A stretch of 64,000 nt of DNA from Natrinema salifodinae (lineage in GTDB: Archaea; Halobacteriota; Halobacteria; Halobacteriales; Natrialbaceae), in NCBI RefSeq assembly GCF_900110455.1, contig NZ_FOIS01000004.1:186001-250000 (forward strand). The letters are read 5' to 3'. Below are positions 1 through 64,000 of this stretch, piece by piece. How positions within the stretch are numbered: the stretch's first letter is position 1; each line of letters starts with the position of its first letter. The notes below the pieces were generated by a model. It searched no databases. It was given only the letters and a program-made list of their open reading frames with translations, and was not told the origin of the DNA. The position numbers and the translations under genes were made by a program.

Positions 1-2
1 TG

Positions 3-548
3 TACAAGAGCCTGGCCTGCGGCGCGGCGATCGCCGGCGAACTCGGCCGCGAGGACGCCCGCGACCGGTGGCTCGAGGCTCGCACCCGCCTGGGCGAGGC
101 GCTTCGCTCGCGACCGGACCGGTTCGATCGCACCTGGGAGAGCAAATCGCGGTACGCGATGGACTGGTTCTATCCCGTCCTCTGTGGCGTGGTGACCGGC
201 GACCCGGCGCGGGACCGGCTCGAGGACGGGATGGATCGCTTCCTCGAGGACGGGCTGGGCTGTCGCTGCGTCGCGGACGAGCCGTGGGTGACCGTCGCCG
301 AGTCCTGCGAACTCGTGGTTTCGCTGGCCGCGGTGGGGCGGCAAGCGCGTGCGCGTGAGATCTACGAGTGGCTGTTCCAGTGGACCGACGATGACGGCGT
401 CTTCTGGACGGGCTACCAGTTCGAGGACGAGGCGTTCTGGCCGGGCAAGCGGCCGACGTGGACCGGCGGGGCCGCGGTGCTTGCTGCTGATGCGTTGTCG
501 GGGATGTCGGGGGCCGCGGATCTGTTTACTGATCCGCTAGGCGAATGA
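3..548 (+). CDS. Prenyltransferase-like (alpha/alpha-barrel) protein, 5'-truncated
   Basis: The reading frame is open from the first bases of the window to a TGA at 546-548, so only the C-terminal 181 residues are visible. The sequence is rich in W, Y and helix-forming stretches. The pattern MDWFYPVLCG, then CRCVADEPWVTVAESCEL, then FWTGYQF and PTWTGGAAVLAADAL matches my recollection of haloarchaeal and actinobacterial proteins annotated as prenyltransferase/squalene-oxidase-repeat proteins, often next to glycosyltransferases and methyltransferases. Those families fold as helical barrels. The true substrate is unknown and could be a glycan rather than a prenyl chain. The start lies left of the window. 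The frame is certain; the family name is a moderate inference. Confidence 0.6.
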   Translation, partial: YKSLACGAAIAGELGREDARDRWLEARTRLGEALRSRPDRFDRTWESKSRYAMDWFYPVLCGVVTGDPARDRLEDGMDRFLEDGLGCRCVADEPWVTVAESCELVVSLAAVGRQARAREIYEWLFQWTDDDGVFWTGYQFEDEAFWPGKRPTWTGGAAVLAADALSGMSGAADLFTDPLGE

Positions 549-882
549 CTTGATCGGGGCGAGCGTTCAGGTTCGCTAGAAAGGATACGAATAGAGGGTA
601 ACGAGGGTTAGAAGACTGAGTGCGGTCAAATTCACGCTTGTGCCCCTAAGGGGGCAGGGCAATTGCGCGGCGCGCGCTCTGCGCGCCGTGCTAGCGAAAA
701 GTCAGACTGGGCGATTCGAGACGGTACAACGGCGCTATCCCAACAGTAGGAGAGGATGGGACCTCGATAACGAGTGTTGTCGAGTCTGCTTAGGAGAGAA
801 GAGAGCAGACTATGACCGAACGATAAGTACAGGGTGTGTATGTGCCATCCGGTCAGAAGGTGAGATCCATCTCTGTAGCTCC
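549..882. other. Gene-free stretch with a GC hairpin
   Basis: No convincing gene lies between the prenyltransferase-like gene and the convergent lipoprotein gene. A perfect 7-bp stem (GGCGCGC / GCGCGCC, 5-nt loop) sits at 669-687, and GCCCCTAAGGGGGC at about 641-654 is a second small inverted repeat. Base composition falls to the right, where the low-GC patch containing the lipoprotein begins. The long plus-strand reading frame across this stretch overlaps the lipoprotein gene antisense and looks like a shadow. Confidence 0.4.
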
Positions 883-1452
883 TCAGGGAAACTCGACAGT
901 AAAGTTTCCAGTCGCACTATAATCAGTTCCCCAAAAACCGTCATCCGAAAGGGTGGCCTCGGTTCCAATCCACAGTTCTTGAGGATCCTGTTCGTGATCT
1001 ACAGCAAGAAGAAGATCCATCCTCACGCTTCCGCGGCCGATGTCAGTAGTGTCGGCCATGTCCAAGATGGTCGTCGATGGGTCGTCACCGTCCTGAGAGA
1101 GCGTCGCTTTGTATGCGTGGGCCTCTTCCCGAAGAGAGATCCCGGCTGGGGAGAAGCCAGCAGTGTATGGCGGAGAGCGGAATTTGAGTCGAAGTGAGTC
1201 GAGTCGAATGCCATCTGGCTGCCACGAAGCGATAAAGAATGGATAGTACTCGCGTTTCCCGTCATCAGTGAACTGTTTTTGGAACTGAACTCGCAATACA
1301 TTCTCGCCGTTCTCGCTAAACGGCAGTATGACACTCCCATCGTCTTCGATCACGTCATCGGCGGTGAGTGGTGTCTCACCTCCCACCGTGGTACACCCAG
1401 CTAAGGGTATAGTCATCAATCCGCTTGTAGCGAGATACCGTCGCCTATTCAT
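883..1452 (-). CDS. Tat-exported lipoprotein of unknown function
   Basis: This encodes 189 residues. The N-terminus MNRRRYLATSGLMTIPLAGC combines a twin-arginine-type signal (RRRYL) with a haloarchaeal lipobox ending LAGC. The mature protein should therefore be exported folded and lipid-anchored at Cys20. The rest is a mostly beta, acidic domain with no motif I recognise. The ATG at 1450-1452 was chosen because it starts exactly at the signal peptide; the longer in-frame extension upstream reads through a repressor remnant in another frame. An AT-rich block (1453-1485) lies immediately upstream and probably contains the promoter, giving a leaderless or short-leader mRNA. Codon use is less GC-rich than in neighbouring genes, suggesting acquisition. 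The export signal is clear; function is unknown. Confidence 0.75.
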   Translation of the reverse strand: MNRRRYLATSGLMTIPLAGCTTVGGETPLTADDVIEDDGSVILPFSENGENVLRVQFQKQFTDDGKREYYPFFIASWQPDGIRLDSLRLKFRSPPYTAGFSPAGISLREEAHAYKATLSQDGDDPSTTILDMADTTDIGRGSVRMDLLLAVDHEQDPQELWIGTEATLSDDGFWGTDYSATGNFTVEFP

Positions 1453-1496
1453 GATATATTGTGATTGGATATAATTAAGTATCTTCTGATCAGTTT

Positions 1497-1616
1497 CGGA
1501 TGAGAAATCCCCCCGGTATTGTACGGGACCACCGCTGGCGGCATCGCTATTCCCTGCTCCTCGAAAAACTCGAGCAGCGCGGGATCGAATTTCGTCATCC
1601 ACGATACCAGCGGCGC
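1497..1616 (-). pseudogene. Remnant of a PhiH1-repressor-like winged-helix gene
   Basis: Read on the minus strand, this stretch encodes WMTKFDPALLEFFEEQGIAM followed by PPAVVPYNTGGISHP. That is the N-terminal helix-turn-helix half of the small haloarchaeal repressors (typical form WMT..DD.ILE.....G..TPAAV.YN..IS.PTV.RRL). Homology stops abruptly after ISHP, at the promoter of the lipoprotein gene. The recognition helix and the wing are gone. The fragment lies just downstream of an intact paralogue (1626-1892). It appears to be a deletion scar, perhaps left when the lipoprotein gene arrived. Confidence 0.6.
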
Positions 1617-1625
1617 ATTCAGTGA

Positions 1626-1892
1626 TCAATTCTCGTTTGGCTCGAGATCGTCGGCATCCAACTCCCCGGCGAGATACTGTTCGCCAGCCTCGTTGATCTC
1701 GTAATATCCCCGTTCGACTCGAGTGACAAATTCATACTCAACGAGTACAGTGAGCCGTCGAGTGACTTCCTCACGGCTACGATCGATGTTTTTCGCGATC
1801 ACGGCCGGCGACAGGATCATCCCCGACGATTGCAGTGCCTCGAGAATTCGCTCGTCGGTTGGCATCTGCATCCAGTCGCCGGGTCGGCGCAT
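1626..1892 (-). CDS. PhiH1-repressor-like winged-helix regulator
   Basis: This encodes an 88-residue protein starting MRRPGDWMQMPTDERILEAL, the standard opening of haloarchaeal small winged-helix repressors related to the phage PhiH repressor. The recognition region is SPAVIAKNIDRSREEVTRRL (about residues 28-47). The wing and C-terminus run GYYEINEAGEQYLAGELDAD, also typical. I chose the ATG at 1890-1892 over one 57 bases upstream because family members begin at MRRP. Such regulators usually accompany proviruses, plasmids and accessory genes. Here the gene sits in a low-GC patch beside a related remnant. A 16-bp palindrome 53 bp upstream may be its operator. Confidence 0.8.
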   Translation of the reverse strand: MRRPGDWMQMPTDERILEALQSSGMILSPAVIAKNIDRSREEVTRRLTVLVEYEFVTRVERGYYEINEAGEQYLAGELDADDLEPNEN

Positions 1893-1944
1893 GCTCGTGC
1901 AGTCTGAAAACGGAGGAATACGCCTGTCGATGCACCAGAGCTCG

Positions 1945-1960
1945 CTCAATTTTAATTGAG
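1945..1960. promoter_or_regulatory. AT-rich palindrome, candidate operator/promoter of the repressor gene
   Basis: CTCAATT-TT-AATTGAG forms perfect 7-bp arms around a 2-bp spacer, about 53 bp upstream of the winged-helix ATG. On the minus strand the centre (AATTAAAATT) could also serve as a TATA element. A repressor binding here would occlude its own promoter. This is inference from position and symmetry only. Confidence 0.4.
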
Positions 1961-2125
1961 AGATAGCTCAACGTCTAGTGAGAGAATTTATGTCGATGGA
2001 CTAAGTAGTGGTCTAGTAGCGCGAGCGTCACGGAGATTCGACTGTCTGTGAAGACGAGATCGAAAATGCGGTTCGGTGATGTGACACCGAGGCCGCTGTG
2101 GCTCGCGTAAGCAGGTACACAAGCC

Positions 2126-2563
2126 ATGCACGACGACGATTCGCGGGACCTTGAACCTCCCGCTCGAGCAGACGCATCGCCCCCGGACGACCCGATAACC
2201 GACGGCCGGCGCGCGTGGGTCGACCTCACCGGGTTCCAACGGGGCTGTCTCGAGGCCGTCGCCCGGTGCGAGCGCGACGACCGCCCGCGGTCTCCCGCGG
2301 GGCTCATCGCGACGCTCGAGCGCCGGTATCCGACGGTCAGCCGCGCCCGGCTCGAGCCAGCCCTGCGCGCGCTCGTCGCCCGCGGCCTCGTTGCGACGCG
2401 CGGTGGACACCCCGGCCGAACCACGACCTACCGCCTCACGGGTGCCGGGCGCGCGCTGCTCATCCAGCGCGCCGAACGCCTTGCAGCCCTCTGTGACCTC
2501 CAGGGCAGCGCGGTCGATGAGGGACCGGAGCCGGCCGCTCGAGAGGATCGCCGGAGCGGCTGA
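2126..2563 (+). CDS. PadR-like winged-helix transcriptional regulator
   Basis: This encodes 145 residues. After an acidic 30-residue N-terminus comes WVDLTGFQRGCLEAVARCER, then GLIATLERRYPTVSRARLEP, ALRALVARGLVATRGG and GRTTTYRLTGAGRALLIQRA. That order of L-T-G-F-Q-R, recognition helix, wing and T-x-x-G-R is the usual form of haloarchaeal PadR-like regulators. It lacks a long C-terminal dimerisation helix, as these short forms do. Nothing nearby indicates the target. The next gene (cspA) is convergent. Confidence 0.75.
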   Translation: MHDDDSRDLEPPARADASPPDDPITDGRRAWVDLTGFQRGCLEAVARCERDDRPRSPAGLIATLERRYPTVSRARLEPALRALVARGLVATRGGHPGRTTTYRLTGAGRALLIQRAERLAALCDLQGSAVDEGPEPAAREDRRSG

Positions 2564-2699
2564 CGGATACTCGATCCGGGGACTCCCGGTTCGAAGCGAC
2601 CGCTATCAGTCTCGGCCGACGGAGAGCCCCGGCTACGGCGCGTAACTCCAAAAGAACGGACTTGTCACCTATCGCTGTGAACGACGGTAGAAGACGCGA

Positions 2700-2906
2700 T
2701 TACTGACGAACGACGTTCGTCGCGCGGGGTCCCTTCGGGGATGATTCGATGTCGAACTCGACTTCCTGCCCTTCCTCGAGATCGGGGCCGCCGACGTCTT
2801 CCATGTGGAAGAACACGTCCTCGTCGTCGTCTACCTCGTCCGCGTCAGTCGAAATAAAACCGTAGCCGCCCGTGTCGTTGAAGAAGTCAACCTTACCGTT
2901 TGCCAT
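2700..2906 (-). CDS. cspA: Cold-shock-domain protein
   Basis: This encodes a 68-residue single cold-shock domain. RNP1 appears as GGYGFIST (about residues 13-20) and RNP2 as DVFFHMEDV (about residues 30-38), followed by the usual EEGQEVEFDIESSPKGPRA close. It binds single-stranded nucleic acid as an RNA chaperone in the cytoplasm. The start MANGKVDFFND is the common haloarchaeal one. Upstream on the minus strand an AT-rich GGGTTATT element near 2935-2942 could serve as a promoter with a short leader. The gene stands alone between divergent and convergent neighbours. Confidence 0.95.
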   Translation of the reverse strand: MANGKVDFFNDTGGYGFISTDADEVDDDEDVFFHMEDVGGPDLEEGQEVEFDIESSPKGPRATNVVRQ

Positions 2907-3098
2907 TACGAACGAACGGAGTCGCCGGACCCGAATAACCCTTCCGAGAGTTGCAGTACCACGACCCCCTGCCGGAAGTGAGCCGTCGAGGTAGGGCAGC
3001 CGATTCACGGCGGAGCGTCGAGCGCTAGTTGCCGCGGTCCTGACAGTTACCGGAGACAGATATTTAGTGATGAGTTCACATGGTACATACGCATCGCC

Positions 3099-3368
3099 AT
3101 GAAACCGTGCCACAGCTGTCAGTCGGTCATCGACGAGTACGAACTGGATAAACAACTCGAACCGCTGCGCGACCTCACGGTTGACGACTTCAACGTCTGC
3201 GCGGACTGCGTAACCGTCGTTGCGGACGCGTGCGTGGAGTGCGACGGCGCGGTGTACGTCCCTCGAGGCGAATCGATCACCCCTGACTTCTGCCCAGCGT
3301 GTCGGTTCGACCGTATCGACCGCACCGGTCACGACCCCGGCTGGAACGATACCCCGACCACTTCCTAA
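3099..3368 (+). CDS. Small four-CxxC zinc-finger protein
   Basis: This encodes 89 residues with four CxxC pairs: CHSC (4-7), CADC (34-37), CVEC (45-48) and CPAC (65-68), enough for two zinc sites. The sequence around them (VIDEYELDKQLEPLRDLTVD, then DGAVYVPR) is one I recognise as conserved among haloarchaea without an assigned role. The many small zinc-finger proteins of haloarchaea are thought to act in regulation or protein/RNA binding. A TATA-like ATATTTAGT at 3059-3067 lies about 35 bp upstream. Confidence 0.8.
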   Translation: MKPCHSCQSVIDEYELDKQLEPLRDLTVDDFNVCADCVTVVADACVECDGAVYVPRGESITPDFCPACRFDRIDRTGHDPGWNDTPTTS

Positions 3369-3480
3369 CCGACACCGCCCTCACACTCTCTTTCGGCTTG
3401 CAGAGCCAGTCGTGAGGTGCGCCCCGGCAGCCGCGAGCGTCGCGATCGGTTCTCCGCTGCCCTCGATGGATTCGAGACGG

Positions 3481-4242
3481 TCAGTGTCGCGGCCGCCGCG
3501 CGATCCCCGTATCGCAGACCACGCACGACCGGAGTCCGTTCGCGTCGGTAAATCGATCGAACAGCCTCGAGAGCCGCACGTCGTGACTCGCGAGGACCCC
3601 GCCGGGCTCGAGGTTCGAACGCGCCGTCTCGTACTCGAAGCGCATGTGGGGCAGCCGGTGGTCCGAGTCGTGTAAGAACAACTCGAGCGAACCGACGCGC
3701 TCGAGCAGGGCCGGCAGCACCTCCCGTGCGTCCCCTCGATGAAGCCGCCAGCGGTCGCGACAGCGATCCGGAATCAGGTGGCCGTACTCGAACGGCCCCG
3801 GCGGCCCGCCGGGCAGGTCCACCGCGTGCAGCGTTCCGCCGCCGTTTTGCTCCATCGCCGCCAGAACGTGCGCGTCGAACGAGCCGAACAGCACGCCGGT
3901 CTCGACGACGGTGTCGACGTCGAGCGCGCGACAGACGACGTAGAGCGTGACGCCGTCGCGCCAGTGGGTCGTGTCAGCGGCGACGCCGGCCTCGTGGATC
4001 TCGGCGACGCGGTCGGCGTAGGACTCGTGGAACCAGGCGAGGTCGTCGTACTCGCGTTCGTACGCGCGGAGTTCGTCCACCGAAGCCGGGAGGACGTTCG
4101 CCAGGCGGGCGGCCCGCTCGCGGGTTTCCCGGCCGTAGTCGAGGCGGCGGCGCTCGAGCCGCAGCCGCGCCGTCCGGACGGCGTAGATCGCGTCTCGGAG
4201 GGTCTCCGGTACCGGCCCCGGTTCCGTTCCGGGTCCCGTCAC
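3481..4242 (-). CDS. Class I SAM-dependent methyltransferase
   Basis: This encodes 253 residues starting at a GTG (4240-4242) that overlaps the TGA of the upstream sulfatase-like gene by 4 bases, implying translational coupling. VVETGVLFGSFDAHVLAAM is the glycine-containing SAM-binding motif I, LHAVDLPG follows as the acidic motif, and ELFLHDSDHRLPHM resembles the metal/substrate motif of the Methyltransf_24-type family. Such enzymes often methylate sugars or other small polar groups in surface-glycan clusters. The pairing with a sulfatase/phosphatase-fold enzyme fits glycan or lipid-head-group modification, but the substrate is not determined. Confidence 0.75.
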   Translation of the reverse strand: MTGPGTEPGPVPETLRDAIYAVRTARLRLERRRLDYGRETRERAARLANVLPASVDELRAYEREYDDLAWFHESYADRVAEIHEAGVAADTTHWRDGVTLYVVCRALDVDTVVETGVLFGSFDAHVLAAMEQNGGGTLHAVDLPGGPPGPFEYGHLIPDRCRDRWRLHRGDAREVLPALLERVGSLELFLHDSDHRLPHMRFEYETARSNLEPGGVLASHDVRLSRLFDRFTDANGLRSCVVCDTGIARRPRH

Positions 4243-5333
4243 CGGTACCCCAGCGCTTCGAGGCGCGATTCGATATCGTCGCCGTCGCCGTCACGGTCGG
4301 CGTCGCGCCGGCGAATCGCATCGGGGAGTCCGGGCTCGCAGGTTCCCCGATCGGTTCCCTCGCGGACGACCCACGGCACCCGTCGCACGGCGGGGACCGG
4401 GGTTCCGGGCGGGTGCGACCAGACGCCGAACTCGCCGAGCCCGTTGCCGTGGTCGCTGGTCAGCGCGACTCGACCGTCGCAGTTCGCGAGCAGGCGCGTG
4501 AGATCGTCGAGGGCCCACTCGAGGTTGTCCCGGTAGGCCGCCCAGACCGCGTCAAAGGAGAGGTTACCGTCGCGGACCCGCAGCCAGGGGTCGTTCATCG
4601 AGTCCGCGCCGTCGTCGTCGGCGTCGGCGAACGCTTCGAGGGCCTCGCGTTCCTCGGGCGTGAGGTCCGCGAGGTCGAGGGCGTCGTCCTCCGTTTCCCC
4701 ATCGACCGCGGTCGCCTCGTCCCCGTCGCCGTCATCGGGATTGAACTGGCCCCAGTGTTCGATGTCGGCCGAGCCGAAGAACCACTCCGCGCGCGACCGG
4801 AAGGGCGCGTGGGGTTGCATGTAGTGGATTAGGACGCGGTCGACGCCCAGCTCCTCGCGGCGCCGCCAGATCGCAATCGCGGCGTCGGTCAGGGAATCCG
4901 GCGGGATCGTCGAGATGTCGTCGTCGACCCACTCGTCGCGCCAGGCCTCGTGAAAGACACCGAAGTCGTCGGCCGAAAGCGGAAGGACCTCGTCGGAGGT
5001 CACGAGGATGTGCTCGCAAGACTGCGAGGAGAAGGGGTTGCCGGTCACGTAGGCGGTCCGGGCCATTTCCTCTCGATAGCGGGGCGCGAAAGTCCGATCC
5101 ATCCACTCGGCCGACTGCGAGCCGACGGACCACAGCGAGCCCACGGCTTCGGGGTCGGGCAGCGTCCGGTGGCCGGCCGCGGCCGTCTCGCGCATGAGAT
5201 CGAGCCGGCAGCCGTCGAGCACGCAGCAGACGTCCCACTCGCGCTCCCAGATCGGCGTCGCGGGAACGAGCCGCGAGACGGACCGCCCGAGCTGCCCGGT
5301 CGCGAGCCGTTCGGAGACCGTCGTAAAGTCCAT
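4239..5333 (-). CDS. Sulfatase/alkaline-phosphatase-superfamily protein
   Basis: This encodes 364 residues from the ATG at 5331-5333. Near the N-terminus WDVCCVLDGCRLDLMRE resembles the metal-binding/nucleophile strand of the superfamily. LIHYMQPHAPF in the middle and VALTSDHGNGLGEFGVWSHP near the C-terminus give the conserved H and DHG metal ligands. A very acidic insert (about residues 205-245) is a halophilic feature. Related haloarchaeal proteins are found in glycan clusters and may transfer or remove sulfate or phosphate. The lack of a signal peptide suggests a cytoplasmic site. The gene is the promoter-proximal member of a two-gene operon with the methyltransferase. The fold is well supported; the reaction is not. 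Confidence 0.75.
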   Translation of the reverse strand: MDFTTVSERLATGQLGRSVSRLVPATPIWEREWDVCCVLDGCRLDLMRETAAAGHRTLPDPEAVGSLWSVGSQSAEWMDRTFAPRYREEMARTAYVTGNPFSSQSCEHILVTSDEVLPLSADDFGVFHEAWRDEWVDDDISTIPPDSLTDAAIAIWRRREELGVDRVLIHYMQPHAPFRSRAEWFFGSADIEHWGQFNPDDGDGDEATAVDGETEDDALDLADLTPEEREALEAFADADDDGADSMNDPWLRVRDGNLSFDAVWAAYRDNLEWALDDLTRLLANCDGRVALTSDHGNGLGEFGVWSHPPGTPVPAVRRVPWVVREGTDRGTCEPGLPDAIRRRDADRDGDGDDIESRLEALGYR

Positions 5334-5508
5334 CGGCGTCGACTCCTGTCTACTGACAGGATGCGATTCTGTTAGTAGCTTTTGATCAGCGATCGAACCA
5401 TTCGCAAACCCGTTGTCGCCGGCAACTATGCCATTCGGTAACAAGGCTTATTACCGAGGTGTTCGTAACGTTGTTCGAGGACCAACGAAACCGGTCCCGT
5501 GTGACGAA

Positions 5509-5820
5509 ATGACCTCCTCACCACCGAAAACCGAGACGTACGAAGTCACGCTCTCCCGAGACGAGCAATGGGTCGTCCACTACGTCCTCGCGAACCGCCT
5601 CGACGAGGCCCTCGACGCCGACGAGGCCCCGCCCGAGTGGACGGTCGAGGTACTCGAGACCGTCGAGGCCGACGGGGACACGGAACGACTCACCGACCGC
5701 CAGGCCGACCGACTCTACGATGCGCTGGCGACGTACGTCGACCGTGAGGAGACGCCGGACCGGGACGTCGACCCCGGCGCGACCGTGCTCGGTCGACTCG
5801 AAGACGTGCGCGAGGTCTAA
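5509..5820 (+). CDS. Haloarchaeal hypothetical protein
   Basis: This encodes 103 residues beginning MTSSPPKTETYEVTLSRDEQ, followed by WVVHYVLANRLDEALDADEA and a helical acidic tail. This compact helical protein type (opening beta strand, then WVVHHVL-like helix) recurs in haloarchaea and has no known function. The internal ATG at 5509 was preferred to one 96 bases upstream because the upstream part is not acidic and runs over the probable promoter (GGCTTATTACC near 5446-5456). Confidence 0.7.
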   Translation: MTSSPPKTETYEVTLSRDEQWVVHYVLANRLDEALDADEAPPEWTVEVLETVEADGDTERLTDRQADRLYDALATYVDREETPDRDVDPGATVLGRLEDVREV

Positions 5821-5908
5821 GCGGAGCGGCGTTCAGCGTTCGAATTTCGATTTTTCGCCCGTCGCCGTCCCCGACAGTGCAAACCGCGGCAGCTAATCGG
5901 TCGGCGCG

Positions 5909-6247
5909 TCAGGGCCGCGTCGTCGCCCAGACGGCCGTAATCGCGAGCAGGGCGGCGGGCGCCAGCGGTAAAATGAGGAGCGCGAAGCGATAGCCCTCCG
6001 CGCCTGGCGGGAACAGGATGATCGTCGCCGGCGCGACGAGGAAGGCGAAGACGATGACGCCGACGAGGGACCAACCGCGCCAGTCGAACTCGCGGTCGAC
6101 GGTCGCGGGATGGGGCGCGTTCAGGTCGCCGTCGCCCCGGCCCGCGGACGCGGCCGCCGAGTCGGCCCGCTGTTCGTCGTCCGCGTCGGCATCGGCGTCG
6201 AACGCCGCTGGGTCGTGGACGTAGCCGCCGTCGTCGCTCGAGGTCAC
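5909..6247 (-). CDS. Small membrane protein with an acidic N-terminus
   Basis: This encodes about 112 residues from the GTG at 6245-6247. An ATG 36 bases upstream is possible, but the start TSSDDGGYVHDP is what I would expect for the family. The first 60 residues are acidic and disordered. Two hydrophobic helices follow: WSLVGVIVFAFLVAPATIIL and the stretch after GYRFALLILPLAPAALLAIT. The protein should be a two-helix inner-membrane protein with a cytoplasmic N-terminus. No functional motif is visible. Confidence 0.6.
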   Translation of the reverse strand: MTSSDDGGYVHDPAAFDADADADDEQRADSAAASAGRGDGDLNAPHPATVDREFDWRGWSLVGVIVFAFLVAPATIILFPPGAEGYRFALLILPLAPAALLAITAVWATTRP

Positions 6248-6357
6248 GTGCGACCGTTGCGAGCGCGTGGTGAAAGCCCTCACGGTTCTCGCGACCGCGG
6301 CGCCCGCGAGGTCATCAGAGCCGATCGGAGTGCGAGAACGGCGCTCCCACCCGCCGG

Positions 6358-7383
6358 TTAGAGTTCGCTGTCGGGCCGCACGACGACCTTCCCGAACCCT
6401 TCCCGGTTCTCGATGATCTCGTGCGCCCGCGGGGTCTCGCTCATCGGCAACTCCTCGCGGATCGCCGGCTCGAAGGTGCCGTCCCAGACGAGTTCCATCA
6501 CGTCGTCGACCTGGTCGGGCGTCGCCATCGTCGAGCCGATGATCTCGAGTTGGTTCCAGAAAATCCGCGGGATATCCGTCTCGGGGTTGCCCCCGCCGGT
6601 CCCGCCGCAGGTGACCAGGCGGCCACCCTTGGTGAGGCTCTTCAGCGAGTCCTGCCAGGTAGGCGCGCCGACGTGCTCGACGACGACGTCGACGCCGCGG
6701 CCGCCGGTCTCGTCGCGAACCCAGTCCGCGAAGTCCTGCTCCTCGTAGTTGCAGACGTAGTCGGCGCCGCGGTCCTCGGCGTACCGGAGCTTCTCCTCCG
6801 TGCTGCCGGTCGCGTACACCTCCGCGCCCGCGTGATCTGCGATCTGGAGCGCAGCGTGGCCGACGCCGCCGCTGGCCCCGAGCACGAGCACTTTCTCGCC
6901 GGCCTCGAGTTCGGCGCGCTCGATCAGCATCCGCCAGGCGGTCTGGAAGACGAGACAGCTCGAGCCGGCGACCGTCCAGTCGACGTCCTCGGGGACGGGA
7001 ATCAGGTGGTCTTCGGAGATCGCGGCGTACTCGGCGTGGATGCCCGGGACGTGCTCGCCGATGATGTGGAATCGGGGATCGAGCGTCGGGTCGTCCATCC
7101 GCAGGTCGCCGACGCCGGCCGAGAGCGCGACGCGGTCGCCCGCCTCGAATCGGGTGACGCCCGCGCCGACTTCCTCGACGATGCCGGCCCCGTCGCTACC
7201 CGGAATGTGGGGCATCTCGAGATCCAGCCCCGGCATCCCGCGGCGGGTCCAGATGTCCAGGTGGTTGAGCGCGGCCGCCTTCACGTCGACGAGGACCTCG
7301 TCCCGGCCGACCTCGGGGTCGGGGTACTCGCCGTACTCGATGACGTCCGTGTCGCCGTGCTCGGTGATTTGGACTGCCTGCAT
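6358..7383 (-). CDS. Zinc-type alcohol dehydrogenase / quinone oxidoreductase family (MDR)
   Basis: This encodes 341 residues. The N-terminal GroES-like domain carries the MDR signatures LNHLDIWTRRGMPG, PHIPGSDGAGIVEEVGAGV and GDRVAL. The nucleotide-binding half has VLVLGASGGVGHAALQIADH (about residues 168-187), the Rossmann motif of NADPH-type members. The catalytic zinc ligands of true alcohol dehydrogenases are not obvious, and the substrate could be a quinone or enal. The start MQAVQITEHGDTDVIEYGEY is typical of haloarchaeal versions. The gene is divergent from moaB, with about 100 bp between the starts. Confidence 0.85.
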   Translation of the reverse strand: MQAVQITEHGDTDVIEYGEYPDPEVGRDEVLVDVKAAALNHLDIWTRRGMPGLDLEMPHIPGSDGAGIVEEVGAGVTRFEAGDRVALSAGVGDLRMDDPTLDPRFHIIGEHVPGIHAEYAAISEDHLIPVPEDVDWTVAGSSCLVFQTAWRMLIERAELEAGEKVLVLGASGGVGHAALQIADHAGAEVYATGSTEEKLRYAEDRGADYVCNYEEQDFADWVRDETGGRGVDVVVEHVGAPTWQDSLKSLTKGGRLVTCGGTGGGNPETDIPRIFWNQLEIIGSTMATPDQVDDVMELVWDGTFEPAIREELPMSETPRAHEIIENREGFGKVVVRPDSEL

Positions 7384-7484
7384 GTACGGAGAGCAAACGG
7401 AAACGTCAGTGATAATGGTTAGGTAACCCGCGGTCCCGCGCCACATCTCCGGCGGCTTTTATCCGCCGGTCCCCAAGACGAGGT

Positions 7485-8108
7485 ATGAACGAGACGGATG
7501 CGGACGCAACCACGGATGCGGACGCGAACGCAAACGCAACCGAGGCGCCCGCCTCCCGCAGCGGGACGCTCTGTACGGGCGTCGTCACGATCGCCACGGA
7601 TCGGTCCCTCGATACCGACGCGGCCGGCGAGGCCATCACCGCGGCCTTCGAGGAGACCGACGGCGAGATCACGGTCCGGGAGCACGTCGGCCCGGACCAC
7701 GACAAGGTCCAGTCGATCGTTTCGCGTCTGGTCGACCGCGCCGACGTCGACGTCGTGATCACCGCGGGGGCGACGGGCGTCGAACCCGACGACATCACGA
7801 TCGAAGCCGTCGAGCCGCTGCTCGGAAAGGAGCTGACCGCGTTCAGCGAACTGTTCACCCATCTGGGTTACGAAGCGGTCGGCACGCGAGTCGTCGGCGC
7901 GCGGACGCTCGCCGGCGTCGCCGACGGCACGACGGTCTTCTGTCTTCCCGGGGACGCCGACGCGGCCGAACTCGCGCTCGAGGAGATCATCCTGCCGGAA
8001 GCGCCCGAACTCGTCGAGCGTGCGCGTGACGTCGAACCGGAGCCCGCCGACGAGACCGACGAGGACGGCGACCGAGCCGACGCCGACGCGGCGAACGGAG
8101 GCGAGTGA
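7485..8108 (+). CDS. moaB: MoaB/MogA-type molybdopterin adenylyltransferase
   Basis: This encodes 207 residues. An acidic, repetitive N-terminal tail (about 25 residues of D, A, N, T) precedes the MoCF-binding domain: VVTIATDRSLDTDAAGEAI, then VITAGATGVEPDDITIEAVE (the TGGTG-like motif appears as TAGATG), and SELFTHLGYEAVGTRVVGAR. It should act in molybdenum cofactor synthesis, adenylylating molybdopterin in the cytoplasm. The C-terminal 30 residues are again acidic and probably disordered. The next gene starts two bases after the stop, so the two are likely cotranscribed. Confidence 0.85.
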   Translation: MNETDADATTDADANANATEAPASRSGTLCTGVVTIATDRSLDTDAAGEAITAAFEETDGEITVREHVGPDHDKVQSIVSRLVDRADVDVVITAGATGVEPDDITIEAVEPLLGKELTAFSELFTHLGYEAVGTRVVGARTLAGVADGTTVFCLPGDADAAELALEEIILPEAPELVERARDVEPEPADETDEDGDRADADAANGGE

Positions 8109-8109
8109 C

Positions 8110-8889
8110 GTGCCAGCCGACGAAGACGGCGCGAGCAACGAGGCCGTCGAATCCAGCCAGAGCGACGGCAGCGATCCGGTCGCCAAGGAATCGATCCGCG
8201 AGCGGATCTGGGACGACCTCGAGGAGAGCGGCGCGGCCAGGTTCCCGTTTCCGCCCCACGGCCGCATCCCGAACTTCGCCGGGGCCGACGCGGCCGCCGA
8301 CCGCCTGGCCGACCAGCCAGAGTGGGAGGCGGCGACGGCGATCAAGGCCAACCCCGACGCGCCGCAGTTGCCCGTTCGGCGGGCGGCGTTACGCGAGGGA
8401 AAGACGGTTTACATGGCCGTTCCGCGGCTCCGCGACGAGAAGTGTTTCCTGAAGCTCGACCCCGACGAACTCGACGACTACGACGCGGCGACGACCGTCT
8501 CCGGGTCGTCGAAACACGGCGAGCAAGTCGGCCCGGACCAGGTCGAGTCGGTCGATCTCATCGTCTCCGGCAGCGTCGCCGTCACGGACGACGGCGGGCG
8601 GATCGGAAAGGGTGAGGGCTACAGCGACCTCGAGTACGCCGTGCTCAGAGAGCTCGGCCTGGTCGACGGGTCGACGCCGGTCGCGACGACGGTCCACGAG
8701 CGGCAGGTGATCGGCGGCGACGAACCGGTCGCGATCGGACCCCACGACGTCGCGATGGACCTGGTCGTCACCCCCGAACGCGTACTGCGGCCCGAGGAGA
8801 GCGCGCAGCCCGAGGGGATCGACTGGGAACTGCTCACGGACGAGCGACTCGAGGAGATTCCGGTGTTGAAGCGCTTGCGGGAGAAGTAA
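8110..8889 (+). CDS. 5-formyltetrahydrofolate cyclo-ligase family protein
   Basis: This encodes 259 residues from the GTG at 8110, one base after the moaB stop; an earlier in-frame ATG lies inside moaB. Family features: SIRERIWDDLEESGAARFPF near the N-terminus, the nucleotide-binding loop-like KANPDAPQLPVRRAALREGK, and DLIVSGSVAVTDDGGRIGKGEGYSDLEYAVLRELG, which carries the G-x-G-x-G-Y-x-D motif of the 5-FCL fold. Archaeal members lack part of the folate-enzyme active site, so the substrate may be a different pterin or thiamine-related compound. Co-transcription with moaB is compatible with pterin metabolism. The fold assignment is strong and the reaction uncertain. Confidence 0.8.
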   Translation: MPADEDGASNEAVESSQSDGSDPVAKESIRERIWDDLEESGAARFPFPPHGRIPNFAGADAAADRLADQPEWEAATAIKANPDAPQLPVRRAALREGKTVYMAVPRLRDEKCFLKLDPDELDDYDAATTVSGSSKHGEQVGPDQVESVDLIVSGSVAVTDDGGRIGKGEGYSDLEYAVLRELGLVDGSTPVATTVHERQVIGGDEPVAIGPHDVAMDLVVTPERVLRPEESAQPEGIDWELLTDERLEEIPVLKRLREK

Positions 8890-9437
8890 CTATCGGCTGA
8901 GTACTAGGTACTGGGCGCTGACGGCGAGCACGGCTCGTCGCCGCGGCTGCCGTAGTATGGAACGTGAATGGGTAGGGGTAAGGGGTAGGGGTCCATCCCG
9001 GAACGCGGCGACAGTGCCGCGTTCCGGTGCCAGAATCGCAGGGTGCGTGACGCGAGCCGGGTGGGGCGGGCCCGCGTCAGCGAGGCTCGGTTGGCAATGG
9101 TGGGGGAAGGGTGCTGTGGTGGGGTTGCTGGAAGTCGCGGGAACAGGTGGTGGGTGCCATCGGTGGGATCTGCCCGTCGACCTCCACTTGCTACTATCGG
9201 CTGATGCCACTTGAACGGGTGTGATGGTATACCAGCCTTACGCCGAATTCCGACGAATTCAACACGAATTTATTCCGGGTAAATCGGATGCGAGAAAGTT
9301 CAATTAGGACGTGTGGCTATTAGCTATCACATATAGTAATACAGACGGTCCCGGAACCGGTTTCGATCGATCGGTATCCAATCCGAGTAATCACTCGTCA
9401 AGTCGGCCCGCGGTCGGAAAAGCGATCGCGTCGCGGG
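8890..9437. other. 548-bp gene-free stretch
   Basis: No credible gene is present. The minus-strand frame near 8890-9210 is rich in P, R, S and H and lacks the acidic bias of haloarchaeal proteins. The stretch contains a G-rich run with GGTAGGGGTAAGGGGTAGGGG at about 8970-8990, a strong hairpin (8998-9027), and, to the right, an AT-rich part with three GAATT boxes at 9246-9270. The 3' ends of the 5-FCL-like gene and the small gene downstream of guaAb face each other here. Confidence 0.5.
8998..9027. repeat. Perfect 12-bp hairpin
   Basis: CCGGAACGCGGC and its exact complement GCCGCGTTCCGG flank the six-base loop GACAGT. The stem is far stronger than chance and lies about 110 bp after the stop of the 5-FCL-like gene. 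No T-run follows. It could be a terminator-type structure, a processing site or a protein-binding palindrome. Confidence 0.6.
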
Positions 9438-9776
9438 TTAGTCGACCAGTTCGTCGGCGACGAGGCTCGCGTCCATCAGTTCGGGGTCGATCGCGAGGTC
9501 GAGTTGGCCCTTGACGAACTCGGGGACGGAGTCCCGGGCGTAGATGACGGACCGGACGTCGTCGTTTAGGTCACAGACGATCGGAATCGTCGTCGCCTGG
9601 CCGACGTCGGTCAGCACGTACAGGTCGGCCGCGACGATGCCGGCCTCCTCGAGTTGCGGACGGGAGACGACGCCGTTGACTCGCGCGACGTCGACGCCCT
9701 CGTTCTCGAGCGCCTCGCCGATGCCGTCCTCGTCGGGACCGGCGACGATCGCAGTCGTGGTCGTACTCGTGCTCAT
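9438..9776 (-). CDS. DUF7126-type small protein of the GMP/CTP synthase operon
   Basis: This encodes 112 residues: [20 protein letters not shown], then [34 protein letters not shown] and [20 protein letters not shown]. The layout (beta strand, GPDxDG loop, [10 protein letters not shown]) is Rossmann-like and resembles TrkA-N or receiver folds. Database entries for it are often mislabelled CTP synthetase because it follows pyrG and guaA. It shares no sequence with PyrG. Its ATG overlaps the guaAb TGA as ATGA, so it should be translated with GuaA. Constant linkage suggests a regulatory or sensing role in purine/pyrimidine synthesis, which is an inference. Confidence 0.75.
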
Positions 9777-10690
9777 TCGTATTCGATGGTCGCGGGCGGC
9801 TTGTGGGTCACGTCGTAGACGACGCGAGCGACGTTCTCGTTGGTGCCCGTGATGCGCGACTGGATGCGCTGGAGGGTCTCCCAGTCGATCTCCTGGGCCC
9901 GGGCGGTCATCCCGTCGCGGGACTCGACTGAGCGCACGGAGACGACCCAGCCGTGGACCCGGTTGTCGCCTTTGACGCCCGTGGCCTTGCCGATCACGGC
10001 TGCGAGCGCTTGCCAGGGCTCGTACTCCTCGAGTTCCTCCTCGACGACGTGGTTGGCCTCGCGGGCGACCTCGAGTTTCTCCGCCGTAACCTCGCCGATC
10101 ACCCGCACCGCGAGCCCGGGTCCGGGGAACGGCATCCGCTCGGCGACGATCTCCTCGAGACCGAGGTGCCGGGCGACCTCGCGGACCTCGTCCTTGTAGA
10201 GGTCGCGGACGGGTTCGACGATCCCCTCGAAGTCGACGACATCGGGGAGCCCGCCGACGTTGTGGTGGGACTTGATCCCGCCCTCGCTCTCGATGCGGTC
10301 GGGGTAGATCGTCCCCTGGACGAGGTAGTCGGCGTCCGCGTCCGTCGCTTCGCGCTCGAACTCGCGGATGAACTGCTCGCCGATGATCTCGCGTTTCTCT
10401 TCGGGGTCGGTGACGCCTTCGAGCGCCTCGAGGAAGCGGTCTTTCGCGTCGACGATCCGCAGCGACTCCATGTAGTCGAAGGTCTCGCGGATCTGGTCGG
10501 TCTCGCCCTTGCGCATCAGGCCGGTGTCGACGTAGACCGGGGTGAGCCGGTCGCCGATGGCCTCGTAGGCTAAGGCGGCCGCGACGGAAGAGTCAACACC
10601 GCCCGAGAGGGCGATGACGGCGTTTTCGTCGCCGATCTCCTCGTCGATCTCTGCAATCGCGTCCGGAACGAACGTCTCGGTGTCTACCAT
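9773..10690 (-). CDS. guaAb: GMP synthase, ATP-pyrophosphatase subunit
   Basis: This encodes 305 residues. [20 protein letters not shown] holds the PP-loop (SGGVDSS) that activates XMP with [27 protein letters not shown] and [15 protein letters not shown] are conserved substrate and dimer motifs. As usual in archaea the glutaminase is a separate protein, not seen here. The ATG (10688-10690) overlaps the pyrG stop codon as TAATG and its own stop overlaps the next ATG. It therefore forms a tightly coupled nucleotide-synthesis operon pyrG-guaAb-small protein. Confidence 0.95.
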
Positions 10691-12387
10691 TAGTGGGTTA
10701 CCTCTGTTTCCGCGTCGGTGTCGGTGTCCGCGTCCGTCTCGGCGGACTCGCTGTCGGCTCCGATACCAGTCTGCTCGACGACGGACTCGACCAGGCCGAG
10801 GAACGGCGGGCTCGGCTGGCCCGGTCGGGACGTGTACTCGGGGTGGAACTGCGTCCCGAAGAAGAACGGGTGGTTCTCGAGTTCGAGGATCTCCATTCGG
10901 TTGCCCGCGGTGCCGGAGAAGACCAGCGGCTCGTCCTCGAAGTGGTCGAAGTACTCGGGATTGACCTCGTAGCGGTGGCGGTGCCGTTCGGAGCAGGACG
11001 TGTCGCCGTAGAGATCGTAGGCCAGCGTCTCGGGCTCGATGACGGTCGTGTGCTCGCCCAGACGCATCGTGCCGCCCATGTCCTCGACCTCGTACTGCTC
11101 GGGCAGGATGTCGATGACGGGATGGGGCGTCTCCTCGTCCATCTCCGCCGAGTGAGCGCCCTCGAACCCGAGCACGTTCCGGGCGTACTCGACGACGGCC
11201 ATCTGGAAGCCGAGACAGAGTCCGAGGAAGGGGACGTCGTTCTCGCGGGCGTACTGGACCGCGCGGATCTTGCCCTCGGAGCCGCGCATCCCGAAGCCGC
11301 CCGGAACGATGACCCCGTCGACGTCCGCCAGTTCCCCGTCGTGGCCGTCGCTGAGGTCGTCGGCGGCCACCCAGTGGGCGTTGACGTCGACCCCCAACTC
11401 GAAGCCAGCGTGTTTCAGCGACTCGTGGATCGACATGTAGGCGTCCTCCAGGTCGTACTTGCCGACCAGCGCGATGTCGATCTCGCCGTCCTTTTCGGTG
11501 GTGACGATTTCGCGCCACTCGTTGGCGCGCTCGCCCTCCGGCAGCGCCTGGTCGGCCAAGCCGAAGTGCTCTAAGACGTACTGATCGAGACCTTCCTCCT
11601 CGACCATCAACGGGACGTGGTAGACGTCCTCGACGTCGGGGTTGGAGAACACCGCCTCGGTGGGAATGTCACAGAACAGCGCGATCTTCTCCTTGGTCTC
11701 GGGGTCGAGGCGGTCCTCGCAGCGGCCGACGATGATGTCGGGCTGGAGGCCGATCGAGCGGACCTCCTTGACGGAGTGTTGGGTCGGCTTCGTCTTCTGC
11801 TCGCCGTTCTTCGAGTAGGGGACGAGGGTGACGTGAGTGAACAGGACGTTCTCCTCGGGTTCCTCGTGGGCGAACTGCCGCAGGGCCTCGAGGTAGGGCA
11901 TCCCCTCGATGTCGCCGACGGTGCCGCCGACTTCGACGATACAGACGTCGGTCCCCTCGGCGGCCTCGCGGATCCGCCGCTTGATGTCGTCGGTAATGTG
12001 GGGGATGATCTGAACCGTCTTCCCGAGGTAGTCGCCGGCCCGTTCCTTCTCGATGACGTGCTGGTAGGTCTTGCCCGTCGTGATGTTGTGGTCCGAGGTC
12101 ATGTCCACGTCGAGGAACCGCTCGTAGTTCCCCAGGTCGAGGTCGACCTCGCCGCCGTCTTGGAGGACGTAGACCTCCCCGTGCTGGTAGGGATTCATCG
12201 TCCCCGCGTCGACGTTCAGATACGGGTCGATCTTTACCGCGGTGACGTCGAACCCGGCGTTTTTCAGGAGCCGGCCGGTGCTCGCGGCCGTGATCCCCTT
12301 GCCGAGTCCCGACATGACGCCGCCGGTGACGAAGATGAACTTGTTCCCCAGCGAGGGGTCATAATGAGTGTCCGATTCCGTCGGCAT
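10690..12387 (-). CDS. pyrG: CTP synthase
   Basis: This encodes 565 residues, the normal length for the family plus an acidic C-terminal tail of about 30 residues. The synthetase domain opens [20 protein letters not shown] (P-loop-like) and contains [20 protein letters not shown]. The C-terminal class I amidotransferase domain has the nucleophile in [20 protein letters not shown] and the HPE triad end in [11 protein letters not shown]. It converts UTP to CTP with ATP and glutamine. It is the first gene of the operon with guaAb. About 150 bp of non-coding sequence separate its start from the next gene. Confidence 0.97.
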
Positions 12388-12536
12388 ACCGAGTGTGCGC
12401 GCGACCGATTGAAAACGATTTCGGGACCGTATCGCCTCCGACAGGCGTTGTCATTCGCGGGTGCGGCGCCGCTCGTCGTCGCCGACGGTGGCCGTGCTGT
12501 CCCGTGAACCGCGGCCGGCGGACGGATATATACGGC

Positions 12537-12959
12537 CTAGGGCTCTTCGTCCATCGTCGCCTTCCCCTGGGGCTCGTCCTCCTTGGATACCTTCCCTTCG
12601 GCGTCCTCTTCGACTTCCAGATCCTGGACTTCGACAATCTCGGCCTGCGGGAGATACTCGATGCCGCCGCCCATCCGCAACTGGATCGTCCGCCCGGGGA
12701 GGTCGGGGTCGTCCTCGTCGGTCGGTTCCTTCGGGACTGAGACGGCGGTGACGCCGTCGATCGTGACCGAGCGCCGCTGGATCGGGTCGCCCTCGTGTTC
12801 GACGGTATCCCACGTCTCGGCGTCGAGGTCCTCCATGTCCTCGCCGAAGTAATCCTCCGCGTCCGGGTTGACCGTGTCTTCGGTCTGGGACTCTCCCGTC
12901 GTCCTGTTGTCGTCGAACTGAACTTCCTCGTGTTTGTACTGGCGGAGTTGTACAAGCAT
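12537..12959 (-). CDS. Acidic haloarchaeal protein of unknown function
   Basis: This encodes 140 residues from the ATG at 12957-12959 (MLVQLRQYKHEEVQFDDNRT). In-frame ATGs 21 and 60 bases upstream are possible but add basic, non-conserved residues. The protein is very acidic, with a central SVTIDGVTAVSVPKE and a closing GGIEYLPQAEIVEVQDLEVE that look like a small beta-barrel. No catalytic motif is visible. It is divergent from the membrane protein at 13095 and lies directly upstream of pyrG with a 149-bp gap. Confidence 0.65.
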   Translation of the reverse strand: MLVQLRQYKHEEVQFDDNRTTGESQTEDTVNPDAEDYFGEDMEDLDAETWDTVEHEGDPIQRRSVTIDGVTAVSVPKEPTDEDDPDLPGRTIQLRMGGGIEYLPQAEIVEVQDLEVEEDAEGKVSKEDEPQGKATMDEEP

Positions 12960-13058
12960 ACCCGGAGTCACCACGACCATCGTGTTAATGCTTACACGGG
13001 TAACGAGCGGTTTCCGCATCTCGACGGAGCCGAGTGTTTCCGGAGCAACACCACCCGA

Positions 13059-13070
13059 TTTATTTTATAT
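13059..13070 (+). promoter_or_regulatory. TATA box giving a leaderless GTG gene
   Basis: TTTATTTTATAT is the only strongly AT-rich block in this divergent intergenic region. Its centre is about 29 bp from the GTG at 13095, so transcription should start at or next to the start codon. This supports the choice of that GTG. Confidence 0.6.
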
Positions 13071-13094
13071 CTCGAGAACGAAGTATCGACCATC

Positions 13095-14021
13095 GTGGCA
13101 TCGCACGATCGACGCGTCCCCCTCGACGTCGGCGAAACCGACATCGGCTTCCAGGCCGGTTTCGGGTTCTACCTCGGGCTCGTTGCCACCGGAATCGCGG
13201 CGGCCGCCGGTCTCCTGACCGGGGCGAGTACCGCGACGCTGCTCGGCGTCCTCCCGAGCACGGTGACGATCGTGGCGATCGTCGGCCACGTTCTCGCGAA
13301 GCGGACCCGCGGGCTTCCCGAACGGATCGGCCGCCGGCGCCGGACTCGCCTGGCCTGCTACGTTCCGCCGGCGGCCTTCGCGGCGTTGCTGCTCGTCCCC
13401 GCGGTCACCCCGACCACGGCCACTACCCGGTTCGTCGTCGGGACGCTCGTTCTGGTCGTCCTGACCGGCGTCGCGGCGTTCGGGCTCGAGCGCATGACCC
13501 GCACTCGGTACGTCGCGGCGCTCACCGCCGACGACCCCGCCGCGTCCTGGCCGTATCACCGCCCCGACTTCGGGGCCGGCGGCCGGCTCTTTACGGCGTT
13601 CATGGTCGTCACGATCGCTGCCGGGGTCCTCGTCGCCTGGTCCGGGAACGCGCGGGGCCTGGTCTGGGCGCTCTACGGCCTGTTCATGCTCCTCTCGGCT
13701 CGGTTCGAGTGGGGCCGCTGGGGCGAGTTCGATCCGAGCGACCGGTGGAACCCGCCCGAACTCCGCGCCCACGAGGCCGGCCTGGTCGTCGACCGCCTGG
13801 TCCGGACGACGATCGTTCCCTGGGGCGCGATCGAAGACGTCCGGCTGACCGACGACGAACTCGTCCTCGGACGCCGGCGGTTCGGTTGCCGGTGTCGGTG
13901 GTTCGATATCCGCTGTGATCGGGCGGCGATCGACGATCCCGAGGCGGTTCTCGCGGGGATCGAACGCGTTCGCCGACCTCGACGGCGGGGTGTGAGTGCG
14001 AATCGAGAAGCCGCCGGCTGA
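13095..14021 (+). CDS. Multi-pass membrane protein with a C-terminal PH-like domain
   Basis: This encodes 308 residues from a GTG placed by the TATA box at 13059-13070. Four or five hydrophobic helices are visible, including FGFYLGLVATGIAAAAGLLT, TVTIVAIVGHVLA, LACYVPPAAFAALLLVPAV, FVVGTLVLVVLTGVAAFGL and FTAFMVVTIAAGVLVAW. After the last helix, PPELRAHEAGLVVDRLVRTT and VPWGAIEDVRLTDDELVLGR look like the start of a bacterial PH-like (YdbT/DUF-type) domain. Function is unknown. The frame is supported by GC at third codon positions. Confidence 0.7.
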   Translation: MASHDRRVPLDVGETDIGFQAGFGFYLGLVATGIAAAAGLLTGASTATLLGVLPSTVTIVAIVGHVLAKRTRGLPERIGRRRRTRLACYVPPAAFAALLLVPAVTPTTATTRFVVGTLVLVVLTGVAAFGLERMTRTRYVAALTADDPAASWPYHRPDFGAGGRLFTAFMVVTIAAGVLVAWSGNARGLVWALYGLFMLLSARFEWGRWGEFDPSDRWNPPELRAHEAGLVVDRLVRTTIVPWGAIEDVRLTDDELVLGRRRFGCRCRWFDIRCDRAAIDDPEAVLAGIERVRRPRRRGVSANREAAG

Positions 14022-14081
14022 CGGCGTCGCGCGGCGGCAGAAACTGACGTCCGAGAATCGCGACCGATCGTCGATCGGCGA

Positions 14082-15881
14082 CTACTTGCCCCAGAACGGG
14101 TCCCGGCTGCGCTGCTTGTCGAGGTACATGTTTAGCGCCTCGAGTTCGTCGCCGGGGATCTCGCTGGCCAGTTCCTGCTCGAGGATCTTCGCGTGTTTCT
14201 CGGGGATCTCTGCCCAGAGCTCGTCGTCCTCCTCGATCTGACGGCCGACGGTCGGGCCGTCGATCGCGACCGAGACGCGGTTGCCCGATCGTGCCTCGTC
14301 GATGTCCTCGCCTTGCTCCTGGATACCCTTGACCTGACCGACGCGTTCGGGCTCGTTGCCCTCGAACTTCACGACGTTCGTGTTGTTCCGCAGGGTGCCC
14401 GAGTTGACCTCGACGCCGACGACCGCGGGGTCGTTCTGGCGGAACGTGTGGTCCGGCAGGATACGAAAGCGGGCGGGCCGGGAGATGTTCTCGAGGATAG
14501 TGTCCTGCTGGGCCTGCTCGATCTCCTCGACGTACTCCTCGTACCCCTCAATGAGCTGGTAGATGACCTCGTCGGTGAAGATCGTCACGTCCTCGATCTC
14601 CGCGCGCTGCTCGGCGTCGTCCAAGGTGTCGACGTTGAACCCGAGGATGGCCTTCTGCTTCGGGTCGTCGGCCGTCGAGGCGACCGAGACGTCCCGCGGC
14701 GCGACGTCGCCGACCTCCGCGCGGACGATCGGTACCTCCGCCTCGCCCAAGGCGTCGGCCATCGCCTCGAGGCTGCCCAGCGTGTCGGCCTTGACGACGA
14801 CGCCTTCCTCGGCGGTGTCGACTGCGATATCGGCGAGTTCGGCCTGGACTTCCTCGATGACCTCGTCGAGGTCGCGGTCGCGGACGACCCGGACCGGCGC
14901 GCCGGCCATCGCGTCCGCTAAGTCGGGCGCGGCGATCTTGATCCCGGCCGCCGCGCCGACCTCGTCGACCTTTTCGAACCGGCTCTCCGTCCTGATTTCC
15001 GCGAGCGGACGGGGCTGGAGCAGGGCGCGCACGTCGGTGACGATGGGTTCGTTCTGGCCGCCGACGACGATTTTATCGTCCGCGCGGATCGTCCCGTCGT
15101 AGAGGACCGTGTCGACCGTCGTCCCGAAGCCTTTCTCCTCTTTGACTTCGAGGACGGTCCCGACGCCTGGTCCGGCGACGTCGATCTCCATCTCCTCTTT
15201 CATGTACCGCTGAGAGAGCCCCATCATGACCGTCAGGAGGTCCGGAACCCCCTCGCCGGTCATCGCCGAAACGGGGACGACGCCGATGTTGCGCTGGAAG
15301 TTCTGGACCCGCCAGTAGAGGTCCGCAGAAAAGCCCTCGTCCGAAAGGTTGCCGATGATCTCGTAGAGTTCCTCGTCGAGTCGCTGGCGCACCCGCTCGG
15401 ACTGGGACTCGTAGGTGTCGTTGATCGGCTCGTCCTCGTTGGCGTTCCAGCCCGGCACGGTGTCGATCTTGTTCGCCGCGACGATGAACGGCGTCTGGGA
15501 GCGCTTGAGGATGTCGAGCGCCTCCAGCGTCTGGGGCTGGAACCCGTCGTTGACGTCGACGACGAGGATGGCGATGTCGGCCAGTGCGCCCCCACGGGAT
15601 CGCAGCGTGGTAAAGGAGTGGTGGCCTGGCGTGTCGATGAAGAGGAGTCCGGGGAGGTCGAAGTCCTCGGGATCGACGAGGTCGCCCGCGATCGACGAGA
15701 TGATGTCCAGCGGCACGGCGGTGGCGCCGATGTGCTGGGTGATCGCGCCTGCTTCGCCCTCGATGACCGCGGAGCCGCGGATCTTATCGAGGAGACTTGT
15801 CTTGCCGTGATCGACGTGTCCGAGGACGGCGACGATCGGCGTTCTGAGAGATGTGGGGTCGCGCGTGTCCGTGTCCGACAT
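14082..15881 (-). CDS. infB: Translation initiation factor IF-2 (aIF5B)
   Basis: This encodes 599 residues, the archaeal length without the long bacterial N-terminal extension. G1 is VAVLGHVDHGKTSLLDKI (about residues 17-34), G3 LFIDTPGHHSFTTLRSRG, G4 VAANKIDTVPGWN. The C-terminal half has ILPDHTFRQNDPAVVGVEVN and ends at LEALNMYLDKQRSRDPFWGK, both archaeal. The GTPase promotes subunit joining on the ribosome. The gene is monocistronic here. Its upstream region on the minus strand carries an AT-rich block. Confidence 0.97.
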   Translation of the reverse strand: MSDTDTRDPTSLRTPIVAVLGHVDHGKTSLLDKIRGSAVIEGEAGAITQHIGATAVPLDIISSIAGDLVDPEDFDLPGLLFIDTPGHHSFTTLRSRGGALADIAILVVDVNDGFQPQTLEALDILKRSQTPFIVAANKIDTVPGWNANEDEPINDTYESQSERVRQRLDEELYEIIGNLSDEGFSADLYWRVQNFQRNIGVVPVSAMTGEGVPDLLTVMMGLSQRYMKEEMEIDVAGPGVGTVLEVKEEKGFGTTVDTVLYDGTIRADDKIVVGGQNEPIVTDVRALLQPRPLAEIRTESRFEKVDEVGAAAGIKIAAPDLADAMAGAPVRVVRDRDLDEVIEEVQAELADIAVDTAEEGVVVKADTLGSLEAMADALGEAEVPIVRAEVGDVAPRDVSVASTADDPKQKAILGFNVDTLDDAEQRAEIEDVTIFTDEVIYQLIEGYEEYVEEIEQAQQDTILENISRPARFRILPDHTFRQNDPAVVGVEVNSGTLRNNTNVVKFEGNEPERVGQVKGIQEQGEDIDEARSGNRVSVAIDGPTVGRQIEEDDELWAEIPEKHAKILEQELASEIPGDELEALNMYLDKQRSRDPFWGK

Positions 15882-16131
15882 GATGAACCACCCGAGAAGG
15901 TCTTACCTAAATCGTCCGTAGCGCCGTAGTTAAACCCATCGTCATCGACGTTCCGGCGACCGCGGCGATCGCAGCGGCGGCGCCCGGTCGCGGACGGCCG
16001 CCTGGTGCGTCGGTTCCCGACGCGACCGCCATTATTTAACCGCCACGTATTGTGATCGTATCACTCCCGATCGAGCGCCGCCTCGCCGGTTTTGGGCGGC
16101 TCGTTGACGCACGCGTGCGCGTTCCCCGTGG

Positions 16132-16140
16132 TTTTTAATA
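16132..16140 (+). promoter_or_regulatory. TATA box of the PRC-barrel/nob1 operon
   Basis: TTTTTAATA lies about 26 bp upstream of the ATG at 16164. The spacing predicts a leaderless mRNA for the PRC-barrel gene and, by readthrough, for nob1, which starts five bases after it. Confidence 0.6.
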
Positions 16141-16163
16141 CCGATTAGTAAGTACGGGTATGC

Positions 16164-16409
16164 ATGAGCGATATACTCGCTGAAAACCTCTCGGGGAAGT
16201 CCGTCATGGGGTCGGACGGAACCGAGCTTGGACTGCTCTACAACATTACCATGGATCTCAAATCCGGCAAACTCCACGATCTGGTTATCGAGCCCGACGA
16301 GGAAGTGTCGCGTCGCGCAGTCGACCTCTCCGTCGACGACGCCGGCCGCTTTCTCGTTCCCGTCAACCGCGTTCAAGCGGTGAAAGACTACATCGTCGTC
16401 CAGCGCTAA
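16164..16409 (+). CDS. PRC-barrel domain protein
   Basis: This encodes 81 residues making up one PRC-barrel: LSGKSVMGSDGTELGLLYNI, then MDLKSGKLHDLVIEPDEE, and closing RFLVPVNRVQAVKDYIVVQR. Archaeal single-domain PRC-barrel proteins have been linked to RNA metabolism, ribosome maturation and cell division partners. The tight operon with nob1 (the stop TAA is followed within five bases by the next ATG) favours a ribosome-biogenesis role here. Confidence 0.9.
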   Translation: MSDILAENLSGKSVMGSDGTELGLLYNITMDLKSGKLHDLVIEPDEEVSRRAVDLSVDDAGRFLVPVNRVQAVKDYIVVQR

Positions 16410-16413
16410 CGGT

Positions 16414-16872
16414 ATGTACGTTCTCGACTCTTCGGCTTTTATCCACGACTTCCATACGACCGAACAGACGGCGACCATCCCGCTCGTCCGCGAGGAACTC
16501 GAGGACGAGAGCGCCTATCGCTACGACGCGATGGAAGGCTCCGGGATGCACATCCACATTCCCAACGACGACACCACCGAGAAGGTCCAGCGCGCGGCCC
16601 GGGAATCCGGCGATCTCGAGGTGCTCTCGGAGACCGACGTTCGGCTCATCGCGGCGAGTTTCGAACTCGACGCCGCCCTCGTGACCGACGACTACGCCAT
16701 GCAAAACGTCGCCGAGAAGCTCAACGTCGGCGTCGAAGTGATCGCACGGGAGGGGATCGACGAACAGCGTCACTGGCTGTTCCAGTGTCAGGGCTGTGGC
16801 CGCGAGTTCGACGAAGAGAAGGATCGGTGCCCGATCTGCGGCTCGAATCTGGCCCGGAAGAACCCGTCGTAA
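16414..16872 (+). CDS. nob1: Nob1-type rRNA endonuclease (PIN domain plus zinc ribbon)
   Basis: This encodes 152 residues. The PIN domain starts MYVLDSSAFIHDF (catalytic Asp5), continues SETDVRLIAASFELDAALVT and DDYAMQNVAEKLNV, giving the acidic metal-binding cluster. The C-terminal zinc ribbon is CQGCGREF (about 128-135) and CPICGSNL (about 142-149). Archaeal Nob1 makes the final cut at the 3' end of 16S rRNA. Length and domain order are standard. Cotranscribed with the PRC-barrel gene. Confidence 0.92.
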   Translation: MYVLDSSAFIHDFHTTEQTATIPLVREELEDESAYRYDAMEGSGMHIHIPNDDTTEKVQRAARESGDLEVLSETDVRLIAASFELDAALVTDDYAMQNVAEKLNVGVEVIAREGIDEQRHWLFQCQGCGREFDEEKDRCPICGSNLARKNPS

Positions 16873-16914
16873 CCCGCCCCGCGCCGGCGACGAATCGTCG
16901 ACGCGACTCGATCG

Positions 16915-18042
16915 TTATCCGTAGGTGAAATAGAGGCTCGTAAAGAGGAGCGCGTTGTACGTGCCGTGGATCAGCGCCGGCACCAGAAGGTTATCGGTCC
17001 GCTCGTAGATCGTTCCGAGCACGATCGACAGCCCGTAGATCGTCCCGAGGCTGGCGATCACGGCGCCGATGCCGGCCGTGCCGTACGCGAGGGTGTGGAC
17101 GGCCGCGAAGATGACGCTCGCCACGGCGACGGCACCGGGCCGCGAGAACGTTTCGTAGAGGGACTTCTGGATCACGTTCCGGTAGAGCAGTTCCTCGAAC
17201 GGCCCGATGATCAGGATCGCGAGCGGGATCAGCGCCAGCAGCATCTCGGGGTTCTCCTGAGCTTGCTGGGTCGTCGAGTGATCCGCGCTCTCGACGCCGG
17301 TCGACTGCATGATCGTCGAGATCGCAAACAGCGCCCCGAAGAGAACGACCAAACCGCCGACGGTCCAGCCGAGATCTCGCAGGGACGGCCGTCGGAGATC
17401 GATGAAGGAGAGTCCGCGGTCGGTGACGGCGAGATAGCCGCCCGCGACGACGATCGTCCCCAGCGCCATGCCCGTCTGACTGAGGACGACGCTCTGGACC
17501 AGCGACAGCGACCCCTCGCCGACCACGGCGAAGACCGGGATCGCGAGCACGAGCGTCGCGATTTGGGCGGCGACGAGCCCGACCGTGCCGACGAGCGAGA
17601 GGATCAACGTCTGAGACGTGCGCCGTTTGAGTCCGGACGGGCCGATGGCGAAGAAGTCAGCGACACCGATACCGGCGGTGATCCCCGCCGTGACGAACGC
17701 GACGAAGACGAGCGGGACCGAGCGGGTGACCGCCGGAAGCGCGGCGGCCGCCGTGACGCCCTGGTTCAGCGCGTAGCCGGCGAGCAACAGGACCGCGACG
17801 CTCGAGCCGGCGGCGATCGGTGCGGCGACGCGGCGTCCGAGGCCGCCGTGACGACGGCCCAGGAAGGCGGCGACGGCGACGACGGCGAAAGCGACACCCG
17901 CCCAGACGACGGGATCGTCGACGCCGCGGCGGACGGGGACGAGCATAGCGGCCATCGTGACCGCCGAGAGGGCGGTCCCGATCCCGGGGACCGCGTCGGA
18001 CGCGACCGGGCCGGTATCGTCGGCCCGTGCAGTCTCGGTCAT
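16915..18042 (-). CDS. CPBP-family intramembrane metalloprotease
   Basis: This encodes 375 residues with about ten hydrophobic helices. The abortive-infection/CPBP motifs are near the C-terminus: GPFEELLYRN with Glu283-Glu284 and Arg288 (EExxxR), IFAAVHTLAY with His316, and PALIHGTYNALLF with His359. These glutamates and histidines form the active site of Rce1-like prenyl-protein proteases. The N-terminal four or five helices are variable. ATG at 18040-18042 (MTETARADD) was chosen; the upstream extension is not hydrophobic or conserved in look. Natural substrates in haloarchaea are unknown. Confidence 0.85.
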   Translation of the reverse strand: MTETARADDTGPVASDAVPGIGTALSAVTMAAMLVPVRRGVDDPVVWAGVAFAVVAVAAFLGRRHGGLGRRVAAPIAAGSSVAVLLLAGYALNQGVTAAAALPAVTRSVPLVFVAFVTAGITAGIGVADFFAIGPSGLKRRTSQTLILSLVGTVGLVAAQIATLVLAIPVFAVVGEGSLSLVQSVVLSQTGMALGTIVVAGGYLAVTDRGLSFIDLRRPSLRDLGWTVGGLVVLFGALFAISTIMQSTGVESADHSTTQQAQENPEMLLALIPLAILIIGPFEELLYRNVIQKSLYETFSRPGAVAVASVIFAAVHTLAYGTAGIGAVIASLGTIYGLSIVLGTIYERTDNLLVPALIHGTYNALLFTSLYFTYG

Positions 18043-18153
18043 ACGTAGACGTTCGTGCGAGGACCCATAGGCGCACCGCAATCAGACGACGTGTCGGGGG
18101 AGAACGGAGTCGACGGGGGAGATGAACTGCACTCTTGCCAGTCAGTGAGACCG

Positions 18154-19449
18154 TTACCGTTCGACCCGAAGCTCCGTCTTCTCGGCGACGGCCTCGGCCT
18201 CCTCGAACTCGCCGCCGCCGAGCAGGCCGCGGGTCGCCTTCTTGGCCCACTCGACGGCCGGCTGCTCGAACGTGTTCACGCCGTAGAGTTCGCCCGCGAG
18301 CACGCAGGCGGCCTCCATGCCGTACAGCAGCCCGCCGAGTTCGTACTCGTCGACGCGCTCGATTTCGACGCGGACGTTCGGTCGCCTGGCGGCGGCCAAG
18401 CTGGCCTCGGTCGCCTCGAACTCCGCGTCGAGCAGTTCGCCCAGCGTCGCGTCGCCCAAGTACGCCAGGTCCTCGACGTCGGTTTCCGGAATCGGCCGGT
18501 CGGGCCCCTCCCGCGGCGTGACGAAGGTGACGAGCTTATCCCGCGGCCCGGCGCGGTACAGCTGGAGTTGGGAGTGCTGGTCCGTGACGCCGAGCGCCCG
18601 GGCCGGCGTCTGTCCGAGGTCGTCTTTCCCCAGGCTCTCGGCCCACAGCTGGGCGAACCACTCCGCGGAGGTCTCGAGCGACTCCGCGTAGGGCATCACG
18701 GCGTTCGTGCCCGCGCCGCGCTGATCCAACGCGTAGGTCGTCGCGCCGTAGGCGTAGGCCGGACACTCGAACAGCGAGCCCGTCAGCGTCTCGGCCTCAG
18801 CGGCGGCACCCTCGAGCAGCGCCTCGAGGTCGTGCCCGCAGACGGCCGCGGCAACCAGGCCGACTGCCGACAGCGCCGAGAAGCGACCGGGGACGCCGTC
18901 GGGGACCTTCAGCGACGGCAGGTCGTGGCGGGTCGCGAGGTCGCGCAGCGGACCGGACTCGCCGGTCGTGACGATCGTCCGCTCGGTCCAGTCGACGCCG
19001 GCCGACTCGAAGGCCTCGCGGACGATCAGGAAGTTCGCCAGCGTCTCCGCCGTCGTTCCCGACCGCGAGACCACGTTGATCGCCGTGTTCTCGAGCGGCA
19101 GTCGATCGAGGTGGGCCGTGACCCACTCGGGGTCGACGTTGTCGAGGAAGACCGTCTCGGTGTCCGAATCGAGCGCGTTCGCGATCGTTGCCGCGCCCAG
19201 CGAACTCCCGCCGATACCGACGGTGAGCAGGGCCTCGGCGTCGGCGACCGGTTCAACCGCGGCGCGGATTTCGTCGGGATCCGTCCGCTGTGGCAGGTTC
19301 AGCGACTCGTAGCCGTGGTCCGCGTTCGCCATGCCGCGCTCGATGCGCTCGTGGGCGTCCGCGACCTGGTCGTCCAGCCGTTCGAGGGACTCCCGCGAGA
19401 CGCCTGGCGAGGCGACGGACGCGAGCGCGTTCCCGATGTCGACGTGCAT
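18154..19449 (-). CDS. pgi: Glucose-6-phosphate isomerase
   Basis: This encodes 431 residues, typical for haloarchaea. LLTVGIGGSSLGAATIANAL and INVVSRSGTTAETLANFLIV are the two phosphosugar-binding SIS loops. IVTTGESGPLRDLA, EWFAQLWAESLGK and QHSQLQLYRAG cover the catalytic region. It interconverts glucose-6-P and fructose-6-P, in haloarchaea mainly in gluconeogenesis. Start MHVDIGNALASVASPG. It is flanked by unrelated genes and separated from the protease gene by about 110 bp. Confidence 0.95.
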   Translation of the reverse strand: MHVDIGNALASVASPGVSRESLERLDDQVADAHERIERGMANADHGYESLNLPQRTDPDEIRAAVEPVADAEALLTVGIGGSSLGAATIANALDSDTETVFLDNVDPEWVTAHLDRLPLENTAINVVSRSGTTAETLANFLIVREAFESAGVDWTERTIVTTGESGPLRDLATRHDLPSLKVPDGVPGRFSALSAVGLVAAAVCGHDLEALLEGAAAEAETLTGSLFECPAYAYGATTYALDQRGAGTNAVMPYAESLETSAEWFAQLWAESLGKDDLGQTPARALGVTDQHSQLQLYRAGPRDKLVTFVTPREGPDRPIPETDVEDLAYLGDATLGELLDAEFEATEASLAAARRPNVRVEIERVDEYELGGLLYGMEAACVLAGELYGVNTFEQPAVEWAKKATRGLLGGGEFEEAEAVAEKTELRVER

Positions 19450-19654
19450 ACGGGAGGCCGCAACCGCCTGCGGTAAAGGCGTTCCGTCATCCAGTTAGCG
19501 TCGGGAACAGATGGGAAGCCGGCCACCACGTGCCTCGACGGATCCATTTTACGGCATCGAACGGGGCCCGTATCCGGTCCGTCGAAATCGACGGTGTCGG
19601 CGGAGACGAACGGAAGCCGAAACCCCGAAATTCGCTCGCCGTCTACGACCGCCC

Positions 19655-20128
19655 ATGACCGAAAAGACGGGCACCTTCGTCGTCACGCACGCCGAATCGG
19701 AGTCGGCGGTCGTCCGCGACGTCGAGACCGCACAGATTCACACCCTCGCCTCGAACCCCGGCCTCGAGGTCCACGACGTCCTCGAGGCGACCGTCGCCCC
19801 CGAACCGCCCCTGGAGGTCGCCTGGCAGGTGATCGACGTCGCGGAGCGGCGCTCGATCGACCTCGTCGACAGCGACCTCGAGCCGACCCAGCACGCGACG
19901 GACCTGGCGGCCGACGCCGAGGTCGGCGACCTGGTGCAGGAGGAGCGAGCGGGCACCGGCGAGATCCACGTGTTCCGCGTGCCGGACGACGAGGTCGAAG
20001 CAGCCGCCGAGGACGTCCTCGAGGACGAAGAGACGATCGCGCGGGCGGCCAGGCTCGAAGCGGTCCGCGTGGAGGTCCGCCGATCGGCCGACAGCGGCGT
20101 GCTGAGCGTTCGATACCTGCCGGACTGA
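19655..20128 (+). CDS. DUF5812 family protein
   Basis: This encodes 157 residues starting MTEKTGTFVVTHAESESAVV, with HTLASNPGLEVHDVLEATVA, EVAWQVIDVAERRSI, EERAGTGEIHVFRVPDDEVE and a final VLSVRYLPD. I recognise this as the haloarchaeal DUF5812 family. It is acidic, mixed alpha/beta and cytoplasmic, with no known activity. The ATG at 19655 was chosen over an upstream in-frame ATG (19511) because the family begins at MTEKTGTF. It lies just upstream of secF, but a promoter-like gap of 130 bp separates them. Confidence 0.85.
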   Translation: MTEKTGTFVVTHAESESAVVRDVETAQIHTLASNPGLEVHDVLEATVAPEPPLEVAWQVIDVAERRSIDLVDSDLEPTQHATDLAADAEVGDLVQEERAGTGEIHVFRVPDDEVEAAAEDVLEDEETIARAARLEAVRVEVRRSADSGVLSVRYLPD

Positions 20129-20258
20129 GCGGGCAACTGCGAGACGCCCGAATCGCGATCGCGAACGGCCGCGAACCCGATCGCTAGTCGCGCGCCGGCG
20201 CGGACACACGTCCCGAAGTGAGAAGGCTTACTTCGGGCGCCTACGAGTGGTCGAGTAT

Positions 20259-21134
20259 ATGGCGTATTTCGAGGTACCGGAGATCGATTATACCCGGTAC
20301 AGTAACCGCCAACTCGCGGCGGTTCCGCTCGTGGTTCTTGCGGTGGCACTGCTCGTCCTCAGCGGTTCGTTTCTCGCATACGGGACGCCGGTCCCGTTGG
20401 GAATGGATTTCGCCGGAGGGACGGAACTGACCGTCCAGACGACGACGTCGGAGGGCCAGATTTCGGCGGCGTTCGACGAACAGCCCGAGTCGGTGACCGG
20501 CACTGGCGGTAGCAACCAGTACATCGTCCAGTTCTCCTCGACCGACTCGCAAGCGCTGAGCGACCAGGCCGAAGCGAACTTAGACCAGGACGGCGACGCC
20601 GAGATCGTCCAATCGGTCTCGTCGACGTCGGCGAGTTTCGGCCAACAGAGCCAGCAGACGGCCCTGATGGGACTCGTCGTGGCGTTCATCGGCATGAGCG
20701 CGATCGCCTTCCTGCTCTTTCGGACGTTCGTCCCGTCGATCGCGATCGTCATCTCGGCGTTTTCCGACCTGATGATCCCGCTGGCGTTCATGCGCCTGGC
20801 CGGAATTCCCCTGTCGCTGGGGACGGTCGCCGGCCTGCTGATGCTCATCGGGTACTCGGTCGACTCCGACATCCTGTTGAACAACCACATCCTGCGTCGC
20901 AGCGGTGACTTCTACGAGAGCACGCACCGCGCGATGCGCACCGGCATCACGATGACGGTGACGTCGATGGCTGCGATGCTCGTGATGGGCGTCGCCGCGT
21001 TCCTGTTGGGCATCGACCTGCTGGCCTCGATCGGGATCATCCTGTTCGTCGGCCTGGCAACCGACCTGTTGAACACCTACATGCTGAATCTGAGCTTGCT
21101 TCGCTGGTACAAGTTCGAGGGGATCCGCTCATGA
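20259..21134 (+). CDS. secF: Protein-export membrane protein SecF
   Basis: This encodes 291 residues. TM1 is about residues 19-41, followed by the periplasmic-type P1 domain with VPLGMDFAGGTELTVQT. Then come five helices including LMGLVVAFIGMSAIAFLLFR, ISAFSDLMIPLAFMRL, GTVAGLLMLIGYSVDSDILL and THRAMRTGITMTVTSMAAML. GYSVDSDILLNNHILR is the conserved SecF TM4 signature that uses the proton gradient. SecF works with SecD to pull proteins through the Sec channel. In this order, secF precedes secD and overlaps it by ATGA, so the subunits are translationally coupled. Confidence 0.96.
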   Translation: MAYFEVPEIDYTRYSNRQLAAVPLVVLAVALLVLSGSFLAYGTPVPLGMDFAGGTELTVQTTTSEGQISAAFDEQPESVTGTGGSNQYIVQFSSTDSQALSDQAEANLDQDGDAEIVQSVSSTSASFGQQSQQTALMGLVVAFIGMSAIAFLLFRTFVPSIAIVISAFSDLMIPLAFMRLAGIPLSLGTVAGLLMLIGYSVDSDILLNNHILRRSGDFYESTHRAMRTGITMTVTSMAAMLVMGVAAFLLGIDLLASIGIILFVGLATDLLNTYMLNLSLLRWYKFEGIRS

Positions 21135-22756
21135 ATCCGATCGCTGCGATCAAATCGAATTGGCGAGTGCTCCTGCTCGTCGCGTTCGTCGCCTTCGCGG
21201 TCGTCGCGCTGTTCATCCCCGGCGGCATCATGGCCGACGACAGCCTGGCGAGCGACGAGACCGTCGATACCGGCCCCACCAACCTCGAGTTCGGCCTCGG
21301 GCTCGAAGGCGGAACGCGGATCAGGGCCCCCGTCGTCGGCATGACCGCCGAAGACATCGCCTCCGACGCGGTCAGCGACAACGGGCAAGTCGATCAGGAC
21401 CGACTCAGCGAGATCGAGTCGACGCTGCAAGCGGAACTCGACCTCGATCCGGCCGACGCCAGCGTCGACGTCCACGACGACGGGACCGTCACGGCCGAAG
21501 TGTTCACCGAGGACGTGACAGAGGAAGAGTTCGCCGCCGCGTTACAGTCAGCCGACGTCGACGCCTCCGAGGACGACATTCGCGAGGGCGTCACTCAGGA
21601 GACCCGCGATGAGATGCTCACGACGATCCAGACGAAGATCAACGAAGCGGGCCTCTCCGGCGGGACGGCCTACCAGTCCGCGACGCTGGACGACGACTAT
21701 TACATCGTCGTCGAAGTGCCCAACATGGGCCCCGGCGAACTGCGCACCCTCCTCTCCGAGCGCGGTCAGGTCGAGGTCCAGGCCTACTACCCGAACGAGA
21801 GCGGTAACCACACGAACGATACGGTACTGGAGAACGAGAACATCGCCAACGTCGATCCGGCCCAGCAGGACGACCGCAACGGCGGCTACGTCGTCCCCGT
21901 GCAGGTGCGCGAGGATCACGCATCCGAGTTCCAACAGCAGATGAACGAGCTCGGCTTTACCGATCCCAACGAGGGCGTCGGCCGGTGTTCCCTCGGCGGC
22001 GACGGTGAAACCGTCAACTTCGACCACGATGCCAATCAGTACTGCCTGGTAACCGTCGTCGACGACGAGCCCGTCGCCGCCCACAGCATGGGCGAGAGCC
22101 TGGCCTCCTCCATGCGAGACGGCAGCTGGGAGACTAACCCGACCTTCCAGATGGGCGCACAGAATCAACAGGACGCTCAGTCGCTCTCGGTCAACCTCCG
22201 CGCCGGCAGCCTACGCGCGCCGCTTGACTTCGACAACGAGCAGGTCTACTCGATCGAGCCGGCCCACGCGACGCAGTTCAAGGAGTACTCGCTGCTGATC
22301 GGACTGCTCTCGGTGGTCACCGTTAGCGGCGTCGTCTACTCGCGGTACACGGACACCCGCGTCGCCCTGCCGATGATCGTCACGGCGCTCTCTGAGGTCG
22401 TCATCCTCCTCGGCTTCGCCGCGCTGATACGCATGCCGCTGGATCTCTCCCACGTCGCCGGGTTCATCGCCGTCGTGGGGACCGGGGTCGACGACCTGGT
22501 GATCATCGCCGACGAGGTGATGGACGAGGGCGACGTCAGCTCTGAGCGGGTCTTCCAGTCGCGGTTCCGCAAGGCGTTCTGGGTCATCGGCGCCGCGGCG
22601 GCGACGACCGTCGTCGCGCTCTCGCCGCTCGCGGTGTTGAGCCTGGGCGACCTCCAGGGCTTCGCCATCATCACCATCCTGGGCGTCTTCATCGGCGTGT
22701 TGATCACCAGGCCCGCCTACGGTGACATCCTGCGGCGGCTGCTGACTGATAAGTAA
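21131..22756 (+). CDS. secD: Protein-export membrane protein SecD
   Basis: This encodes 541 residues. TM1 is about residues 10-32, followed by FGLGLEGGTRIRAPVVGMTA (conserved GLDLxGG variant) and a long acidic extracellular domain. It then has five C-terminal helices with LLIGLLSVVTVSGVVYSRYT, LDLSHVAGFIAVVGTGVDDL and VIIADEVMDEG. GTGVDDLVIIADE is the TM4 signature. The extracellular domain is acidic, fitting high salt. It starts inside the secF stop (ATGA overlap) and forms the SecDF complex. Confidence 0.96.
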   Translation: MNPIAAIKSNWRVLLLVAFVAFAVVALFIPGGIMADDSLASDETVDTGPTNLEFGLGLEGGTRIRAPVVGMTAEDIASDAVSDNGQVDQDRLSEIESTLQAELDLDPADASVDVHDDGTVTAEVFTEDVTEEEFAAALQSADVDASEDDIREGVTQETRDEMLTTIQTKINEAGLSGGTAYQSATLDDDYYIVVEVPNMGPGELRTLLSERGQVEVQAYYPNESGNHTNDTVLENENIANVDPAQQDDRNGGYVVPVQVREDHASEFQQQMNELGFTDPNEGVGRCSLGGDGETVNFDHDANQYCLVTVVDDEPVAAHSMGESLASSMRDGSWETNPTFQMGAQNQQDAQSLSVNLRAGSLRAPLDFDNEQVYSIEPAHATQFKEYSLLIGLLSVVTVSGVVYSRYTDTRVALPMIVTALSEVVILLGFAALIRMPLDLSHVAGFIAVVGTGVDDLVIIADEVMDEGDVSSERVFQSRFRKAFWVIGAAAATTVVALSPLAVLSLGDLQGFAIITILGVFIGVLITRPAYGDILRRLLTDK

Positions 22757-22819
22757 CGCCACCGCAACCGCCGCTCGCCGTTCGGATCCGATTTCTCAGT
22801 CTCCGCGCCATCGAACCGC

Positions 22820-22924
22820 TCAGCGATTCCGACACCGCGGACACCAGTCGACGGTGTCGCCGTCTCCGTGTGCGTGCGCGAAATCGTACGAAACGGGGTC
22901 GTTGCAGGAAGTACAGATCGGCAT
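22820..22924 (-). CDS. 34-residue zinc-ribbon micro-protein
   Basis: A 35-codon frame on the minus strand reads MPICTSCNDPVSYDFAHAHG then DGDTVDWCPRCRNR and stops at TGA (22820-22822). It has two CxxC pairs, CTSC (4-7) and CPRC (28-31), in the spacing of a single zinc site. The composition is acidic and third positions are GC-rich, as in real haloarchaeal genes. Haloarchaea carry many zinc-finger proteins under 70 residues; some affect growth, biofilm or motility. It lies just past secD on the opposite strand. Confidence 0.65.
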   Translation of the reverse strand: MPICTSCNDPVSYDFAHAHGDGDTVDWCPRCRNR

Positions 22925-23146
22925 CGAGTCACCACAGCAACGCACCGCCGCGACGTGGAAGAACGACCAGCCTGCAGTTGCAGCCGCACTTGAGGACTAC
23001 TTTCTGACGGGACAGCGGCGACGAGACCGAGAGTCACGACTATTCGCTTGTCCGGGTCGAGCGATAGGCCGGCCTGGTCAGCGTGACGAATATCTCTACA
23101 GAACTAGCGACTTGAATCGGGAATCACAGAAAGAACGAAACGGGAG

Positions 23147-23178
23147 AAGCCTAGGCCGGGATTTGAACCCGGGCTCTC
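23147..23178. repeat. Left attachment site (copy of the tRNA-Thr 3' half)
   Basis: These 32 bp are identical to 27469-27500, which holds the T-arm and acceptor end of tRNA-Thr plus two flanking bases. Outside the 32 bp the two sites differ completely. The fragment cannot be a whole tRNA: the sequence to its right does not supply a matching anticodon stem or the GCCTGGG acceptor strand. It is the duplicated end left by site-specific integration into tRNA-Thr. Confidence 0.9.
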
Positions 23179-23192
23179 TCCGTCGGGCGATT

Positions 23193-23257
23193 CGGGGCAC
23201 AAGGCCCCGCACCCTCCGGAACCGGCTGTACCGCCTGTCGGTTTAGCGGGCTGTACC
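23193..23257. other. Attachment-proximal hairpin and repeated 9-mer
   Basis: Inside the left att repeat, CGGGGC-ACAAG-GCCCCG (23193-23209) forms a perfect 6-bp hairpin. GGCTGTACC then occurs twice in direct orientation (23224-23232 and 23249-23257), just before the integrase ATG at 23267. Their position suggests integrase arm-type binding sites or autoregulatory operators. The function is inferred from layout only. Confidence 0.45.
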
Positions 23258-23266
23258 CGAGCGACT

Positions 23267-24274
23267 ATGAGCCTGAAACCGACACCGCCGCACGACGCGA
23301 AGAACCGCTACCTCAACGACAAGAAGCCCGGCGTCACCAAGAAGACGCTCAAGAACTACCGGACGACGACTCGGCAGTTCTGTGACTGGCTGGACGAGCA
23401 GGGTATCACGGACCTCAACAACCTCGACAGCGAGGTTATCCAGCGGTACAAGGAACACCGTCTGTCGAACGTGAAGGTCATCACGGCCCGGCAGGACATG
23501 ATGACACTCAAGCAGTTCATCGAGTTCTGCGAACACATCCAAGCTGTCCCTCGGGGCATGGCCGATATGGTTCGGATTCCCTCTGTGAGCGAAGACGACG
23601 AGATTTGTGACGACCTCCTGACCCGGGAAGAGGCATCGGACGTGCTGGGTTTCCTCGGTAAGTTCGAGTACGCGAGCAACCGCCACGTCACTCTGCTAAT
23701 CCTCTGGAAGACGGGTATGCGGATGAGCGGGCTTCGAGCACTCGATTTAGAAGACTTTGATGAGGGACGGCCCGCCCTCGAACTCCGTCACCGGCCAACG
23801 TCAGGAACGCCGCTGAAGAACAAAGAGAAGAGCGCGCGAGACGTGCTGATTACGTCCGAGACGGCAGAGGTCATCCGTGACTACGTGGAAAGAAATAGAG
23901 AAACCGTGACCGACAAGCAGGGACGAAAACCGCTTCTCACGTCTAAGAGCGGTCGTGTAGTAGAAACAACGATTCAACGCTACGTCTACACTGCGACTCG
24001 TCCCTGCTACTACAACGGCGGCGAGTGCCCGTTTGATCGTGAGCCGGATACCTGCGAGGCAATGTCGTGGAATGCCTCGTGTAAGTGTCCGGGTAGCGTT
24101 AGTCCGCATGCTCTACGTCGTGGGTATGTGACCGCCGCCCGGAACGCGGGCCAACCGAAGGATGTGACCGGCGAGCGTGTGAATATGAGCGGAAAGGTGC
24201 TCGATAAACACTATGACAAAGGTTCCACGGCGGAAAAAGCCGAGAGAAGACGAGGATTCATTCGAGATATTTGA
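23267..24274 (+). CDS. Tyrosine-type site-specific integrase
   Basis: This encodes 335 residues. The N-terminal SAM-like core-binding domain (about 20-105) has TLKNYRTTTRQFCDWLDEQG. The catalytic domain carries the first Arg in LILWKTGMRMSGLRALDLED (about 145-164), a beta-strand Lys near NKEKSARDVLIT, the box II SPHALRRGYVT (H-x-x-R, about 280-290), and HYDKGS with the nucleophile Tyr near 314. A Cys-rich insert (CYYNGGECPF, CEAMSWNASCKC) before box II may bind zinc and occurs in some haloarchaeal integrases. It lies next to its att site and should catalyse insertion into, and excision from, tRNA-Thr. Confidence 0.92.
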   Translation: MSLKPTPPHDAKNRYLNDKKPGVTKKTLKNYRTTTRQFCDWLDEQGITDLNNLDSEVIQRYKEHRLSNVKVITARQDMMTLKQFIEFCEHIQAVPRGMADMVRIPSVSEDDEICDDLLTREEASDVLGFLGKFEYASNRHVTLLILWKTGMRMSGLRALDLEDFDEGRPALELRHRPTSGTPLKNKEKSARDVLITSETAEVIRDYVERNRETVTDKQGRKPLLTSKSGRVVETTIQRYVYTATRPCYYNGGECPFDREPDTCEAMSWNASCKCPGSVSPHALRRGYVTAARNAGQPKDVTGERVNMSGKVLDKHYDKGSTAEKAERRRGFIRDI

Positions 24275-24309
24275 CAAGGTTTAATTCACTGTGGTTATCA
24301 TATTTTCGT

Positions 24310-25035
24310 ATGTTAGATGATGTGGACGTTCCAAGAGTGTATACTGATTCTGAGCAACTTTCTGGGATTACAGAGGAATATGTTTGCTGGTTAGATTTGA
24401 TGGCGGTTCGAGGAACAATGTCTCGTTCTCTTGAAACATCGGCTATTACGATACTGAATTTGCACGTTGCAATTGATGACGCTCTGGATAGGGAGACAAT
24501 GACACATTATCCGATAATGGATGGAGTCTACCTGACGTCCGAAAATAAATGGGATATGTTGAATACTCTTGGAGATATATTTTCAAAAATTGCAAAAGAT
24601 AACATCGAAAATGCGAATACGGAATATATGTACATACCTCGTGCATCATTATCATTCGGCCCGATCCTACACGGAAAGAATATACCGGAAGAATTGAACA
24701 GAGAATTTGTCGGAAATTCAGATTACATTGAATCTATTCTGCTTGGACTTCCGATGATTCAAGCCGTAGAAAATGAACCTAATGCACCACCTTTCGGGAT
24801 ATACGTAGATAAATCTGCTCGTGCATTTGCGCCGGGAGATGACGACCCGATAGAAACTCCATGGCATAGGTGGTTTCGTTATATCGATGAAGATGCTGAT
24901 GCTCTTGGCAGTGAACTTTATGATGAACTCAGCGAATATTATAAATGGTGCAAGTCTAATTCGAACTATCTTGAATATCCCGAGGAAGATATAGAGAAGC
25001 ACAAATCGATGGCTGAAGAATATCTGACCCAATAA
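24310..25035 (+). CDS. Putative class III nucleotide-cyclase-like protein
   Basis: This encodes 241 residues from the ATG at 24310; a TTG at 24271 overlapping the integrase stop is an alternative. The motif order matches class III cyclases. EEYVCWLDLMAVRGTMS places Asp29 where the first metal ligand (F-x-D-I-x-G-F) sits. YPIMDGVYLTSEN places Asp71 like the second metal ligand. PRASLSFGPILHG (111-122) resembles the R-I-G-I-H-x-G strand. ILLGLPMIQAVENEP (143-157) followed by FGIYVDKSARAF resembles V-x-G-x-x-V-N-x-A-A-R and its exit strand. There is no sensor domain. Base composition is very AT-rich, unlike the host. Possible roles are second-messenger synthesis for defence (compare Pycsar cyclases) or an inactive relative. 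I infer the fold from motifs only. Confidence 0.5.
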   Translation: MLDDVDVPRVYTDSEQLSGITEEYVCWLDLMAVRGTMSRSLETSAITILNLHVAIDDALDRETMTHYPIMDGVYLTSENKWDMLNTLGDIFSKIAKDNIENANTEYMYIPRASLSFGPILHGKNIPEELNREFVGNSDYIESILLGLPMIQAVENEPNAPPFGIYVDKSARAFAPGDDDPIETPWHRWFRYIDEDADALGSELYDELSEYYKWCKSNSNYLEYPEEDIEKHKSMAEEYLTQ

Positions 25036-25087
25036 GGACAAACCGCCATCCTTTGCATGAGAAGGACTGCGCTACCGATCAGGGTGG

Positions 25088-25951
25088 CTACAATCCTTGT
25101 GACTCAAGGCTCCGCTCCCAGCGTTTGGTGGGGACGTGCCACGAACCGCAACTCTTGCAGTGGAGAATATGAACACCGTAGGTGACTTCTTTTCTCTCCG
25201 AATCCCCATTTTGGGTGACGGTGACGACATCGCGGTTCTCGGGTTTGAAGAACTGCTTCTTCGATTCTAGAGCAAACGGGCTTCGACACACGGGGCACGT
25301 CGAATCCGATTTAATTTCAAAATACGCGATTCCGATGGTCGCGATGGCGATACTCACGCCTACCACTAACTGTGTCTGCTCAATGGGTTGATTGGAGGGG
25401 TAGACTTCAGTTAGCGGCTCAATGAATGCCATCGTCATATTATCGGGGAAGAACGAGAGGAAGACGAAGTACAAGAGTACGAGACTACCCATCGTTAACC
25501 CGAGGAGGGATAGTTCGAATGTTTTGCTCGAGAATACTTCAGAGTGAAAGAGTCGCCGGAGTCGGGATCTCCAAAAAATCGAGTACCCACCGTGCCCATC
25601 TGGATGCCAGTTCGGAGAATTGTAAATCACCTGTACCACACGTTTCGGCGGGAGTTGGGAAAGCACGCCATCGTCTACGTCGAGGTCGAAGCCCTTTTCG
25701 CCGGACGCTGGTCGTGTCCCAGCAGTTTGTGATTCATCAAGCTCTACCTCATGTACTGTCTCGGATATTTCTTCGGGGAGCTCGAAATAATGAGTATAAA
25801 CACCGAACAGTCCGAAAGCGAGAGTCGCAAGTACTCCGATTACCCCGAGACTTGTACTTGCAAGGAACAGTACACTCCCCACGATACTCGCTGACGCAGC
25901 GACGATTGTGATTAACACGATTGCCCGCAACTGTCCTTCGCGTTGGCTCAT
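25088..25951 (-). CDS. Four-helix membrane protein with C-terminal zinc ribbon
   Basis: This encodes 287 residues from the ATG at 25949-25951. Two adjacent helices near the N-terminus (IVLITIVAASASIVGSVLFL and the following GVIGVLATLAFGLFGVYTHY) are followed by a soluble acidic region of about 90 residues. Two more helices follow (LSLLGLTMGSLVLLYFVFLS; QLVVGVSIAIATIGIAYF). The C-terminal domain has CPVCRSPF and CKSCGSWH about 47 residues apart, a zinc ribbon. It is convergent with the cyclase-like gene, 52 bp apart. The combination could be a membrane effector with a soluble sensor, but no nucleotide-binding domain is recognisable. Function is unknown. Confidence 0.7.
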   Translation of the reverse strand: MSQREGQLRAIVLITIVAASASIVGSVLFLASTSLGVIGVLATLAFGLFGVYTHYFELPEEISETVHEVELDESQTAGTRPASGEKGFDLDVDDGVLSQLPPKRVVQVIYNSPNWHPDGHGGYSIFWRSRLRRLFHSEVFSSKTFELSLLGLTMGSLVLLYFVFLSFFPDNMTMAFIEPLTEVYPSNQPIEQTQLVVGVSIAIATIGIAYFEIKSDSTCPVCRSPFALESKKQFFKPENRDVVTVTQNGDSERKEVTYGVHILHCKSCGSWHVPTKRWERSLESQGL

Positions 25952-26397
25952 TCTTAAAGACGTCAACGAGTGCGGATGAAATGAAACTAGCCATTGTTAA
26001 CGCTGAGGCTATTTCAACCGGTTACCACCATCCATGCTTTCTGTTTGTTATATTGATGCTATCGAGAATCATGAAATCTGGAGTCAAGCGTAAAACCGAT
26101 GATGGACCATACAAATTGGATACCCGTGTCCCGCCTAGTCTGATACAGCACGTTAAAAGCGTACTGTGAACATCGGGAACCCCCGCTTCCGGCCCTGACT
26201 CGCTACGGTTGCCCGCTGCGGGGAAAGTCGGTTGACCGTTACTGGTAACTGTGGCGACCTCATCCGGTACTGTTCTTCCCGTTGTGAACCGTGCTGTTAC
26301 CCGCATACTGGGAACGTGAGCGTATTCACACTCTCTCTGTTCTCTCATTAGAGTAGAATGATATGGGGTTTATATAGGGGTGGGGAGGGGGAGGATA
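25952..26397. other. Element interior without a confident gene
   Basis: This stretch lies between the starts/ends of the two minus-strand element genes. A minus-strand frame (26022-26303) beginning MRVTARFTTGRTVPDEV could encode a short protein, but it is basic and lacks any recognised motif. The right part (26360-26400) has GGGTTTATATAGGGG, a TATA-like element, followed by a G-run. The stretch may hold the promoter of the membrane-protein gene and an element-specific regulatory site. Confidence 0.35.
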
Positions 26398-27009
26398 TCA
26401 CCCTTGATACTTCTCCGTTGCTTGAGATATCTTGTTGTAGATGCTGATGAGGTCTTTCTCGCGGTATCCTTCGCACTCAGCAATTCTCTCAAATTCAGGA
26501 TCCATATCCTTGACTGATGGGTGGCACTTTCTTTCGCTTTCCTTTGCCCTGTGAATGACAACTGCGCACGTACAGTATGCGACAATACCAGCATTCACAC
26601 CGAACTTCCCTAGGTTAAGACTGAGAAACAGGCCTACCGCTTCCTGTTGATAACGTGGATTCAAACCCAATTGTCCTATAAGGGCCCAAATTAGGTGTCT
26701 ATTCAGTAGATCTGTTGTGTAGCCTTGATTAGTCCATTTTCTGTTCCGGAGTCCAGTATTATATTCCGACAACAGTTTGAACTTTTTTCGCTCGTCAAGG
26801 TCTACAATGTCATCATACCTAATTATCGTCGCATTCTGTGTATCTACATCTGTAATATCGGACTCCGGTTCTGGCTGAGTCTCTCCGACGTATTTCCAGC
26901 GGTTCTTTTTGAAGTTAGAACAGTCAACAAAGTCCATTCCGTCTGGGGCATAGTTACCGCTCTGGCCTTTCGGGTCATAGCCGCCGCTCTGGGTTGCTGT
27001 AGCACTCAT
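26398..27009 (-). CDS. RNA polymerase epsilon-like (cyclin-fold) protein of the element
   Basis: This encodes 203 residues. The N-terminal half is polar and probably flexible. The C-terminal 100 residues read LIWALIGQLGLNPRYQQEAV, GLFLSLNLGKFGVNAGIVAY, CTCAVVIHRAKESER and IAECEGYREKDLISIYNKIS. This follows the chromosomal RNA polymerase epsilon protein of this window (45122-45904) position by position: L-x-P-x-x-x-x-A, then (I/L)-x-L-x-x-F-G, then V-V-I-(R/H), then a closing helix pair. The epsilon family is a TFB/cyclin-like fold found in haloarchaea. An element-borne copy may redirect transcription. An AT-rich block directly upstream (27010-27030) suggests a strong promoter and short leader. 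The homology call is by eye. Confidence 0.55.
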   Translation of the reverse strand: MSATATQSGGYDPKGQSGNYAPDGMDFVDCSNFKKNRWKYVGETQPEPESDITDVDTQNATIIRYDDIVDLDERKKFKLLSEYNTGLRNRKWTNQGYTTDLLNRHLIWALIGQLGLNPRYQQEAVGLFLSLNLGKFGVNAGIVAYCTCAVVIHRAKESERKCHPSVKDMDPEFERIAECEGYREKDLISIYNKISQATEKYQG

Positions 27010-27470
27010 TATTAATTTTTTAGTTCTCCAACTGGATAGGGATCTCGCGCAAAACCCTTTTCAAAACGGACTTTACCGCATACGCGCCGCTCGGAAAGAG
27101 ACGCCAGCGAAGAACCTGCTCACAAGAGTAAACGCAATCCAGTCGCAAATAATTTTTGTTCACTTATTGACAATGATGCGCGAGGCGATATTCCCGAGAA
27201 ATTTTCTGGCGAAGTAACGATTGTGCCCGCGCCGGTCGAAAGTTTAGTGTTCTAACCGGTGGCCGCCGTTCTCGATGATAACCTGTTTGGAACCGTAATT
27301 CTCCAAAACCGACGCACGACGTACGGTGACCGCGGGTGCGGGTGTCCTTGACGGCGTCAATCCACCGGCAAAATCCTCTGTGAGACGGGTAGGATTCCCG
27401 TTGCTAATCGGGATAAATACTAAATGTAAGAGGCGCTATCTACGAATTACAGTCTGCGCCGCAGGCGCAA
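27010..27470. other. Right end of the element, no gene seen
   Basis: This stretch has mixed composition: an AT-rich block next to the epsilon-like gene start, then a GC-richer part. GCGCCGCAGGCGC just before the att core (about 27456-27468) is a small inverted repeat. No reading frame has haloarchaeal codon or acidity character. By position it is the attachment-proximal region opposite the integrase. Confidence 0.45.
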
Positions 27471-27500
27471 GCCTAGGCCGGGATTTGAACCCGGGCTCTC
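27469..27500. repeat. Right attachment site within tRNA-Thr
   Basis: This is the second copy of the 32-bp direct repeat. It covers the T-arm, the acceptor 3' strand and two bases beyond the tRNA-Thr gene. To its right the native anticodon and D arms follow, so this copy restores the functional tRNA. Confidence 0.9.
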
Positions 27501-27541
27501 GTCCTTACCAAGGACGCGCTTTACCGCTAAGCTACCCAGGC
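27471..27541 (-). tRNA. tRNA-Thr (GGT)
   Basis: It reads on the minus strand with acceptor strand GCCTGGG pairing CCTAGGC (one G-U pair). The D arm is GCTTAGCGGTAAAGC and the anticodon stem is CGTCC/GGACG around the 7-base loop TTGGTAA, giving anticodon GGT. The T arm is CCGGG-TTCAAAT-CCCGG. No CCA is encoded, as usual in archaea. A TATA-like TTTAT at 27572-27576 lies about 33 bp upstream. The 3' half is the integration target of the adjacent element. Confidence 0.95.
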
Positions 27542-27642
27542 GCGTGCATCCTTTCGTTGTCGGGTATCGACTTTATGGGTTTCGATTCGAACGGCCCGTG
27601 CGTCGGTGTATCGCGGTGCCGTCTTGCAGTGTCGACCGTCGG

Positions 27643-28458
27643 TCAGGGGTCCGTCGCCGACGTCGCCCGATCGGTCGTGTGGTCCTCGAGCGAGTGGTCC
27701 GGCAACGACCGTTCGAGGTCGGCGAGACACTCCTCTGCCGGCGGGAACGAGGGACCGGCGTCGTCGGCGAGCTGTTCGGCGATCGAGAGCAGTCGCGGCG
27801 AGGGGGTCTCGCCGACGGCGACGGCGCCGGTGAGGACCGCGAGTTCGAGCACGTCGCGCTCGAGGGTGGCGTCGACCGGTTCGGGATCGGCGGTGCTCAC
27901 GTCGGCGTCTGCACCCTCACCCGCGGCGAGATCGGTTCGGCTGGTCTGATTTCGACCGAACGACCGGACGGTTCGAACCGCCTTGCCGGCGGCGTCGGTC
28001 CGCGCCAGCAGGTAGAACCCGCGGGCGACCAGAATGTCGGCAGCCAAGATCGCGAGGTCACCGTCGCCCGCGTCGGGATCGGTATCGGCATCGGCGTCAG
28101 CATCGGTCACAGTCCAGGGCTCGTCGTGTGCGAGCGCGCGCGTCAGGCGCAGCCCCTCGTAGATGAGCTGAACGCCGGCCGCGTGGGTGACGACGCCGTC
28201 GGGTTCGGACTCGACGGACTCGACGCCGTGGTCGTCGTGCAGCAGGGCTCGGTCGGCATCCGGTTCGCCGTCGAGCCACTGTCCGTCATCGATGACGCGT
28301 CCCTCGGACGCCATCGCCGCGGCGCTCTCGAGGGTGAGTGCGGCGGGGACCATCGACGCGCGATCGAGGACCGACTCGATGTAGTCGTGTAGCTGCGGTG
28401 GTTCGACGTCCGCGACGGCCTCGGCGGCGGCACGCCGACAGCTGTCGGCCTTCTCCAT
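27643..28458 (-). CDS. Haloarchaeal helical protein, distant polyprenyl-synthase look
   Basis: This encodes 271 residues, mostly helical and acidic: MEKADSCRRAAAEAVADVEP, then SMVPAALTLESAA, THAAGVQLIYEGLRLTRALA, LAILAADILVARGFYLLART, and AAGKAVRTVRSFGRNQ. The pattern of helices around D-x-L-x-A-x-x-x-x-L-x-A-R-T and A-x-x-x-V-R-x-F-G resembles an isoprenyl-diphosphate synthase stripped of its DDxxD motifs. I recognise it as a conserved haloarchaeal family without a function. An internal run of D-A repeats is low complexity. It is divergent from the enoyl-CoA hydratase gene. Confidence 0.65.
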   Translation of the reverse strand: MEKADSCRRAAAEAVADVEPPQLHDYIESVLDRASMVPAALTLESAAAMASEGRVIDDGQWLDGEPDADRALLHDDHGVESVESEPDGVVTHAAGVQLIYEGLRLTRALAHDEPWTVTDADADADTDPDAGDGDLAILAADILVARGFYLLARTDAAGKAVRTVRSFGRNQTSRTDLAAGEGADADVSTADPEPVDATLERDVLELAVLTGAVAVGETPSPRLLSIAEQLADDAGPSFPPAEECLADLERSLPDHSLEDHTTDRATSATDP

Positions 28459-28518
28459 TAGCGGGGGGTTACGAGAGCGGAGGCAAAGACCTTTGGAAAC
28501 GCCCGGTCGACTGCGGCC

Positions 28519-29229
28519 ATGATCGACGTCGAGACCGACGGGTCGGTCAGAATTGTCACGATCGATCGCCCCGAAGCGCGCAACGCGCTCACCCCCGACG
28601 GGCTCGAAGCCCTCGAGACGGCGATCGACGCCGCCGACGAACCGGTGATCTACCTGCAGGGACGCGGCCAGGCGTTCTGCGCCGGTGCCGATCTGAACGC
28701 GGTCTCGGCGCTGGACGGCGAGCGCGACCAGGCGGCCGACTTCGCGCGCCTGGGCCAGCGTGTCGCCCGGACGATCGAGGACGCGCCCGCGGTCGTCGTC
28801 GCGGGGATCGACGGCCCCGCACGCGGCGGCGGGCTGGAACTCGCCTTAGCCTGCGACGTGCGGGTCGGGACGCCGGACTCGACCTACGGCGAACCGGGCG
28901 TCAGGTTCGGCCTGTTCGGCGCTTGGGGCGGCACCGTCCGGTTGCCGCGCGTGCTGGGCGAGGGCGACGCCCTTGAATTCGCGCTCTCGGGCCGGACGGT
29001 CGATGCCGAGGAGGCGCTGCGGATGGGACTGCTCTCCCGCATCGCGGACGACCCCCGCACGGTCGCCGCGGAGATCGCTGCGAACGCGAGCGATACGCTC
29101 GCCGTTCTGAAGCGCCGCATCCGAGACGACCGCGAGCGCGCGACCCAGGAGCGACGCGAGGCCGCCGCGTTCGCCGATCTGGTCGCCGCTCACGCCGACG
29201 ACATCGACGCGTATTCGAGTGAGCGGTGA
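28519..29229 (+). CDS. Enoyl-CoA hydratase/isomerase family protein
   Basis: This encodes 236 residues of the crotonase fold. IDRPEARNALTPDGLEALE opens the family. QAFCAGADLNAVSALDGE and VAGIDGPARGGGLELALACD provide the two oxyanion-hole strands and the CoA pocket. FGLFGAWGGTVRLPRVLGEG contains the position of the catalytic glutamates; here the second Glu appears replaced (W-G-G-T), so hydratase activity is not guaranteed. It could be an isomerase or hydrolase. It stands with a GNAT gene downstream, about 80 bp apart. Confidence 0.85.
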   Translation: MIDVETDGSVRIVTIDRPEARNALTPDGLEALETAIDAADEPVIYLQGRGQAFCAGADLNAVSALDGERDQAADFARLGQRVARTIEDAPAVVVAGIDGPARGGGLELALACDVRVGTPDSTYGEPGVRFGLFGAWGGTVRLPRVLGEGDALEFALSGRTVDAEEALRMGLLSRIADDPRTVAAEIAANASDTLAVLKRRIRDDRERATQERREAAAFADLVAAHADDIDAYSSER

Positions 29230-29308
29230 CGCAGCACGCACCGTTCGAACCGCGTTCCGAGAGACGTTTTCCAGAAATAATATACTCCGTGACACGTATC
29301 GAGTGGGT

Positions 29309-29854
29309 ATGCCAGGCCCGGTGTTTCTGGAGGGCGATCGCATCACGCTCCGACCGATCGAGGAGGAGGACCTCGAGTTCCTGCAGGCGCGGATCAACGA
29401 TCCGCGGATATGGCGGCATATCGGCCGGACCAGGCCAGCCAACCGCGAGCAGGAACGGGACTTCTTCGAGAACGTGGTCTGCGACGACGAGACGGTGACG
29501 CTGCTGATCGCCGCCGACGGGGCGCCCGTCGGGACGATCGGCTTCCACACGATCGAGTGGGAGACGCGGAAGGCGGAGTTGGGCTACTGGGTCGCGCCGG
29601 AGCAGCACCGTCAGGGGTACGGGACCGACGCGGTCGAGCGGATCGTCGCGTACGGCTTCGACCAACTCGGCTTCCACCGGATCGCGGCCCGCGTGTTCGA
29701 GTGCAACGAGCCGTCACAGCGGCTCCTCGAGACGGTCGGGTTCGCGCAGGAGGGCGTGCACCGCGACGCCGAGTTCATCGACGGCGAGTACCAGGACACC
29801 TACTGGTACAGCCTTCTGGAGGACGAGTGGCGGGCCGACGATCGCGAGCAGTGA
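29309..29854 (+). CDS. GNAT-family N-acetyltransferase (RimJ/RimL-like)
   Basis: This encodes 181 residues from the ATG at 29309. The opening FLEGDRITLRPIEEEDLEFL is typical of RimJ/RimL-type GNATs. The acetyl-CoA loop is WVAPEQHRQGYGTDAVERIV (Q-R-Q-G-Y-G-T), followed by FHRIAARVFECNEPSQRLLE and GFAQEGVHRDAEFIDGEYQD. Relatives acetylate protein N-termini, antibiotics or small amines. The substrate cannot be read from sequence. It lies downstream of the enoyl-CoA hydratase gene in the same direction. Confidence 0.88.
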   Translation: MPGPVFLEGDRITLRPIEEEDLEFLQARINDPRIWRHIGRTRPANREQERDFFENVVCDDETVTLLIAADGAPVGTIGFHTIEWETRKAELGYWVAPEQHRQGYGTDAVERIVAYGFDQLGFHRIAARVFECNEPSQRLLETVGFAQEGVHRDAEFIDGEYQDTYWYSLLEDEWRADDREQ

Positions 29855-29902
29855 GCGCGGGACAGTAGCGGGTGAGCGCGAGCGCGAACGAGAGCCGGAG
29901 CA

Positions 29903-30697
29903 TCAGTCCAGCGGCTCCGGTGCCGGCGGCGCGGTGCGCTTGTGCTCGCTGCGCTCGTACATCCGGCGGACCTTCTCGACCGCCTCCGCCTCGACGTCGA
30001 GCAACCGGCAGGTCGCGGCGACTGACAGCGGCCCGTCGACGTGCGTCGCGAGGATCGCGTCGAGGGTCTCGTAGCTGACGCCCATCTCCTTCTCGTCGGT
30101 CTGGTCGGCCCATAATTCCGCCGTCGCGGTCTTAGCAGCCAGTTCCTCGGGGACGCCGACGTGGCGAGCGAGTTGGCGGACCTGCCCCTTGTAGAGGTTC
30201 CCGATCGGGTGACAGTCGACGGCGCCGTCACCGTACTTGGTGAAGTAGCCCACGGCGGCCTCGCTGCGGTTGCCGGTCCCGAGGACCAGGCGGTTTTCGT
30301 GGTTTGCGACGAGGTAGTTCAAAACCGCTCGGGCGCGGGCGCGAGCGTTGCCGACCGCCTCGCGGTCGCCCTCGGCCTCGGGGTAGGCCGACAGCAGCGA
30401 GTCGACGATCGGCTCGATTTCGATCACGTCGTAGGTGATCTCGAGATCCTGAGCGACCCGTTCGGCGTCGCTCATGTTCCCCTCGCTGCTGACGTGGGCC
30501 GGGAGCACGAGGCCGTGGACGTTTTCGGCCCCGAGTGCCTCGACGGAGAGGTGAGCTGTCAGCGTGCTGTCGATCCCGCCCGACAGGCCGAGGACGGCCC
30601 CGTCGGCCCCCGCGGCGTTGACCCGGTCCCGAATGAAGTCGGTAATGTGTTCGCGCCGCCGTTCCAGTTCCGCCTCCGAGAAGCGAAGGTCGATCAT
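29903..30697 (-). CDS. nadE: NAD+ synthase (ammonia-dependent)
   Basis: This encodes 264 residues. AVLGLSGGIDSTLTAHLSVE contains the PP-loop SGGIDST. LVLGTGNRSEAAVGYFTKYG and GDGAVDCHPIGNLYKGQVRQ are the conserved deamido-NAD and dimer motifs. ATAELWADQTDEKEMGVSYE follows. There is no N-terminal nitrilase domain, so ammonia is the nitrogen source. It makes NAD+ from nicotinic acid adenine dinucleotide. The gene appears monocistronic, with its start at CAT 30695-30697. Confidence 0.95.
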   Translation of the reverse strand: MIDLRFSEAELERRREHITDFIRDRVNAAGADGAVLGLSGGIDSTLTAHLSVEALGAENVHGLVLPAHVSSEGNMSDAERVAQDLEITYDVIEIEPIVDSLLSAYPEAEGDREAVGNARARARAVLNYLVANHENRLVLGTGNRSEAAVGYFTKYGDGAVDCHPIGNLYKGQVRQLARHVGVPEELAAKTATAELWADQTDEKEMGVSYETLDAILATHVDGPLSVAATCRLLDVEAEAVEKVRRMYERSEHKRTAPPAPEPLD

Positions 30698-30841
30698 GGG
30701 CGACGGTACGGACGGCGTGGCCTAATAGGCTCCCCACTCCGGAAAAATGTGACCGGACGTTCAGTTTCCGGCCGCGGGGAATCCGACGCCTGGCGACGGT
30801 CGGTGACCATCGGTGGAAGTCGTGAGAACGAGAGCGGAGAG

Positions 30842-30915
30842 GTCCGGGTGCGAGAATCGAACTGCGCGTCTCAGCCTGCACGGGCTGAAGGATCGGCCAC
30901 TACCCCAACCCGGAC
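30842..30915 (-). pseudogene. Damaged tRNA-His-like sequence
   Basis: Read on minus, an acceptor stem (TCCGGGT / ACCCGGA) is preceded by G-1 and followed by C73, the hallmark of tRNA-His, and the D arm (GGGGTAGTGG) is normal. The anticodon stem CAGCC/GGCTG is perfect but its loop has only six bases (CGTGCA), still containing GTG. The 5' T-strand is GCGCAG instead of a 5-base strand: one extra C breaks an otherwise perfect GCGAG/CTCGC stem. Two compensating one-base indels make function doubtful. It may be a decayed duplicate left by integration into the true tRNA-His gene, which would be elsewhere. Confidence 0.6.
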
Positions 30916-31205
30916 ACGTGGTCGCTGCACGCCTCGCTACCACGAACGATCCGTAATAAGTGCTGATCGTCTGCACGAATTGCAACTCGGTTATGTTAGG
31001 ACGTAGACATAGTGTCACAGATTTCGTCACGCCTTCATCGTCCCCACGTCTTGCTGTTCTCCTTATCTAGACAGTGGCCAAAGATGTGTCTTCTAATAAT
31101 ACTGAAAATTGGCGGCCGGACTCACTGGGGAGACTCCCCGAACGCTCTCCGATTGGTTGGAAGAGCGTGAGCAATACGAGAAGTCCGATGACACTGACGC
31201 GCTAT

Positions 31206-31258
31206 CAGTAGTTGGTAATGCGGTTTCTTTATTCAGAGTAGCTCGTGAAACTCGCGGT
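31206..31258 (+). repeat. Left end (type X) of element 1
   Basis: This end starts CAGTAGTTGGTAATGCGG and continues through TTTCTTTATTCAGA to GTGAAACTCGCGGTCAGT. About 40 of the first 55 bases match the inverted right end of element 2 (48428 leftwards), including CAGTAGTTGG and GAAACTCGCG. The flanking target duplication is CTAT at 31202-31205. Confidence 0.8.
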
Positions 31259-31308
31259 CAGTATAGATGAAATATCCATCACTCAAACCCTCCTCTCTTC
31301 CTGACTAT

Positions 31309-31608
31309 CTATTCGATTGTCCGGTTTTCCACTCTAATCTCAACCCCTCCGTCCCCCCAGAGTTCAACCCGCACATCGTCAGTCATAAACGCCACTCTCG
31401 TCCGCGGATTTGCATCGTGGCGAAAGAGATTATTGATGGCATCCGGGTTAATATCCTCGTAGAGGGCGAAGTCAGTCCGTAGTAAGTCCGACCCCTTGCA
31501 TTTCTCGATGGCATCGAGGACTGCCTCGGTTAATGTCCGATCCTGGTCCGGAGTGTATGTGCCTCGCACTGCATCATCTCGCTTGTCTTCATTGGTGTTT
31601 TGTTTCAT
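31309..31608 (-). CDS. HalOD1 output-domain protein (distal)
   Basis: This encodes 99 residues. TLTEAVLDAIEKCKGSDLLR, FALYEDINPDAINNLFRHDA, RVAFMTDDVRVELWGDGGVE and IRVENRTIE give the HalOD1 pattern: opening helix, Y-E-x-I-N/D-P-D-A-(I/L)-x-x-L-F, then beta strands. HalOD1 is a small haloarchaeal output domain of signalling proteins with unknown partner. It is the last of four genes in element 1, 27 bp after the winged-helix gene. Confidence 0.8.
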   Translation of the reverse strand: MKQNTNEDKRDDAVRGTYTPDQDRTLTEAVLDAIEKCKGSDLLRTDFALYEDINPDAINNLFRHDANPRTRVAFMTDDVRVELWGDGGVEIRVENRTIE

Positions 31609-31635
31609 GAGTTATCTCCTCCGTCGAATAAATGA

Positions 31636-32001
31636 TTATTCTGTGACGGACACCAGAAATGGTTCCAGTTGTTCGGCGTTCTTCGACAGCGCAACTACAT
31701 TTTGCTCTTGGTCATACTCGACAACGTCTGCGTCTGCCAGTTTCGGAATGTGTACGTGGTATAGCGACGTAGCGACGCGCTCAACTTCCTCCTCCGAAAT
31801 GTCCATGTGGTTGGTTTCGTTCTCCCATCTCGCTATTTCGTCCGCCACATCAGTCAAAGCTATCCGGTCTTCGAACTTTTGCAGGCAGCGGAGAACGTAT
31901 CGACGGCGCTGATTGGCGAGGAGGTCGAAAACTACGTCGAACGATTGCTCGTCCGGGTCACCGCGCTCCGCCACACCCGCTTTTGGGGAATGCCCAGTCA
32001 T
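31636..32001 (-). CDS. DUF7344 winged-helix protein
   Basis: This encodes 121 residues. FDVVFDLLANQRRRYVLRCL is the standard DUF7344 opening (L-A-N-x-R-R-R-Y-V-L), with IALTDVADEIARWENETNHM, VERVATSLYHVHIPKLADAD and VVEYDQEQNVVALSKNAEQL. It is a DNA-binding winged helix that haloarchaea encode in dozens of copies, often next to HalOD1 or sensor genes. It sits between two HalOD1 genes, suggesting a small signalling unit. A TATATA block directly upstream (32001-32006) is close to the start. Confidence 0.85.
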   Translation of the reverse strand: MTGHSPKAGVAERGDPDEQSFDVVFDLLANQRRRYVLRCLQKFEDRIALTDVADEIARWENETNHMDISEEEVERVATSLYHVHIPKLADADVVEYDQEQNVVALSKNAEQLEPFLVSVTE

Positions 32002-32139
32002 ATATACTATGTGGGCCCCTATGGGGAAGGATACTGCGGAAGCTACACCTTCAAGCGCTCGGGATTAAGCAGCGTACAGTCGAGAAGTGGGAGAATCCAC
32101 AGTCCACAGTTACGCTCGATCAGTCGTCTACTAACTCTT

Positions 32140-32406
32140 TCATCGATGACTCGTCCGTTTTCGCTCCGGTGGCTGCTCGTCGATGATAATCCTCCCGCTC
32201 CCGTCGACGGTGACTACGTACCCGTGGTACGTAAACTCTACACGGAGGTTTGCCTGTAGCTGCTGATTGCTAGTGCCGGTCGTGAGGGCTTCGAGTGCAT
32301 CCAGGTCGATTCTGTCGTACAGTCGAACGTCGAGGTCGACCGGGTCAACGCCTTCACACGCAGTGATCTGCTCGACAATCTCGGTTCCGACCAGTGTTGA
32401 CTCCAC
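32140..32406 (-). CDS. HalOD1 output-domain protein (proximal)
   Basis: This encodes 88 residues from a GTG at 32404-32406, preceded 5 bases upstream by GGGAGGG, a good Shine-Dalgarno match and unusual for haloarchaeal first genes, which supports an internal operon position. VGTEIVEQITACEGVDPVDL, VRLYDRIDLDALEALTTGTS and RVEFTYHGYVVTVDGSGRII follow the HalOD1 pattern. It differs enough from the distal HalOD1 gene that a recent duplication is unlikely. Confidence 0.8.
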   Translation of the reverse strand: MESTLVGTEIVEQITACEGVDPVDLDVRLYDRIDLDALEALTTGTSNQQLQANLRVEFTYHGYVVTVDGSGRIIIDEQPPERKRTSHR

Positions 32407-32511
32407 TACCCTCCCTTGTCGATGAAGCGGGTTAACGCTACGGAGTATTGTACTTTGATCGAGTATATCTGTTCATTCCACAGTATATGTGGAGGTGTTT
32501 GTATCGGGCGG

Positions 32512-32985
32512 TCAATCCTCGACCACGTCTGCACCGAAGTGGTTGAACGGTTGGACGTGGAGGTCATTGATGATCTGTGTGGAGACGATTTCGAGATCAT
32601 CGAGGTTCTCGATTCCCGCGCGGGTCTCATCAGCTGCGTCGGTATCGACGGCCATCGCCTCGATGTGGATGTTGTGGGAGCCGGTTGTCAGTTCGCGGAC
32701 GTTGATCACGCCGGACAGTTCTAACGCCTCCTTCGCCAACTCGGTTCGTTTTGCAGTTGGCGCTCGACACACGATGAACAGGTGGAGGTCGAACCCAGCC
32801 GCCTCGTAATTGAGTTCAGGATGGTAGCCACGAATCACGTTCTCCTCAAGGTAGTCGATACGGTTTCGGACTGTGCTGGCTGAGGTCCCGACCATGTCGC
32901 CCATGTCTGCGGCAGTCGCCTCCCGTGCGTTCCCCTGGAGAGCGTGGAGAATACCCCGGTCAACGTCGTCGAGATTATGAACCAT
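32512..32985 (-). CDS. Lrp/AsnC-family transcriptional regulator
   Basis: This encodes 157 residues. The N-terminal AsnC HTH is LDDVDRGILHALQGNAREAT, ADMGDMVGTSASTVRNRIDY and LEENVIRGYHPELNYEAAGF. The C-terminal RAM-like half has GVINVRELTTGSHNIHIEAM. It is the first gene inside the right end of element 1, about 90 bp from the inverted repeat end, so the element end may carry its promoter. Lrp-type regulators respond to amino acids and often control neighbouring genes. Confidence 0.9.
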   Translation of the reverse strand: MVHNLDDVDRGILHALQGNAREATAADMGDMVGTSASTVRNRIDYLEENVIRGYHPELNYEAAGFDLHLFIVCRAPTAKRTELAKEALELSGVINVRELTTGSHNIHIEAMAVDTDAADETRAGIENLDDLEIVSTQIINDLHVQPFNHFGADVVED

Positions 32986-33069
32986 ATTGGCGATAACGGG
33001 CTGCTGGCAAAAAGACTACTGTCGTGATACGGCATCCGATTAGTTCGCACGTGTAGTGACCGAACTACC

Positions 33070-33122
33070 CGATTCAGTTTCAGGTGTGATTCTGAATAAA
33101 GAAATCGCGCTACTATCCACTG
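33070..33122 (-). repeat. Right end (type Y) of element 1
   Basis: On the minus strand it reads CAGTGGATAGTAGCGCGA, TTTCTTTATTCAGAATC and then CTGAAACTGAATCGGG. This matches the left end of element 2 (47483 rightwards) at about 38 of 49 positions, with AGTAGC, TCTTTATTCAGAA and TGAAACTGAATC identical. The flanking duplication is CTAT at 33123-33126. Confidence 0.8.
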
Positions 33123-33390
33123 CTATGGCTAACCCGTTGCAGAAATCCATACAACTCGTCATCTCTCCGCAAGCTCCGACACAAGCTATGCGATGACGAA
33201 GGAATCTCCGTAGAAGGACGCAAAATGAGTTGGTGCACAATCAGGCACAGCGTAGGAATCTACATGACTCGAGAAGAAGACGTAACGGCCGCTCAAGCCC
33301 AACTCCGACACAAGAACGTAGACCACCATGCAGTACGATCAGGTCTCCGTAGAAAATCGACAAAACGCTCTCAACCGCATGGGATAGCGT

Positions 33391-33409
33391 CTCTCCGGAA
33401 GGCGGAGAG
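33391..33409. terminator. Hairpin between the integrase remnant and tRNA-Gly
   Basis: CTCTCCG-GAAGG-CGGAGAG is a perfect 7-bp stem with a 5-base loop just after the integrase remnant's stop. The AT-rich block following it (33410-33420) is the probable tRNA promoter, so the structure would insulate the tRNA from upstream transcription. Confidence 0.45.
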
Positions 33410-33443
33410 TTTAAATTAGTAGAACGTAAACTCCCAGTGCAGA

Positions 33444-33514
33444 GCGCGGTTGGTCCAGCGGTAGGACAGCTGCCTCCCACGCAGCTAGCCCGGGTTCAAA
33501 TCCCGGACCGCGCA
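33444..33514 (+). tRNA. tRNA-Gly (CCC)
   Basis: The acceptor strand GCGCGGT pairs with ACCGCGC, followed by discriminator A. The D arm is GGTCCAGCGGTAGGACA and the anticodon stem GCTGC/GCAGC closes the loop CTCCCAC, giving anticodon CCC. The T arm is CCGGG-TTCAAAT-CCCGG. No CCA is encoded. A TATA element TTTAAAT at 33410-33416 lies about 31 bp upstream. The integrase remnant next to it suggests this or a nearby tRNA once served as an integration site. Confidence 0.96.
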
Positions 33515-33656
33515 TCCTACGGCGAACGTATCCGTGAGCGACGGGTGCGTGTCGCTCTTCGCTTCGATTCACACGTTTCATCCGGAGTACACGGGCGAGC
33601 GGACGGTGTGGTATCGCCGCGGCTGTTTTTCGCCGGGGTCGATCGCTCGTCACAAC

Positions 33657-33663
33657 TTATAAG
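33657..33663 (+). promoter_or_regulatory. TATA box of the AddAB-like operon
   Basis: TTATAAG lies about 49 bp upstream of the ATG at 33709, which predicts a leader of roughly 20 bases. It is the only strong TATA match between tRNA-Gly and the operon. Confidence 0.5.
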
Positions 33664-33708
33664 AAAGTGCCTCGCGCCAGTTTACAGGACACTCACGAAC
33701 GTCACAAT

Positions 33709-36030
33709 ATGTACTCGCAGGACACACCGCTCGACGGCACGCTCCACGTCCTCCCCTTCGACGGGCGGTCACTGCCGTCCCGAATCCGTCCGATCTACGA
33801 CGCCGTCCTGAATCTCGACGACGTCGACGGTGACCCGCGGAATATTCTCGTCTTGAAGCGCCTGCCCACCGGCGTCCCCGAATTCACCGCGGCCCTCCGC
33901 GACGCCGTCGGACTCCGGGCCAGGCCGAACGTGAAGTCGATCGCGCGACACGCCGCGACGGTCCTCGACGAAGCGCGGCCGGGGCTGATGCGGCTCACCT
34001 ACGAACAGCGGATCGAATTCCTCGCGACCGTCCTCGACGGCTACAACTGGTCCGACTACTTCGAGCGCGCGAGCGCGCAGGACTCGTTCGGCCGCGACGT
34101 CGGGCAACTGCTCCTCGACGCGACCTGGCAGGGCGGGTTCGACGTCGACGACGCCGGCGACGGCGAACGAGGCGAGTACGATCACCTGATCGACGAACTC
34201 GCGTCGGTCAACGACGCGTTCCACGCGAAACTGGCCGAGCGAGGTCTCGCGGAACAGGCCGATACGATCCCCCAGGCGATCGATGCACTCGAGGAAGGCG
34301 GCGTCCGCGAGCGGATCGAACGGGAGTTCGACGCCGTCCTCGCCGTCGAGTTCGAGGAGTACTCCGCAGTCGAGCGGGAGTACCTGGCGAGACTGACGCG
34401 AGACGTCCCGCTGATCTGCGTCGGCGAGGCGAACGCCAGCATCGAGCGGGTGAAGAAAGAGGCCGGGGACGTCCGGCGGTTCGCCGGCGACATGACCGTG
34501 ATCGATCACGCGAACCCGGAAGCGGGCGCGATATCGCGGTCGGAGGCAGCCCCGAAATCAGGTCCGACGGTCGACGCCGACGTCTCGATCCCCGACCCGG
34601 ACGCGGAGATGGCCGGCGCCCCCTTCGCTGAATATCTGGCTACGGGGACCGTGAACGACGACGCTACCGGCGAGTCGACCGCCAGGCTGATCGCCGCGGA
34701 GACGCTCGATCAGCAGGTCCAGGAGGTCGCCAACGAGATCGAGTACCTGCGACAGCGCCACGACTGGGAGTACGACGATTTCACCGTCGTACTGCGGAGC
34801 GTCGGCGATCCGATGCCTCGCGTCCGGCGCGTGCTCCAGCACTCCGGTATCCCCACCGCGTCCGCCGGCGTCAACGGGTTGGAGCAGGATCTGGCCGTCC
34901 GTGAACTGCACGCGCTCGCGCAGTATCACATCGACGGGCGGGAGGAGGCCCTCGCGCTGTTGCGGTCGCGAGTGCCGGACGTCGACGACGAGTTGATTCG
35001 GGCCTGCGTCGAGCCGACGTCGATCGCGAAGAGCCTCAACCGGTGGATCGTCACGACGAACCTCAAAGAGCGAATCGCGAGCGACGGACGCGATATCGAC
35101 GCTCGCGAGCAGTTCCGGAACATCTCGCGGCTGCTCTCGATCGCCGAGTTCGTCGACGAGCAGGACTTCCTCGCGCGGGAGTGGCCGCAGTTCCTCGGCA
35201 TGCTCGAGCGGGCGATCACCTACGACGCGCCCTACGCCCACACCGCGGCCGTCGACGTCGCGGAAGGCGGCGTCACCGTCGGCGACGTGGCGCTGCTGAA
35301 AGACGAGACGCGGAAGGCCGTCTTTCTCCTGAACGTCGTCGACGGCGAGTATCCCGGCGACGAGTCGCTCTCGCCGCTGTTCCCGGCGGCCTGGATCGAG
35401 CGGATGGCGACGTACCCCGCGGTGACGCGGCCGAGCGACGCCGACGTGCGAGAGACCTACGCGACGACTGGCGACGCCGATTCCGACTCCGTGGGCGACC
35501 CCTTCGAGCGCTACCACAACGAGCGCGCGCGTCGCAAACTGGCCGTCGGCGCACGGGCGGCCGAGGACTACCTCTACTTCTGTACGTACGAGCGCGCGGA
35601 CTCGACGGTCGCGAAGCCGCGACACGAATCGCGCTATCTCCACGAGATCCGCGACCACTCCGGCCTGGCCCTCGAGGAAGTCGAGGGACCGGGCGAGGAT
35701 CGGGAGATCTACACCCTGGGCAGCGCGTCCGCGGCGATCCTCTCCCAGCCGTGGTCGGAGTTAGAGCGGGTACAAGCGATCGCGAGCAAGGGTGGCGAAG
35801 TCGAACTGGAGACCGCCGAAGAGACGTTCGCCGCGATCCGTCGAGTGCTGGCGGAGAGCGAGGACGTCTCTCCGCGATTCGTCGAGGCCGTCGAAACGCA
35901 GTTCGACCTGGCCCGCGGGGCGGTTCGACCGAGCGCCGACCCCGGCGCTGGTTCCGACGGCGGTGGCGGGGAGGAGACCGGGCCCGGTGTCGAGCCCGCC
36001 GTCGAGAGCGATGGAGGTGTATCGCGATGA
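33709..36030 (+). CDS. Inactivated UvrD/AddB-like helicase subunit
   Basis: This encodes 773 residues from the ATG at 33709. No Walker A motif is present; the N-terminus starts LDGTLHVLPFDGRSLPSRI and then NILVLKRLPTGVPEFTAALR, where active family members have the P-loop. The C-terminal part resembles superfamily I helicase domain 2: EYDDFTVVLRSVGDPMPRVR, KAVFLLNVVDGEYPGDESLS and NERARRKLAVGARAAEDYLY (near residue 606), which is the eroded motif VI (V-A-x-T-R-A). The AddB and RecC subunits of bacterial recombination nucleases are likewise helicase-derived and inactive. It is the first of three ATGA-coupled genes. Confidence 0.7.
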   Translation: MYSQDTPLDGTLHVLPFDGRSLPSRIRPIYDAVLNLDDVDGDPRNILVLKRLPTGVPEFTAALRDAVGLRARPNVKSIARHAATVLDEARPGLMRLTYEQRIEFLATVLDGYNWSDYFERASAQDSFGRDVGQLLLDATWQGGFDVDDAGDGERGEYDHLIDELASVNDAFHAKLAERGLAEQADTIPQAIDALEEGGVRERIEREFDAVLAVEFEEYSAVEREYLARLTRDVPLICVGEANASIERVKKEAGDVRRFAGDMTVIDHANPEAGAISRSEAAPKSGPTVDADVSIPDPDAEMAGAPFAEYLATGTVNDDATGESTARLIAAETLDQQVQEVANEIEYLRQRHDWEYDDFTVVLRSVGDPMPRVRRVLQHSGIPTASAGVNGLEQDLAVRELHALAQYHIDGREEALALLRSRVPDVDDELIRACVEPTSIAKSLNRWIVTTNLKERIASDGRDIDAREQFRNISRLLSIAEFVDEQDFLAREWPQFLGMLERAITYDAPYAHTAAVDVAEGGVTVGDVALLKDETRKAVFLLNVVDGEYPGDESLSPLFPAAWIERMATYPAVTRPSDADVRETYATTGDADSDSVGDPFERYHNERARRKLAVGARAAEDYLYFCTYERADSTVAKPRHESRYLHEIRDHSGLALEEVEGPGEDREIYTLGSASAAILSQPWSELERVQAIASKGGEVELETAEETFAAIRRVLAESEDVSPRFVEAVETQFDLARGAVRPSADPGAGSDGGGGEETGPGVEPAVESDGGVSR

Positions 36031-37055
36031 CGGGTCCGGACGCGGACTCGGACCGAAACTCGAAGTCGGATCCGGACCCCGAACTCGATCGCGTCACGGC
36101 GGCCGAAATCGAGTCCCACATCGTCTGTCCGCGGCAGTACGAGTTCGAACACGAGCGCGCGCTCTCGCCCCGACAGTCGGACCGCAGCCTGATCAGGCGG
36201 CGACGGCGCGAACTATTGAGCGACGCGATCGTCGCTGGCCTCCGCGCGGAAACGGACGACCCGGCCGAACGCGTAGCTTCGGCCCTCGAACGACTCGGCG
36301 ACCGGTGGGGACGGCAGTCGACGTCGTCGCCGTACCTCGTCGACGCCCAAGAAGTGTACGACCAGGCGGTTGCGAGGGAAGCTATCAAATCGTACTTCGA
36401 CGAGATGGGCCACGAGCACGCCGAGAACGCCGTCGCGGTCGATGCAATCCTGAGCTACGACCTCGAGGGAATTCGGTACGAGGTCGGTGTGGACGCGGTG
36501 ATCGAACGAGACGGGACTGCGCTCGCGGTGCGGTACGTGCCGAACTTCGACGGCATTCTCAACGTGAACTGGTACGACGATAACATCAAACAATATCGCG
36601 ACGGGAGCAAGTACTTCCCCCGTCAGATCGCCAGTTTCGCGACCGCGGGGCTCGCGATCCGAAGCCTCCAGCGCGAGTACGGGTTAGACGCCAGGACGGA
36701 TTTCGCCTACATCTCGCTGGTCGAGGACAGCCGCCCCGCGTACCGGGCGGACGACGACGTCGCGGTCGCCACGGAAGCGCGTCACTTCCGCGGCCAGTAC
36801 GAGGAGGAAGAAGGCGACCTCGCCAGGCTGCTCGCGGCGAAGGCGACGGCGATCGTCGAGTCACGGACCGATCCGACCGCGGCGGAAGTCGGGTTCGGCG
36901 ACATCCGCGAGCGGTCGTGTTCGTACTGCGCGTATCGGGACGCGTGTCCCGACCGCATCCGTTCGGAGGTGTCGTTCGCCGAGCGAACCGGCTCCGAACC
37001 GGTGACCGTCGAAGACGCGATGCGAGTCGACCAGGCGGGCGGTGATTCGAAATGA
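36027..37055 (+). CDS. AddB-like Fe-S / PD-(D/E)XK-fold subunit, active site degenerate
   Basis: This encodes 342 residues overlapping the previous gene by ATGA. TAAEIESHIVCPRQYEFEHE has Cys34 in the C-P-x-x-Y position of Cas4/AddB nucleases. Near the C-terminus CSYCAYRDACP gives Cys298, 301 and 307, completing a four-cysteine Fe-S pattern. The nuclease core position reads YEVGVDAVIERDGTALAVRY: an Asp is present but the D/E-x-K strand is V-R-Y, so cleavage is unlikely. QIASFATAGLAIRSLQREYG corresponds to the Q-x-x-x-Y-like helix. It probably stabilises the complex or binds DNA. Confidence 0.7.
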   Translation: MTGPDADSDRNSKSDPDPELDRVTAAEIESHIVCPRQYEFEHERALSPRQSDRSLIRRRRRELLSDAIVAGLRAETDDPAERVASALERLGDRWGRQSTSSPYLVDAQEVYDQAVAREAIKSYFDEMGHEHAENAVAVDAILSYDLEGIRYEVGVDAVIERDGTALAVRYVPNFDGILNVNWYDDNIKQYRDGSKYFPRQIASFATAGLAIRSLQREYGLDARTDFAYISLVEDSRPAYRADDDVAVATEARHFRGQYEEEEGDLARLLAAKATAIVESRTDPTAAEVGFGDIRERSCSYCAYRDACPDRIRSEVSFAERTGSEPVTVEDAMRVDQAGGDSK

Positions 37056-40000
37056 CGGACGAGAAGACCGAGACCGACGAGTCGGGGGTATCGGAGCCGG
37101 AGCCGAAAGGCAAGCAGCGAGACGTCTTGGCGGCGACGGGAGACGAGTACTCGGTCGAGGCCGTCGCCGGCTCTGGGAAGACGACCACGATGGTCTGGCG
37201 GCTGCGCGACGAGATCCGCGAGCGCGGGACGCCCCCGAACCGACTGCTAGTCCTGACCTTCGCGACGGAGGCCTCGCATACGATCCAGCGGAAGCTTCGC
37301 GAGGAGCTGCGCCCCGAGGAGGCGTTCGAGATCGACGTCTACAACTACCACTCCTTTTGCTACCGGCTCCTCCAGGAGTACGCCTACTACGGCGGGCTCT
37401 CCCCCGAGTTCGAGCTGATCACCGAGGAGCGTCGGTCCCAGCTCATCGAGTCGATCTACGGCGAGATCGACTTCTCCTTCGTCGCGCCCGGCTCGCCGGC
37501 CGAGGGCGGCGCGGGAACGGCGACGATGGCGGAGCTGACCACCTTCATCGAGCGGATGCGCCGGGAGTCGGTCGAGCCCGACGAGATCCGGGAGTACCTC
37601 CCGAGCGACGAGACGATTCGCTCCCTGCTCGCGCTGACCGACGACCTCCGCGAGGCAGCGCACAATCAGGTCAACGTCGACGCCAACGGGATCATGTGGG
37701 ACGACGACGCCATCGCGAACGGTTGCGAGAGCCTAGCGCGCGTCTACCAGTTCAAAGCGCGGGAGTTCGACGGTTCCGATTCGATCGAGGGCGCGATCCG
37801 GATGTATCTCGAGGCGCTGAGCGAGACAGCCGAGTCCGTCGCGGATCACATCCGCTCGACGAACGACCTCTCGTGGCAGGAGTACCGGACTCCCGAAGCT
37901 GTGTTCGAAGACGAACAAAGTATGTTCGACGCCGTCGAACAGACGCCGTTCGGTCGGCTCGTCGCCTTCGCCCACATGCTGCGGCGCGCGCGAGCGTACG
38001 TCTCCGCCTACGAGGCCTACACCCGCGAACTCGACGAGCGCGGGGCGCTCGACTACGACGAGCTGATCCACCAGGCGGTCGACCTCCTGCGGGACGAGGC
38101 GGTTCGGGACGACATCCTCTCGCAGTGGGACGTCGTCTTCTGCGACGAGTTCCAGGACACCGACGAGTCCCAGCTCGCGCTGGTCGAGGAGCTCCGGGAC
38201 GAGCTGGAGATCATGGTCATCGGCGACAGCGACCAGGCGATCCACGAGTGGCGCGGCCAGGACCCGGAGAACATGTCGAAGCTGCCGGATAGCTTCGAGG
38301 AGATCGGGCTGGACCTCAACTTCCGCTCCCGGCAGCCGATCCTGGACGTGACGAACTACCTCGATCGGGAGAAGCAACCGATCCGGGCCGACAGGGAGCC
38401 GGCGCCGCCGAACGTCTTCTCGGTCGACAGCGAGGGCCAGGAAACGGCCGAACAGGTCAGCACCGCAATCTCGCACCTGTTGACCGGCCGGTTCGACGAT
38501 CTCGACGCCGTCGATCAGGGGGATATCGCCGTCCTCGTCCGCCGAAACGACCAGGCGAGACGCGTCGCGAAGGCGCTCGACGCGGCGAGCATCCCGGTTT
38601 CCATCTCGGGGAACGCGACGGGGGAGCTCAGCCAGGGTCTCGAAACGGTCCTCTCGTACCTGCGGCTCCTGGTGACGCCGACGGACGACGTGAGCTGGCA
38701 GCGGGTCCTGCTGTTGCTGTACCGGGTTCCGGAGGCGGACGTCGATACCCTCCGCCGGCACGGGGCCTCGATTCCGGACGGCTACGAGGCGGTCTCGGAT
38801 GACGACCTCGAGAACCCCGCGGGCGTCGCGCGGGCCCTCGACGATTACGAGACTCTCCGAGAGGTGTCGGCGACTCACTCCGTCTCCGAGCTGTACCTGC
38901 ACCTCAAGCGGGAGACCAGAATCGAGTGGTTCCTCACCGAGGACGACCGGACGGCCCTGGGGAACATCGATCAGCTCGTTTCCTCGTTCGACGACAGCCC
39001 CGTCCAGTCGCGGCTCACTGAGGACCTGGTGGCGTACCTCGAGCGCCAGGCGCACCTGCTGACGGGGACCGCGGAGGTCGCCACCGGGCGGGGCGCCCAG
39101 TCCGAGGACGCCGTCGACGTCATGACGATCCACCAGGCGAAGGGACTGGACTTCGATACGGTCCTCCTGCCGTTCCTGACCGAAGACGAGTTCGCCCACC
39201 TCACGCTCGACGACTACCAGGAGAATATTTACGAGTACGACGTGCTCGTCGACGGGATCGAGGGCGAGATCGACGACCCGCTGCGCGCCGATCTCCGCGA
39301 GGATCAGATCGCCGAGGAGTGGCGGGTTCTCCACGTCGCGCTCACCCGGGCGAAAGAGCGCCTGTTCCTGTTCGGAAACGACGCGGCGGAGGAGGGCGCG
39401 ACCGCCGACTGGATCGATCGTCACCTTCCCGATTCCGAGAGCGAGATGCCGATCGAGTGGTCCGCCGAGGGGCCGCGCATGCGGATCTGGCCGTCGCTGA
39501 TGGACAGCTACGAGCGGATCGAGGCCGAGAACGGCGCGGCCGTCCGCGACTACACCGACGTCGTCAATCGCGGTGTCGACGAGGACGCGGGGAACATCAC
39601 CTACTACGGCCGGGACCTCTCGACCGAGGAGGCGATCGAGACGCTGCTGGAAGCCGCCGACGGCTTCGTCGCGGGAACGCTCGCGGACGAGGAGACTGGC
39701 ACCGCGGACGCCGACCGATTCGCGGACGCGCCCCTCGGGACGGAATCGACGGTGGAACTCGCGCGACAGCACAGCCACACCGCCCTCGAGGCGCTCCGGG
39801 ACTGCGAGCGCCGGCACGTCCTCGATCACGTCGTGGAAGCGTTCCCGGATCCCCGGACGGGCGTCGAATCCGATGGCGGCCGCCAACGCGACGTGGGGAC
39901 GTTGTTCCACGACGTCGCGGAGTTGGCCTACTGGCGCGGCTACGACACGGTTGGGGCGTGGAAAGACGCCTGCGAGTGGCTCGCCGCCAGCAGGGGCTTA

Positions 40001-40519
40001 GAGCACGTCGTCGAACCCGCGACGGAGTGCATCGAGGCGTTCTTCGAAACACCCGTTCCCGGGTGGGACGCCGTCGGCGCGGAGGTCCCGATCGACTTCG
40101 ACGACGTCGATGAGGTTTCGGGGTCCGTGACCGGGTACATCGACTCGGTCCGCGACCACCCCGACGGCGGACTCGCAATCCTCGATTACAAGACGAGCCG
40201 GGAACAGAAATCGCTCGACGAGAGCCACCAGTTGCAGCTCTACGTTCGGGCCTGTCAGGACCGATTCGAGCAGCCGATCACCCACGCGGGCTACGTCTAC
40301 GTCGGCGACGCCGGCCCGGCGACGCAGCTGTTCGACGTGGCCGACCTCGAGCCGATGTGGGACCGCGTCGCCGACGACCTCCGCGCGGCCGACGATTCCT
40401 CGTTCGAGAACTACAATCCCGGTCCGCACTGTCGTTACTGCGAGCACCGGTCGCTCGGCTGTCCGGTCGACGACTACGCGTACGACGACGAGTACCAGGT
40501 CGGCCAGGCGGACGACTGA
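37052..40519 (+). CDS. AddA/RecB-like helicase-nuclease
   Basis: This encodes 1,155 residues. The UvrD-family helicase motifs are all present: VEAVAGSGKTTTMVWRL (motif I, about 36-52), VVFCDEFQDTDESQLALVEE (II, near 365), GDSDQAIHEWRGQDPE (III), DLNFRSRQPI (IV), VMTIHQAKGLDFDTVLLPF (V, near 690) and HVALTRAKERLFLF (VI, near 762). A C-terminal PD-(D/E)XK nuclease follows with YIDSV, LAILDYKTSREQ (near 1046) and HQLQLYVRACQ (Q-x-x-x-Y). Cys918, 1127, 1130 and 1137 suggest an Fe-S cluster. This subunit should both unwind and cut DNA ends for recombination repair. It is coupled to the previous gene by ATGA. Confidence 0.88.
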   Translation: MTDEKTETDESGVSEPEPKGKQRDVLAATGDEYSVEAVAGSGKTTTMVWRLRDEIRERGTPPNRLLVLTFATEASHTIQRKLREELRPEEAFEIDVYNYHSFCYRLLQEYAYYGGLSPEFELITEERRSQLIESIYGEIDFSFVAPGSPAEGGAGTATMAELTTFIERMRRESVEPDEIREYLPSDETIRSLLALTDDLREAAHNQVNVDANGIMWDDDAIANGCESLARVYQFKAREFDGSDSIEGAIRMYLEALSETAESVADHIRSTNDLSWQEYRTPEAVFEDEQSMFDAVEQTPFGRLVAFAHMLRRARAYVSAYEAYTRELDERGALDYDELIHQAVDLLRDEAVRDDILSQWDVVFCDEFQDTDESQLALVEELRDELEIMVIGDSDQAIHEWRGQDPENMSKLPDSFEEIGLDLNFRSRQPILDVTNYLDREKQPIRADREPAPPNVFSVDSEGQETAEQVSTAISHLLTGRFDDLDAVDQGDIAVLVRRNDQARRVAKALDAASIPVSISGNATGELSQGLETVLSYLRLLVTPTDDVSWQRVLLLLYRVPEADVDTLRRHGASIPDGYEAVSDDDLENPAGVARALDDYETLREVSATHSVSELYLHLKRETRIEWFLTEDDRTALGNIDQLVSSFDDSPVQSRLTEDLVAYLERQAHLLTGTAEVATGRGAQSEDAVDVMTIHQAKGLDFDTVLLPFLTEDEFAHLTLDDYQENIYEYDVLVDGIEGEIDDPLRADLREDQIAEEWRVLHVALTRAKERLFLFGNDAAEEGATADWIDRHLPDSESEMPIEWSAEGPRMRIWPSLMDSYERIEAENGAAVRDYTDVVNRGVDEDAGNITYYGRDLSTEEAIETLLEAADGFVAGTLADEETGTADADRFADAPLGTESTVELARQHSHTALEALRDCERRHVLDHVVEAFPDPRTGVESDGGRQRDVGTLFHDVAELAYWRGYDTVGAWKDACEWLAASRGLEHVVEPATECIEAFFETPVPGWDAVGAEVPIDFDDVDEVSGSVTGYIDSVRDHPDGGLAILDYKTSREQKSLDESHQLQLYVRACQDRFEQPITHAGYVYVGDAGPATQLFDVADLEPMWDRVADDLRAADDSSFENYNPGPHCRYCEHRSLGCPVDDYAYDDEYQVGQADD

Positions 40520-40554
40520 AACGGCCGCCGTGCGACCGGCGGTAGTTCAAGGCG

Positions 40555-42078
40555 TTACAGGTACCCGAGGAGCGTCCCGGCCAACACCAGAATCCACATC
40601 GCGACCCCGACCAGCAGCATGTCGTTGAACTTCGAGTCGCGAGTGGCTCGTTTGGCCGCGCCGCCGGCGATCAGCCCGAGCGCGACGACGACGAGCATCC
40701 GCTGGACGACGACGTCCAGCGGGAGGCTATCCACGCCGAGCAGGACGTAATCGAGCCAGACCGCCGTCACGAGCGACCCGCCGGCGACGACGGCGGCGTC
40801 GAGGCGACGCGTGAGGCCGCGCGAAATCAGGTAGGTCGCGACCGGGATACCGACGCCGATCACCGGATACAGCAGGGCCGCGATCTGGTGGGGCGTGAGG
40901 AATCCCGCCTGGCGTTCGAGCACGAGCCCGCCCATTCGCACGCCGAGATAGAGCGCCAGGATGGTGAACAGGAGGAGGATGTGACCGGCCTCGAGGCGGG
41001 CGTAGGCGGCGGCGAGCCGGCGGCGGTCGACGTCGGTCAGGTGGTCGTCGATAGCGGACGGCGTCCGCTTCGAGAGCCGCTCGCCGGTGGTCTCGCCGCT
41101 GGCGGCGCGACGGCGCCTGCGGTGTCCCCCGATTCCGATCATCGCGGGGACGAGGAGGGCGCCCGCGCTCGTGAGGTCGACGAGGGTCGCCCAGCCGTCG
41201 GCGTCGCTGGAGTTCCTGTTGCCGAGGTACATCCGCTGGACGTCCTCCTGGGGATCGATACGGGGATGGCTCATGAAGTCGGACTCGACTTTCGTCTGGG
41301 CTGACTGCGAGCCGTGGACACGGTGACGGAGGGTGAACCAATCGAAGTGTTCGGTGTGGGTCTGCATCGCGACCCACTGGTCGTCCTCGTTGGGGCTCTC
41401 GTAGAGTCGGATGTGGTATCGCTGGCCGTAGTAGTCGCCCTGTTCGAGCTGACGCGTCTCGGTCGTCCAGTAGCCGCGCTCGTCGGGGCCGGGATCGATG
41501 TAGGCGTAGCGGGTACCGCCGTCGGCTTCGCCCCAGTTGAGATCGGGGACGGGACCTCGCCGCTCTTCGTCCTCGGTTTCGTTCGCGGCGGACTCGTTGT
41601 CGGCGGACTCGTTCGCGGCGTTGGTCGCCGTTCCGTTCGGCTCGCCGGCGGCCGACTCATCGAAGGCGGACCCGTCGGGCGGCGTTTCGTTGTCCGTCTC
41701 GTTGTCGGACTCGTTTCCGCCGGTGAGCGAGTATGTCTCGGGCAGCGCTTCCTCCTCAGATTCGTTGATCTCCGACCACTCGCCCTCCTCCGCTTCGGTC
41801 AGGATCCGCTCGACGTCGTCGACGTCACCGCGGACGATCACGTTAATCGGACTCCGCTTCTGGAAGCCCTTGGTTGGGCTGAGATACTCCCAGAACCCGC
41901 TTTCGGAGTCCTCGAACGTGACGACCTCCGGGGCTTGCTCCCCTTGTTGGGCCTGGCGTTGGACCGAGTCGTCGGCCGCGATCTGACTGGTCGACAGTGA
42001 GAGCCACAGAGAAGGCCCGGCGACGAAGACGATCGCGAGGACGAACAAGGCGGTCGCGATCACGAGCGATCGACGCAT
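40555..42078 (-). CDS. LssY-C-like membrane protein
   Basis: This encodes 507 residues. An N-terminal helix (SLVIATALFVLAIVFVAGPS) leads to an extracellular domain with KGFQKRSPINVIVRGDVDDV, similar to the LssY C-terminal domain (R-S-P-L/I-N-V). A glycosylation-rich acidic linker with many N-x-T/S (about 120-175) follows, and RYAYIDPGPDERGYWTTETR resumes the fold. The C-terminal 220 residues have one helix, a cytoplasmic basic loop and five further helices. LssY links to lipid phosphate phosphatase systems in bacteria. The role here is unknown. It is convergent with the AddA-like gene, 35 bp apart. Confidence 0.7.
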   Translation of the reverse strand: MRRSLVIATALFVLAIVFVAGPSLWLSLSTSQIAADDSVQRQAQQGEQAPEVVTFEDSESGFWEYLSPTKGFQKRSPINVIVRGDVDDVERILTEAEEGEWSEINESEEEALPETYSLTGGNESDNETDNETPPDGSAFDESAAGEPNGTATNAANESADNESAANETEDEERRGPVPDLNWGEADGGTRYAYIDPGPDERGYWTTETRQLEQGDYYGQRYHIRLYESPNEDDQWVAMQTHTEHFDWFTLRHRVHGSQSAQTKVESDFMSHPRIDPQEDVQRMYLGNRNSSDADGWATLVDLTSAGALLVPAMIGIGGHRRRRRAASGETTGERLSKRTPSAIDDHLTDVDRRRLAAAYARLEAGHILLLFTILALYLGVRMGGLVLERQAGFLTPHQIAALLYPVIGVGIPVATYLISRGLTRRLDAAVVAGGSLVTAVWLDYVLLGVDSLPLDVVVQRMLVVVALGLIAGGAAKRATRDSKFNDMLLVGVAMWILVLAGTLLGYL

Positions 42079-42563
42079 CTCCAGTCACTAGCCACGGCGG
42101 CTACATCAAACCGCGGGTGAGAAATGCAGACGTCACTGCGGTGTCAACCGACCGTCGCCGGACCGCTCGCTGTAACCCGATCCTAACCGAACCCGACCCC
42201 GGTCACGTTCACGTTCCGCGCAGACGTTTCTTCGACCACTCGACCGCGCGAATACGTGAACGACCGCGATTCGACTCCGCCTCGCCTGGTCGGTCGCTGC
42301 AGCCCCGTCGATCGGACAAGGGTCTCCACGGCGTACTCAAGAAGGCGCTCCGCCGGCTGGTCCGCGTCAGCCGCTCGTTCCGGTGCGACGCCGCGGTCGA
42401 CGGCCTGCATCGTGGTCTGGTCGATCGCGGGGGCAGCAACCGGCGTCGCGCGACCGCTGCCGTCCGTTGGAAACGGGCTCAGCTCGCCTATCGGCGGCTA
42501 CCCGACACCCGTGGGTGCCAAACTGACTCCCTCACGGGTCCGCTCTGCGGGAGGGCCGCCGCC
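42079..42563. other. 485-bp interval with one possible small gene
   Basis: The interval between two minus-strand membrane-protein genes holds the possible 75-residue gene at 42183-42410 and otherwise nothing clear. A small inverted repeat, ACCCGTGGGT near 42508-42517, precedes the end of the four-helix protein gene. Confidence 0.35.
42183..42410 (-). CDS. Possible 75-residue acidic protein
   Basis: MQAVDRGVAPERAADADQPA continues with ERLLEYAVETLVRSTG and ends VVEETSARNVNVTGVGFG. Third codon positions are GC-rich and the product is mildly acidic with a helical middle, like a real haloarchaeal gene. It has no recognisable motif and no clear promoter. It could also be the tail of a larger decayed gene, because the frame stays open for 27 codons before the ATG. 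Confidence 0.35.
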   Translation of the reverse strand: MQAVDRGVAPERAADADQPAERLLEYAVETLVRSTGLQRPTRRGGVESRSFTYSRGRVVEETSARNVNVTGVGFG

Positions 42564-42926
42564 CTACACGCCGGGGATGCCGAGCGCGTCGGGCGTGACG
42601 AGGCCGACCGCCGCGAACACGTAGACGATGCCGACCGCGACGATCCAGGCGACGAAGCCGATCGCGACCGCCGATCCCCAGCCGCCGGGGTAGCGCCAGT
42701 TGATGACGCCGACCCAGATCACCAGCATCAACAGCACGCCCAGGATCGGGATCCAGCCGACGAAGAAGCTGGTGACTGCCCAGGCGACCGCGCCGATCAG
42801 GGCAGTCACGGCTGCGTTCACGAAGCTGGCATCCCGATCCAGGACGAGCCGCGCACCCGCGAGTATCCCGACTGTCCCGACGAGCAGACTCAGGACGAAG
42901 ATCAGAATCGAGTCCGCAGCAGCCAT
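42564..42926 (-). CDS. Small four-helix membrane protein
   Basis: This encodes 120 residues, nearly all membrane helix: SILIFVLSLLVGTVGILAGA, VNAAVTALIGAVAWAVTSFF, WIPILGVLLMLVIWVGVIN and GSAVAIGFVAWIVAVGIVYV. It starts four bases after the amphi-Trp gene, so the two form an operon. No functional motif is visible. The type recurs in haloarchaea. Confidence 0.8.
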   Translation of the reverse strand: MAAADSILIFVLSLLVGTVGILAGARLVLDRDASFVNAAVTALIGAVAWAVTSFFVGWIPILGVLLMLVIWVGVINWRYPGGWGSAVAIGFVAWIVAVGIVYVFAAVGLVTPDALGIPGV

Positions 42927-42930
42927 GATG

Positions 42931-43170
42931 TTACGGTTTCCAGCTCAGTTCGATCTCGATCGTCTCGCGGTTCCCGCGGAGCATCGAGGATCGTTCGACG
43001 ACCTCGACGGAGACGTCGATGTTCTGGGGGGGATTGAGCGACACGTTCTTGTTCCCGACGCGGATCGAGACGTCCTCGTCGCCCCGCTCGAACTCTGCGG
43101 CAAGGTCCTGAAAGTACGCGGCGAGTTCCTCTCGTGGCAGTGTTTCGTCGGCCGTCGTCCGTTGCGCCAT
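42931..43170 (-). CDS. Amphi-Trp domain protein
   Basis: This encodes 79 residues making one amphi-Trp domain: LPREELAAYFQDLAAEFERG, VSIRVGNKNVSLNPPQNIDV and EVVERSSMLRGNRETIEIEL, with the near-terminal S-W-K-P. This small domain is known from archaea and some bacteria with no established function. The ATG at 43168-43170 is preceded by ATACTTTTCC about 28 bp upstream, a plausible TATA element. Cotranscribed with the four-helix membrane protein. Confidence 0.9.
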   Translation of the reverse strand: MAQRTTADETLPREELAAYFQDLAAEFERGDEDVSIRVGNKNVSLNPPQNIDVSVEVVERSSMLRGNRETIEIELSWKP

Positions 43171-43427
43171 GCGGAGACATCGGGGTGCGACCCGGAAAAG
43201 TATGGGCAGCGAACGCCGCGCTAACTCGCTCTTACTGGCTCGAGCGGCGCTGTAACGTTCCACTGACGGAAAATTATCGGTAATTATCGTCGATCCGAGA
43301 GCGTGCGCAATTCGACGGCAAGAGCGGATGCGGCCGCGCATCTCCGGACGCCCCGTCCGAGGGACTCGTCTCGACGACGCACCCTCGAAGCGTGGCTTTT
43401 TGACGACGGGGCGGGTATCCGCCGACG

Positions 43428-44264
43428 ATGGACGTCGACGTCGGAATCGTCGCCCAACGGGACAATGAGCGCGCACAGGACCTCGCCGAGACCCTCGTCG
43501 CGGCCCTCGAAGAGCGGGGAGCAGACGCCGTCGTCGACGAGGCGGCCGGCCAGGCGGTCGCTGCCACGGCCGTGCCGGTCGCCGCGATGGCGGACCGGGA
43601 CTTCGTCGTGAGCATCGGCGGCGACGGGACGCTGCTGTTCGTCGCCCGCGAGGTCGGCCCGACGCCGATTTTGGGTGTCAACCTCGGGGAGGTCGGCTTT
43701 CTCAACGCCGTGGCACCCGAGGACGCCGAGCGGGTCGTCACCGAGGTCGCCGCCGACCTCGACGAGACGGGCCGCGTCGAGGGGCGACAGTTGGCGCGGC
43801 TCCGGGCGACCGGCGTCGACGACGAGTGGGCGCTCGAGCCCGCGCTCAACGAGGTCGTCGTCCACGGTCCGCGGCGGGGCCACGGCGGCGGCGCGACCAT
43901 CGAGGTCCGCGTGGACGGCCAGACGTACGCCGAGAGCCACGCCGACGGCGTCCTCGTCGCTACGCCGACGGGTTCGACAGCTTACAACCTGAGTGAGGGC
44001 GGGCCGCTGATCCACCCGGGGACGGACGTGCTCGTCGTCACGCAGATGGCCGCGGACGACTCGATGCCGCCGCTGGTGGTCGAGCCCGAGACAGAACTGA
44101 CCCTGACCGTTTCCGGAGCCGAGACCGCCTACGCGATCAGCGACGGCCGCAATCGAAAAGCGCTCGACCCGCCCGCGACCGTCGCCGTCTCGCTCGCGGC
44201 CGAACCAGTCACGCTCGTCGGTCCCCAAGCAAATTTCTTCGGCGGCCTGGACAAGCTCGAGTGA
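43428..44264 (+). CDS. nadK: NAD kinase
   Basis: This encodes 278 residues. FVVSIGGDGTLLFVAREVGP is the GGDGT motif, ILGVNLGEVGFLNAVAPEDA and PALNEVVVHGPRRG follow with the NE/D motif, and VLVATPTGSTAYNLSEGGPL completes the NAD site. It phosphorylates NAD to NADP using ATP or polyphosphate. The short N-terminus (MDVDVGIVAQRDNERAQ) is normal for archaea. The downstream DsbA-like gene is convergent. Confidence 0.95.
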   Translation: MDVDVGIVAQRDNERAQDLAETLVAALEERGADAVVDEAAGQAVAATAVPVAAMADRDFVVSIGGDGTLLFVAREVGPTPILGVNLGEVGFLNAVAPEDAERVVTEVAADLDETGRVEGRQLARLRATGVDDEWALEPALNEVVVHGPRRGHGGGATIEVRVDGQTYAESHADGVLVATPTGSTAYNLSEGGPLIHPGTDVLVVTQMAADDSMPPLVVEPETELTLTVSGAETAYAISDGRNRKALDPPATVAVSLAAEPVTLVGPQANFFGGLDKLE

Positions 44265-44285
44265 CGCGGCGAGCAGCGAGAATCC

Positions 44286-44954
44286 TTACCGACCGCGTCC
44301 GGCGCCGTCGCCCTCGACGAGTCGTTCGAGGTGTTCCGGCGGCACCGCGCCCCGGGCGACGTGGCCGTCCGAGAGGAAGGTCGGCACGCCGGTGACCCCC
44401 CGTCCTTGCGCCTCGGCGAACCGGGTTTCGAGTTCGGACCGGAGGCCGTCGTCGGCGACCGCGTCGCGGATCTCGTCGACCGGAAGGTCGACGTTCGCGG
44501 CGAGATCGGCCAGGACGTCGACGTCGCCGATATCGCGACCGTCCTTCCACAGCGCGGTGTAGATCGCCTCGTCGAACGCCGCCCACTGCTCGGGGTACTC
44601 CTGTTTGACGTACCACGAGGCGGCCTGTGCGTCGATAGAGTCGACGTCGCTCGCCATCTCCTGGGCCATCTCGACGCCGTACTCCTCCTGGAGGCGGCGA
44701 ACGTTCTGTTTGGCCTGGTCGTAGTACTGCTCGTCCTTGCCGTCGTCGGCGTCCCGATCGATCGAGCCGTCGGGGTTTCGCTTCCCGCTGCGCAGGTCGA
44801 ACGGATGCCACTCGACCGTTAGCGGCTCGTCGCGTTGCTCGCGGTACTGTTCGAGCGAGCGCGTCCCGAGGAAACAGAAGGGACAGACGTAGTCGGCGTA
44901 GATCTCGATTCGGTCGCCGGTCTCCGGCGTCGGTCCGGTATCAGCGTCGGCCAT
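44286..44954 (-). CDS. DsbA-family oxidoreductase (FrnE-like)
   Basis: This encodes 222 residues with the active-site CPFC in EIYADYVCPFCFLGTRSLEQ (about 18-37) and the conserved cis-proline loop in GRGVTGVPTFLSDGHVARGA. The helical insertion between them is the usual size. There is no signal peptide, so the enzyme is cytoplasmic. FrnE relatives isomerise disulfides or act in polyketide and stress pathways. Confidence 0.88.
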   Translation of the reverse strand: MADADTGPTPETGDRIEIYADYVCPFCFLGTRSLEQYREQRDEPLTVEWHPFDLRSGKRNPDGSIDRDADDGKDEQYYDQAKQNVRRLQEEYGVEMAQEMASDVDSIDAQAASWYVKQEYPEQWAAFDEAIYTALWKDGRDIGDVDVLADLAANVDLPVDEIRDAVADDGLRSELETRFAEAQGRGVTGVPTFLSDGHVARGAVPPEHLERLVEGDGAGRGR

Positions 44955-45121
44955 AGGCGCTGTAGGGAATCGGGACTGAAAAGTCGCTGGTCACCGGCAG
45001 TCGGCTCGAGTGGTCGTGGAACGGGCGGACGTGGAGCGGGTGGACGGAGAGATGAGTCGGCGAGACACGGTGCGAACGCAGTCCGGACCAGCGGCTGCGT
45101 CGTCGGGCGCCTGGCCCGGCG

Positions 45122-45904
45122 TCACCCTTCCGTTCCGGAGGCCGCCGCGTCCGCGGCGTCGACGTCCTGCTCGGTGACGTCCGGCAGGCTCGGATCACGG
45201 TGGGGGTTGCGGCCGTAGGCCGGCAGCTCGTCGTCGAGTTGCTCCTTCAGGACGCGGCGCAACCGGTTCAGGCTCGTCGTGTCCAGGCCGTACTCTGCCG
45301 CGAGCCGCTTGAATGCGTCCTCTTCGGTGATGTCGTGGGCCCGGTACTGGGCGAACAGCTCCTCCATGCGGTCGGCCGACAGCTGCTGGGCGTCGATGTC
45401 GTCGAGTCCGAAGTACTCCTGTCGGTCCACGTCAACCACGTGGCGGATCACCACCAGCGCGACCTTCGGGATCGCGCGCTGGCTGCCGAACTCGGTGAGG
45501 TCGATCTCGTCCATGACGCCCAGCGCCAGGTCGCGCTGCCACGGCGTCAGCTCCAGGGCGTTACACAGCGCCTGGGTGGTCCGCAGCCGATCGAGTCGGT
45601 GGGCGCGCTCGCTGTAGCCGGGCGTTGCGGCGTGCTGTTCGTCGTGGAGGCGGCGGACGCTCTCGGAGAGGTCCGCGTCGGGGGACTCCGCGCGGCCGAT
45701 GACCGTTGCGCTCGGCGTGACGACGCCCCACCGGCGGACCGTCGAGTCGCGCTGGACGTCCGCCCGCGAGAGTGACCCGGAGCCGGGTCGGGTCTCGAGG
45801 CGGCGCTCGCGGTCGAAGCCGGATTCGGGCTCGACGCCGTCCGCACCGTCCACAGCCCCCACGGAGTTGGGGTCCGGACCGGGGTCGGCACCGTCGTCTT
45901 GCAT
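45122..45904 (-). CDS. rpoeps: RNA polymerase subunit epsilon (haloarchaeal)
   Basis: This encodes 260 residues. The first 75 are acidic and disordered. The conserved part runs SERAHRLDRLRTTQALCNAL, ELTPWQRDLALGVMDEIDLT, EFGSQRAIPKVALVVIRHVV and FKRLAAEYGLDTTSLNRLRR, ending VYGRxPHRDPxLP-like as AYGRNPHRDPSLPDV. I recognise this as the family annotated DNA-directed RNA polymerase subunit epsilon in haloarchaea, a TFB/cyclin-like fold whose link to polymerase is historical. A divergent relative occurs in the tRNA-Thr element. Repeat copy 1 lies about 150 bp upstream and could be part of its promoter region. Confidence 0.75.
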   Translation of the reverse strand: MQDDGADPGPDPNSVGAVDGADGVEPESGFDRERRLETRPGSGSLSRADVQRDSTVRRWGVVTPSATVIGRAESPDADLSESVRRLHDEQHAATPGYSERAHRLDRLRTTQALCNALELTPWQRDLALGVMDEIDLTEFGSQRAIPKVALVVIRHVVDVDRQEYFGLDDIDAQQLSADRMEELFAQYRAHDITEEDAFKRLAAEYGLDTTSLNRLRRVLKEQLDDELPAYGRNPHRDPSLPDVTEQDVDAADAAASGTEG

Positions 45905-46052
45905 CGTCTGACGGTCCGAGCGGGAGACTGAAAAAGGCTCGCTCCCGCCAGCGTTCGTTGTATCGAGACTATCAAAGACACCGATAGATTTGTCGGAGTA
46001 ACAGCGCTACCGCTGTCGAAAACGTGGGTGACTCGATCCGCAAAAATCCCTT

Positions 46053-46086
46053 CGTAGCTTCATCTTGTGACCAGAGACACTTAAAG
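46053..46086 (-). repeat. Repeat copy 1
   Basis: Plus-strand core CGTAGCTTCATCTTGTGACC followed by AGAGACACTTAAAG. It lies upstream of the RNA polymerase epsilon gene. The 5' side reads AAAAATCCCTT, unlike most copies but like copy 3 (GAAAAGCCCTT). Confidence 0.8.
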
Positions 46087-46245
46087 CGAGCCGGCGGAAG
46101 CGGAACGATCGCGAGCGGGCGGTTCGTCCGGACGCCGCGGGGCGGTCGGCCCGGTCGCCTGGCGACAAGCAGCGATACCGGAGCGAATCGCGGACACGCG
46201 CGGCTATTGGAGAGCAAGTAGGTCCGGAGAACGGCGTCGCCCCGT

Positions 46246-46279
46246 CATAGCTCCACCTTGTGACCAGAACCACTTAAAG
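46246..46279 (-). repeat. Repeat copy 2
   Basis: Plus-strand core CATAGCTCCACCTTGTGACC followed by AGAACCACTTAAAG. It lies 42 bp beyond the stop of the nucleotidyltransferase gene. Preceded by CGTCGCCCCGT. Confidence 0.8.
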
Positions 46280-46320
46280 GACGATTGCGAGCGGATTCGG
46301 AGCGGACGTCGCAGGGCGGA

Positions 46321-47265
46321 CTACCTGACGGCCGCGATCAACTCGTCGATGAACTCGTCAAGACGGGCCGGATCCGGGCCCTTGCGAGCGTGCACCGCGG
46401 GATCGATGTCCCGCGGCGGGTAGGCGAACTCGCGGCCGACGACGTCGCCGACCGCTACTGCCCCCTCGCCGCGTCGCTTCCGCTCGAGCAACTCGCGAGC
46501 ACGGTCGATCCGATCGGCGTCGAAGACAGCGGGCGCCTGGTCGCACAGGAAGGCCTCGAAGTCCAGCGCCGGCAGGTCGTGGGCGCCGCGCTCGCCGGTT
46601 TCCTGCAGATAGCGCGCGGACATGGCCGCGCGGTAGATCGTGAGATTGCGCTTCACGGTCGGTTTCGTCTGCGTCTCCACGAAGCGTTCGTCGTCGGCCG
46701 CGACCGTCATCGTGCCGTCGTCAGTCTCGACGACGTACTCGGTCTCGGCTCCGTTTCCGTCCTCGACTCCGTTCACGCCGATGATCGGAAAAATCTCGTC
46801 GTCGGACCGCACTAGGTGGTGCGAGACGTACTTCCGGTAGTTGTTCGACGCGATGCCGCGCCACGTGTGATAGAGGTCGATCGGATTGTAGGTCCGTTCG
46901 ACGTAGTCCCGGAGGTCGTCGGGATCGGAGGCGGTGCGGTACCGGATCGGGCTCCGCAAGAGGTCGATCGCGCCCTCGTTCGAGTCGGCGAGCAGGCCCG
47001 CGAACGTCCGCACGTCCCAGCCCTGAAACTCGAACTCGCCGCGGTCCTCGACGATGACGTCCTCGACGCCCGCGAGGTGCGCGTACCGACGCAGGTCCGT
47101 CGGCGCGTAGACGAACCCGACGTCGTAGTCGCTGTCGGGGCTCGCTCCGCGCCAGGCGCGGCTCCCGCGGGCGGCCGCGAGCGCGACCGCGACGTCGTGC
47201 TCGCGTTCGATTGCCCGTAACAGGTCGTCGACGGCCTCGTGGATGCGGACCGGGACAGAAACCAT
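46321..47265 (-). CDS. Predicted nucleotidyltransferase (YcgL/DNA-polymerase-beta fold)
   Basis: This encodes 314 residues from the ATG at 47263-47265. VAVALAAARGSRAWRGASPD then SDYDVGFVYAP provides the G-S-(x)-D-x-D signature of the polymerase-beta nucleotidyltransferase fold, with further conserved FEFQGWDVRTFAGLLADSNE and AIDLLRSPIRY. The family (COG3541-type) is widespread and uncharacterised. In archaea, such proteins may be toxins, tRNA- or protein-modifying enzymes. It sits inside the repeat cluster, with copy 3 about 47 bp upstream of its start and copy 2 just beyond its end. Confidence 0.85.
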   Translation of the reverse strand: MVSVPVRIHEAVDDLLRAIEREHDVAVALAAARGSRAWRGASPDSDYDVGFVYAPTDLRRYAHLAGVEDVIVEDRGEFEFQGWDVRTFAGLLADSNEGAIDLLRSPIRYRTASDPDDLRDYVERTYNPIDLYHTWRGIASNNYRKYVSHHLVRSDDEIFPIIGVNGVEDGNGAETEYVVETDDGTMTVAADDERFVETQTKPTVKRNLTIYRAAMSARYLQETGERGAHDLPALDFEAFLCDQAPAVFDADRIDRARELLERKRRGEGAVAVGDVVGREFAYPPRDIDPAVHARKGPDPARLDEFIDELIAAVR

Positions 47266-47311
47266 GGCTGACGCTATCGCTCTCGGAGGAATTGCGCCGC
47301 GAAAAGCCCTT

Positions 47312-47345
47312 CGTAGCTTCACCTTGTGACCAGAAGCACTTAAAG
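47312..47345 (-). repeat. Repeat copy 3
   Basis: Plus-strand core CGTAGCTTCACCTTGTGACC followed by AGAAGCACTTAAAG. It lies upstream of the nucleotidyltransferase ATG (47265). Its CTTTAAGTG on the minus strand would place a transcription start about 50 bp before that ATG. Confidence 0.8.
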
Positions 47346-47450
47346 AACCGCGGACGCCGAAGCGTCGTCCGATCACGCGAGTCACTCGGTAGTGGGAAGT
47401 CCGCGGCCGTCGCTCGCTGTCGAACGTTCCTGAGAGCGACGGCTTGCCGT

Positions 47451-47482
47451 CATATCCCCACTCTGTGACCAGAGATACTTAC
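47451..47482 (-). repeat. Repeat copy 4, interrupted by element 2
   Basis: Plus-strand CATATCCCCACTCTGTGACC then AGAGATACTTAC, after which element 2 begins. The missing end (TTAAAG) follows element 2 at 48429-48434. TTAC/TTAA is the probable target duplication. It is the most divergent copy, consistent with loss of function after insertion. Confidence 0.7.
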
Positions 47483-47600
47483 CAGTAGAGAGTAGCACGA
47501 TCTCTTTATTCAGAACTAGGTTTGAAACTGAATCCGATGATGTGGCAACTACGTCTGCGAATTGAGCAACGATGATCCGCGCATCGAGTACTAAGTACCC

Positions 47601-47606
47601 TTATAT
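47601..47606 (+). promoter_or_regulatory. TATA box of the VOC gene
   Basis: TTATAT centred about 25 bp before the ATG at 47629, inside the element's Y end region. It predicts a leaderless mRNA, so the element brings its own promoter. Confidence 0.6.
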
Positions 47607-47628
47607 CAGAGAACGGCAGTAGTTTCGT

Positions 47629-48276
47629 ATGGACATGCCTGACACACGGCTGTTCCACCTGCACTACCACGTTCCCGATGTCGAATACGCGGAACAGGTA
47701 CTGGCGGATAATGGACTCCCGCTTCGCGCTAGATTTGGGTCAGTCGACGGCGAAACGGTCGCAGTCGAGCCAGGTGAGGAACCTCCGGAAGGGTTTCGGC
47801 TCCGACTGCAAGACGCGCAACGGGGATACGCGAATGTTACCTTCACTCGGGGCAAACACGTACAATTCGACCACCTCGGGATTGTGACGTCCGCGTTCGA
47901 CGTGATTATCGAGCGGGCCAAGAAAGCGGACTGGACTGTTCAAGGGGTTGATGGCCCTCGGACGTTCCTCATTCCGCCGTGGGGGTTCCGTATCGAAGTT
48001 CATCCAGAGGATGGGCGAATCGCAACCACTCTCGGGTCATGGGAAGAAAGCCGATTTGAGAACGTCGTGTTGACCGTTCCATCCCCATCGGAAGTAGAGG
48101 ACGGGCTACAGAGCGTTCTTGGTCATATTTCAGGAGTCAGCATTCGGAAGGGGGAGAGCCAACCGCACGTTCCGAAGGCGACATTGGGTGGACAGGCGTT
48201 TCCAGGCGGGTTGACTATCCGGGCATCCACTCTCGCGGCTGATTCGGCGTCCGAAACTCCTGAGGAGGCGAAGTGA
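47629..48276 (+). CDS. VOC (glyoxalase/dioxygenase-fold) protein
   Basis: This encodes 215 residues. RLFHLHYHVPDVEYAEQVLA starts the first beta-alpha-beta-beta-beta module with a metal-type His. FDHLGIVTSAFDVIIERAKK and TFLIPPWGFRIEVHPEDGRI form the second, ending in the usual G-x-x-I/V-E. A C-terminal extension of about 70 residues (FENVVLTVPSPSEVEDGLQS) is less familiar. VOC proteins include glyoxalases, resistance proteins and dioxygenases; which applies is unclear. It is the sole cargo of element 2, and its base composition is lower in GC than that of the host genes. Confidence 0.8.
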   Translation: MDMPDTRLFHLHYHVPDVEYAEQVLADNGLPLRARFGSVDGETVAVEPGEEPPEGFRLRLQDAQRGYANVTFTRGKHVQFDHLGIVTSAFDVIIERAKKADWTVQGVDGPRTFLIPPWGFRIEVHPEDGRIATTLGSWEESRFENVVLTVPSPSEVEDGLQSVLGHISGVSIRKGESQPHVPKATLGGQAFPGGLTIRASTLAADSASETPEEAK

Positions 48277-48532
48277 TACCCGATTTGTGATCCCGCTGTG
48301 TCTGGCCGGTTAGTTATTCTCGAACACCGCAAAATCTGAGGGAGATGTACATCGGGACGTGCAGTCCCGCCACTAAACGCGAGTTTCGCGACTAATTCTA
48401 AATGAAGAAATCGTCTTGCCAACTACTGTTAAAGAAGCGCGGGACGTCGCCACTCCATTACGCAACTCTGACGACGAACGCGTGGCTGCTCACTCGAAGT
48501 CGATACGGATCCGAGAAGCGACGTTCTCCCGT

Positions 48533-48566
48533 CGTATCTTCACCTTATAATCAGAACCACTTAAAG
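48533..48566 (-). repeat. Repeat copy 5
   Basis: Plus-strand core CGTATCTTCACCTTATAATC followed by AGAACCACTTAAAG, preceded by GAAGCGACGTTCTCCCGT. That 5' flank is shared with copy 7. Confidence 0.8.
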
Positions 48567-48656
48567 CGATCTCGATTTCTGATCTGGATGCAGTGGCCGG
48601 ACGAGAGACGGCGTCGCAACTATCGAATGTGGACTTCGAGAACGACGACTTCCCGT

Positions 48657-48690
48657 CATAGCTCCACCTTATGGCCAGAACCACTTAAAG
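48657..48690 (-). repeat. Repeat copy 6
   Basis: Plus-strand core CATAGCTCCACCTTATGGCC followed by AGAACCACTTAAAG. Preceded by CGAATGTGG about 40 bp upstream, similar to CGAATGTGA before copy 8, which extends the homology beyond the core. Confidence 0.8.
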
Positions 48691-48830
48691 AAACGTCGGC
48701 ATCGGTGGCAGCGACGCCATGAGGGAACCTCGAGAACATCCGAGTAACTGACAGAATACGAATCGGGTTTACCGAGGGCAGACGCAGTGCTGGCAGTTCG
48801 ATTGCCGGCGAGAAGCGTCCGTTCTCCCGT

Positions 48831-48864
48831 CGTAGCTACACCTTGTGACCAGAGACACTTAAAG
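48831..48864 (-). repeat. Repeat copy 7
   Basis: Plus-strand core CGTAGCTACACCTTGTGACC followed by AGAGACACTTAAAG, the same right half as copy 1. Preceded by GAAGCGTCCGTTCTCCCGT. Confidence 0.8.
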
Positions 48865-48964
48865 AACGAGCGAATCCTGGGAACCCTGGCGATGAGTCGT
48901 CGACGATCGGACATCGGACTCGCCGGTACCGAATGTGAATGCAGAAGAACGGCCGTCGTCCCGT

Positions 48965-48998
48965 CATAGCTTCACCTTGTGACCAGAATCACTTAAAG
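48965..48998 (-). repeat. Repeat copy 8
   Basis: Plus-strand core CATAGCTTCACCTTGTGACC followed by AGAATCACTTAAAG. In this copy GTGA and TCAC flank CCAGAA symmetrically. It is the last copy, 88 bp before mptA. Confidence 0.8.
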
Positions 48999-49086
48999 CG
49001 AGCTCGAGTTCGGATCCTGACGTTCGCGAGACCGGCCGACTACTGGTTCCGAAAGGTCTAATCGGCCACTGCCCTGAATGCGGACA

Positions 49087-50013
49087 ATGAGTCACCAGCT
49101 TCCCGACGTGCAGGCAACGTCGCCCGACGTCACCGTCGGACTGAGCCAGGTCGGCGTCACCGGCGTCGACAAGCTCGTCAAGATCGCCCGCGAGGACAAG
49201 CGCCCGATCGTGCTCACCGCCGAGTTCGAGGTCTTCGTCGACCTCCCCGCCTGGCGAAAGGGCGCGGACATGAGCCGCAACATGGAGGTCATCGACGAGA
49301 TCTTAGAGGACGCGACCCGCGAGGAGGCCTACCGCGTCGAGGAGGTCTGTGGCGACGCCGCCGAGCGGCTCCTCGAGAAACACGACTACACCTCGAAGGC
49401 GGAGGTCTCGATGGAGGCGGAGTTCATGCGCCGCGAGCAGACGCCCGCGAGCGACCGCGAGACCCAACACACCGTCGATATCGTGGCTTCGGCGACCGCG
49501 ACCGAGGACGGCACCCGCGAGAAGATCGGCGCGAAGGTCACGGGGATGACTGTCTGTCCGTGCTCGCAGGGGATGTCCGCCGCGCGCGCGAAGCAAACCC
49601 TCGAGGATCTGGGCGTCGAGGAGGAGACGATCACGGAGTTCTTAGAGGAAGTGCCCCAGCCGGGCCACTCCCAGCGGGGGCACGCGACGCTGACCGTCGA
49701 GGCCAACGGCGACCCCGACGTCGATCTGAACGACGTCATCGACGTCGCCCGCGACTCGATGAGCGCGCGGATCTACAACCTCGCGAAGCGCCCCGACGAG
49801 GATCACATGACCTACGAGGCCCACGCGGACGCGAAGTTCGTCGAGGACTGCGTGCGCTCGATGGCCGAGGGCGTCGTCGACGAGTTCGATCACCTCCCGG
49901 ACGATGCGGTCATCACGATGAGCCAGTCCAACGACGAGTCGATCCACCAGCACAACGCCCACGCCGAGCGCGTCGTCGAGATGGAGACGCTGCGCGAGGA
50001 AATCGAGGGCTAG
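49087..50013 (+). CDS. mptA: GTP cyclohydrolase MptA (FolE2 type)
   Basis: This encodes 308 residues. [20 protein letters not shown] opens the family, [20 protein letters not shown] contains the metal-ligand Cys region, and [18 protein letters not shown] and [20 protein letters not shown] follow. MptA is the Fe(II)-dependent archaeal enzyme making dihydroneopterin cyclic phosphate from GTP for folate/methanopterin-type cofactors. The ATG at 49087 was preferred to 49078 by family start. The downstream regulator is convergent. Confidence 0.95.
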
Positions 50014-50039
50014 ATGGGCGGAATAGACTTGATTGCGGA

Positions 50040-50843
50040 TTAGAACTGGAGCGGCTCCGCTTCCTCCCACCGCGGGACGAACTCCTCGTGAACGTTGGCG
50101 GCAAACTCCGGATCCTTGAGGTCGATCATCCCGAACGCCTCGCCCGAAGAGAGGGGGTTGGGAACCTGAATGCAGACCTCGACGCCGTCGATGATGTTGA
50201 ACGAGCCCGTGACGTCGTCGTGGGTTCGCACGTCGAAGTCCTCGCGCTGCTGGAGGGTCTCCCGGTAGCGTCGCCCGACTTCTTCGGAAATCGACCCGAC
50301 CATCTCGCGGGTCATTAGCAGGTCGACGGACACGCCCCGGTCGAGGGCGTCCTCGAGTTGCGCGGTGATCTCCTCGCTGACGGTCTGGATGTTCCACTGC
50401 GGCGAGGGATGCGACGACACCATCACAATATCGCGGTCGGCTGCTGCGAGCCGCTCTAACAGCAGATCGAGCGTCTCGTCGGGCCCGACGGCGGCGGTCC
50501 AGAACTGCTCCTCGACCGGTTCGGCCGCGTCGAGTTCGTTCGCCAGGTCGTCGACGATCGACTCGTACTGCTCGGCCTTCTCCTCGAGTTCGCGCTTCTT
50601 GTCCTCGAGGAGTCGATCGAGCGCCGTCGAGGGCTCGACGGCGACGTACTTCTTCGGGCGGCTCGCGGTCTGGCTGCGGACCAGGTTGTACTGTTCGATA
50701 CTGTTCAGCACGTCGTAGATCCGCCCCATCGGCACGTCGCTCGCTCGCGACAACTCCTTGGCCGTTGTGGGGCCCGTAGTGAGGAGCGAACGGTAGGCCC
50801 GAGCTTCGTACTCCGAGAGCCCGAGATCCCTAAGAGTGGCCAT
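50040..50843 (-). CDS. TrmB-family transcriptional regulator
   Basis: This encodes 267 residues. The N-terminal winged helix is LRDLGLSEYEARAYRSLLTT, GPTTAKELSRASDVPMGRIY and DVLNSIEQYNLVRSQTASRP, followed by a coiled coil (about 78-105, KKRELEEKAEQYESIVDDLA). The C-terminal half has RDIVMVSSHPSPQWNIQTVS and SGEAFGMIDLKDPEFAANVH, a PLD-like/effector domain seen in short TrmB proteins. Full TrmB proteins respond to sugars. The effector here is unknown. ATG at 50841-50843. Confidence 0.88.
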   Translation of the reverse strand: MATLRDLGLSEYEARAYRSLLTTGPTTAKELSRASDVPMGRIYDVLNSIEQYNLVRSQTASRPKKYVAVEPSTALDRLLEDKKRELEEKAEQYESIVDDLANELDAAEPVEEQFWTAAVGPDETLDLLLERLAAADRDIVMVSSHPSPQWNIQTVSEEITAQLEDALDRGVSVDLLMTREMVGSISEEVGRRYRETLQQREDFDVRTHDDVTGSFNIIDGVEVCIQVPNPLSSGEAFGMIDLKDPEFAANVHEEFVPRWEEAEPLQF

Positions 50844-50925
50844 GTCGGGTAGCAACCCACCGAAGAAACATAAACGCTGTGGTAGTTTGGCGCGCGGACG
50901 AGTTCGGCCGGTTCGGGGCCGAACG

Positions 50926-52569
50926 TTAGTTGAGAACGGACTGTACGCGCTCGCTCAACTCGTCCGGAGTTTCGGCTGGAGCCGACGCGCGGTCGCCCCG
51001 TTCGACCCGCGCGGTCCCGTCGGCGAGGGCCGCTTCGTCGGCGTCGGGCACGACGACCTTCTCGTGGTCGGCCATCCGGAGCGCCGCGCGGTGGAGGTCC
51101 GAGCCGGGTCCGTCGGCGACCCGGATCACCAACGGTCCCTCGAGCAGCCGCGAGACGGTCGTCCCGTAGCGGGCGACCTGAACGCCGAACCGGTCGCTGG
51201 CTCCCGCGAAGGCCGCGAGCGTTTCGCGTGCGACCGCGCGGTAGCGATCGTCGCCGGTCAGGACCGCCAGGTCGAGCAACGCGTCGGCGACGGCGACGTT
51301 GGAATCCAGCGGTCGTAGCGGCTGCTCGAGCAGCCCGACGCCCTCGGTAGGCCCGTCGATAAACGAGTTCCCGTCGCGGAGCCGGTCGATCGTCGCATCC
51401 GCAACCGCCGTCGCATCGGCGAGCACGGCCGAATCGATCGTGCTCGCGGCCGTCGTCAGCGCCGCCAGGGTTCGCGCCTGGTTCGCGAGCAGGCAGACGC
51501 GGTCGTCGGCGTCGTCACCGGCGAGCGTGTGCGCCACGACGCCGTCGGCCAGTAGGTCCTCGCGGAGGGTCGCGAGCGCGCGCTCGGCGTACCGGCGGGC
51601 GCGCTCGTCGTCGGTGTAGGCGTAGTAGGTGAGCAGCCCTTCGATCGCCAGGCCGTTCGGGCCGGCGAAGACGCCCTCGTCGATCGGCGGCTCGTCGGCG
51701 GCCGATCGGTCGGTCGGATCGAGGCTGTGGGCGTCGTCATCGCCGGGCGCCTGGCTGTTCGCGAAGGCGTCGGCGTTGCCGTTCCACAGAGTGGCGGTCA
51801 GGTACTCGATCGTCCGTTCGGCGGGCTCGCGGTACTCGTCTTTCCCGGTCAGGAGATAGGCGTTCGCGAACGCGCGCACTAACGCGGCGTTGGAGTCGAG
51901 GAGCTTCTCGCGCTGGAGGCCGGCCCAGTCCCGTTCGCTCGCGAAGCGGTAGAAACCGCCCTCGTACTCGTCCAGCAGGTTCGCGCTGACCGCGTCGTAG
52001 GAGCGCAAGGCCATCTCGCGGTCGCGTTTCAGCGCGAACTCGAGGGCGTCCGGCAGCGGGAACTTCGGACTCCCGCCCCAGCCGCCGGCGACCTCGTCGT
52101 AGGTCTCGTCCAACTGGCCCAGCATAGCCGACTCGACGTCGGCCGTCAGCTCGCCGGCCGGCGGCGCGTCGTCGCGCAGCGAGCGGGGGACCCGCGCCGC
52201 GCCGCTGCCTTTGGTCTGCCACATGGTCCGGACGCTGTCGAGCACCTGGCGCATCCCGTCGGGACCGAGGTACCCCGCCCCGGTCAGGACCTCGCCGTTC
52301 GGCGCGAGAAAGACCGTCGACGGAAAACCGCCCATGTTGTACCGGTCGCGAACGCGCGGGTATCGGTCCACGTCGACCCGGACGGGCACGAAGCTGTCGT
52401 TGACGTTGGCCGCGATGCGGGGCTCCGCGTAGGTCTCCGCGTCCATCTCGTGGCAGTGATCGCACCACGTCGCAGTCAGCGAGAGCAAGACGGGGACGTC
52501 TGCCGCCGCGGCCTCGTCGAAGGCCGCCTGGCCCCACTCGCGCCACTCGACGCGCGTCGTATCGTCCAT
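50926..52569 (-). CDS. Thioredoxin-domain protein (DUF255/YyaL type)
   Basis: This encodes 547 residues from the ATG at 52567-52569. The N-terminal thioredoxin-like domain has the CxxC in LLSLTATWCDHCHEMDAETY and the cis-Pro loop in RYNMGGFPSTVFLAPNGEVL. The remainder is an (alpha/alpha)6-like domain: GGWGGSPKFPLPDALEFALK, EGGFYRFASERDWAGLQREK, EGVFAGPNGLAIEGLLTYYA. The usual family members are near 700 residues; this is a shorter haloarchaeal form. Human and bacterial relatives are poorly understood (spermatogenesis-associated protein 20 family). Confidence 0.88.
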   Translation of the reverse strand: MDDTTRVEWREWGQAAFDEAAAADVPVLLSLTATWCDHCHEMDAETYAEPRIAANVNDSFVPVRVDVDRYPRVRDRYNMGGFPSTVFLAPNGEVLTGAGYLGPDGMRQVLDSVRTMWQTKGSGAARVPRSLRDDAPPAGELTADVESAMLGQLDETYDEVAGGWGGSPKFPLPDALEFALKRDREMALRSYDAVSANLLDEYEGGFYRFASERDWAGLQREKLLDSNAALVRAFANAYLLTGKDEYREPAERTIEYLTATLWNGNADAFANSQAPGDDDAHSLDPTDRSAADEPPIDEGVFAGPNGLAIEGLLTYYAYTDDERARRYAERALATLREDLLADGVVAHTLAGDDADDRVCLLANQARTLAALTTAASTIDSAVLADATAVADATIDRLRDGNSFIDGPTEGVGLLEQPLRPLDSNVAVADALLDLAVLTGDDRYRAVARETLAAFAGASDRFGVQVARYGTTVSRLLEGPLVIRVADGPGSDLHRAALRMADHEKVVVPDADEAALADGTARVERGDRASAPAETPDELSERVQSVLN

Positions 52570-52740
52570 ACCGGAGCGACGCGCGTCGCGAGGGTAAGCC
52601 CTTCGTTCGCGCACGGCACGGCCGGTTCCGGAGCGGGGACGGCCGTCTCGCCGGTCTCGCCGACGGGGCCGGTGGCGGTCGCGACTCCGTCGCTGGAACG
52701 AGAGTAAAGGATTTTCACCCTTCGCCGGCTAGACTAACAC

Positions 52741-53343
52741 ATGCTCCGGTGGATCTTCGCGCTGTTGCTCATCCCGTTTCTCGACGCCGTCTTGCTCGCG
52801 GTCGTCGTGAGCCAGACCGGGTACCTGGGCTGGGCCGGGATGGTGCTGCTCGTCGTCCTGACGGGCCTGGTAGGGATGCTCCTCGTCCGCGCCGAGGGCC
52901 GGCGGACGATTCGCAAGATGCAGCGGTCGCTGGCCCAGGGGAATCCGCCGACGAACGAACTGCTCGACGGAGGCCTGCTGATCGCCGCCGGAGCGTTCCT
53001 GCTGACGCCCGGCCTGGTGACCGACGCGATCGGCTTCCTGCTGGCCGTGCCGATCACGCGGATTCCGATCCGCGCCGCGCTCAAACGCTACGTGATCGTC
53101 CCGTACGCGGACAAGAAGACGGACGGGTTCGCCAGCGGCAAGGTCTGGACCTTTGGCTTCCCCGGCGACGGGACGGGAGTGGGGCCAGGCGGACGCGCTG
53201 AGTCGACCGACGGGGGGACGTACGACCTCGGCGAGGACGATTACACCGTCAACGGGACCGACGAGGATGCGTACACGATCGAGTTCGAGGACGACCGCAC
53301 CGACGAGACGGACGACGAGCGCGACGACCCCTCCGCCCGGTAG
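52741..53343 (+). CDS. fxsA: FxsA-family membrane protein
   Basis: This encodes 200 residues. Two membrane helices (WIFALLLIPFLDAVLLAVVV; GWAGMVLLVVLTGLVGMLLV) are followed by RAEGRRTIRKMQRSLAQGNP, PTNELLDGGLLIAAGAFLLT and PGLVTDAIGFLLAVPITR, the FxsA signature (G-x-L-L-x-x-P-G-x-x-T-D). An acidic cytoplasmic tail of about 80 residues ends the protein. E. coli FxsA affects phage exclusion when overproduced. The archaeal role is unknown. Confidence 0.9.
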   Translation: MLRWIFALLLIPFLDAVLLAVVVSQTGYLGWAGMVLLVVLTGLVGMLLVRAEGRRTIRKMQRSLAQGNPPTNELLDGGLLIAAGAFLLTPGLVTDAIGFLLAVPITRIPIRAALKRYVIVPYADKKTDGFASGKVWTFGFPGDGTGVGPGGRAESTDGGTYDLGEDDYTVNGTDEDAYTIEFEDDRTDETDDERDDPSAR

Positions 53344-53367
53344 CGGTTCGCACGGGGAACAAAGAAA

Positions 53368-53385
53368 GAAACGCTTAAACGTTTC
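53368..53385 (+). promoter_or_regulatory. Palindromic TATA region upstream of tRNA-Ile
   Basis: GAAACG-CTTAAA-CGTTTC is a perfect 6-bp inverted repeat around a TATA-like CTTAAA, about 43 bp before the tRNA gene. It is the likely promoter, with a short 5' leader to be removed by RNase P. Confidence 0.5.
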
Positions 53386-53419
53386 ACCCCGCAACGATTG
53401 AGTGCGAAGCGCCGAACGC

Positions 53420-53493
53420 GGGCCAATAGCTCAATTAGGTTGAGCGCCACTCTGATAAGGTGGAGGCTCTCGGTTCAAATCCGAGTTGGCCCA
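53420..53493 (+). tRNA. tRNA-Ile (GAT)
   Basis: The acceptor strand GGGCCAA pairs TTGGCCC, followed by discriminator A. The D arm is GCTCAATTAGGTTGAGC, the anticodon stem CCACT/GGTGG closes the loop CTGATAA (anticodon GAT), and the T arm is CTCGG-TTCAAAT-CCGAG. No CCA is encoded. The 3' half is duplicated 140 bp downstream. Confidence 0.96.
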
Positions 53494-53641
53494 CTACTTC
53501 TGCGGCGAGCAAATTCGCGAGCCGCGAATACAGATCCAACTCGATTTGAAGGAGAGAAGTGGCACGCCCGCGCAGCCGAGCGGAGGGAGGCGAGCAGGAC
53601 CGTCTTCGCGTGGTTCAAATCCGAGTTGGCCCACTACTTCT
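53472..53641. repeat. 30-bp direct repeat of the tRNA-Ile 3' end (attachment-site scar)
   Basis: 53472-53501, covering the T-arm, acceptor end and eight bases beyond the tRNA, recurs exactly at 53612-53641. The first nine bases are GGTTCAAAT and the last ten CCACTACTTCT minus one. The 110 bp between them hold no gene. Exact duplication of a tRNA 3' end with extension past the tRNA is the footprint of site-specific integration, so this is probably the residue of a shrunken or deleted element. Confidence 0.75.
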
Positions 53642-53816
53642 CCGACGAACTATTCCTGATTAGCAGTTTCTGACACGTTTTCGAACGACTGTGGTGTCGT
53701 CACTGGCGTACTGGCGGCTACGCGACGAAATCACCGCCAAGCAGTACAGCTATTGGTACGGATCGTGTTACGGGCAGTCACACGTGCGGATCACGCCGAT
53801 CCGCTGCTAAATCGCC

Positions 53817-54740
53817 ATGTCGCCACCTGAACACCGGCCGGAATCCGAGGCCGACGAGGACGAGACGACGGACGACTCGACCGCATTCCGGCCCGCGATC
53901 GACGCCCACACCCACCTGCTCCCCGAACGGCTCACTGCCGCAATTCGACGGTCACTCGGCGACGAAGCCGGCTGGGAGTTCTCCCATCCGACCGCCAGGC
54001 GCGAGCTCGAAGCCGTCCTCCGCTCGGCGGGCGTCGCCGCCTACGTCGCGCTGCCGTACGCACACAAGGCGGGCCTGGCGAGCGAACTGAACGCCTGGCT
54101 GCTCGACCGGGCCGCCGAGTCGGATCGCCTGGTTCCGTTCGCGACGGTCCACCCCGACGACGAGGACGTCGCGGGCGTCGTCCGCGAGGCGTTCGAGGGC
54201 GGTGCGCGGGGACTGAAGATCCACTGTCCGGTCCAGGAGTGTCGGCCCGCGGAGTCGCGGCTCGAACCGGCGCTGGAGGTCGCGGCGGACTACGATCGGC
54301 CGATCACCTACCACGGCGGGACGGCGCCGATGTTCGAGGACAGTCCGTACGTCGGCGCGGACGCGTTCGCGGAGTTGCTCGACTCCTATCCGGAGCTTCG
54401 GGTCTGCTGTGCGCACATGGGGACCTACGAGACCGAGGCGTTCCTCGAGTTCGCGCGGGAGTACGAGAACGTCTACCTCGATACAACCTTCGCGATGTCG
54501 ACGGCCGCCGAGGAGACGATGGGGTTCGATCCGTCGTCGATCGCCGACGAGACCCTCGTCGAACTCTCCGACTCGATCATGTACGGCTCCGATTTCCCGA
54601 ACATCCCGTATCCGTATCGCGAGGAGCGGGCCGAGTTGCTCGCTCGGGACCTCCCCCGCGAGACGGCGCGGGACCTCTTCTACCGGACGGCCGTCGAGTA
54701 CCTGGGGCTCGACGATTTGCCCGGTCTGGAGACCGAGTGA
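53817..54740 (+). CDS. Amidohydrolase-family metal-dependent hydrolase
   Basis: This encodes 307 residues. PAIDAHTHLLPERL supplies the H-x-H metal motif (about 30-43). LKIHCPVQECRPAESRLEPA, RPITYHGGTAPMFEDSPYVG, VCCAHMGTYETEAFLEFARE and DSIMYGSDFPNIPYPYREER give the remaining His and Asp ligands of an Amidohydro_2-type TIM barrel. Relatives decarboxylate or hydrolyse small acids. The acidic N-terminal 25 residues are a halophilic tail. It is not obviously linked to the acyl-CoA block downstream, which is convergent. Confidence 0.88.
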   Translation: MSPPEHRPESEADEDETTDDSTAFRPAIDAHTHLLPERLTAAIRRSLGDEAGWEFSHPTARRELEAVLRSAGVAAYVALPYAHKAGLASELNAWLLDRAAESDRLVPFATVHPDDEDVAGVVREAFEGGARGLKIHCPVQECRPAESRLEPALEVAADYDRPITYHGGTAPMFEDSPYVGADAFAELLDSYPELRVCCAHMGTYETEAFLEFAREYENVYLDTTFAMSTAAEETMGFDPSSIADETLVELSDSIMYGSDFPNIPYPYREERAELLARDLPRETARDLFYRTAVEYLGLDDLPGLETE

Positions 54741-54809
54741 CTCGTCTTCGAGAATCGGTGCGCAGTCGGGCAACCCGACCGACCACACCGTCGCCATCGT
54801 GTGCCGTCG

Positions 54810-55277
54810 CTACCCCTCGGCGTGCGCCCGCTTCAGCGAGAGCGCGGTCCGATCGAACTCGCAGACGAGCGGTTCGTCCGGGTCGTTCACTTTGAAGGCT
54901 TCGACGTGCATGGTGACTATCCCGCGCTCGCCGTCGCTGGTCTCGCGCTTGTCCGTGACGGTCGACTGCACCCGGATCGTGTCGCCGTGAAACACCGGTT
55001 CGGGGTGCTCGACATTGTCGTACGAGAGGTTCGCGACGATCGTTCCGTCGGTGGTCTCCGGGATCGAGATGCCGACCGCCAGCGACATCGTATAGAGTCC
55101 GTTGACCAGGCGCTCGCTGAAGTCGGTGTCGGCGGCGAAGTCGGCGTCTAAGTGCAGCGGCTGCTGGTTCATCGTCATGTCGCAGAAGCGCTGGTTATCG
55201 CTCTCCGTTATCGTGCGACGGCGCTCGTGGTCGATGGTCCGTCCAACCTCGAAGTCCTCGTAGTAGAGTCCTGTCAT
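54810..55277 (-). CDS. MaoC-like (R)-specific enoyl-CoA hydratase
   Basis: This encodes 155 residues of a hot-dog fold: YYEDFEVGRTIDHERRRTIT, ESDNQRFCDMTMNQQPLHLD, LVNGLYTMSLAVGISIPETT and PEPVFHGDTIRVQSTVTDKR. The D-x-x-x-x-H hydratase motif reads T-M-N-Q-Q-P-L-H, so the catalytic Asp is Asn here. It resembles mesaconyl- or methylmalyl-CoA-type MaoC proteins encoded beside acyl-CoA carboxylases. It begins the run of minus-strand acyl-CoA genes and lies 63 bp downstream of the carboxyltransferase gene. Confidence 0.85.
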   Translation of the reverse strand: MTGLYYEDFEVGRTIDHERRRTITESDNQRFCDMTMNQQPLHLDADFAADTDFSERLVNGLYTMSLAVGISIPETTDGTIVANLSYDNVEHPEPVFHGDTIRVQSTVTDKRETSDGERGIVTMHVEAFKVNDPDEPLVCEFDRTALSLKRAHAEG

Positions 55278-55340
55278 GGTGGAATCGATGGTGTCGATAT
55301 CGGTGGCAGCGTGTGCGTACGGCTGGGCGAAACGACCCGT

Positions 55341-57143
55341 TCAGAGGATCGTCCCGTGTTTCTTGTCGGGCAGGTCCTTCTCGACGGTCTCGTAGAACTC
55401 GAACCGCCCCTCGAGTTCCTCGCGGAGCGCGCTCGGGGGGACGATCTCGTCGATGACGACCTCGCTGGCCATCCGGTGGACGTCGATGTCCTCGCGGTAC
55501 TCCTCGCGCAGTTCCCGCTCTTTTTCCTGGCGTTCCTCCTCGTCGTCGATCGCGGCCAACTTGTTCGCGTAGACGGCGTTGATGGCCGCCTCGGGGCCCA
55601 TGATAGCGATTTCACCGCTGGGAAGCGCGATCACGCTCTCGGGGTCGTAGGCCGGCCCGGACATCGCGTAGATCCCCGCGCCGTAGGCCTTCCGGACGAC
55701 GACGGACTGCTTGGGGACCGTCGCCGACGAGGTGGCGTAGATCATCCGCTTGCCCTGCTCCAGTATCCCGTCCTTCTCGACCTGCGACCCGGCCATGAAG
55801 CCGGGGGTGTCACACAGGTAGAGCAGGGGAACGTCGTAGGCGTCGCAGGTCCAGATGAACTGGGCGGCCTTCTCGGCGGCGTCGGGGAAGATGGCACCGG
55901 CCCGCTGTTTGGGCTGGTTGGCGACGATGCCGATCGGCCGGCCGTCGATCCGGGCGAAGGCCGTGATGATCTCCGGGCCGTACTCGGGGCGAAGTTCGAG
56001 CACCGACCCCGCGTCGACGATGCGCTCGATGACGTCGAACATATCGTACCCGCGATTCGGCTCCTGGGGAACGATGGAATCGATCCCCGCCGGCGAGTTG
56101 GCGGGTGCTTTCCCCGCCGTCCGGGGCGGGTTCTCGTCGGCGTTGTCCGGCAGGTAGCCGAGCAGTTTCGCGACGAGTTCGCGGGCGTGTTCCTCGTCCT
56201 CGGCGATCAGGTCCGCGCTGCCGGAGTGGCGCGCGTGGACGTCCGGACCGCCCAGCTCGTCGAGGTCGATCCGCTCGCCGGTGACCATCTCGACCATCCG
56301 GGGGGAGGCGATCGCCATCGCCGACATGTCCCGGACCATGATCGTGAAGTCCGCGAAGACGGGCGTGTACGCGGCCCCGGCGATGCAGGGGCCGTACAGC
56401 ACGCAGATCTGCGGCACCCGGCCCGAGAGCATCGAGTGGTTGTAGTAGTACTTCCCGATGCCCTCGCGGTTCGCGAAGAAGCCCGTCTGCTGGTCGATCC
56501 GGCCACCCGAGGAGTCCATTAGGTACAACACCGGTTTACCCGTCTTCAGCGCGCGCTGTTGCATCCGGAGGAACTTCTCGACGCCCTTCTCGGCCATCGA
56601 CCCCGCCTTGACGGTGAAGTCGTTGGCCATGAAGTGGACGTCTCGGCCCTCGAACTTCGCGGCGCCGGTGATGAGCCCGTCCGCGGGCAGCCGGTTGCCG
56701 TCGTCCGACTCGCCGTCCCGCCCGCTCGGGTGCCACTCGTCGAAGTTGGCGAACTTTCCGTCCTCGAACGTGATTCCGTCCTCGCCGTTAAACCAGAGGT
56801 CGAGTCGGTCGCGGACGAACAGCTTGCCCTGCTCGGAGAGTCGCTCCCGGTACTTCTCGGGGCCGCCCTCGAGGATATCCTCGATTTCCGCCCGGAGCGT
56901 CGCCTCTCGGTCGGTCGGGCCGAGTTCGTCGTCGGAGATGCCGCTCTGGGTCCCGCCGTCGCCGGCGGCCGGAGAAGCGTCCGCCCCAGCGTCGGCTCCG
57001 CTCGAGTCCGGCGAGGCCGTCGCGAGGAGTTCGTCGCCCCGCTTCGCGTAGAGTTCGACGTCGTCGCCGAAGTGCGCCGCGAGCGCCTTCGCGATCGCCT
57101 GTGCCTCCTGGTCCGTTGCGGTGGTGTTGACTCTGAGTTCCAT
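55341..57143 (-). CDS. Acyl-CoA carboxylase carboxyltransferase, with an N-terminal extra domain
   Basis: This encodes 600 residues. Residues 1-75 (MELRVNTTATDQEAQAIAKA, LAAHFGDDVELYAK, then a low-complexity linker) resemble the small accessory subunit of haloarchaeal propionyl-CoA carboxylase. The rest is a crotonase-fold carboxyltransferase: GKLFVRDRLDLWFN, FMANDFTVKAGSMAEKGVEK, YLMDSSGGRIDQQTGFFANR, VPQICVLYGPCIAGAAYTPV and YDVPLLYLCDTPGFMAGSQV. It transfers CO2 from biotin to an acyl-CoA (propionyl, methylcrotonyl or similar). No biotin carboxylase is in the window. Neighbouring acyl-CoA dehydrogenase and synthetase suggest branched-chain or short-chain acid catabolism. Confidence 0.88.
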   Translation of the reverse strand: MELRVNTTATDQEAQAIAKALAAHFGDDVELYAKRGDELLATASPDSSGADAGADASPAAGDGGTQSGISDDELGPTDREATLRAEIEDILEGGPEKYRERLSEQGKLFVRDRLDLWFNGEDGITFEDGKFANFDEWHPSGRDGESDDGNRLPADGLITGAAKFEGRDVHFMANDFTVKAGSMAEKGVEKFLRMQQRALKTGKPVLYLMDSSGGRIDQQTGFFANREGIGKYYYNHSMLSGRVPQICVLYGPCIAGAAYTPVFADFTIMVRDMSAMAIASPRMVEMVTGERIDLDELGGPDVHARHSGSADLIAEDEEHARELVAKLLGYLPDNADENPPRTAGKAPANSPAGIDSIVPQEPNRGYDMFDVIERIVDAGSVLELRPEYGPEIITAFARIDGRPIGIVANQPKQRAGAIFPDAAEKAAQFIWTCDAYDVPLLYLCDTPGFMAGSQVEKDGILEQGKRMIYATSSATVPKQSVVVRKAYGAGIYAMSGPAYDPESVIALPSGEIAIMGPEAAINAVYANKLAAIDDEEERQEKERELREEYREDIDVHRMASEVVIDEIVPPSALREELEGRFEFYETVEKDLPDKKHGTIL

Positions 57144-57253
57144 GCTGCTCCGTTAGACGGGTCCTACGAGGGGGTCGTTCTTATCGACTGTGGTGATTGT
57201 TGCCACACGAACGGCGCCCGTCGGGATGCGGTCGGGGTGGTGTGACGTGACCA

Positions 57254-58420
57254 TCAGTACGATTTGGGGAAGCCGAGTTGCCGGCTGATGTGGTTGTAGG
57301 CCATCTGCTGGGAGACCGGCGCGAGCCGCGTGAGGTTGACCTCGCGCCACCAGCGCTCGACGTCGTACTCCGTCGCGTATCCCCAGCCGCCGAAGGCCTG
57401 CATCGAGTGCTCGACCGCCTCGATGCCCGCCTCGACGGCCGTCGCCTTCGCGACGTTGGTCTCGTAGCCGCAGTCTTCGCCCTGATCGTAGAGCCAGGCG
57501 GCCTTCTCGCGCATGAGCGACGCCGTCTCCATCTTCGCGTATGCCTCGGTAATCGGGAACGAGATCGCCTGGTGGGTGCCGATTGGCGCGCCGAAGATCT
57601 CGCGGTCGTTGGCGTACTCGATGGCCGTGTCAGCCGCGAGCCTGCCGATCCCGGTCGCCGCGGCGGCGAAGCCGATCCGCTCGGGGTTGAGCATGTCGAC
57701 CAGCACCCACCAGCCGTCGTCCTCGTCGCCCAGCAGGTTCTCCGCGGGGACGCGGACGTCCTCGAGGAAGACCTCGCAGGACTTGGAGTAGTTCATCGCG
57801 TGTTTGGGGATCGGCGAGACGTCGACGTTCGGGTCGTCCATGTCGACGACGAAGAGGCTGATCCCGTCGGTGCCGCGGTCGACCTCGTCGCGGGGCGTCG
57901 TCCGCGTCACGAGGATCATGTTGTCGGCGCGGTCGGCGAACGTGATCCAGGCCTTCTTCCCGTTGAGGACGTACTCGTCGCCCGCTTTTTCGGCTCGAGT
58001 CGCCACGTTGAGCGTGTTCGTCCCCGCCTCGGGTTCGGTGATGCCGATCGAAAAGTTGCGTCGCCCCTCCGCGATGTCGGGCAGGTACCGTTCTTTCTGC
58101 TCGTCGGTGCCGTACTCGCGGATCCCGACCGCGGCCATCCCGGCGGTCAAGACCAGATACCAAGTGCCGGCCATGCCACAGCCCTCGGCGCAGAGCGTCT
58201 CCATGGCCAGGCCCATCTCTTCCATGCCCATGCCGGCGCCGTCGTACGCTTCGGGGACCAGCAGGCCGTGGAAGCCGGCCGCGGCGAGTTCGTCCCAGAA
58301 TTCCTGCGAGAACTCGCCGTTCTCCTCCTTCTCGCGCCAGTGCTCGGGGCCGTACTGCTCGGCGATCTCCGTCGCCGTTTGCCGGATCATCGCTCGTTCG
58401 TGCGTGTCTTCGAAGTTCAT
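57254..58420 (-). CDS. Acyl-CoA dehydrogenase
   Basis: This encodes 388 residues, the family norm. FSIGITEPEAGTNTLNVATR and YVLNGKKAWITFADRADNMI are FAD/acyl motifs, LGDEDDGWWVLVDMLNPERI and DREIFGAPIGTHQAISFPIT follow, and MQAFGGWGYATEYDVERWWR is the C-terminal signature with the catalytic Glu region. It oxidises a CoA ester and passes electrons to ETF. It lies 110 bp upstream of the carboxyltransferase gene in the same direction and 130 bp downstream of the synthetase. Confidence 0.93.
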   Translation of the reverse strand: MNFEDTHERAMIRQTATEIAEQYGPEHWREKEENGEFSQEFWDELAAAGFHGLLVPEAYDGAGMGMEEMGLAMETLCAEGCGMAGTWYLVLTAGMAAVGIREYGTDEQKERYLPDIAEGRRNFSIGITEPEAGTNTLNVATRAEKAGDEYVLNGKKAWITFADRADNMILVTRTTPRDEVDRGTDGISLFVVDMDDPNVDVSPIPKHAMNYSKSCEVFLEDVRVPAENLLGDEDDGWWVLVDMLNPERIGFAAAATGIGRLAADTAIEYANDREIFGAPIGTHQAISFPITEAYAKMETASLMREKAAWLYDQGEDCGYETNVAKATAVEAGIEAVEHSMQAFGGWGYATEYDVERWWREVNLTRLAPVSQQMAYNHISRQLGFPKSY

Positions 58421-58553
58421 GGCGTTCGTCTCGTGTGAGTGGTGTTCGTGTCGTGATAGCTGTTACCGCATCGTCGGTGCCGTCGATGCTTGGGGTCGGT
58501 CGGCCGGTGCTCGAGAGACGGGTCGCTGACGGCGTCGCGGCCCGCGAGAACCG

Positions 58554-60236
58554 TCAGGCCGCCTCGGTTTCCTCCGCCGCCTCGTCCTGGAGCTCCGTCC
58601 GGCGGATCTTCCCGGTGACCGTCTTCGGCAACTCGTCGCGGAACTCGATCTCGCGGGGGTACTCGTGGGCCGACAGTTCGTCGCGAACGTGGTTTCGGAT
58701 GTCTTCCTTGAGGTCCTCGGAGGGGGTCGCGGCCTCGCTGGGGACGATGTAGGCCTTCACGATGTTGCCCCGCTCGCGGTGCGGTTTGGGGACGACGGCG
58801 GCCTCGGCGACGGCCTCGTGCTCGCCCAGCGAACTCTCGACCTCGAAGGGGCCGATCCGGTACCCCGACGAGAGGATGACGTCGTCGGCCCGGCCCTCGA
58901 ACCAGAAGTAGCCGTCCTCGTCCTTGTGCGCGAGGTCGCCCGAGAGATACCACTTCCCGTCCGGCCCATCGACGAAGCAGTCGGCGGTCTGGTCGGGTTT
59001 CCCCCAATACTCCGCGAAGAAACAGGGGTAATCCCCGCGCTGAGCGATCTCACCCGTCTCGCCAGGCTCGAGGATTTCGCCCGTTTCCGGATCGACGACG
59101 TCGGCCTCGATTCCGGGCAGCGGTTTGCCCATCGAACCCGGCCGGACCTCCATCGTCGGGTAGTTGTTGACGATCATGTTCCCCGTCTCGGTCTGGCCGT
59201 AGGTGTCGTGGATCGTCACGCCCAGGCGCTCCTCGCCCCACTCGACGACGCCCGCCGAGAGCGGTTCACCGATCGAGAGTGCGTGGCGCAGGTTAAGCGA
59301 GACGTCGTCGAGGACGTCCTCGTGCTCGCGGAGCATCCGGTAGGCCGTCGGCACCGAGAACAGGACCGAGATCGGATAGGTGTCGAGGAGGTCGGCCCAC
59401 TCCTCGGGATCGAACTCGCCCTCGTAGGTGAACAGCGCGGTCCCCCAGAACCAGGCGCCGAGCGTATTGATTGGGCCGGTCAGCCAGCCCAGGTCGCCCG
59501 TCGACCAGTAGCAGTCGCCTTCCTGGAGGTCGACGGCGTACTTCTGGGTGGCCGCGACGCCGGCGACCCACCGGTGTTTGTGGAGGACGCCCTTCGCCAG
59601 GCCGGTCGTCCCGCTGGTGTAGTACAGCAGGGCGTCGTCCTCGCCGCCGGTGGCGGCCGGCTCGTACTCGCGGCTCACCGTCTCCATCTCGGCGCGGTAG
59701 CTGACGTCGCCCCGCCGGATGCCCGTCCCGTCGTCGCTGACGACGATGACGTGTTCGACGGAGGGCGCGTCCTCGAGCGCCTCGGCGACGGTCTCGCGGT
59801 TTGCCGCGGTGGTGACGATCGCTTTCGCGTCGCAGTCCGCCAGGCGATACGAGATGCCGTCGGGACCGAACCGCTCGTTGATGCCGCCGAAGACGGCGCC
59901 GCGCTTGAGCGTCCCCACCAGCGCGACGTAGTGTTCGGGGACCCGCGGCATGTAGGAGAACACCCGATCCCCCTGCTCGATGCCCAGCGACTCGAGCACG
60001 TTGGCGAACCGGTTCGTTCGCTCGGCCAACTCCCAGAAGGTCACCGTGGTCAACTCGCCGTCCTCGTCGACCTGGTACAGCGCGACTTTCTCCTTGTTCT
60101 CGGCGTGGCGATCGCAGACCTCGTGGGCGACGTTCAGGTCCGTCGGCGCGTCCCAGTCGGCCGCCTCGTAGATGTCTTCCCACGTGAACTTCTCCCGCGC
60201 CCGCTCGTAGTCGGGTATGTTGTGATCTGATGGCAT
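58554..60236 (-). CDS. AMP-forming acyl-CoA synthetase
   Basis: This encodes 560 residues from the ATG at 60234-60236. ALLYYTSGTTGLAKGVLHKH is the P-loop motif, DTYGQTETGNMIVNNYPTM motif II, WYLSGDLAHKDEDGYFWFEG and RADDVILSSGYRIGPFEVES the hinge, and PKTVTGKIRR contains the catalytic Lys. RVFSYMPRVPEHYVALVGTL and TWEDIYEAADWDAPTDLNV are shared with medium-chain/acetyl-type synthetases (ACSM-like). It activates a short or medium carboxylic acid for the dehydrogenase and carboxylase that follow. Confidence 0.93.
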   Translation of the reverse strand: MPSDHNIPDYERAREKFTWEDIYEAADWDAPTDLNVAHEVCDRHAENKEKVALYQVDEDGELTTVTFWELAERTNRFANVLESLGIEQGDRVFSYMPRVPEHYVALVGTLKRGAVFGGINERFGPDGISYRLADCDAKAIVTTAANRETVAEALEDAPSVEHVIVVSDDGTGIRRGDVSYRAEMETVSREYEPAATGGEDDALLYYTSGTTGLAKGVLHKHRWVAGVAATQKYAVDLQEGDCYWSTGDLGWLTGPINTLGAWFWGTALFTYEGEFDPEEWADLLDTYPISVLFSVPTAYRMLREHEDVLDDVSLNLRHALSIGEPLSAGVVEWGEERLGVTIHDTYGQTETGNMIVNNYPTMEVRPGSMGKPLPGIEADVVDPETGEILEPGETGEIAQRGDYPCFFAEYWGKPDQTADCFVDGPDGKWYLSGDLAHKDEDGYFWFEGRADDVILSSGYRIGPFEVESSLGEHEAVAEAAVVPKPHRERGNIVKAYIVPSEAATPSEDLKEDIRNHVRDELSAHEYPREIEFRDELPKTVTGKIRRTELQDEAAEETEAA

Positions 60237-60582
60237 ATACCGCGGAAGGCATCGTTCTCGGCAATAATTGCTTCGCCCGGTTGCGCGACAGGACACGGAG
60301 AGAAAAAGGGGAAGTCGACGATCCGACGAGCGCTTTAGACCCGCTCGTCGACGAATGACGGCATCTATCGCTGTGCCGACTCTGCGAGGAGGAACATTCG
60401 AACGTCGGCGACGAATTCGCGTCGCGCGGCCACGATCGGCTCGTCGCCGTCCGTCGTCGTTGCCGTCCGTCGTTACGCGCCGGGTCTGTGCGCCCCGGAT
60501 AGTCGCCGCGATGAACGCGGCGGTGGCGGTAAACTGCTCGTGGGAGGCCTCGTCCGCGGGCGCCTGGTCGTTCGCCGGCGGG
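60237..60582. other. Interval between synthetase and F420-type oxidoreductase
   Basis: This stretch is 346 bp of moderately GC-rich sequence. The minus-strand frame continuing upstream of the synthetase is open but rich in R and S and not acidic, so it is not counted as coding. CGCTTTAGACC near 60330 on the plus strand is a weak TATA-like element. Nothing else recognised. Confidence 0.4.
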
Positions 60583-61611
60583 TCAGGGCGCACCGGTCGC
60601 GTCAGCGAAACTCGGGAACACCTCTTCCTGTACCATCTCGCAGAAGGCTTCCTGATCGGGGCTGTGACTCTGGTAGACGATGTGGTCGAACCCGGCGTCG
60701 ACGTACTCGGCGGTCACGTCGATGAGATCCTGCGGATCGGTCGTGATCGTCATCTGCTCGGCGAGGTAGTCGGGGTCGACCATATCTCCGTGGCGCTTGA
60801 TCGTCCGCGGGTCGGCGATATCGGCCTCGAAGAAGATGTCGAGCATCGTCCCGCGCCACGGCAGACAGGGCTCTAGCGCGGCGGTCTCGCTGTCGGGATC
60901 GTAGGAGACGTGCAGGTGGATCGAGCGATCGAGGTCGGTAAACGAGTCGTTGCGGTCGGACTTCTCGATCCCGCGCTCGACCGACGGGAACAGGTCCTCG
61001 CGAACGCGTTCGGGAGACTCGTAGACGGTGACGTAGCCGTCGCCCAGATCGCCGGCCATCCGTGCGAACGTCGGGCCGTTGCTCGCGATATAGACCGGCG
61101 GCGCTTCGTCGGGCCCCGTGTAGAGGTTCGCCCCGTTCAGCGACCAGAACTGCCCGTCGTAGTCGACGAACTCCTCCTCGAAGAGCGCGCGGATGATCCG
61201 GATCGCCTCCGCGGTCCGGCGCGCGCACTCCCCGAACTCGGGCATCGGCAGTCCCAGCGGGCTCTCGTTGAGCGCCTCCCCCGACCCCAGACCGAGGAAG
61301 ATCCGGTCGGGGTAGAGTTCGGCCAGCGTCGCCAGGCGGTGGGCGACGTTGGCGGGGTGGTAGCGGTGGATGATCGCGCTGACGCCGGTGCCGATCACGA
61401 GGTCGTCGGTGCGTTCGAGCGCGGCGGGCAGCCACTCCCAGCAGTTGCCGCCGTTGGCCGGCGAGCCGTCCGCGAGGTGGTCGAACCAGGGGTGGAAGTG
61501 ATCGTTGACCCAGGCGGTGTCGAAGCCCGCCTCCTCGGCGAGTTCGACCTGGCGGAGACACTCGGCGGGGGAGAACTCTTCGAGCGACGCGAACCAGCCG
61601 AATCTGACCAT
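60583..61611 (-). CDS. LLM-class (F420-dependent) oxidoreductase
   Basis: This encodes 342 residues of a bacterial-luciferase-like TIM barrel. FGWFASLEEFSPAECLRQVE opens it, FDTAWVNDHFHPWFDH has the conserved D-H-F, VIGTGVSAIIHRYHPANVAH and YPDRIFLGLGSGEALNESPL the F420 phosphate contacts, and PPVYIASNGPTFARMAGDLG continues. The sequence resembles F420-dependent glucose-6-phosphate dehydrogenase-like enzymes (the TIGR03557 type) common in haloarchaea. Its substrate is not determined. It is separated from the uxuA-like gene by about 100 bp, same strand. Confidence 0.9.
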   Translation of the reverse strand: MVRFGWFASLEEFSPAECLRQVELAEEAGFDTAWVNDHFHPWFDHLADGSPANGGNCWEWLPAALERTDDLVIGTGVSAIIHRYHPANVAHRLATLAELYPDRIFLGLGSGEALNESPLGLPMPEFGECARRTAEAIRIIRALFEEEFVDYDGQFWSLNGANLYTGPDEAPPVYIASNGPTFARMAGDLGDGYVTVYESPERVREDLFPSVERGIEKSDRNDSFTDLDRSIHLHVSYDPDSETAALEPCLPWRGTMLDIFFEADIADPRTIKRHGDMVDPDYLAEQMTITTDPQDLIDVTAEYVDAGFDHIVYQSHSPDQEAFCEMVQEEVFPSFADATGAP

Positions 61612-61712
61612 GTGGCGGCCACAACGGGGTAGGTTCTATAGCTAGCCGTCGCGGCGAAATTACTCGCGGATCGAGTACTCATTTCGTCGCCGCGGAACGG
61701 TGGTCAGCGCTC

Positions 61713-62690
61713 TCACTCCGTCGCGGCGGTCTCGAGCAGACCCTTCAGGTACCCGATAGCGAACAGCCGCCCCTTGGTCTCGTAGCCGGGGTTGTCGTTG
61801 GCTTCGCCGGCCATCGTCGGCACGTGGTCCGGCCGGATCGGGCCATCGAAGCCGACGTCACGGTAGGCCTCGATCGCCGCCCGCATGTCGGTCGGGCCGT
61901 TGTCGTGCCAGGTCTCGACGAACGAATCGGCGTCGCCGTCGACGTCGCGGAAGTGAACGAAGTTGATCCGGTCGCCGAAACGCCGGATCGTCTCGGGGAC
62001 GTCGACGCCCATCGCCGCGAAGTTCCCCTGGCAGAACGTGATCCCGTTGTGCTCGCTCGGGACGATGTCGAGCACGCGCTCGTAGGCCTCGACGCTATTG
62101 ATAATCCGCGGGACGCCGCGAACGGACTCCCGCGGCGGATCGTCGGGATGGAGGCCGAGTTTGACGCCCGCCTCCTCGGCGACCGGGACGACCCGCTCCA
62201 AGAAGTACTCGAGGTTCGCCCAGAGGTCCGCCGCGGTGATCTCCGGGATGTCGGGTTCCGGACCGCGGCGCATCTGGTCGTTATCGTACGCCGACGTCAG
62301 CGACCCGCCGCGGGCCGGCACGCTCGTCGCGGTCCGCGCCCAGCGGACGCCGGCCATCCAGTCGTAGCAGACGACCGAGACGCCGAGTCGCCCGAGGTTG
62401 CGCAGGAATCGGCAGAACTCCTCGATCTCCTCGTCGCGACCCGGCGTCCCCAGACGCGTCGCGTCCGTCAGCGGGACGCTGCCCTCGACGACTGCCAAAT
62501 CGATCCCGGCGTTGGCGAAGCGGTTTTTCCACCGGAGGAGCGTGTCGTAGTCGGACGGACGACGGCCGTCACCGATCTCGAGGGTGTGGACCACGGCGCT
62601 GGTGACGCCGACCTGCGTGGCGAGATCCCACCGCTCGTCGGGGTCGGGCGGTAACACGAGTGCGGGTTCCATCGAAATCGTCCGGTGCAT
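61713..62690 (-). CDS. uxuA: UxuA/mannonate dehydratase-family protein
   Basis: This encodes 325 residues. RWDLATQVGVTSAVVHTLEI begins a xylose-isomerase-like TIM barrel, and VSVVCYDWMAGVRWARTAT, GVKLGLHPDDPPRESVRGVP, GITFCQGNFAAMGVDVPETI and INFVHFRDVDGDADSFVETW carry the metal-binding Cys/His/Asp residues of mannonate dehydratase. PIRPDHVPTMAGEAND completes the site. It would convert mannonate to 2-keto-3-deoxygluconate, feeding the haloarchaeal Entner-Doudoroff pathway. The adjacent lactonase fits sugar-acid metabolism. Start MHRTISMEPALVLPP; a later Met at residue 7 is possible. Confidence 0.88.
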   Translation of the reverse strand: MHRTISMEPALVLPPDPDERWDLATQVGVTSAVVHTLEIGDGRRPSDYDTLLRWKNRFANAGIDLAVVEGSVPLTDATRLGTPGRDEEIEEFCRFLRNLGRLGVSVVCYDWMAGVRWARTATSVPARGGSLTSAYDNDQMRRGPEPDIPEITAADLWANLEYFLERVVPVAEEAGVKLGLHPDDPPRESVRGVPRIINSVEAYERVLDIVPSEHNGITFCQGNFAAMGVDVPETIRRFGDRINFVHFRDVDGDADSFVETWHDNGPTDMRAAIEAYRDVGFDGPIRPDHVPTMAGEANDNPGYETKGRLFAIGYLKGLLETAATE

Positions 62691-62799
62691 CAGTGCGCCC
62701 GGTCTTCAGTCTTCCCTCTGCGTGCAGCGGCGGCCGCCGGTCCGCCGAGGTCCGTCGCCTGGCGCGCTGCCCTCCCGCGACGCGATCGCCCATCGGCGC

Positions 62800-63855
62800 T
62801 CACCGTGACACAATGCGCACGCAGGCCGGCCGAGAGATCGATTCGACCAGGCCCGTCGGTTCGAGCCCACCGGTCTCGTCGTCGATCCGAAACCCGACCA
62901 GGCGATCGCCGGTCCGATTTGCGGCGAACAGCCGCGACCCGGTCGGGTCCAGCGCGAGGTTCCGCGGCGTCTCTCCGCGAGTCGGCTCGTGGCCACGCGC
63001 CTCGAGGGTGCCGTCGTCGCGAACGCCGAAGATCGCGACGCTGTCGTGGCCGCGATTCGAGGCGTACACCCATCGGCCGGACGGGTGAACCTGCACGTCC
63101 GCGGCGGTGCTCTCGCCGTCGACGGTCGGCGGCAGGGTGTCGATCGCCTGGCGAGACTCGAGCGAGCCCGACGCCGGATCGCGTTCGAGTACCGTCAGCG
63201 TCGAATCGAGTTCGGTACAGAGGTAGCCCGCTCGGCCGTCGGGACCGAACGTCAGGTGGCGCGGTCCCGCGCCGTCGCGAATCTCGATTCCCGAGTCGGG
63301 CGCCGCCTCGAGCGAGCCGCGCGTTCGGTCGAATTCGTAGCGTTCGACCCGGTCAGTTCCGAGGTCGGGGACGTAGAGGACGCGGTTCTCGGGCCCGAGA
63401 ACGACCGAGTGGGGATGCGGGCTCGTCTGTCGGTCCGGGTGCACGCTCGATCCCGAATGTTCGACCAGGGCGGTCGGTTCGCCGGGACGACCGTCGTCCG
63501 CGATCGGAAGGACGGCGACGCTCCCGCCGGCGTAGTGGGCGACGAAGAGAAATCGACCGGTCGGGTCGACGGCGAGGTGGCAGGGACCGGCGTCGCCGCT
63601 CGGCTGTCGGTGCAGCGCGTCGAGGGCACCGGTTTCGCGGTCGAATTCGTACGCGACGACGCTTCCGGCGGCCGTCTCGGAGACTGCGTACAGCACGTCC
63701 AGATCTGGATGGACGGCCAGAAACGACGGATCGTCCTCGGTGGTGACATCGAGTCGCGTCGCCTGATTCCGGTCGCCGTCAAGCCGGTAACTCGCGAGTC
63801 CGGCGGCACCGTCGTCCGTGTACGAGCCGACGAACGCCAACTGCGACGGGTTCAT
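62800..63855 (-). CDS. pgl: Lactonase-family beta-propeller (6-phosphogluconolactonase type)
   Basis: This encodes 351 residues built of repeating blades with the pattern S-x-L-A-V-H-P-x-x-x-x-L-Y-A-V: PSFLAVHPDLDVLYAVSETA, PCHLAVDPTGRFLFVAHYAG, PHPHSVVLGPENRVLYVPDL, PRHLTFGPDGRAGYLCTELD and PRNLALDPTGSRLFAANRTG. This is the seven-bladed lactonase propeller. It would hydrolyse sugar lactones to acids such as gluconate, upstream of the dehydratase next door. No signal peptide. The start MNPSQLAFVGSYTDDGAA is typical. Confidence 0.92.
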   Translation of the reverse strand: MNPSQLAFVGSYTDDGAAGLASYRLDGDRNQATRLDVTTEDDPSFLAVHPDLDVLYAVSETAAGSVVAYEFDRETGALDALHRQPSGDAGPCHLAVDPTGRFLFVAHYAGGSVAVLPIADDGRPGEPTALVEHSGSSVHPDRQTSPHPHSVVLGPENRVLYVPDLGTDRVERYEFDRTRGSLEAAPDSGIEIRDGAGPRHLTFGPDGRAGYLCTELDSTLTVLERDPASGSLESRQAIDTLPPTVDGESTAADVQVHPSGRWVYASNRGHDSVAIFGVRDDGTLEARGHEPTRGETPRNLALDPTGSRLFAANRTGDRLVGFRIDDETGGLEPTGLVESISRPACVRIVSR

Positions 63856-63970
63856 GCGCCGTCGTTCGAGAGCGACTCGCTTCGGTCTTCGGGCTTCAGG
63901 CTTCGGTGCTCCCTCGGAAGGCGGGGAAACGGAGTTCGCGGCTCGTCGACGGCGAACGGCGACGGCCCGA

Positions 63971-64000
63971 TTACGAGATGATCGGCGTGAGCAGCGGCTC
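63971..64000 (-). CDS. Possible C-terminal end of a gene beginning right of the window
   Basis: On the minus strand the last bases read GAG CCG CTG CTC ACG CCG ATC ATC TCG then TAA (63971-63973), encoding EPLLTPIIS. The ending looks like a natural C-terminus and the position fits a neighbour on the same strand as the lactonase. Only nine codons are visible. Confidence 0.25.
   Translation of the reverse strand, partial: EPLLTPIIS

Follow-up and report, generated by a model that had tools for sequence, protein, structure and literature searches.

The 64,000-nucleotide stretch of Natrinema salifodinae DNA analysed here (hereafter the window) carries, inside a small element integrated at a tRNA-Thr gene, a gene for a protein with the predicted fold of the class III nucleotidyl cyclases, the alpha/beta palm. 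The gene is an exchangeable cargo of this element. Its product belongs to a new, discrete and unnamed family which is without an entry in Pfam, NCBIfam, PHROGs or PADLOC. The reading which we prefer, and to which we give about an even chance, is that of a stand-alone class III cyclase-fold enzyme carried as cargo by the tRNA-Thr element and serving as a single-gene antiviral or competitor-exclusion factor. The features of the element and of the protein are collected in Table 1.

Table 1. Features of the tRNA-Thr element and of the cyclase-like protein, in window coordinates
Feature	Position	Strand	Remarks
Distal att repeat, 32 bp, copies 3' part of tRNA-Thr	23147..23178	.	exact direct repeat of 27469-27500
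Tyrosine integrase, 335 aa	23267..24274	+	Phage_int_SAM_1 2.8e-7; phrog_1 integrase 5.9e-27
Gene for predicted class III nucleotidyl cyclase-fold protein	24310..25035	+	241 aa, 36 bp past integrase stop
W27-L-D29: putative first metal Asp and invariant pocket Trp (D1-2)	24388..24396	+	28/28 members
Y67-P-I-M-D71-G72: putative second metal Asp, beta2-beta3 turn	24508..24525	+	D71 and G72 28/28, Y/F67 25/28
R111 to G122, beta4 (RASLSFGPILHG)	24640..24675	+	R/K111 and G117 28/28
G146 to E156 helix, site of catalytic Asn and Arg in cyclases	24745..24777	+	G146, E156 28/28
Membrane protein, 4 predicted TM, C-terminal CxxC...CxxC zinc ribbon	25088..25966	-	separate cargo
203-aa protein, PHROG 12649	26398..27009	-	common to tailed haloviruses and sister elements
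Proximal att repeat within tRNA-Thr	27469..27500	.	exact 32-bp direct repeat
tRNA-Thr (GGT), integration site	27470..27541	-	ARAGORN

The ATG taken as the start of the cyclase-like gene aligns with the starts of its closest homologs; a longer TTG frame begins at 24271. The GC content of the gene is 0.40, against 0.50 for the element and 0.66 for the remainder of the window. The product contains W27-L-D29-L-M31, Y67-P-I-M-D71-G-V-Y, R111-A-S-L-S-F-G-P-I-L-H-G, G146-L-P-M-I-Q-A-V-E-N-E156 and F-G-I-Y-V. These are all the motifs from which a first-pass annotation had proposed a class III cyclase without a sensor domain, and the lack of a sensor domain was supported as well. At the sequence level the protein gave zero matches in Pfam, PADLOC, PHROGs, NCBIfam or the PDB sequences. 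When Pfam, PADLOC and PDB were searched by profile or member by member, with 14 or 28 members of the family, nothing meaningful was obtained, and two PADLOC scans of the family returned one weak, unrelated match only. The PF00211 profile of the class III cyclases matched neither the window protein nor any of the 28 members.

An AlphaFold2 model, built on an alignment of 14 family members, has a pLDDT of 85.5 and a pTM of 0.84. The PDB structures that match it best are those of class III cyclases (best Foldseek E 2.9e-5), and the highest VIA Z, 14.9, was obtained with 1y11 (Rv1264) over 153 residues at 3.8 A. The class III assignment of the first-pass annotation is supported by this modelled fold. 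Strand 1 of the model terminates in W27-x-D29, and the DSSP strands 64-69 and 72-77 form a hairpin which turns at D71. Placed by sequence and DSSP on the model, D29 and D71 occupy both metal positions of the class III cyclases; thus the predicted cyclase fold and the two aligned acidic residues for metal binding, with which the first-pass annotation was to stand or fall, were both found. W27, D29, M31, D71, G72, G117, G146 and E156 are fully invariant in the 28 members, even though the mean column identity across divergent members is 31%. The window protein has 47 acidic residues, and those kept in every member are exactly D29, D71 and E156.

The first-pass annotation had pointed to the metal residues and to the residues of base specificity. 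The former are the invariant D29 and D71. Of the latter the canonical ones for base recognition are absent, and so are the canonical residues of the transition state. Counted from G146 as in the mammalian cyclases, by motif alignment, the positions of the catalytic Asn and Arg are presumably those of I150 and E154 here. Among the 28 members position 150 is I, A, V, S or T and position 154 is occupied by mixed residues, so that the catalytic Asn and Arg are missing. The pair which specifies a purine (Lys/Asp-Thr or Glu/Cys) is missing too, as D2-4 is Y, F, L or V and the second position is I, L, V, M or T. Since the Asn, the Arg and the purine pair are missing, it is uncertain what the product is and even whether the protein is catalytic. 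With the metal site retained, the substitutions would allow an unusual chemistry.

These losses, with hydrophobic residues standing where the canonical Asn, Arg and purine-recognition residues would be, together with a sequence similarity to active cyclases that is undetectable, are what would be expected of a protein that has the class III fold but is no cyclase. Such a protein could be a pseudo-enzyme, a nucleotide sensor or another NTP-consuming enzyme. We consider this reading unlikely, though it deserves to be taken seriously. Both metal Asp residues are strictly kept even in very divergent members, which fits catalysis rather than mere binding. Moreover, pyrimidine cyclases depart likewise from the purine pattern and use other residues for base recognition (PMC11224242). 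The window protein is probably catalytically active, and a cyclic nucleotide is slightly favoured as its product.

The family can be compared with several known systems. With the class III nucleotidyl cyclases (PF00211; Rv1264, Rv1900c) it shares the predicted fold and the order of elements, the two metal Asp residues in beta1 and in the beta2-beta3 turn, and the Gly-x5-Ala-x3-Glu frame in the helix after beta5. It differs from the canonical members in lacking the ribose Asn, the transition-state Arg and the Lys/Asp or Glu/Cys purine pair, in having Trp and not Phe two residues before the first Asp, and in the addition of a C-terminal helical part with the conserved residues W188, Y210 and H231. 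PycC, the cyclase of Pycsar, is similar in being a small, sensorless, single-domain class III fold with two metal Asp residues, and position D1-2 is aromatic in both, F or Y in PycC and W in the window family. Three sets of base-pocket residues are described for PycC, namely Y50/D94/R97, F100/R142/Q144 and F60/K104/F109 (PMC11224242). In a motif alignment the window family fits none of them, as it has Y or F at D2-4, an aliphatic residue at D2-2 and Gly at D2+1. Unlike PycC, the window protein has no zinc-finger pattern (its only cysteines are C26 and C214) and the family has no fixed effector gene. No PycC structure was among the best 50 matches listed per fold search, lists which are crowded by adenylyl cyclases and hence uninformative on this point. 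The PADLOC model of PycC gave no match in a scan that was without a PycC positive control. The protein is filed under the class III cyclase fold and not under Pycsar.

A further relationship was found with proteins of prophages and viral contigs which we call FIDILGF proteins. A profile-profile comparison matched them to the family with 96% probability (E 4.5e-9). They share the order RG-x-I-x-x-G ... G-x-x-x-x-x-A-x-x-x-E and have a predicted class III fold, at lower confidence. They differ in having FxD and not WxD, FSDS and not YPxMDG, and another C-terminus. As they have no PADLOC match and no above-threshold Pfam match, they are a second unnamed and uncharacterised class III cyclase-like family; their loci are L123 11482-12384, L110 495-1280, L111 1349-1792 and L108 1-621 (L numbers denote the loci compared in this study). 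The PF00211 and FIDILGF profiles found nothing else in the host genome. Another lone palm-type nucleotide cyclase working in defence is the mCpol of Panoptes, which is Cas10-like and paired with 2TM-beta (PMC12657230). The window protein seems to differ from it, as far as mCpol could be compared by its description, in that its best fold matches are class III enzymes and that nothing like a 2TM-beta gene was seen.

It had been suggested in the first-pass annotation that the cyclase-like gene and the convergent membrane-protein gene form a pair as in the Pycsar antiviral systems. In such a pair a cyclic pyrimidine would open or activate the membrane protein. The gene next door is indeed convergent and encodes four predicted TM segments. 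Membrane proteins are also found near other family members, with 130 aa and 4 TM in L016, 248 aa and 4 TM in L027, and 106 aa with 1 TM and a zinc ribbon in L018. However, these neighbouring proteins fall in no common cluster, and the two genes of the window, being convergent, do not make one operon. The membrane protein has no known domain and gave no CNBD, SLATT, TIR or beta-barrel match. Its relatives occur in seven genomes, all of which were searched for the cyclase and found to be without it, and neither a cyclase nor an integrase was seen near the four relative loci inspected. When every frame lying up to 6 kb from a family member was clustered, no recurrent effector or partner emerged from the 29 loci; recombinases, methylase-like genes and a pleolipovirus-like module were all that recurred in at least three of them. 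The host genome has no protein with the cNMP-binding domain PF00027, a search for which the control was positive in 10 of 14 genomes. Hence the membrane protein, which belongs to a separate cargo family, was rejected as a Pycsar partner, and a Pycsar-like pair is very improbable. The fold, the metal residues and the element of the first-pass annotation were supported, and the Pycsar pairing was not. Its remark that such systems are described in bacteria was also too strong. Tal et al. 2021 are reported (PMC8646023) to have found proteins with a pyrimidine cyclase domain in a few euryarchaea, and Pycsar is listed in Asgard archaea (PMC11291487).

The integrative element, which had likewise been proposed from the first reading, is real, as it has an integrase and exact repeats of which one lies inside the tRNA gene. 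It is bounded by the repeats, measures about 4.35 kb and has four clear genes, for the integrase, the cyclase-like protein, the convergent membrane protein and the 203-aa protein. The last has relatives of about 30% identity in the tailed haloviruses HRTV, HSTV and HJTV, and similar proteins stand in sister elements, close to their tRNA end. Integrases 81-94% identical to that of the window were found in 13 other haloarchaeal genomes. In three of these (L016, L017 and L018) the integrase is followed by the cyclase-like gene, and in the other ten by different genes. A repeat of 15-36 bp, shared by tRNA-Thr(GGT) and the integrase end, was present in 12 of the 13 loci examined, the window included (L090 had none, and the stretch available for L016 was without the tRNA). 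The sister elements span 2.4-8.5 kb and many haloarchaeal genera, and they repeat the integrase, the tRNA-Thr and the virus-shared protein of the window element with differing cargo. The slot of the cyclase-like gene is taken there by, among others, an N6 methylase with HNH, HNH with HSDR_N, a type IV-like HNH nuclease, the candidate defence protein PDC-S31 or an HD protein. Among the elements that bear the cyclase-like gene, L017 has a DpnII-type nuclease (8.9e-44) and L018 has the SIR2 protein PDC-S65 (4e-185) and a protein kinase, all inside the att sites. With defence cargo that can be exchanged, the tRNA-Thr elements resemble virus satellites.

That the cyclase-like protein regulates or helps integration or excision of the element is highly unlikely: the gene does lie directly behind the integrase in four close-integrase elements, and the L019 member is convergent with another integrase, but the gene is missing from ten elements that share the tRNA-Thr site and have integrases of 82-94% identity, no tyrosine integrase lies close to most family members, and on the evidence of these close sister elements the role was rejected.

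The preferred reading, that of a cargo enzyme acting alone, may also be considered in the light of the distribution of the family. Three other haloarchaeal genomes contain close homologs (57-63% identical) and bacteria contain more distant ones, which puts the gene well beyond chance. The family is rare: in a search of the class of the host, 14 of 391 haloarchaeal genomes, from 11 of 86 genera, were found to have it, always in a single copy. A profile of 28 members run over the haloarchaeal genomes found the same 14 and none further, which marks the family as discrete and patchy. When species genomes of bacteria and archaea were scanned, 22 loci of the family were obtained. The bacterial members include those of Legionella, Faecalibacterium, Muribaculaceae, Sphingomonas, Aureimonas, Acetobacter and Rhizobium, with further members in a Hydrogenophilales MAG and an Armatimonadota MAG. 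The family thus reaches Pseudomonadota, Bacteroidota, Bacillota and, through the MAG, Armatimonadota. A maximum-likelihood tree places the window protein together with three other members from haloarchaea, followed by that of Halovenus, and two changes explain the domain label (archaea or bacteria) over the whole tree. With the queries used, no relative was found in viral contigs and phage records. The plasmid search gave one copy, frameshifted, on Rhizobium pRL7. Rhizobial members of the plasmid type, which lie near rep genes, seem to be broken (L004/L050 of pRL7, and L046); the pRL7 member is split into two annotated genes, and that of R. anhuiense is short.

Several family members in other genomes have genes of defence or of mobile elements beside them. 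A family member stands beside IetS and an AAA ATPase (IetAS) in L034, and is adjoined by Z1 with a GHKL ATPase in L045, by an Eco57I-type enzyme (type IIG restriction) in L031, by a type I specificity subunit in L016, by RhuM with TIR in L049 and by HNH in L044. Defence genes were close by in about 9 of the 29 loci, a raw count which has no matched random baseline. In L024, L027 and L028 the family member lies at one end of betapleolipovirus-like provirus modules, and the NTPase of the L028 module is 49.5% identical to that of HHPV3. HHPV4, which is a related virus, has a restriction enzyme for its cargo (PMC10101028). Members in ordinary backbone were also seen (L021, L022 and L025). Location among mobile and defence cargo is the recurring feature of the family, strong in the examples and judged from them without a random baseline. 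A defence role, which had been suggested from the first reading, is plausible from this genomic context, and we regard it as moderately likely.

The mechanism could be as follows. A dimer of the enzyme would take up a nucleoside triphosphate together with two divalent metals on D29 and D71, and W27 and Y67 would line the pocket in which the base sits. Upon infection, pyrophosphate and a cyclic nucleotide would be released (or NTPs consumed). The product might act on a receptor which is encoded elsewhere and not adjacent; alternatively, the reaction itself may harm the infected cell. The steps beyond the fold and the metal site are those that we infer. A bolder proposal, which we hold only tentatively and consider rather unlikely, is that of a one-gene antiviral system common to archaea and bacteria, having a Trp/Tyr pocket and no Asn/Arg, and making a non-canonical cyclic nucleotide with no co-encoded receptor.

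It has been reported that extracts of Haloferax volcanii contain cCMP and cUMP, and that queries with known pyrimidine cyclases gave no homolog there (PMC8646023). Because these nucleotides occur without a known cyclase homolog, divergent haloarchaeal cyclases merit attention. Haloferax and Legionella both have members of the present family, which was not found in most of the Haloferax species searched, and it need not explain the cCMP and cUMP of Haloferax volcanii. What the family offers is a defined, testable putative enzyme set among defence cargo. As the tRNA-Thr elements are compact and swap their cargo, they are a place to seek further archaeal defence genes. Unannotated gene pairs of low GC in the sister elements may be new defence systems (for example L089 4183-4976 and L097 3347-4915). 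In addition, a look-alike protein of about 311 aa (LFVLGRAVEKALLELGQ...) is common to L094 3903-4838 and L093 5748-6686.
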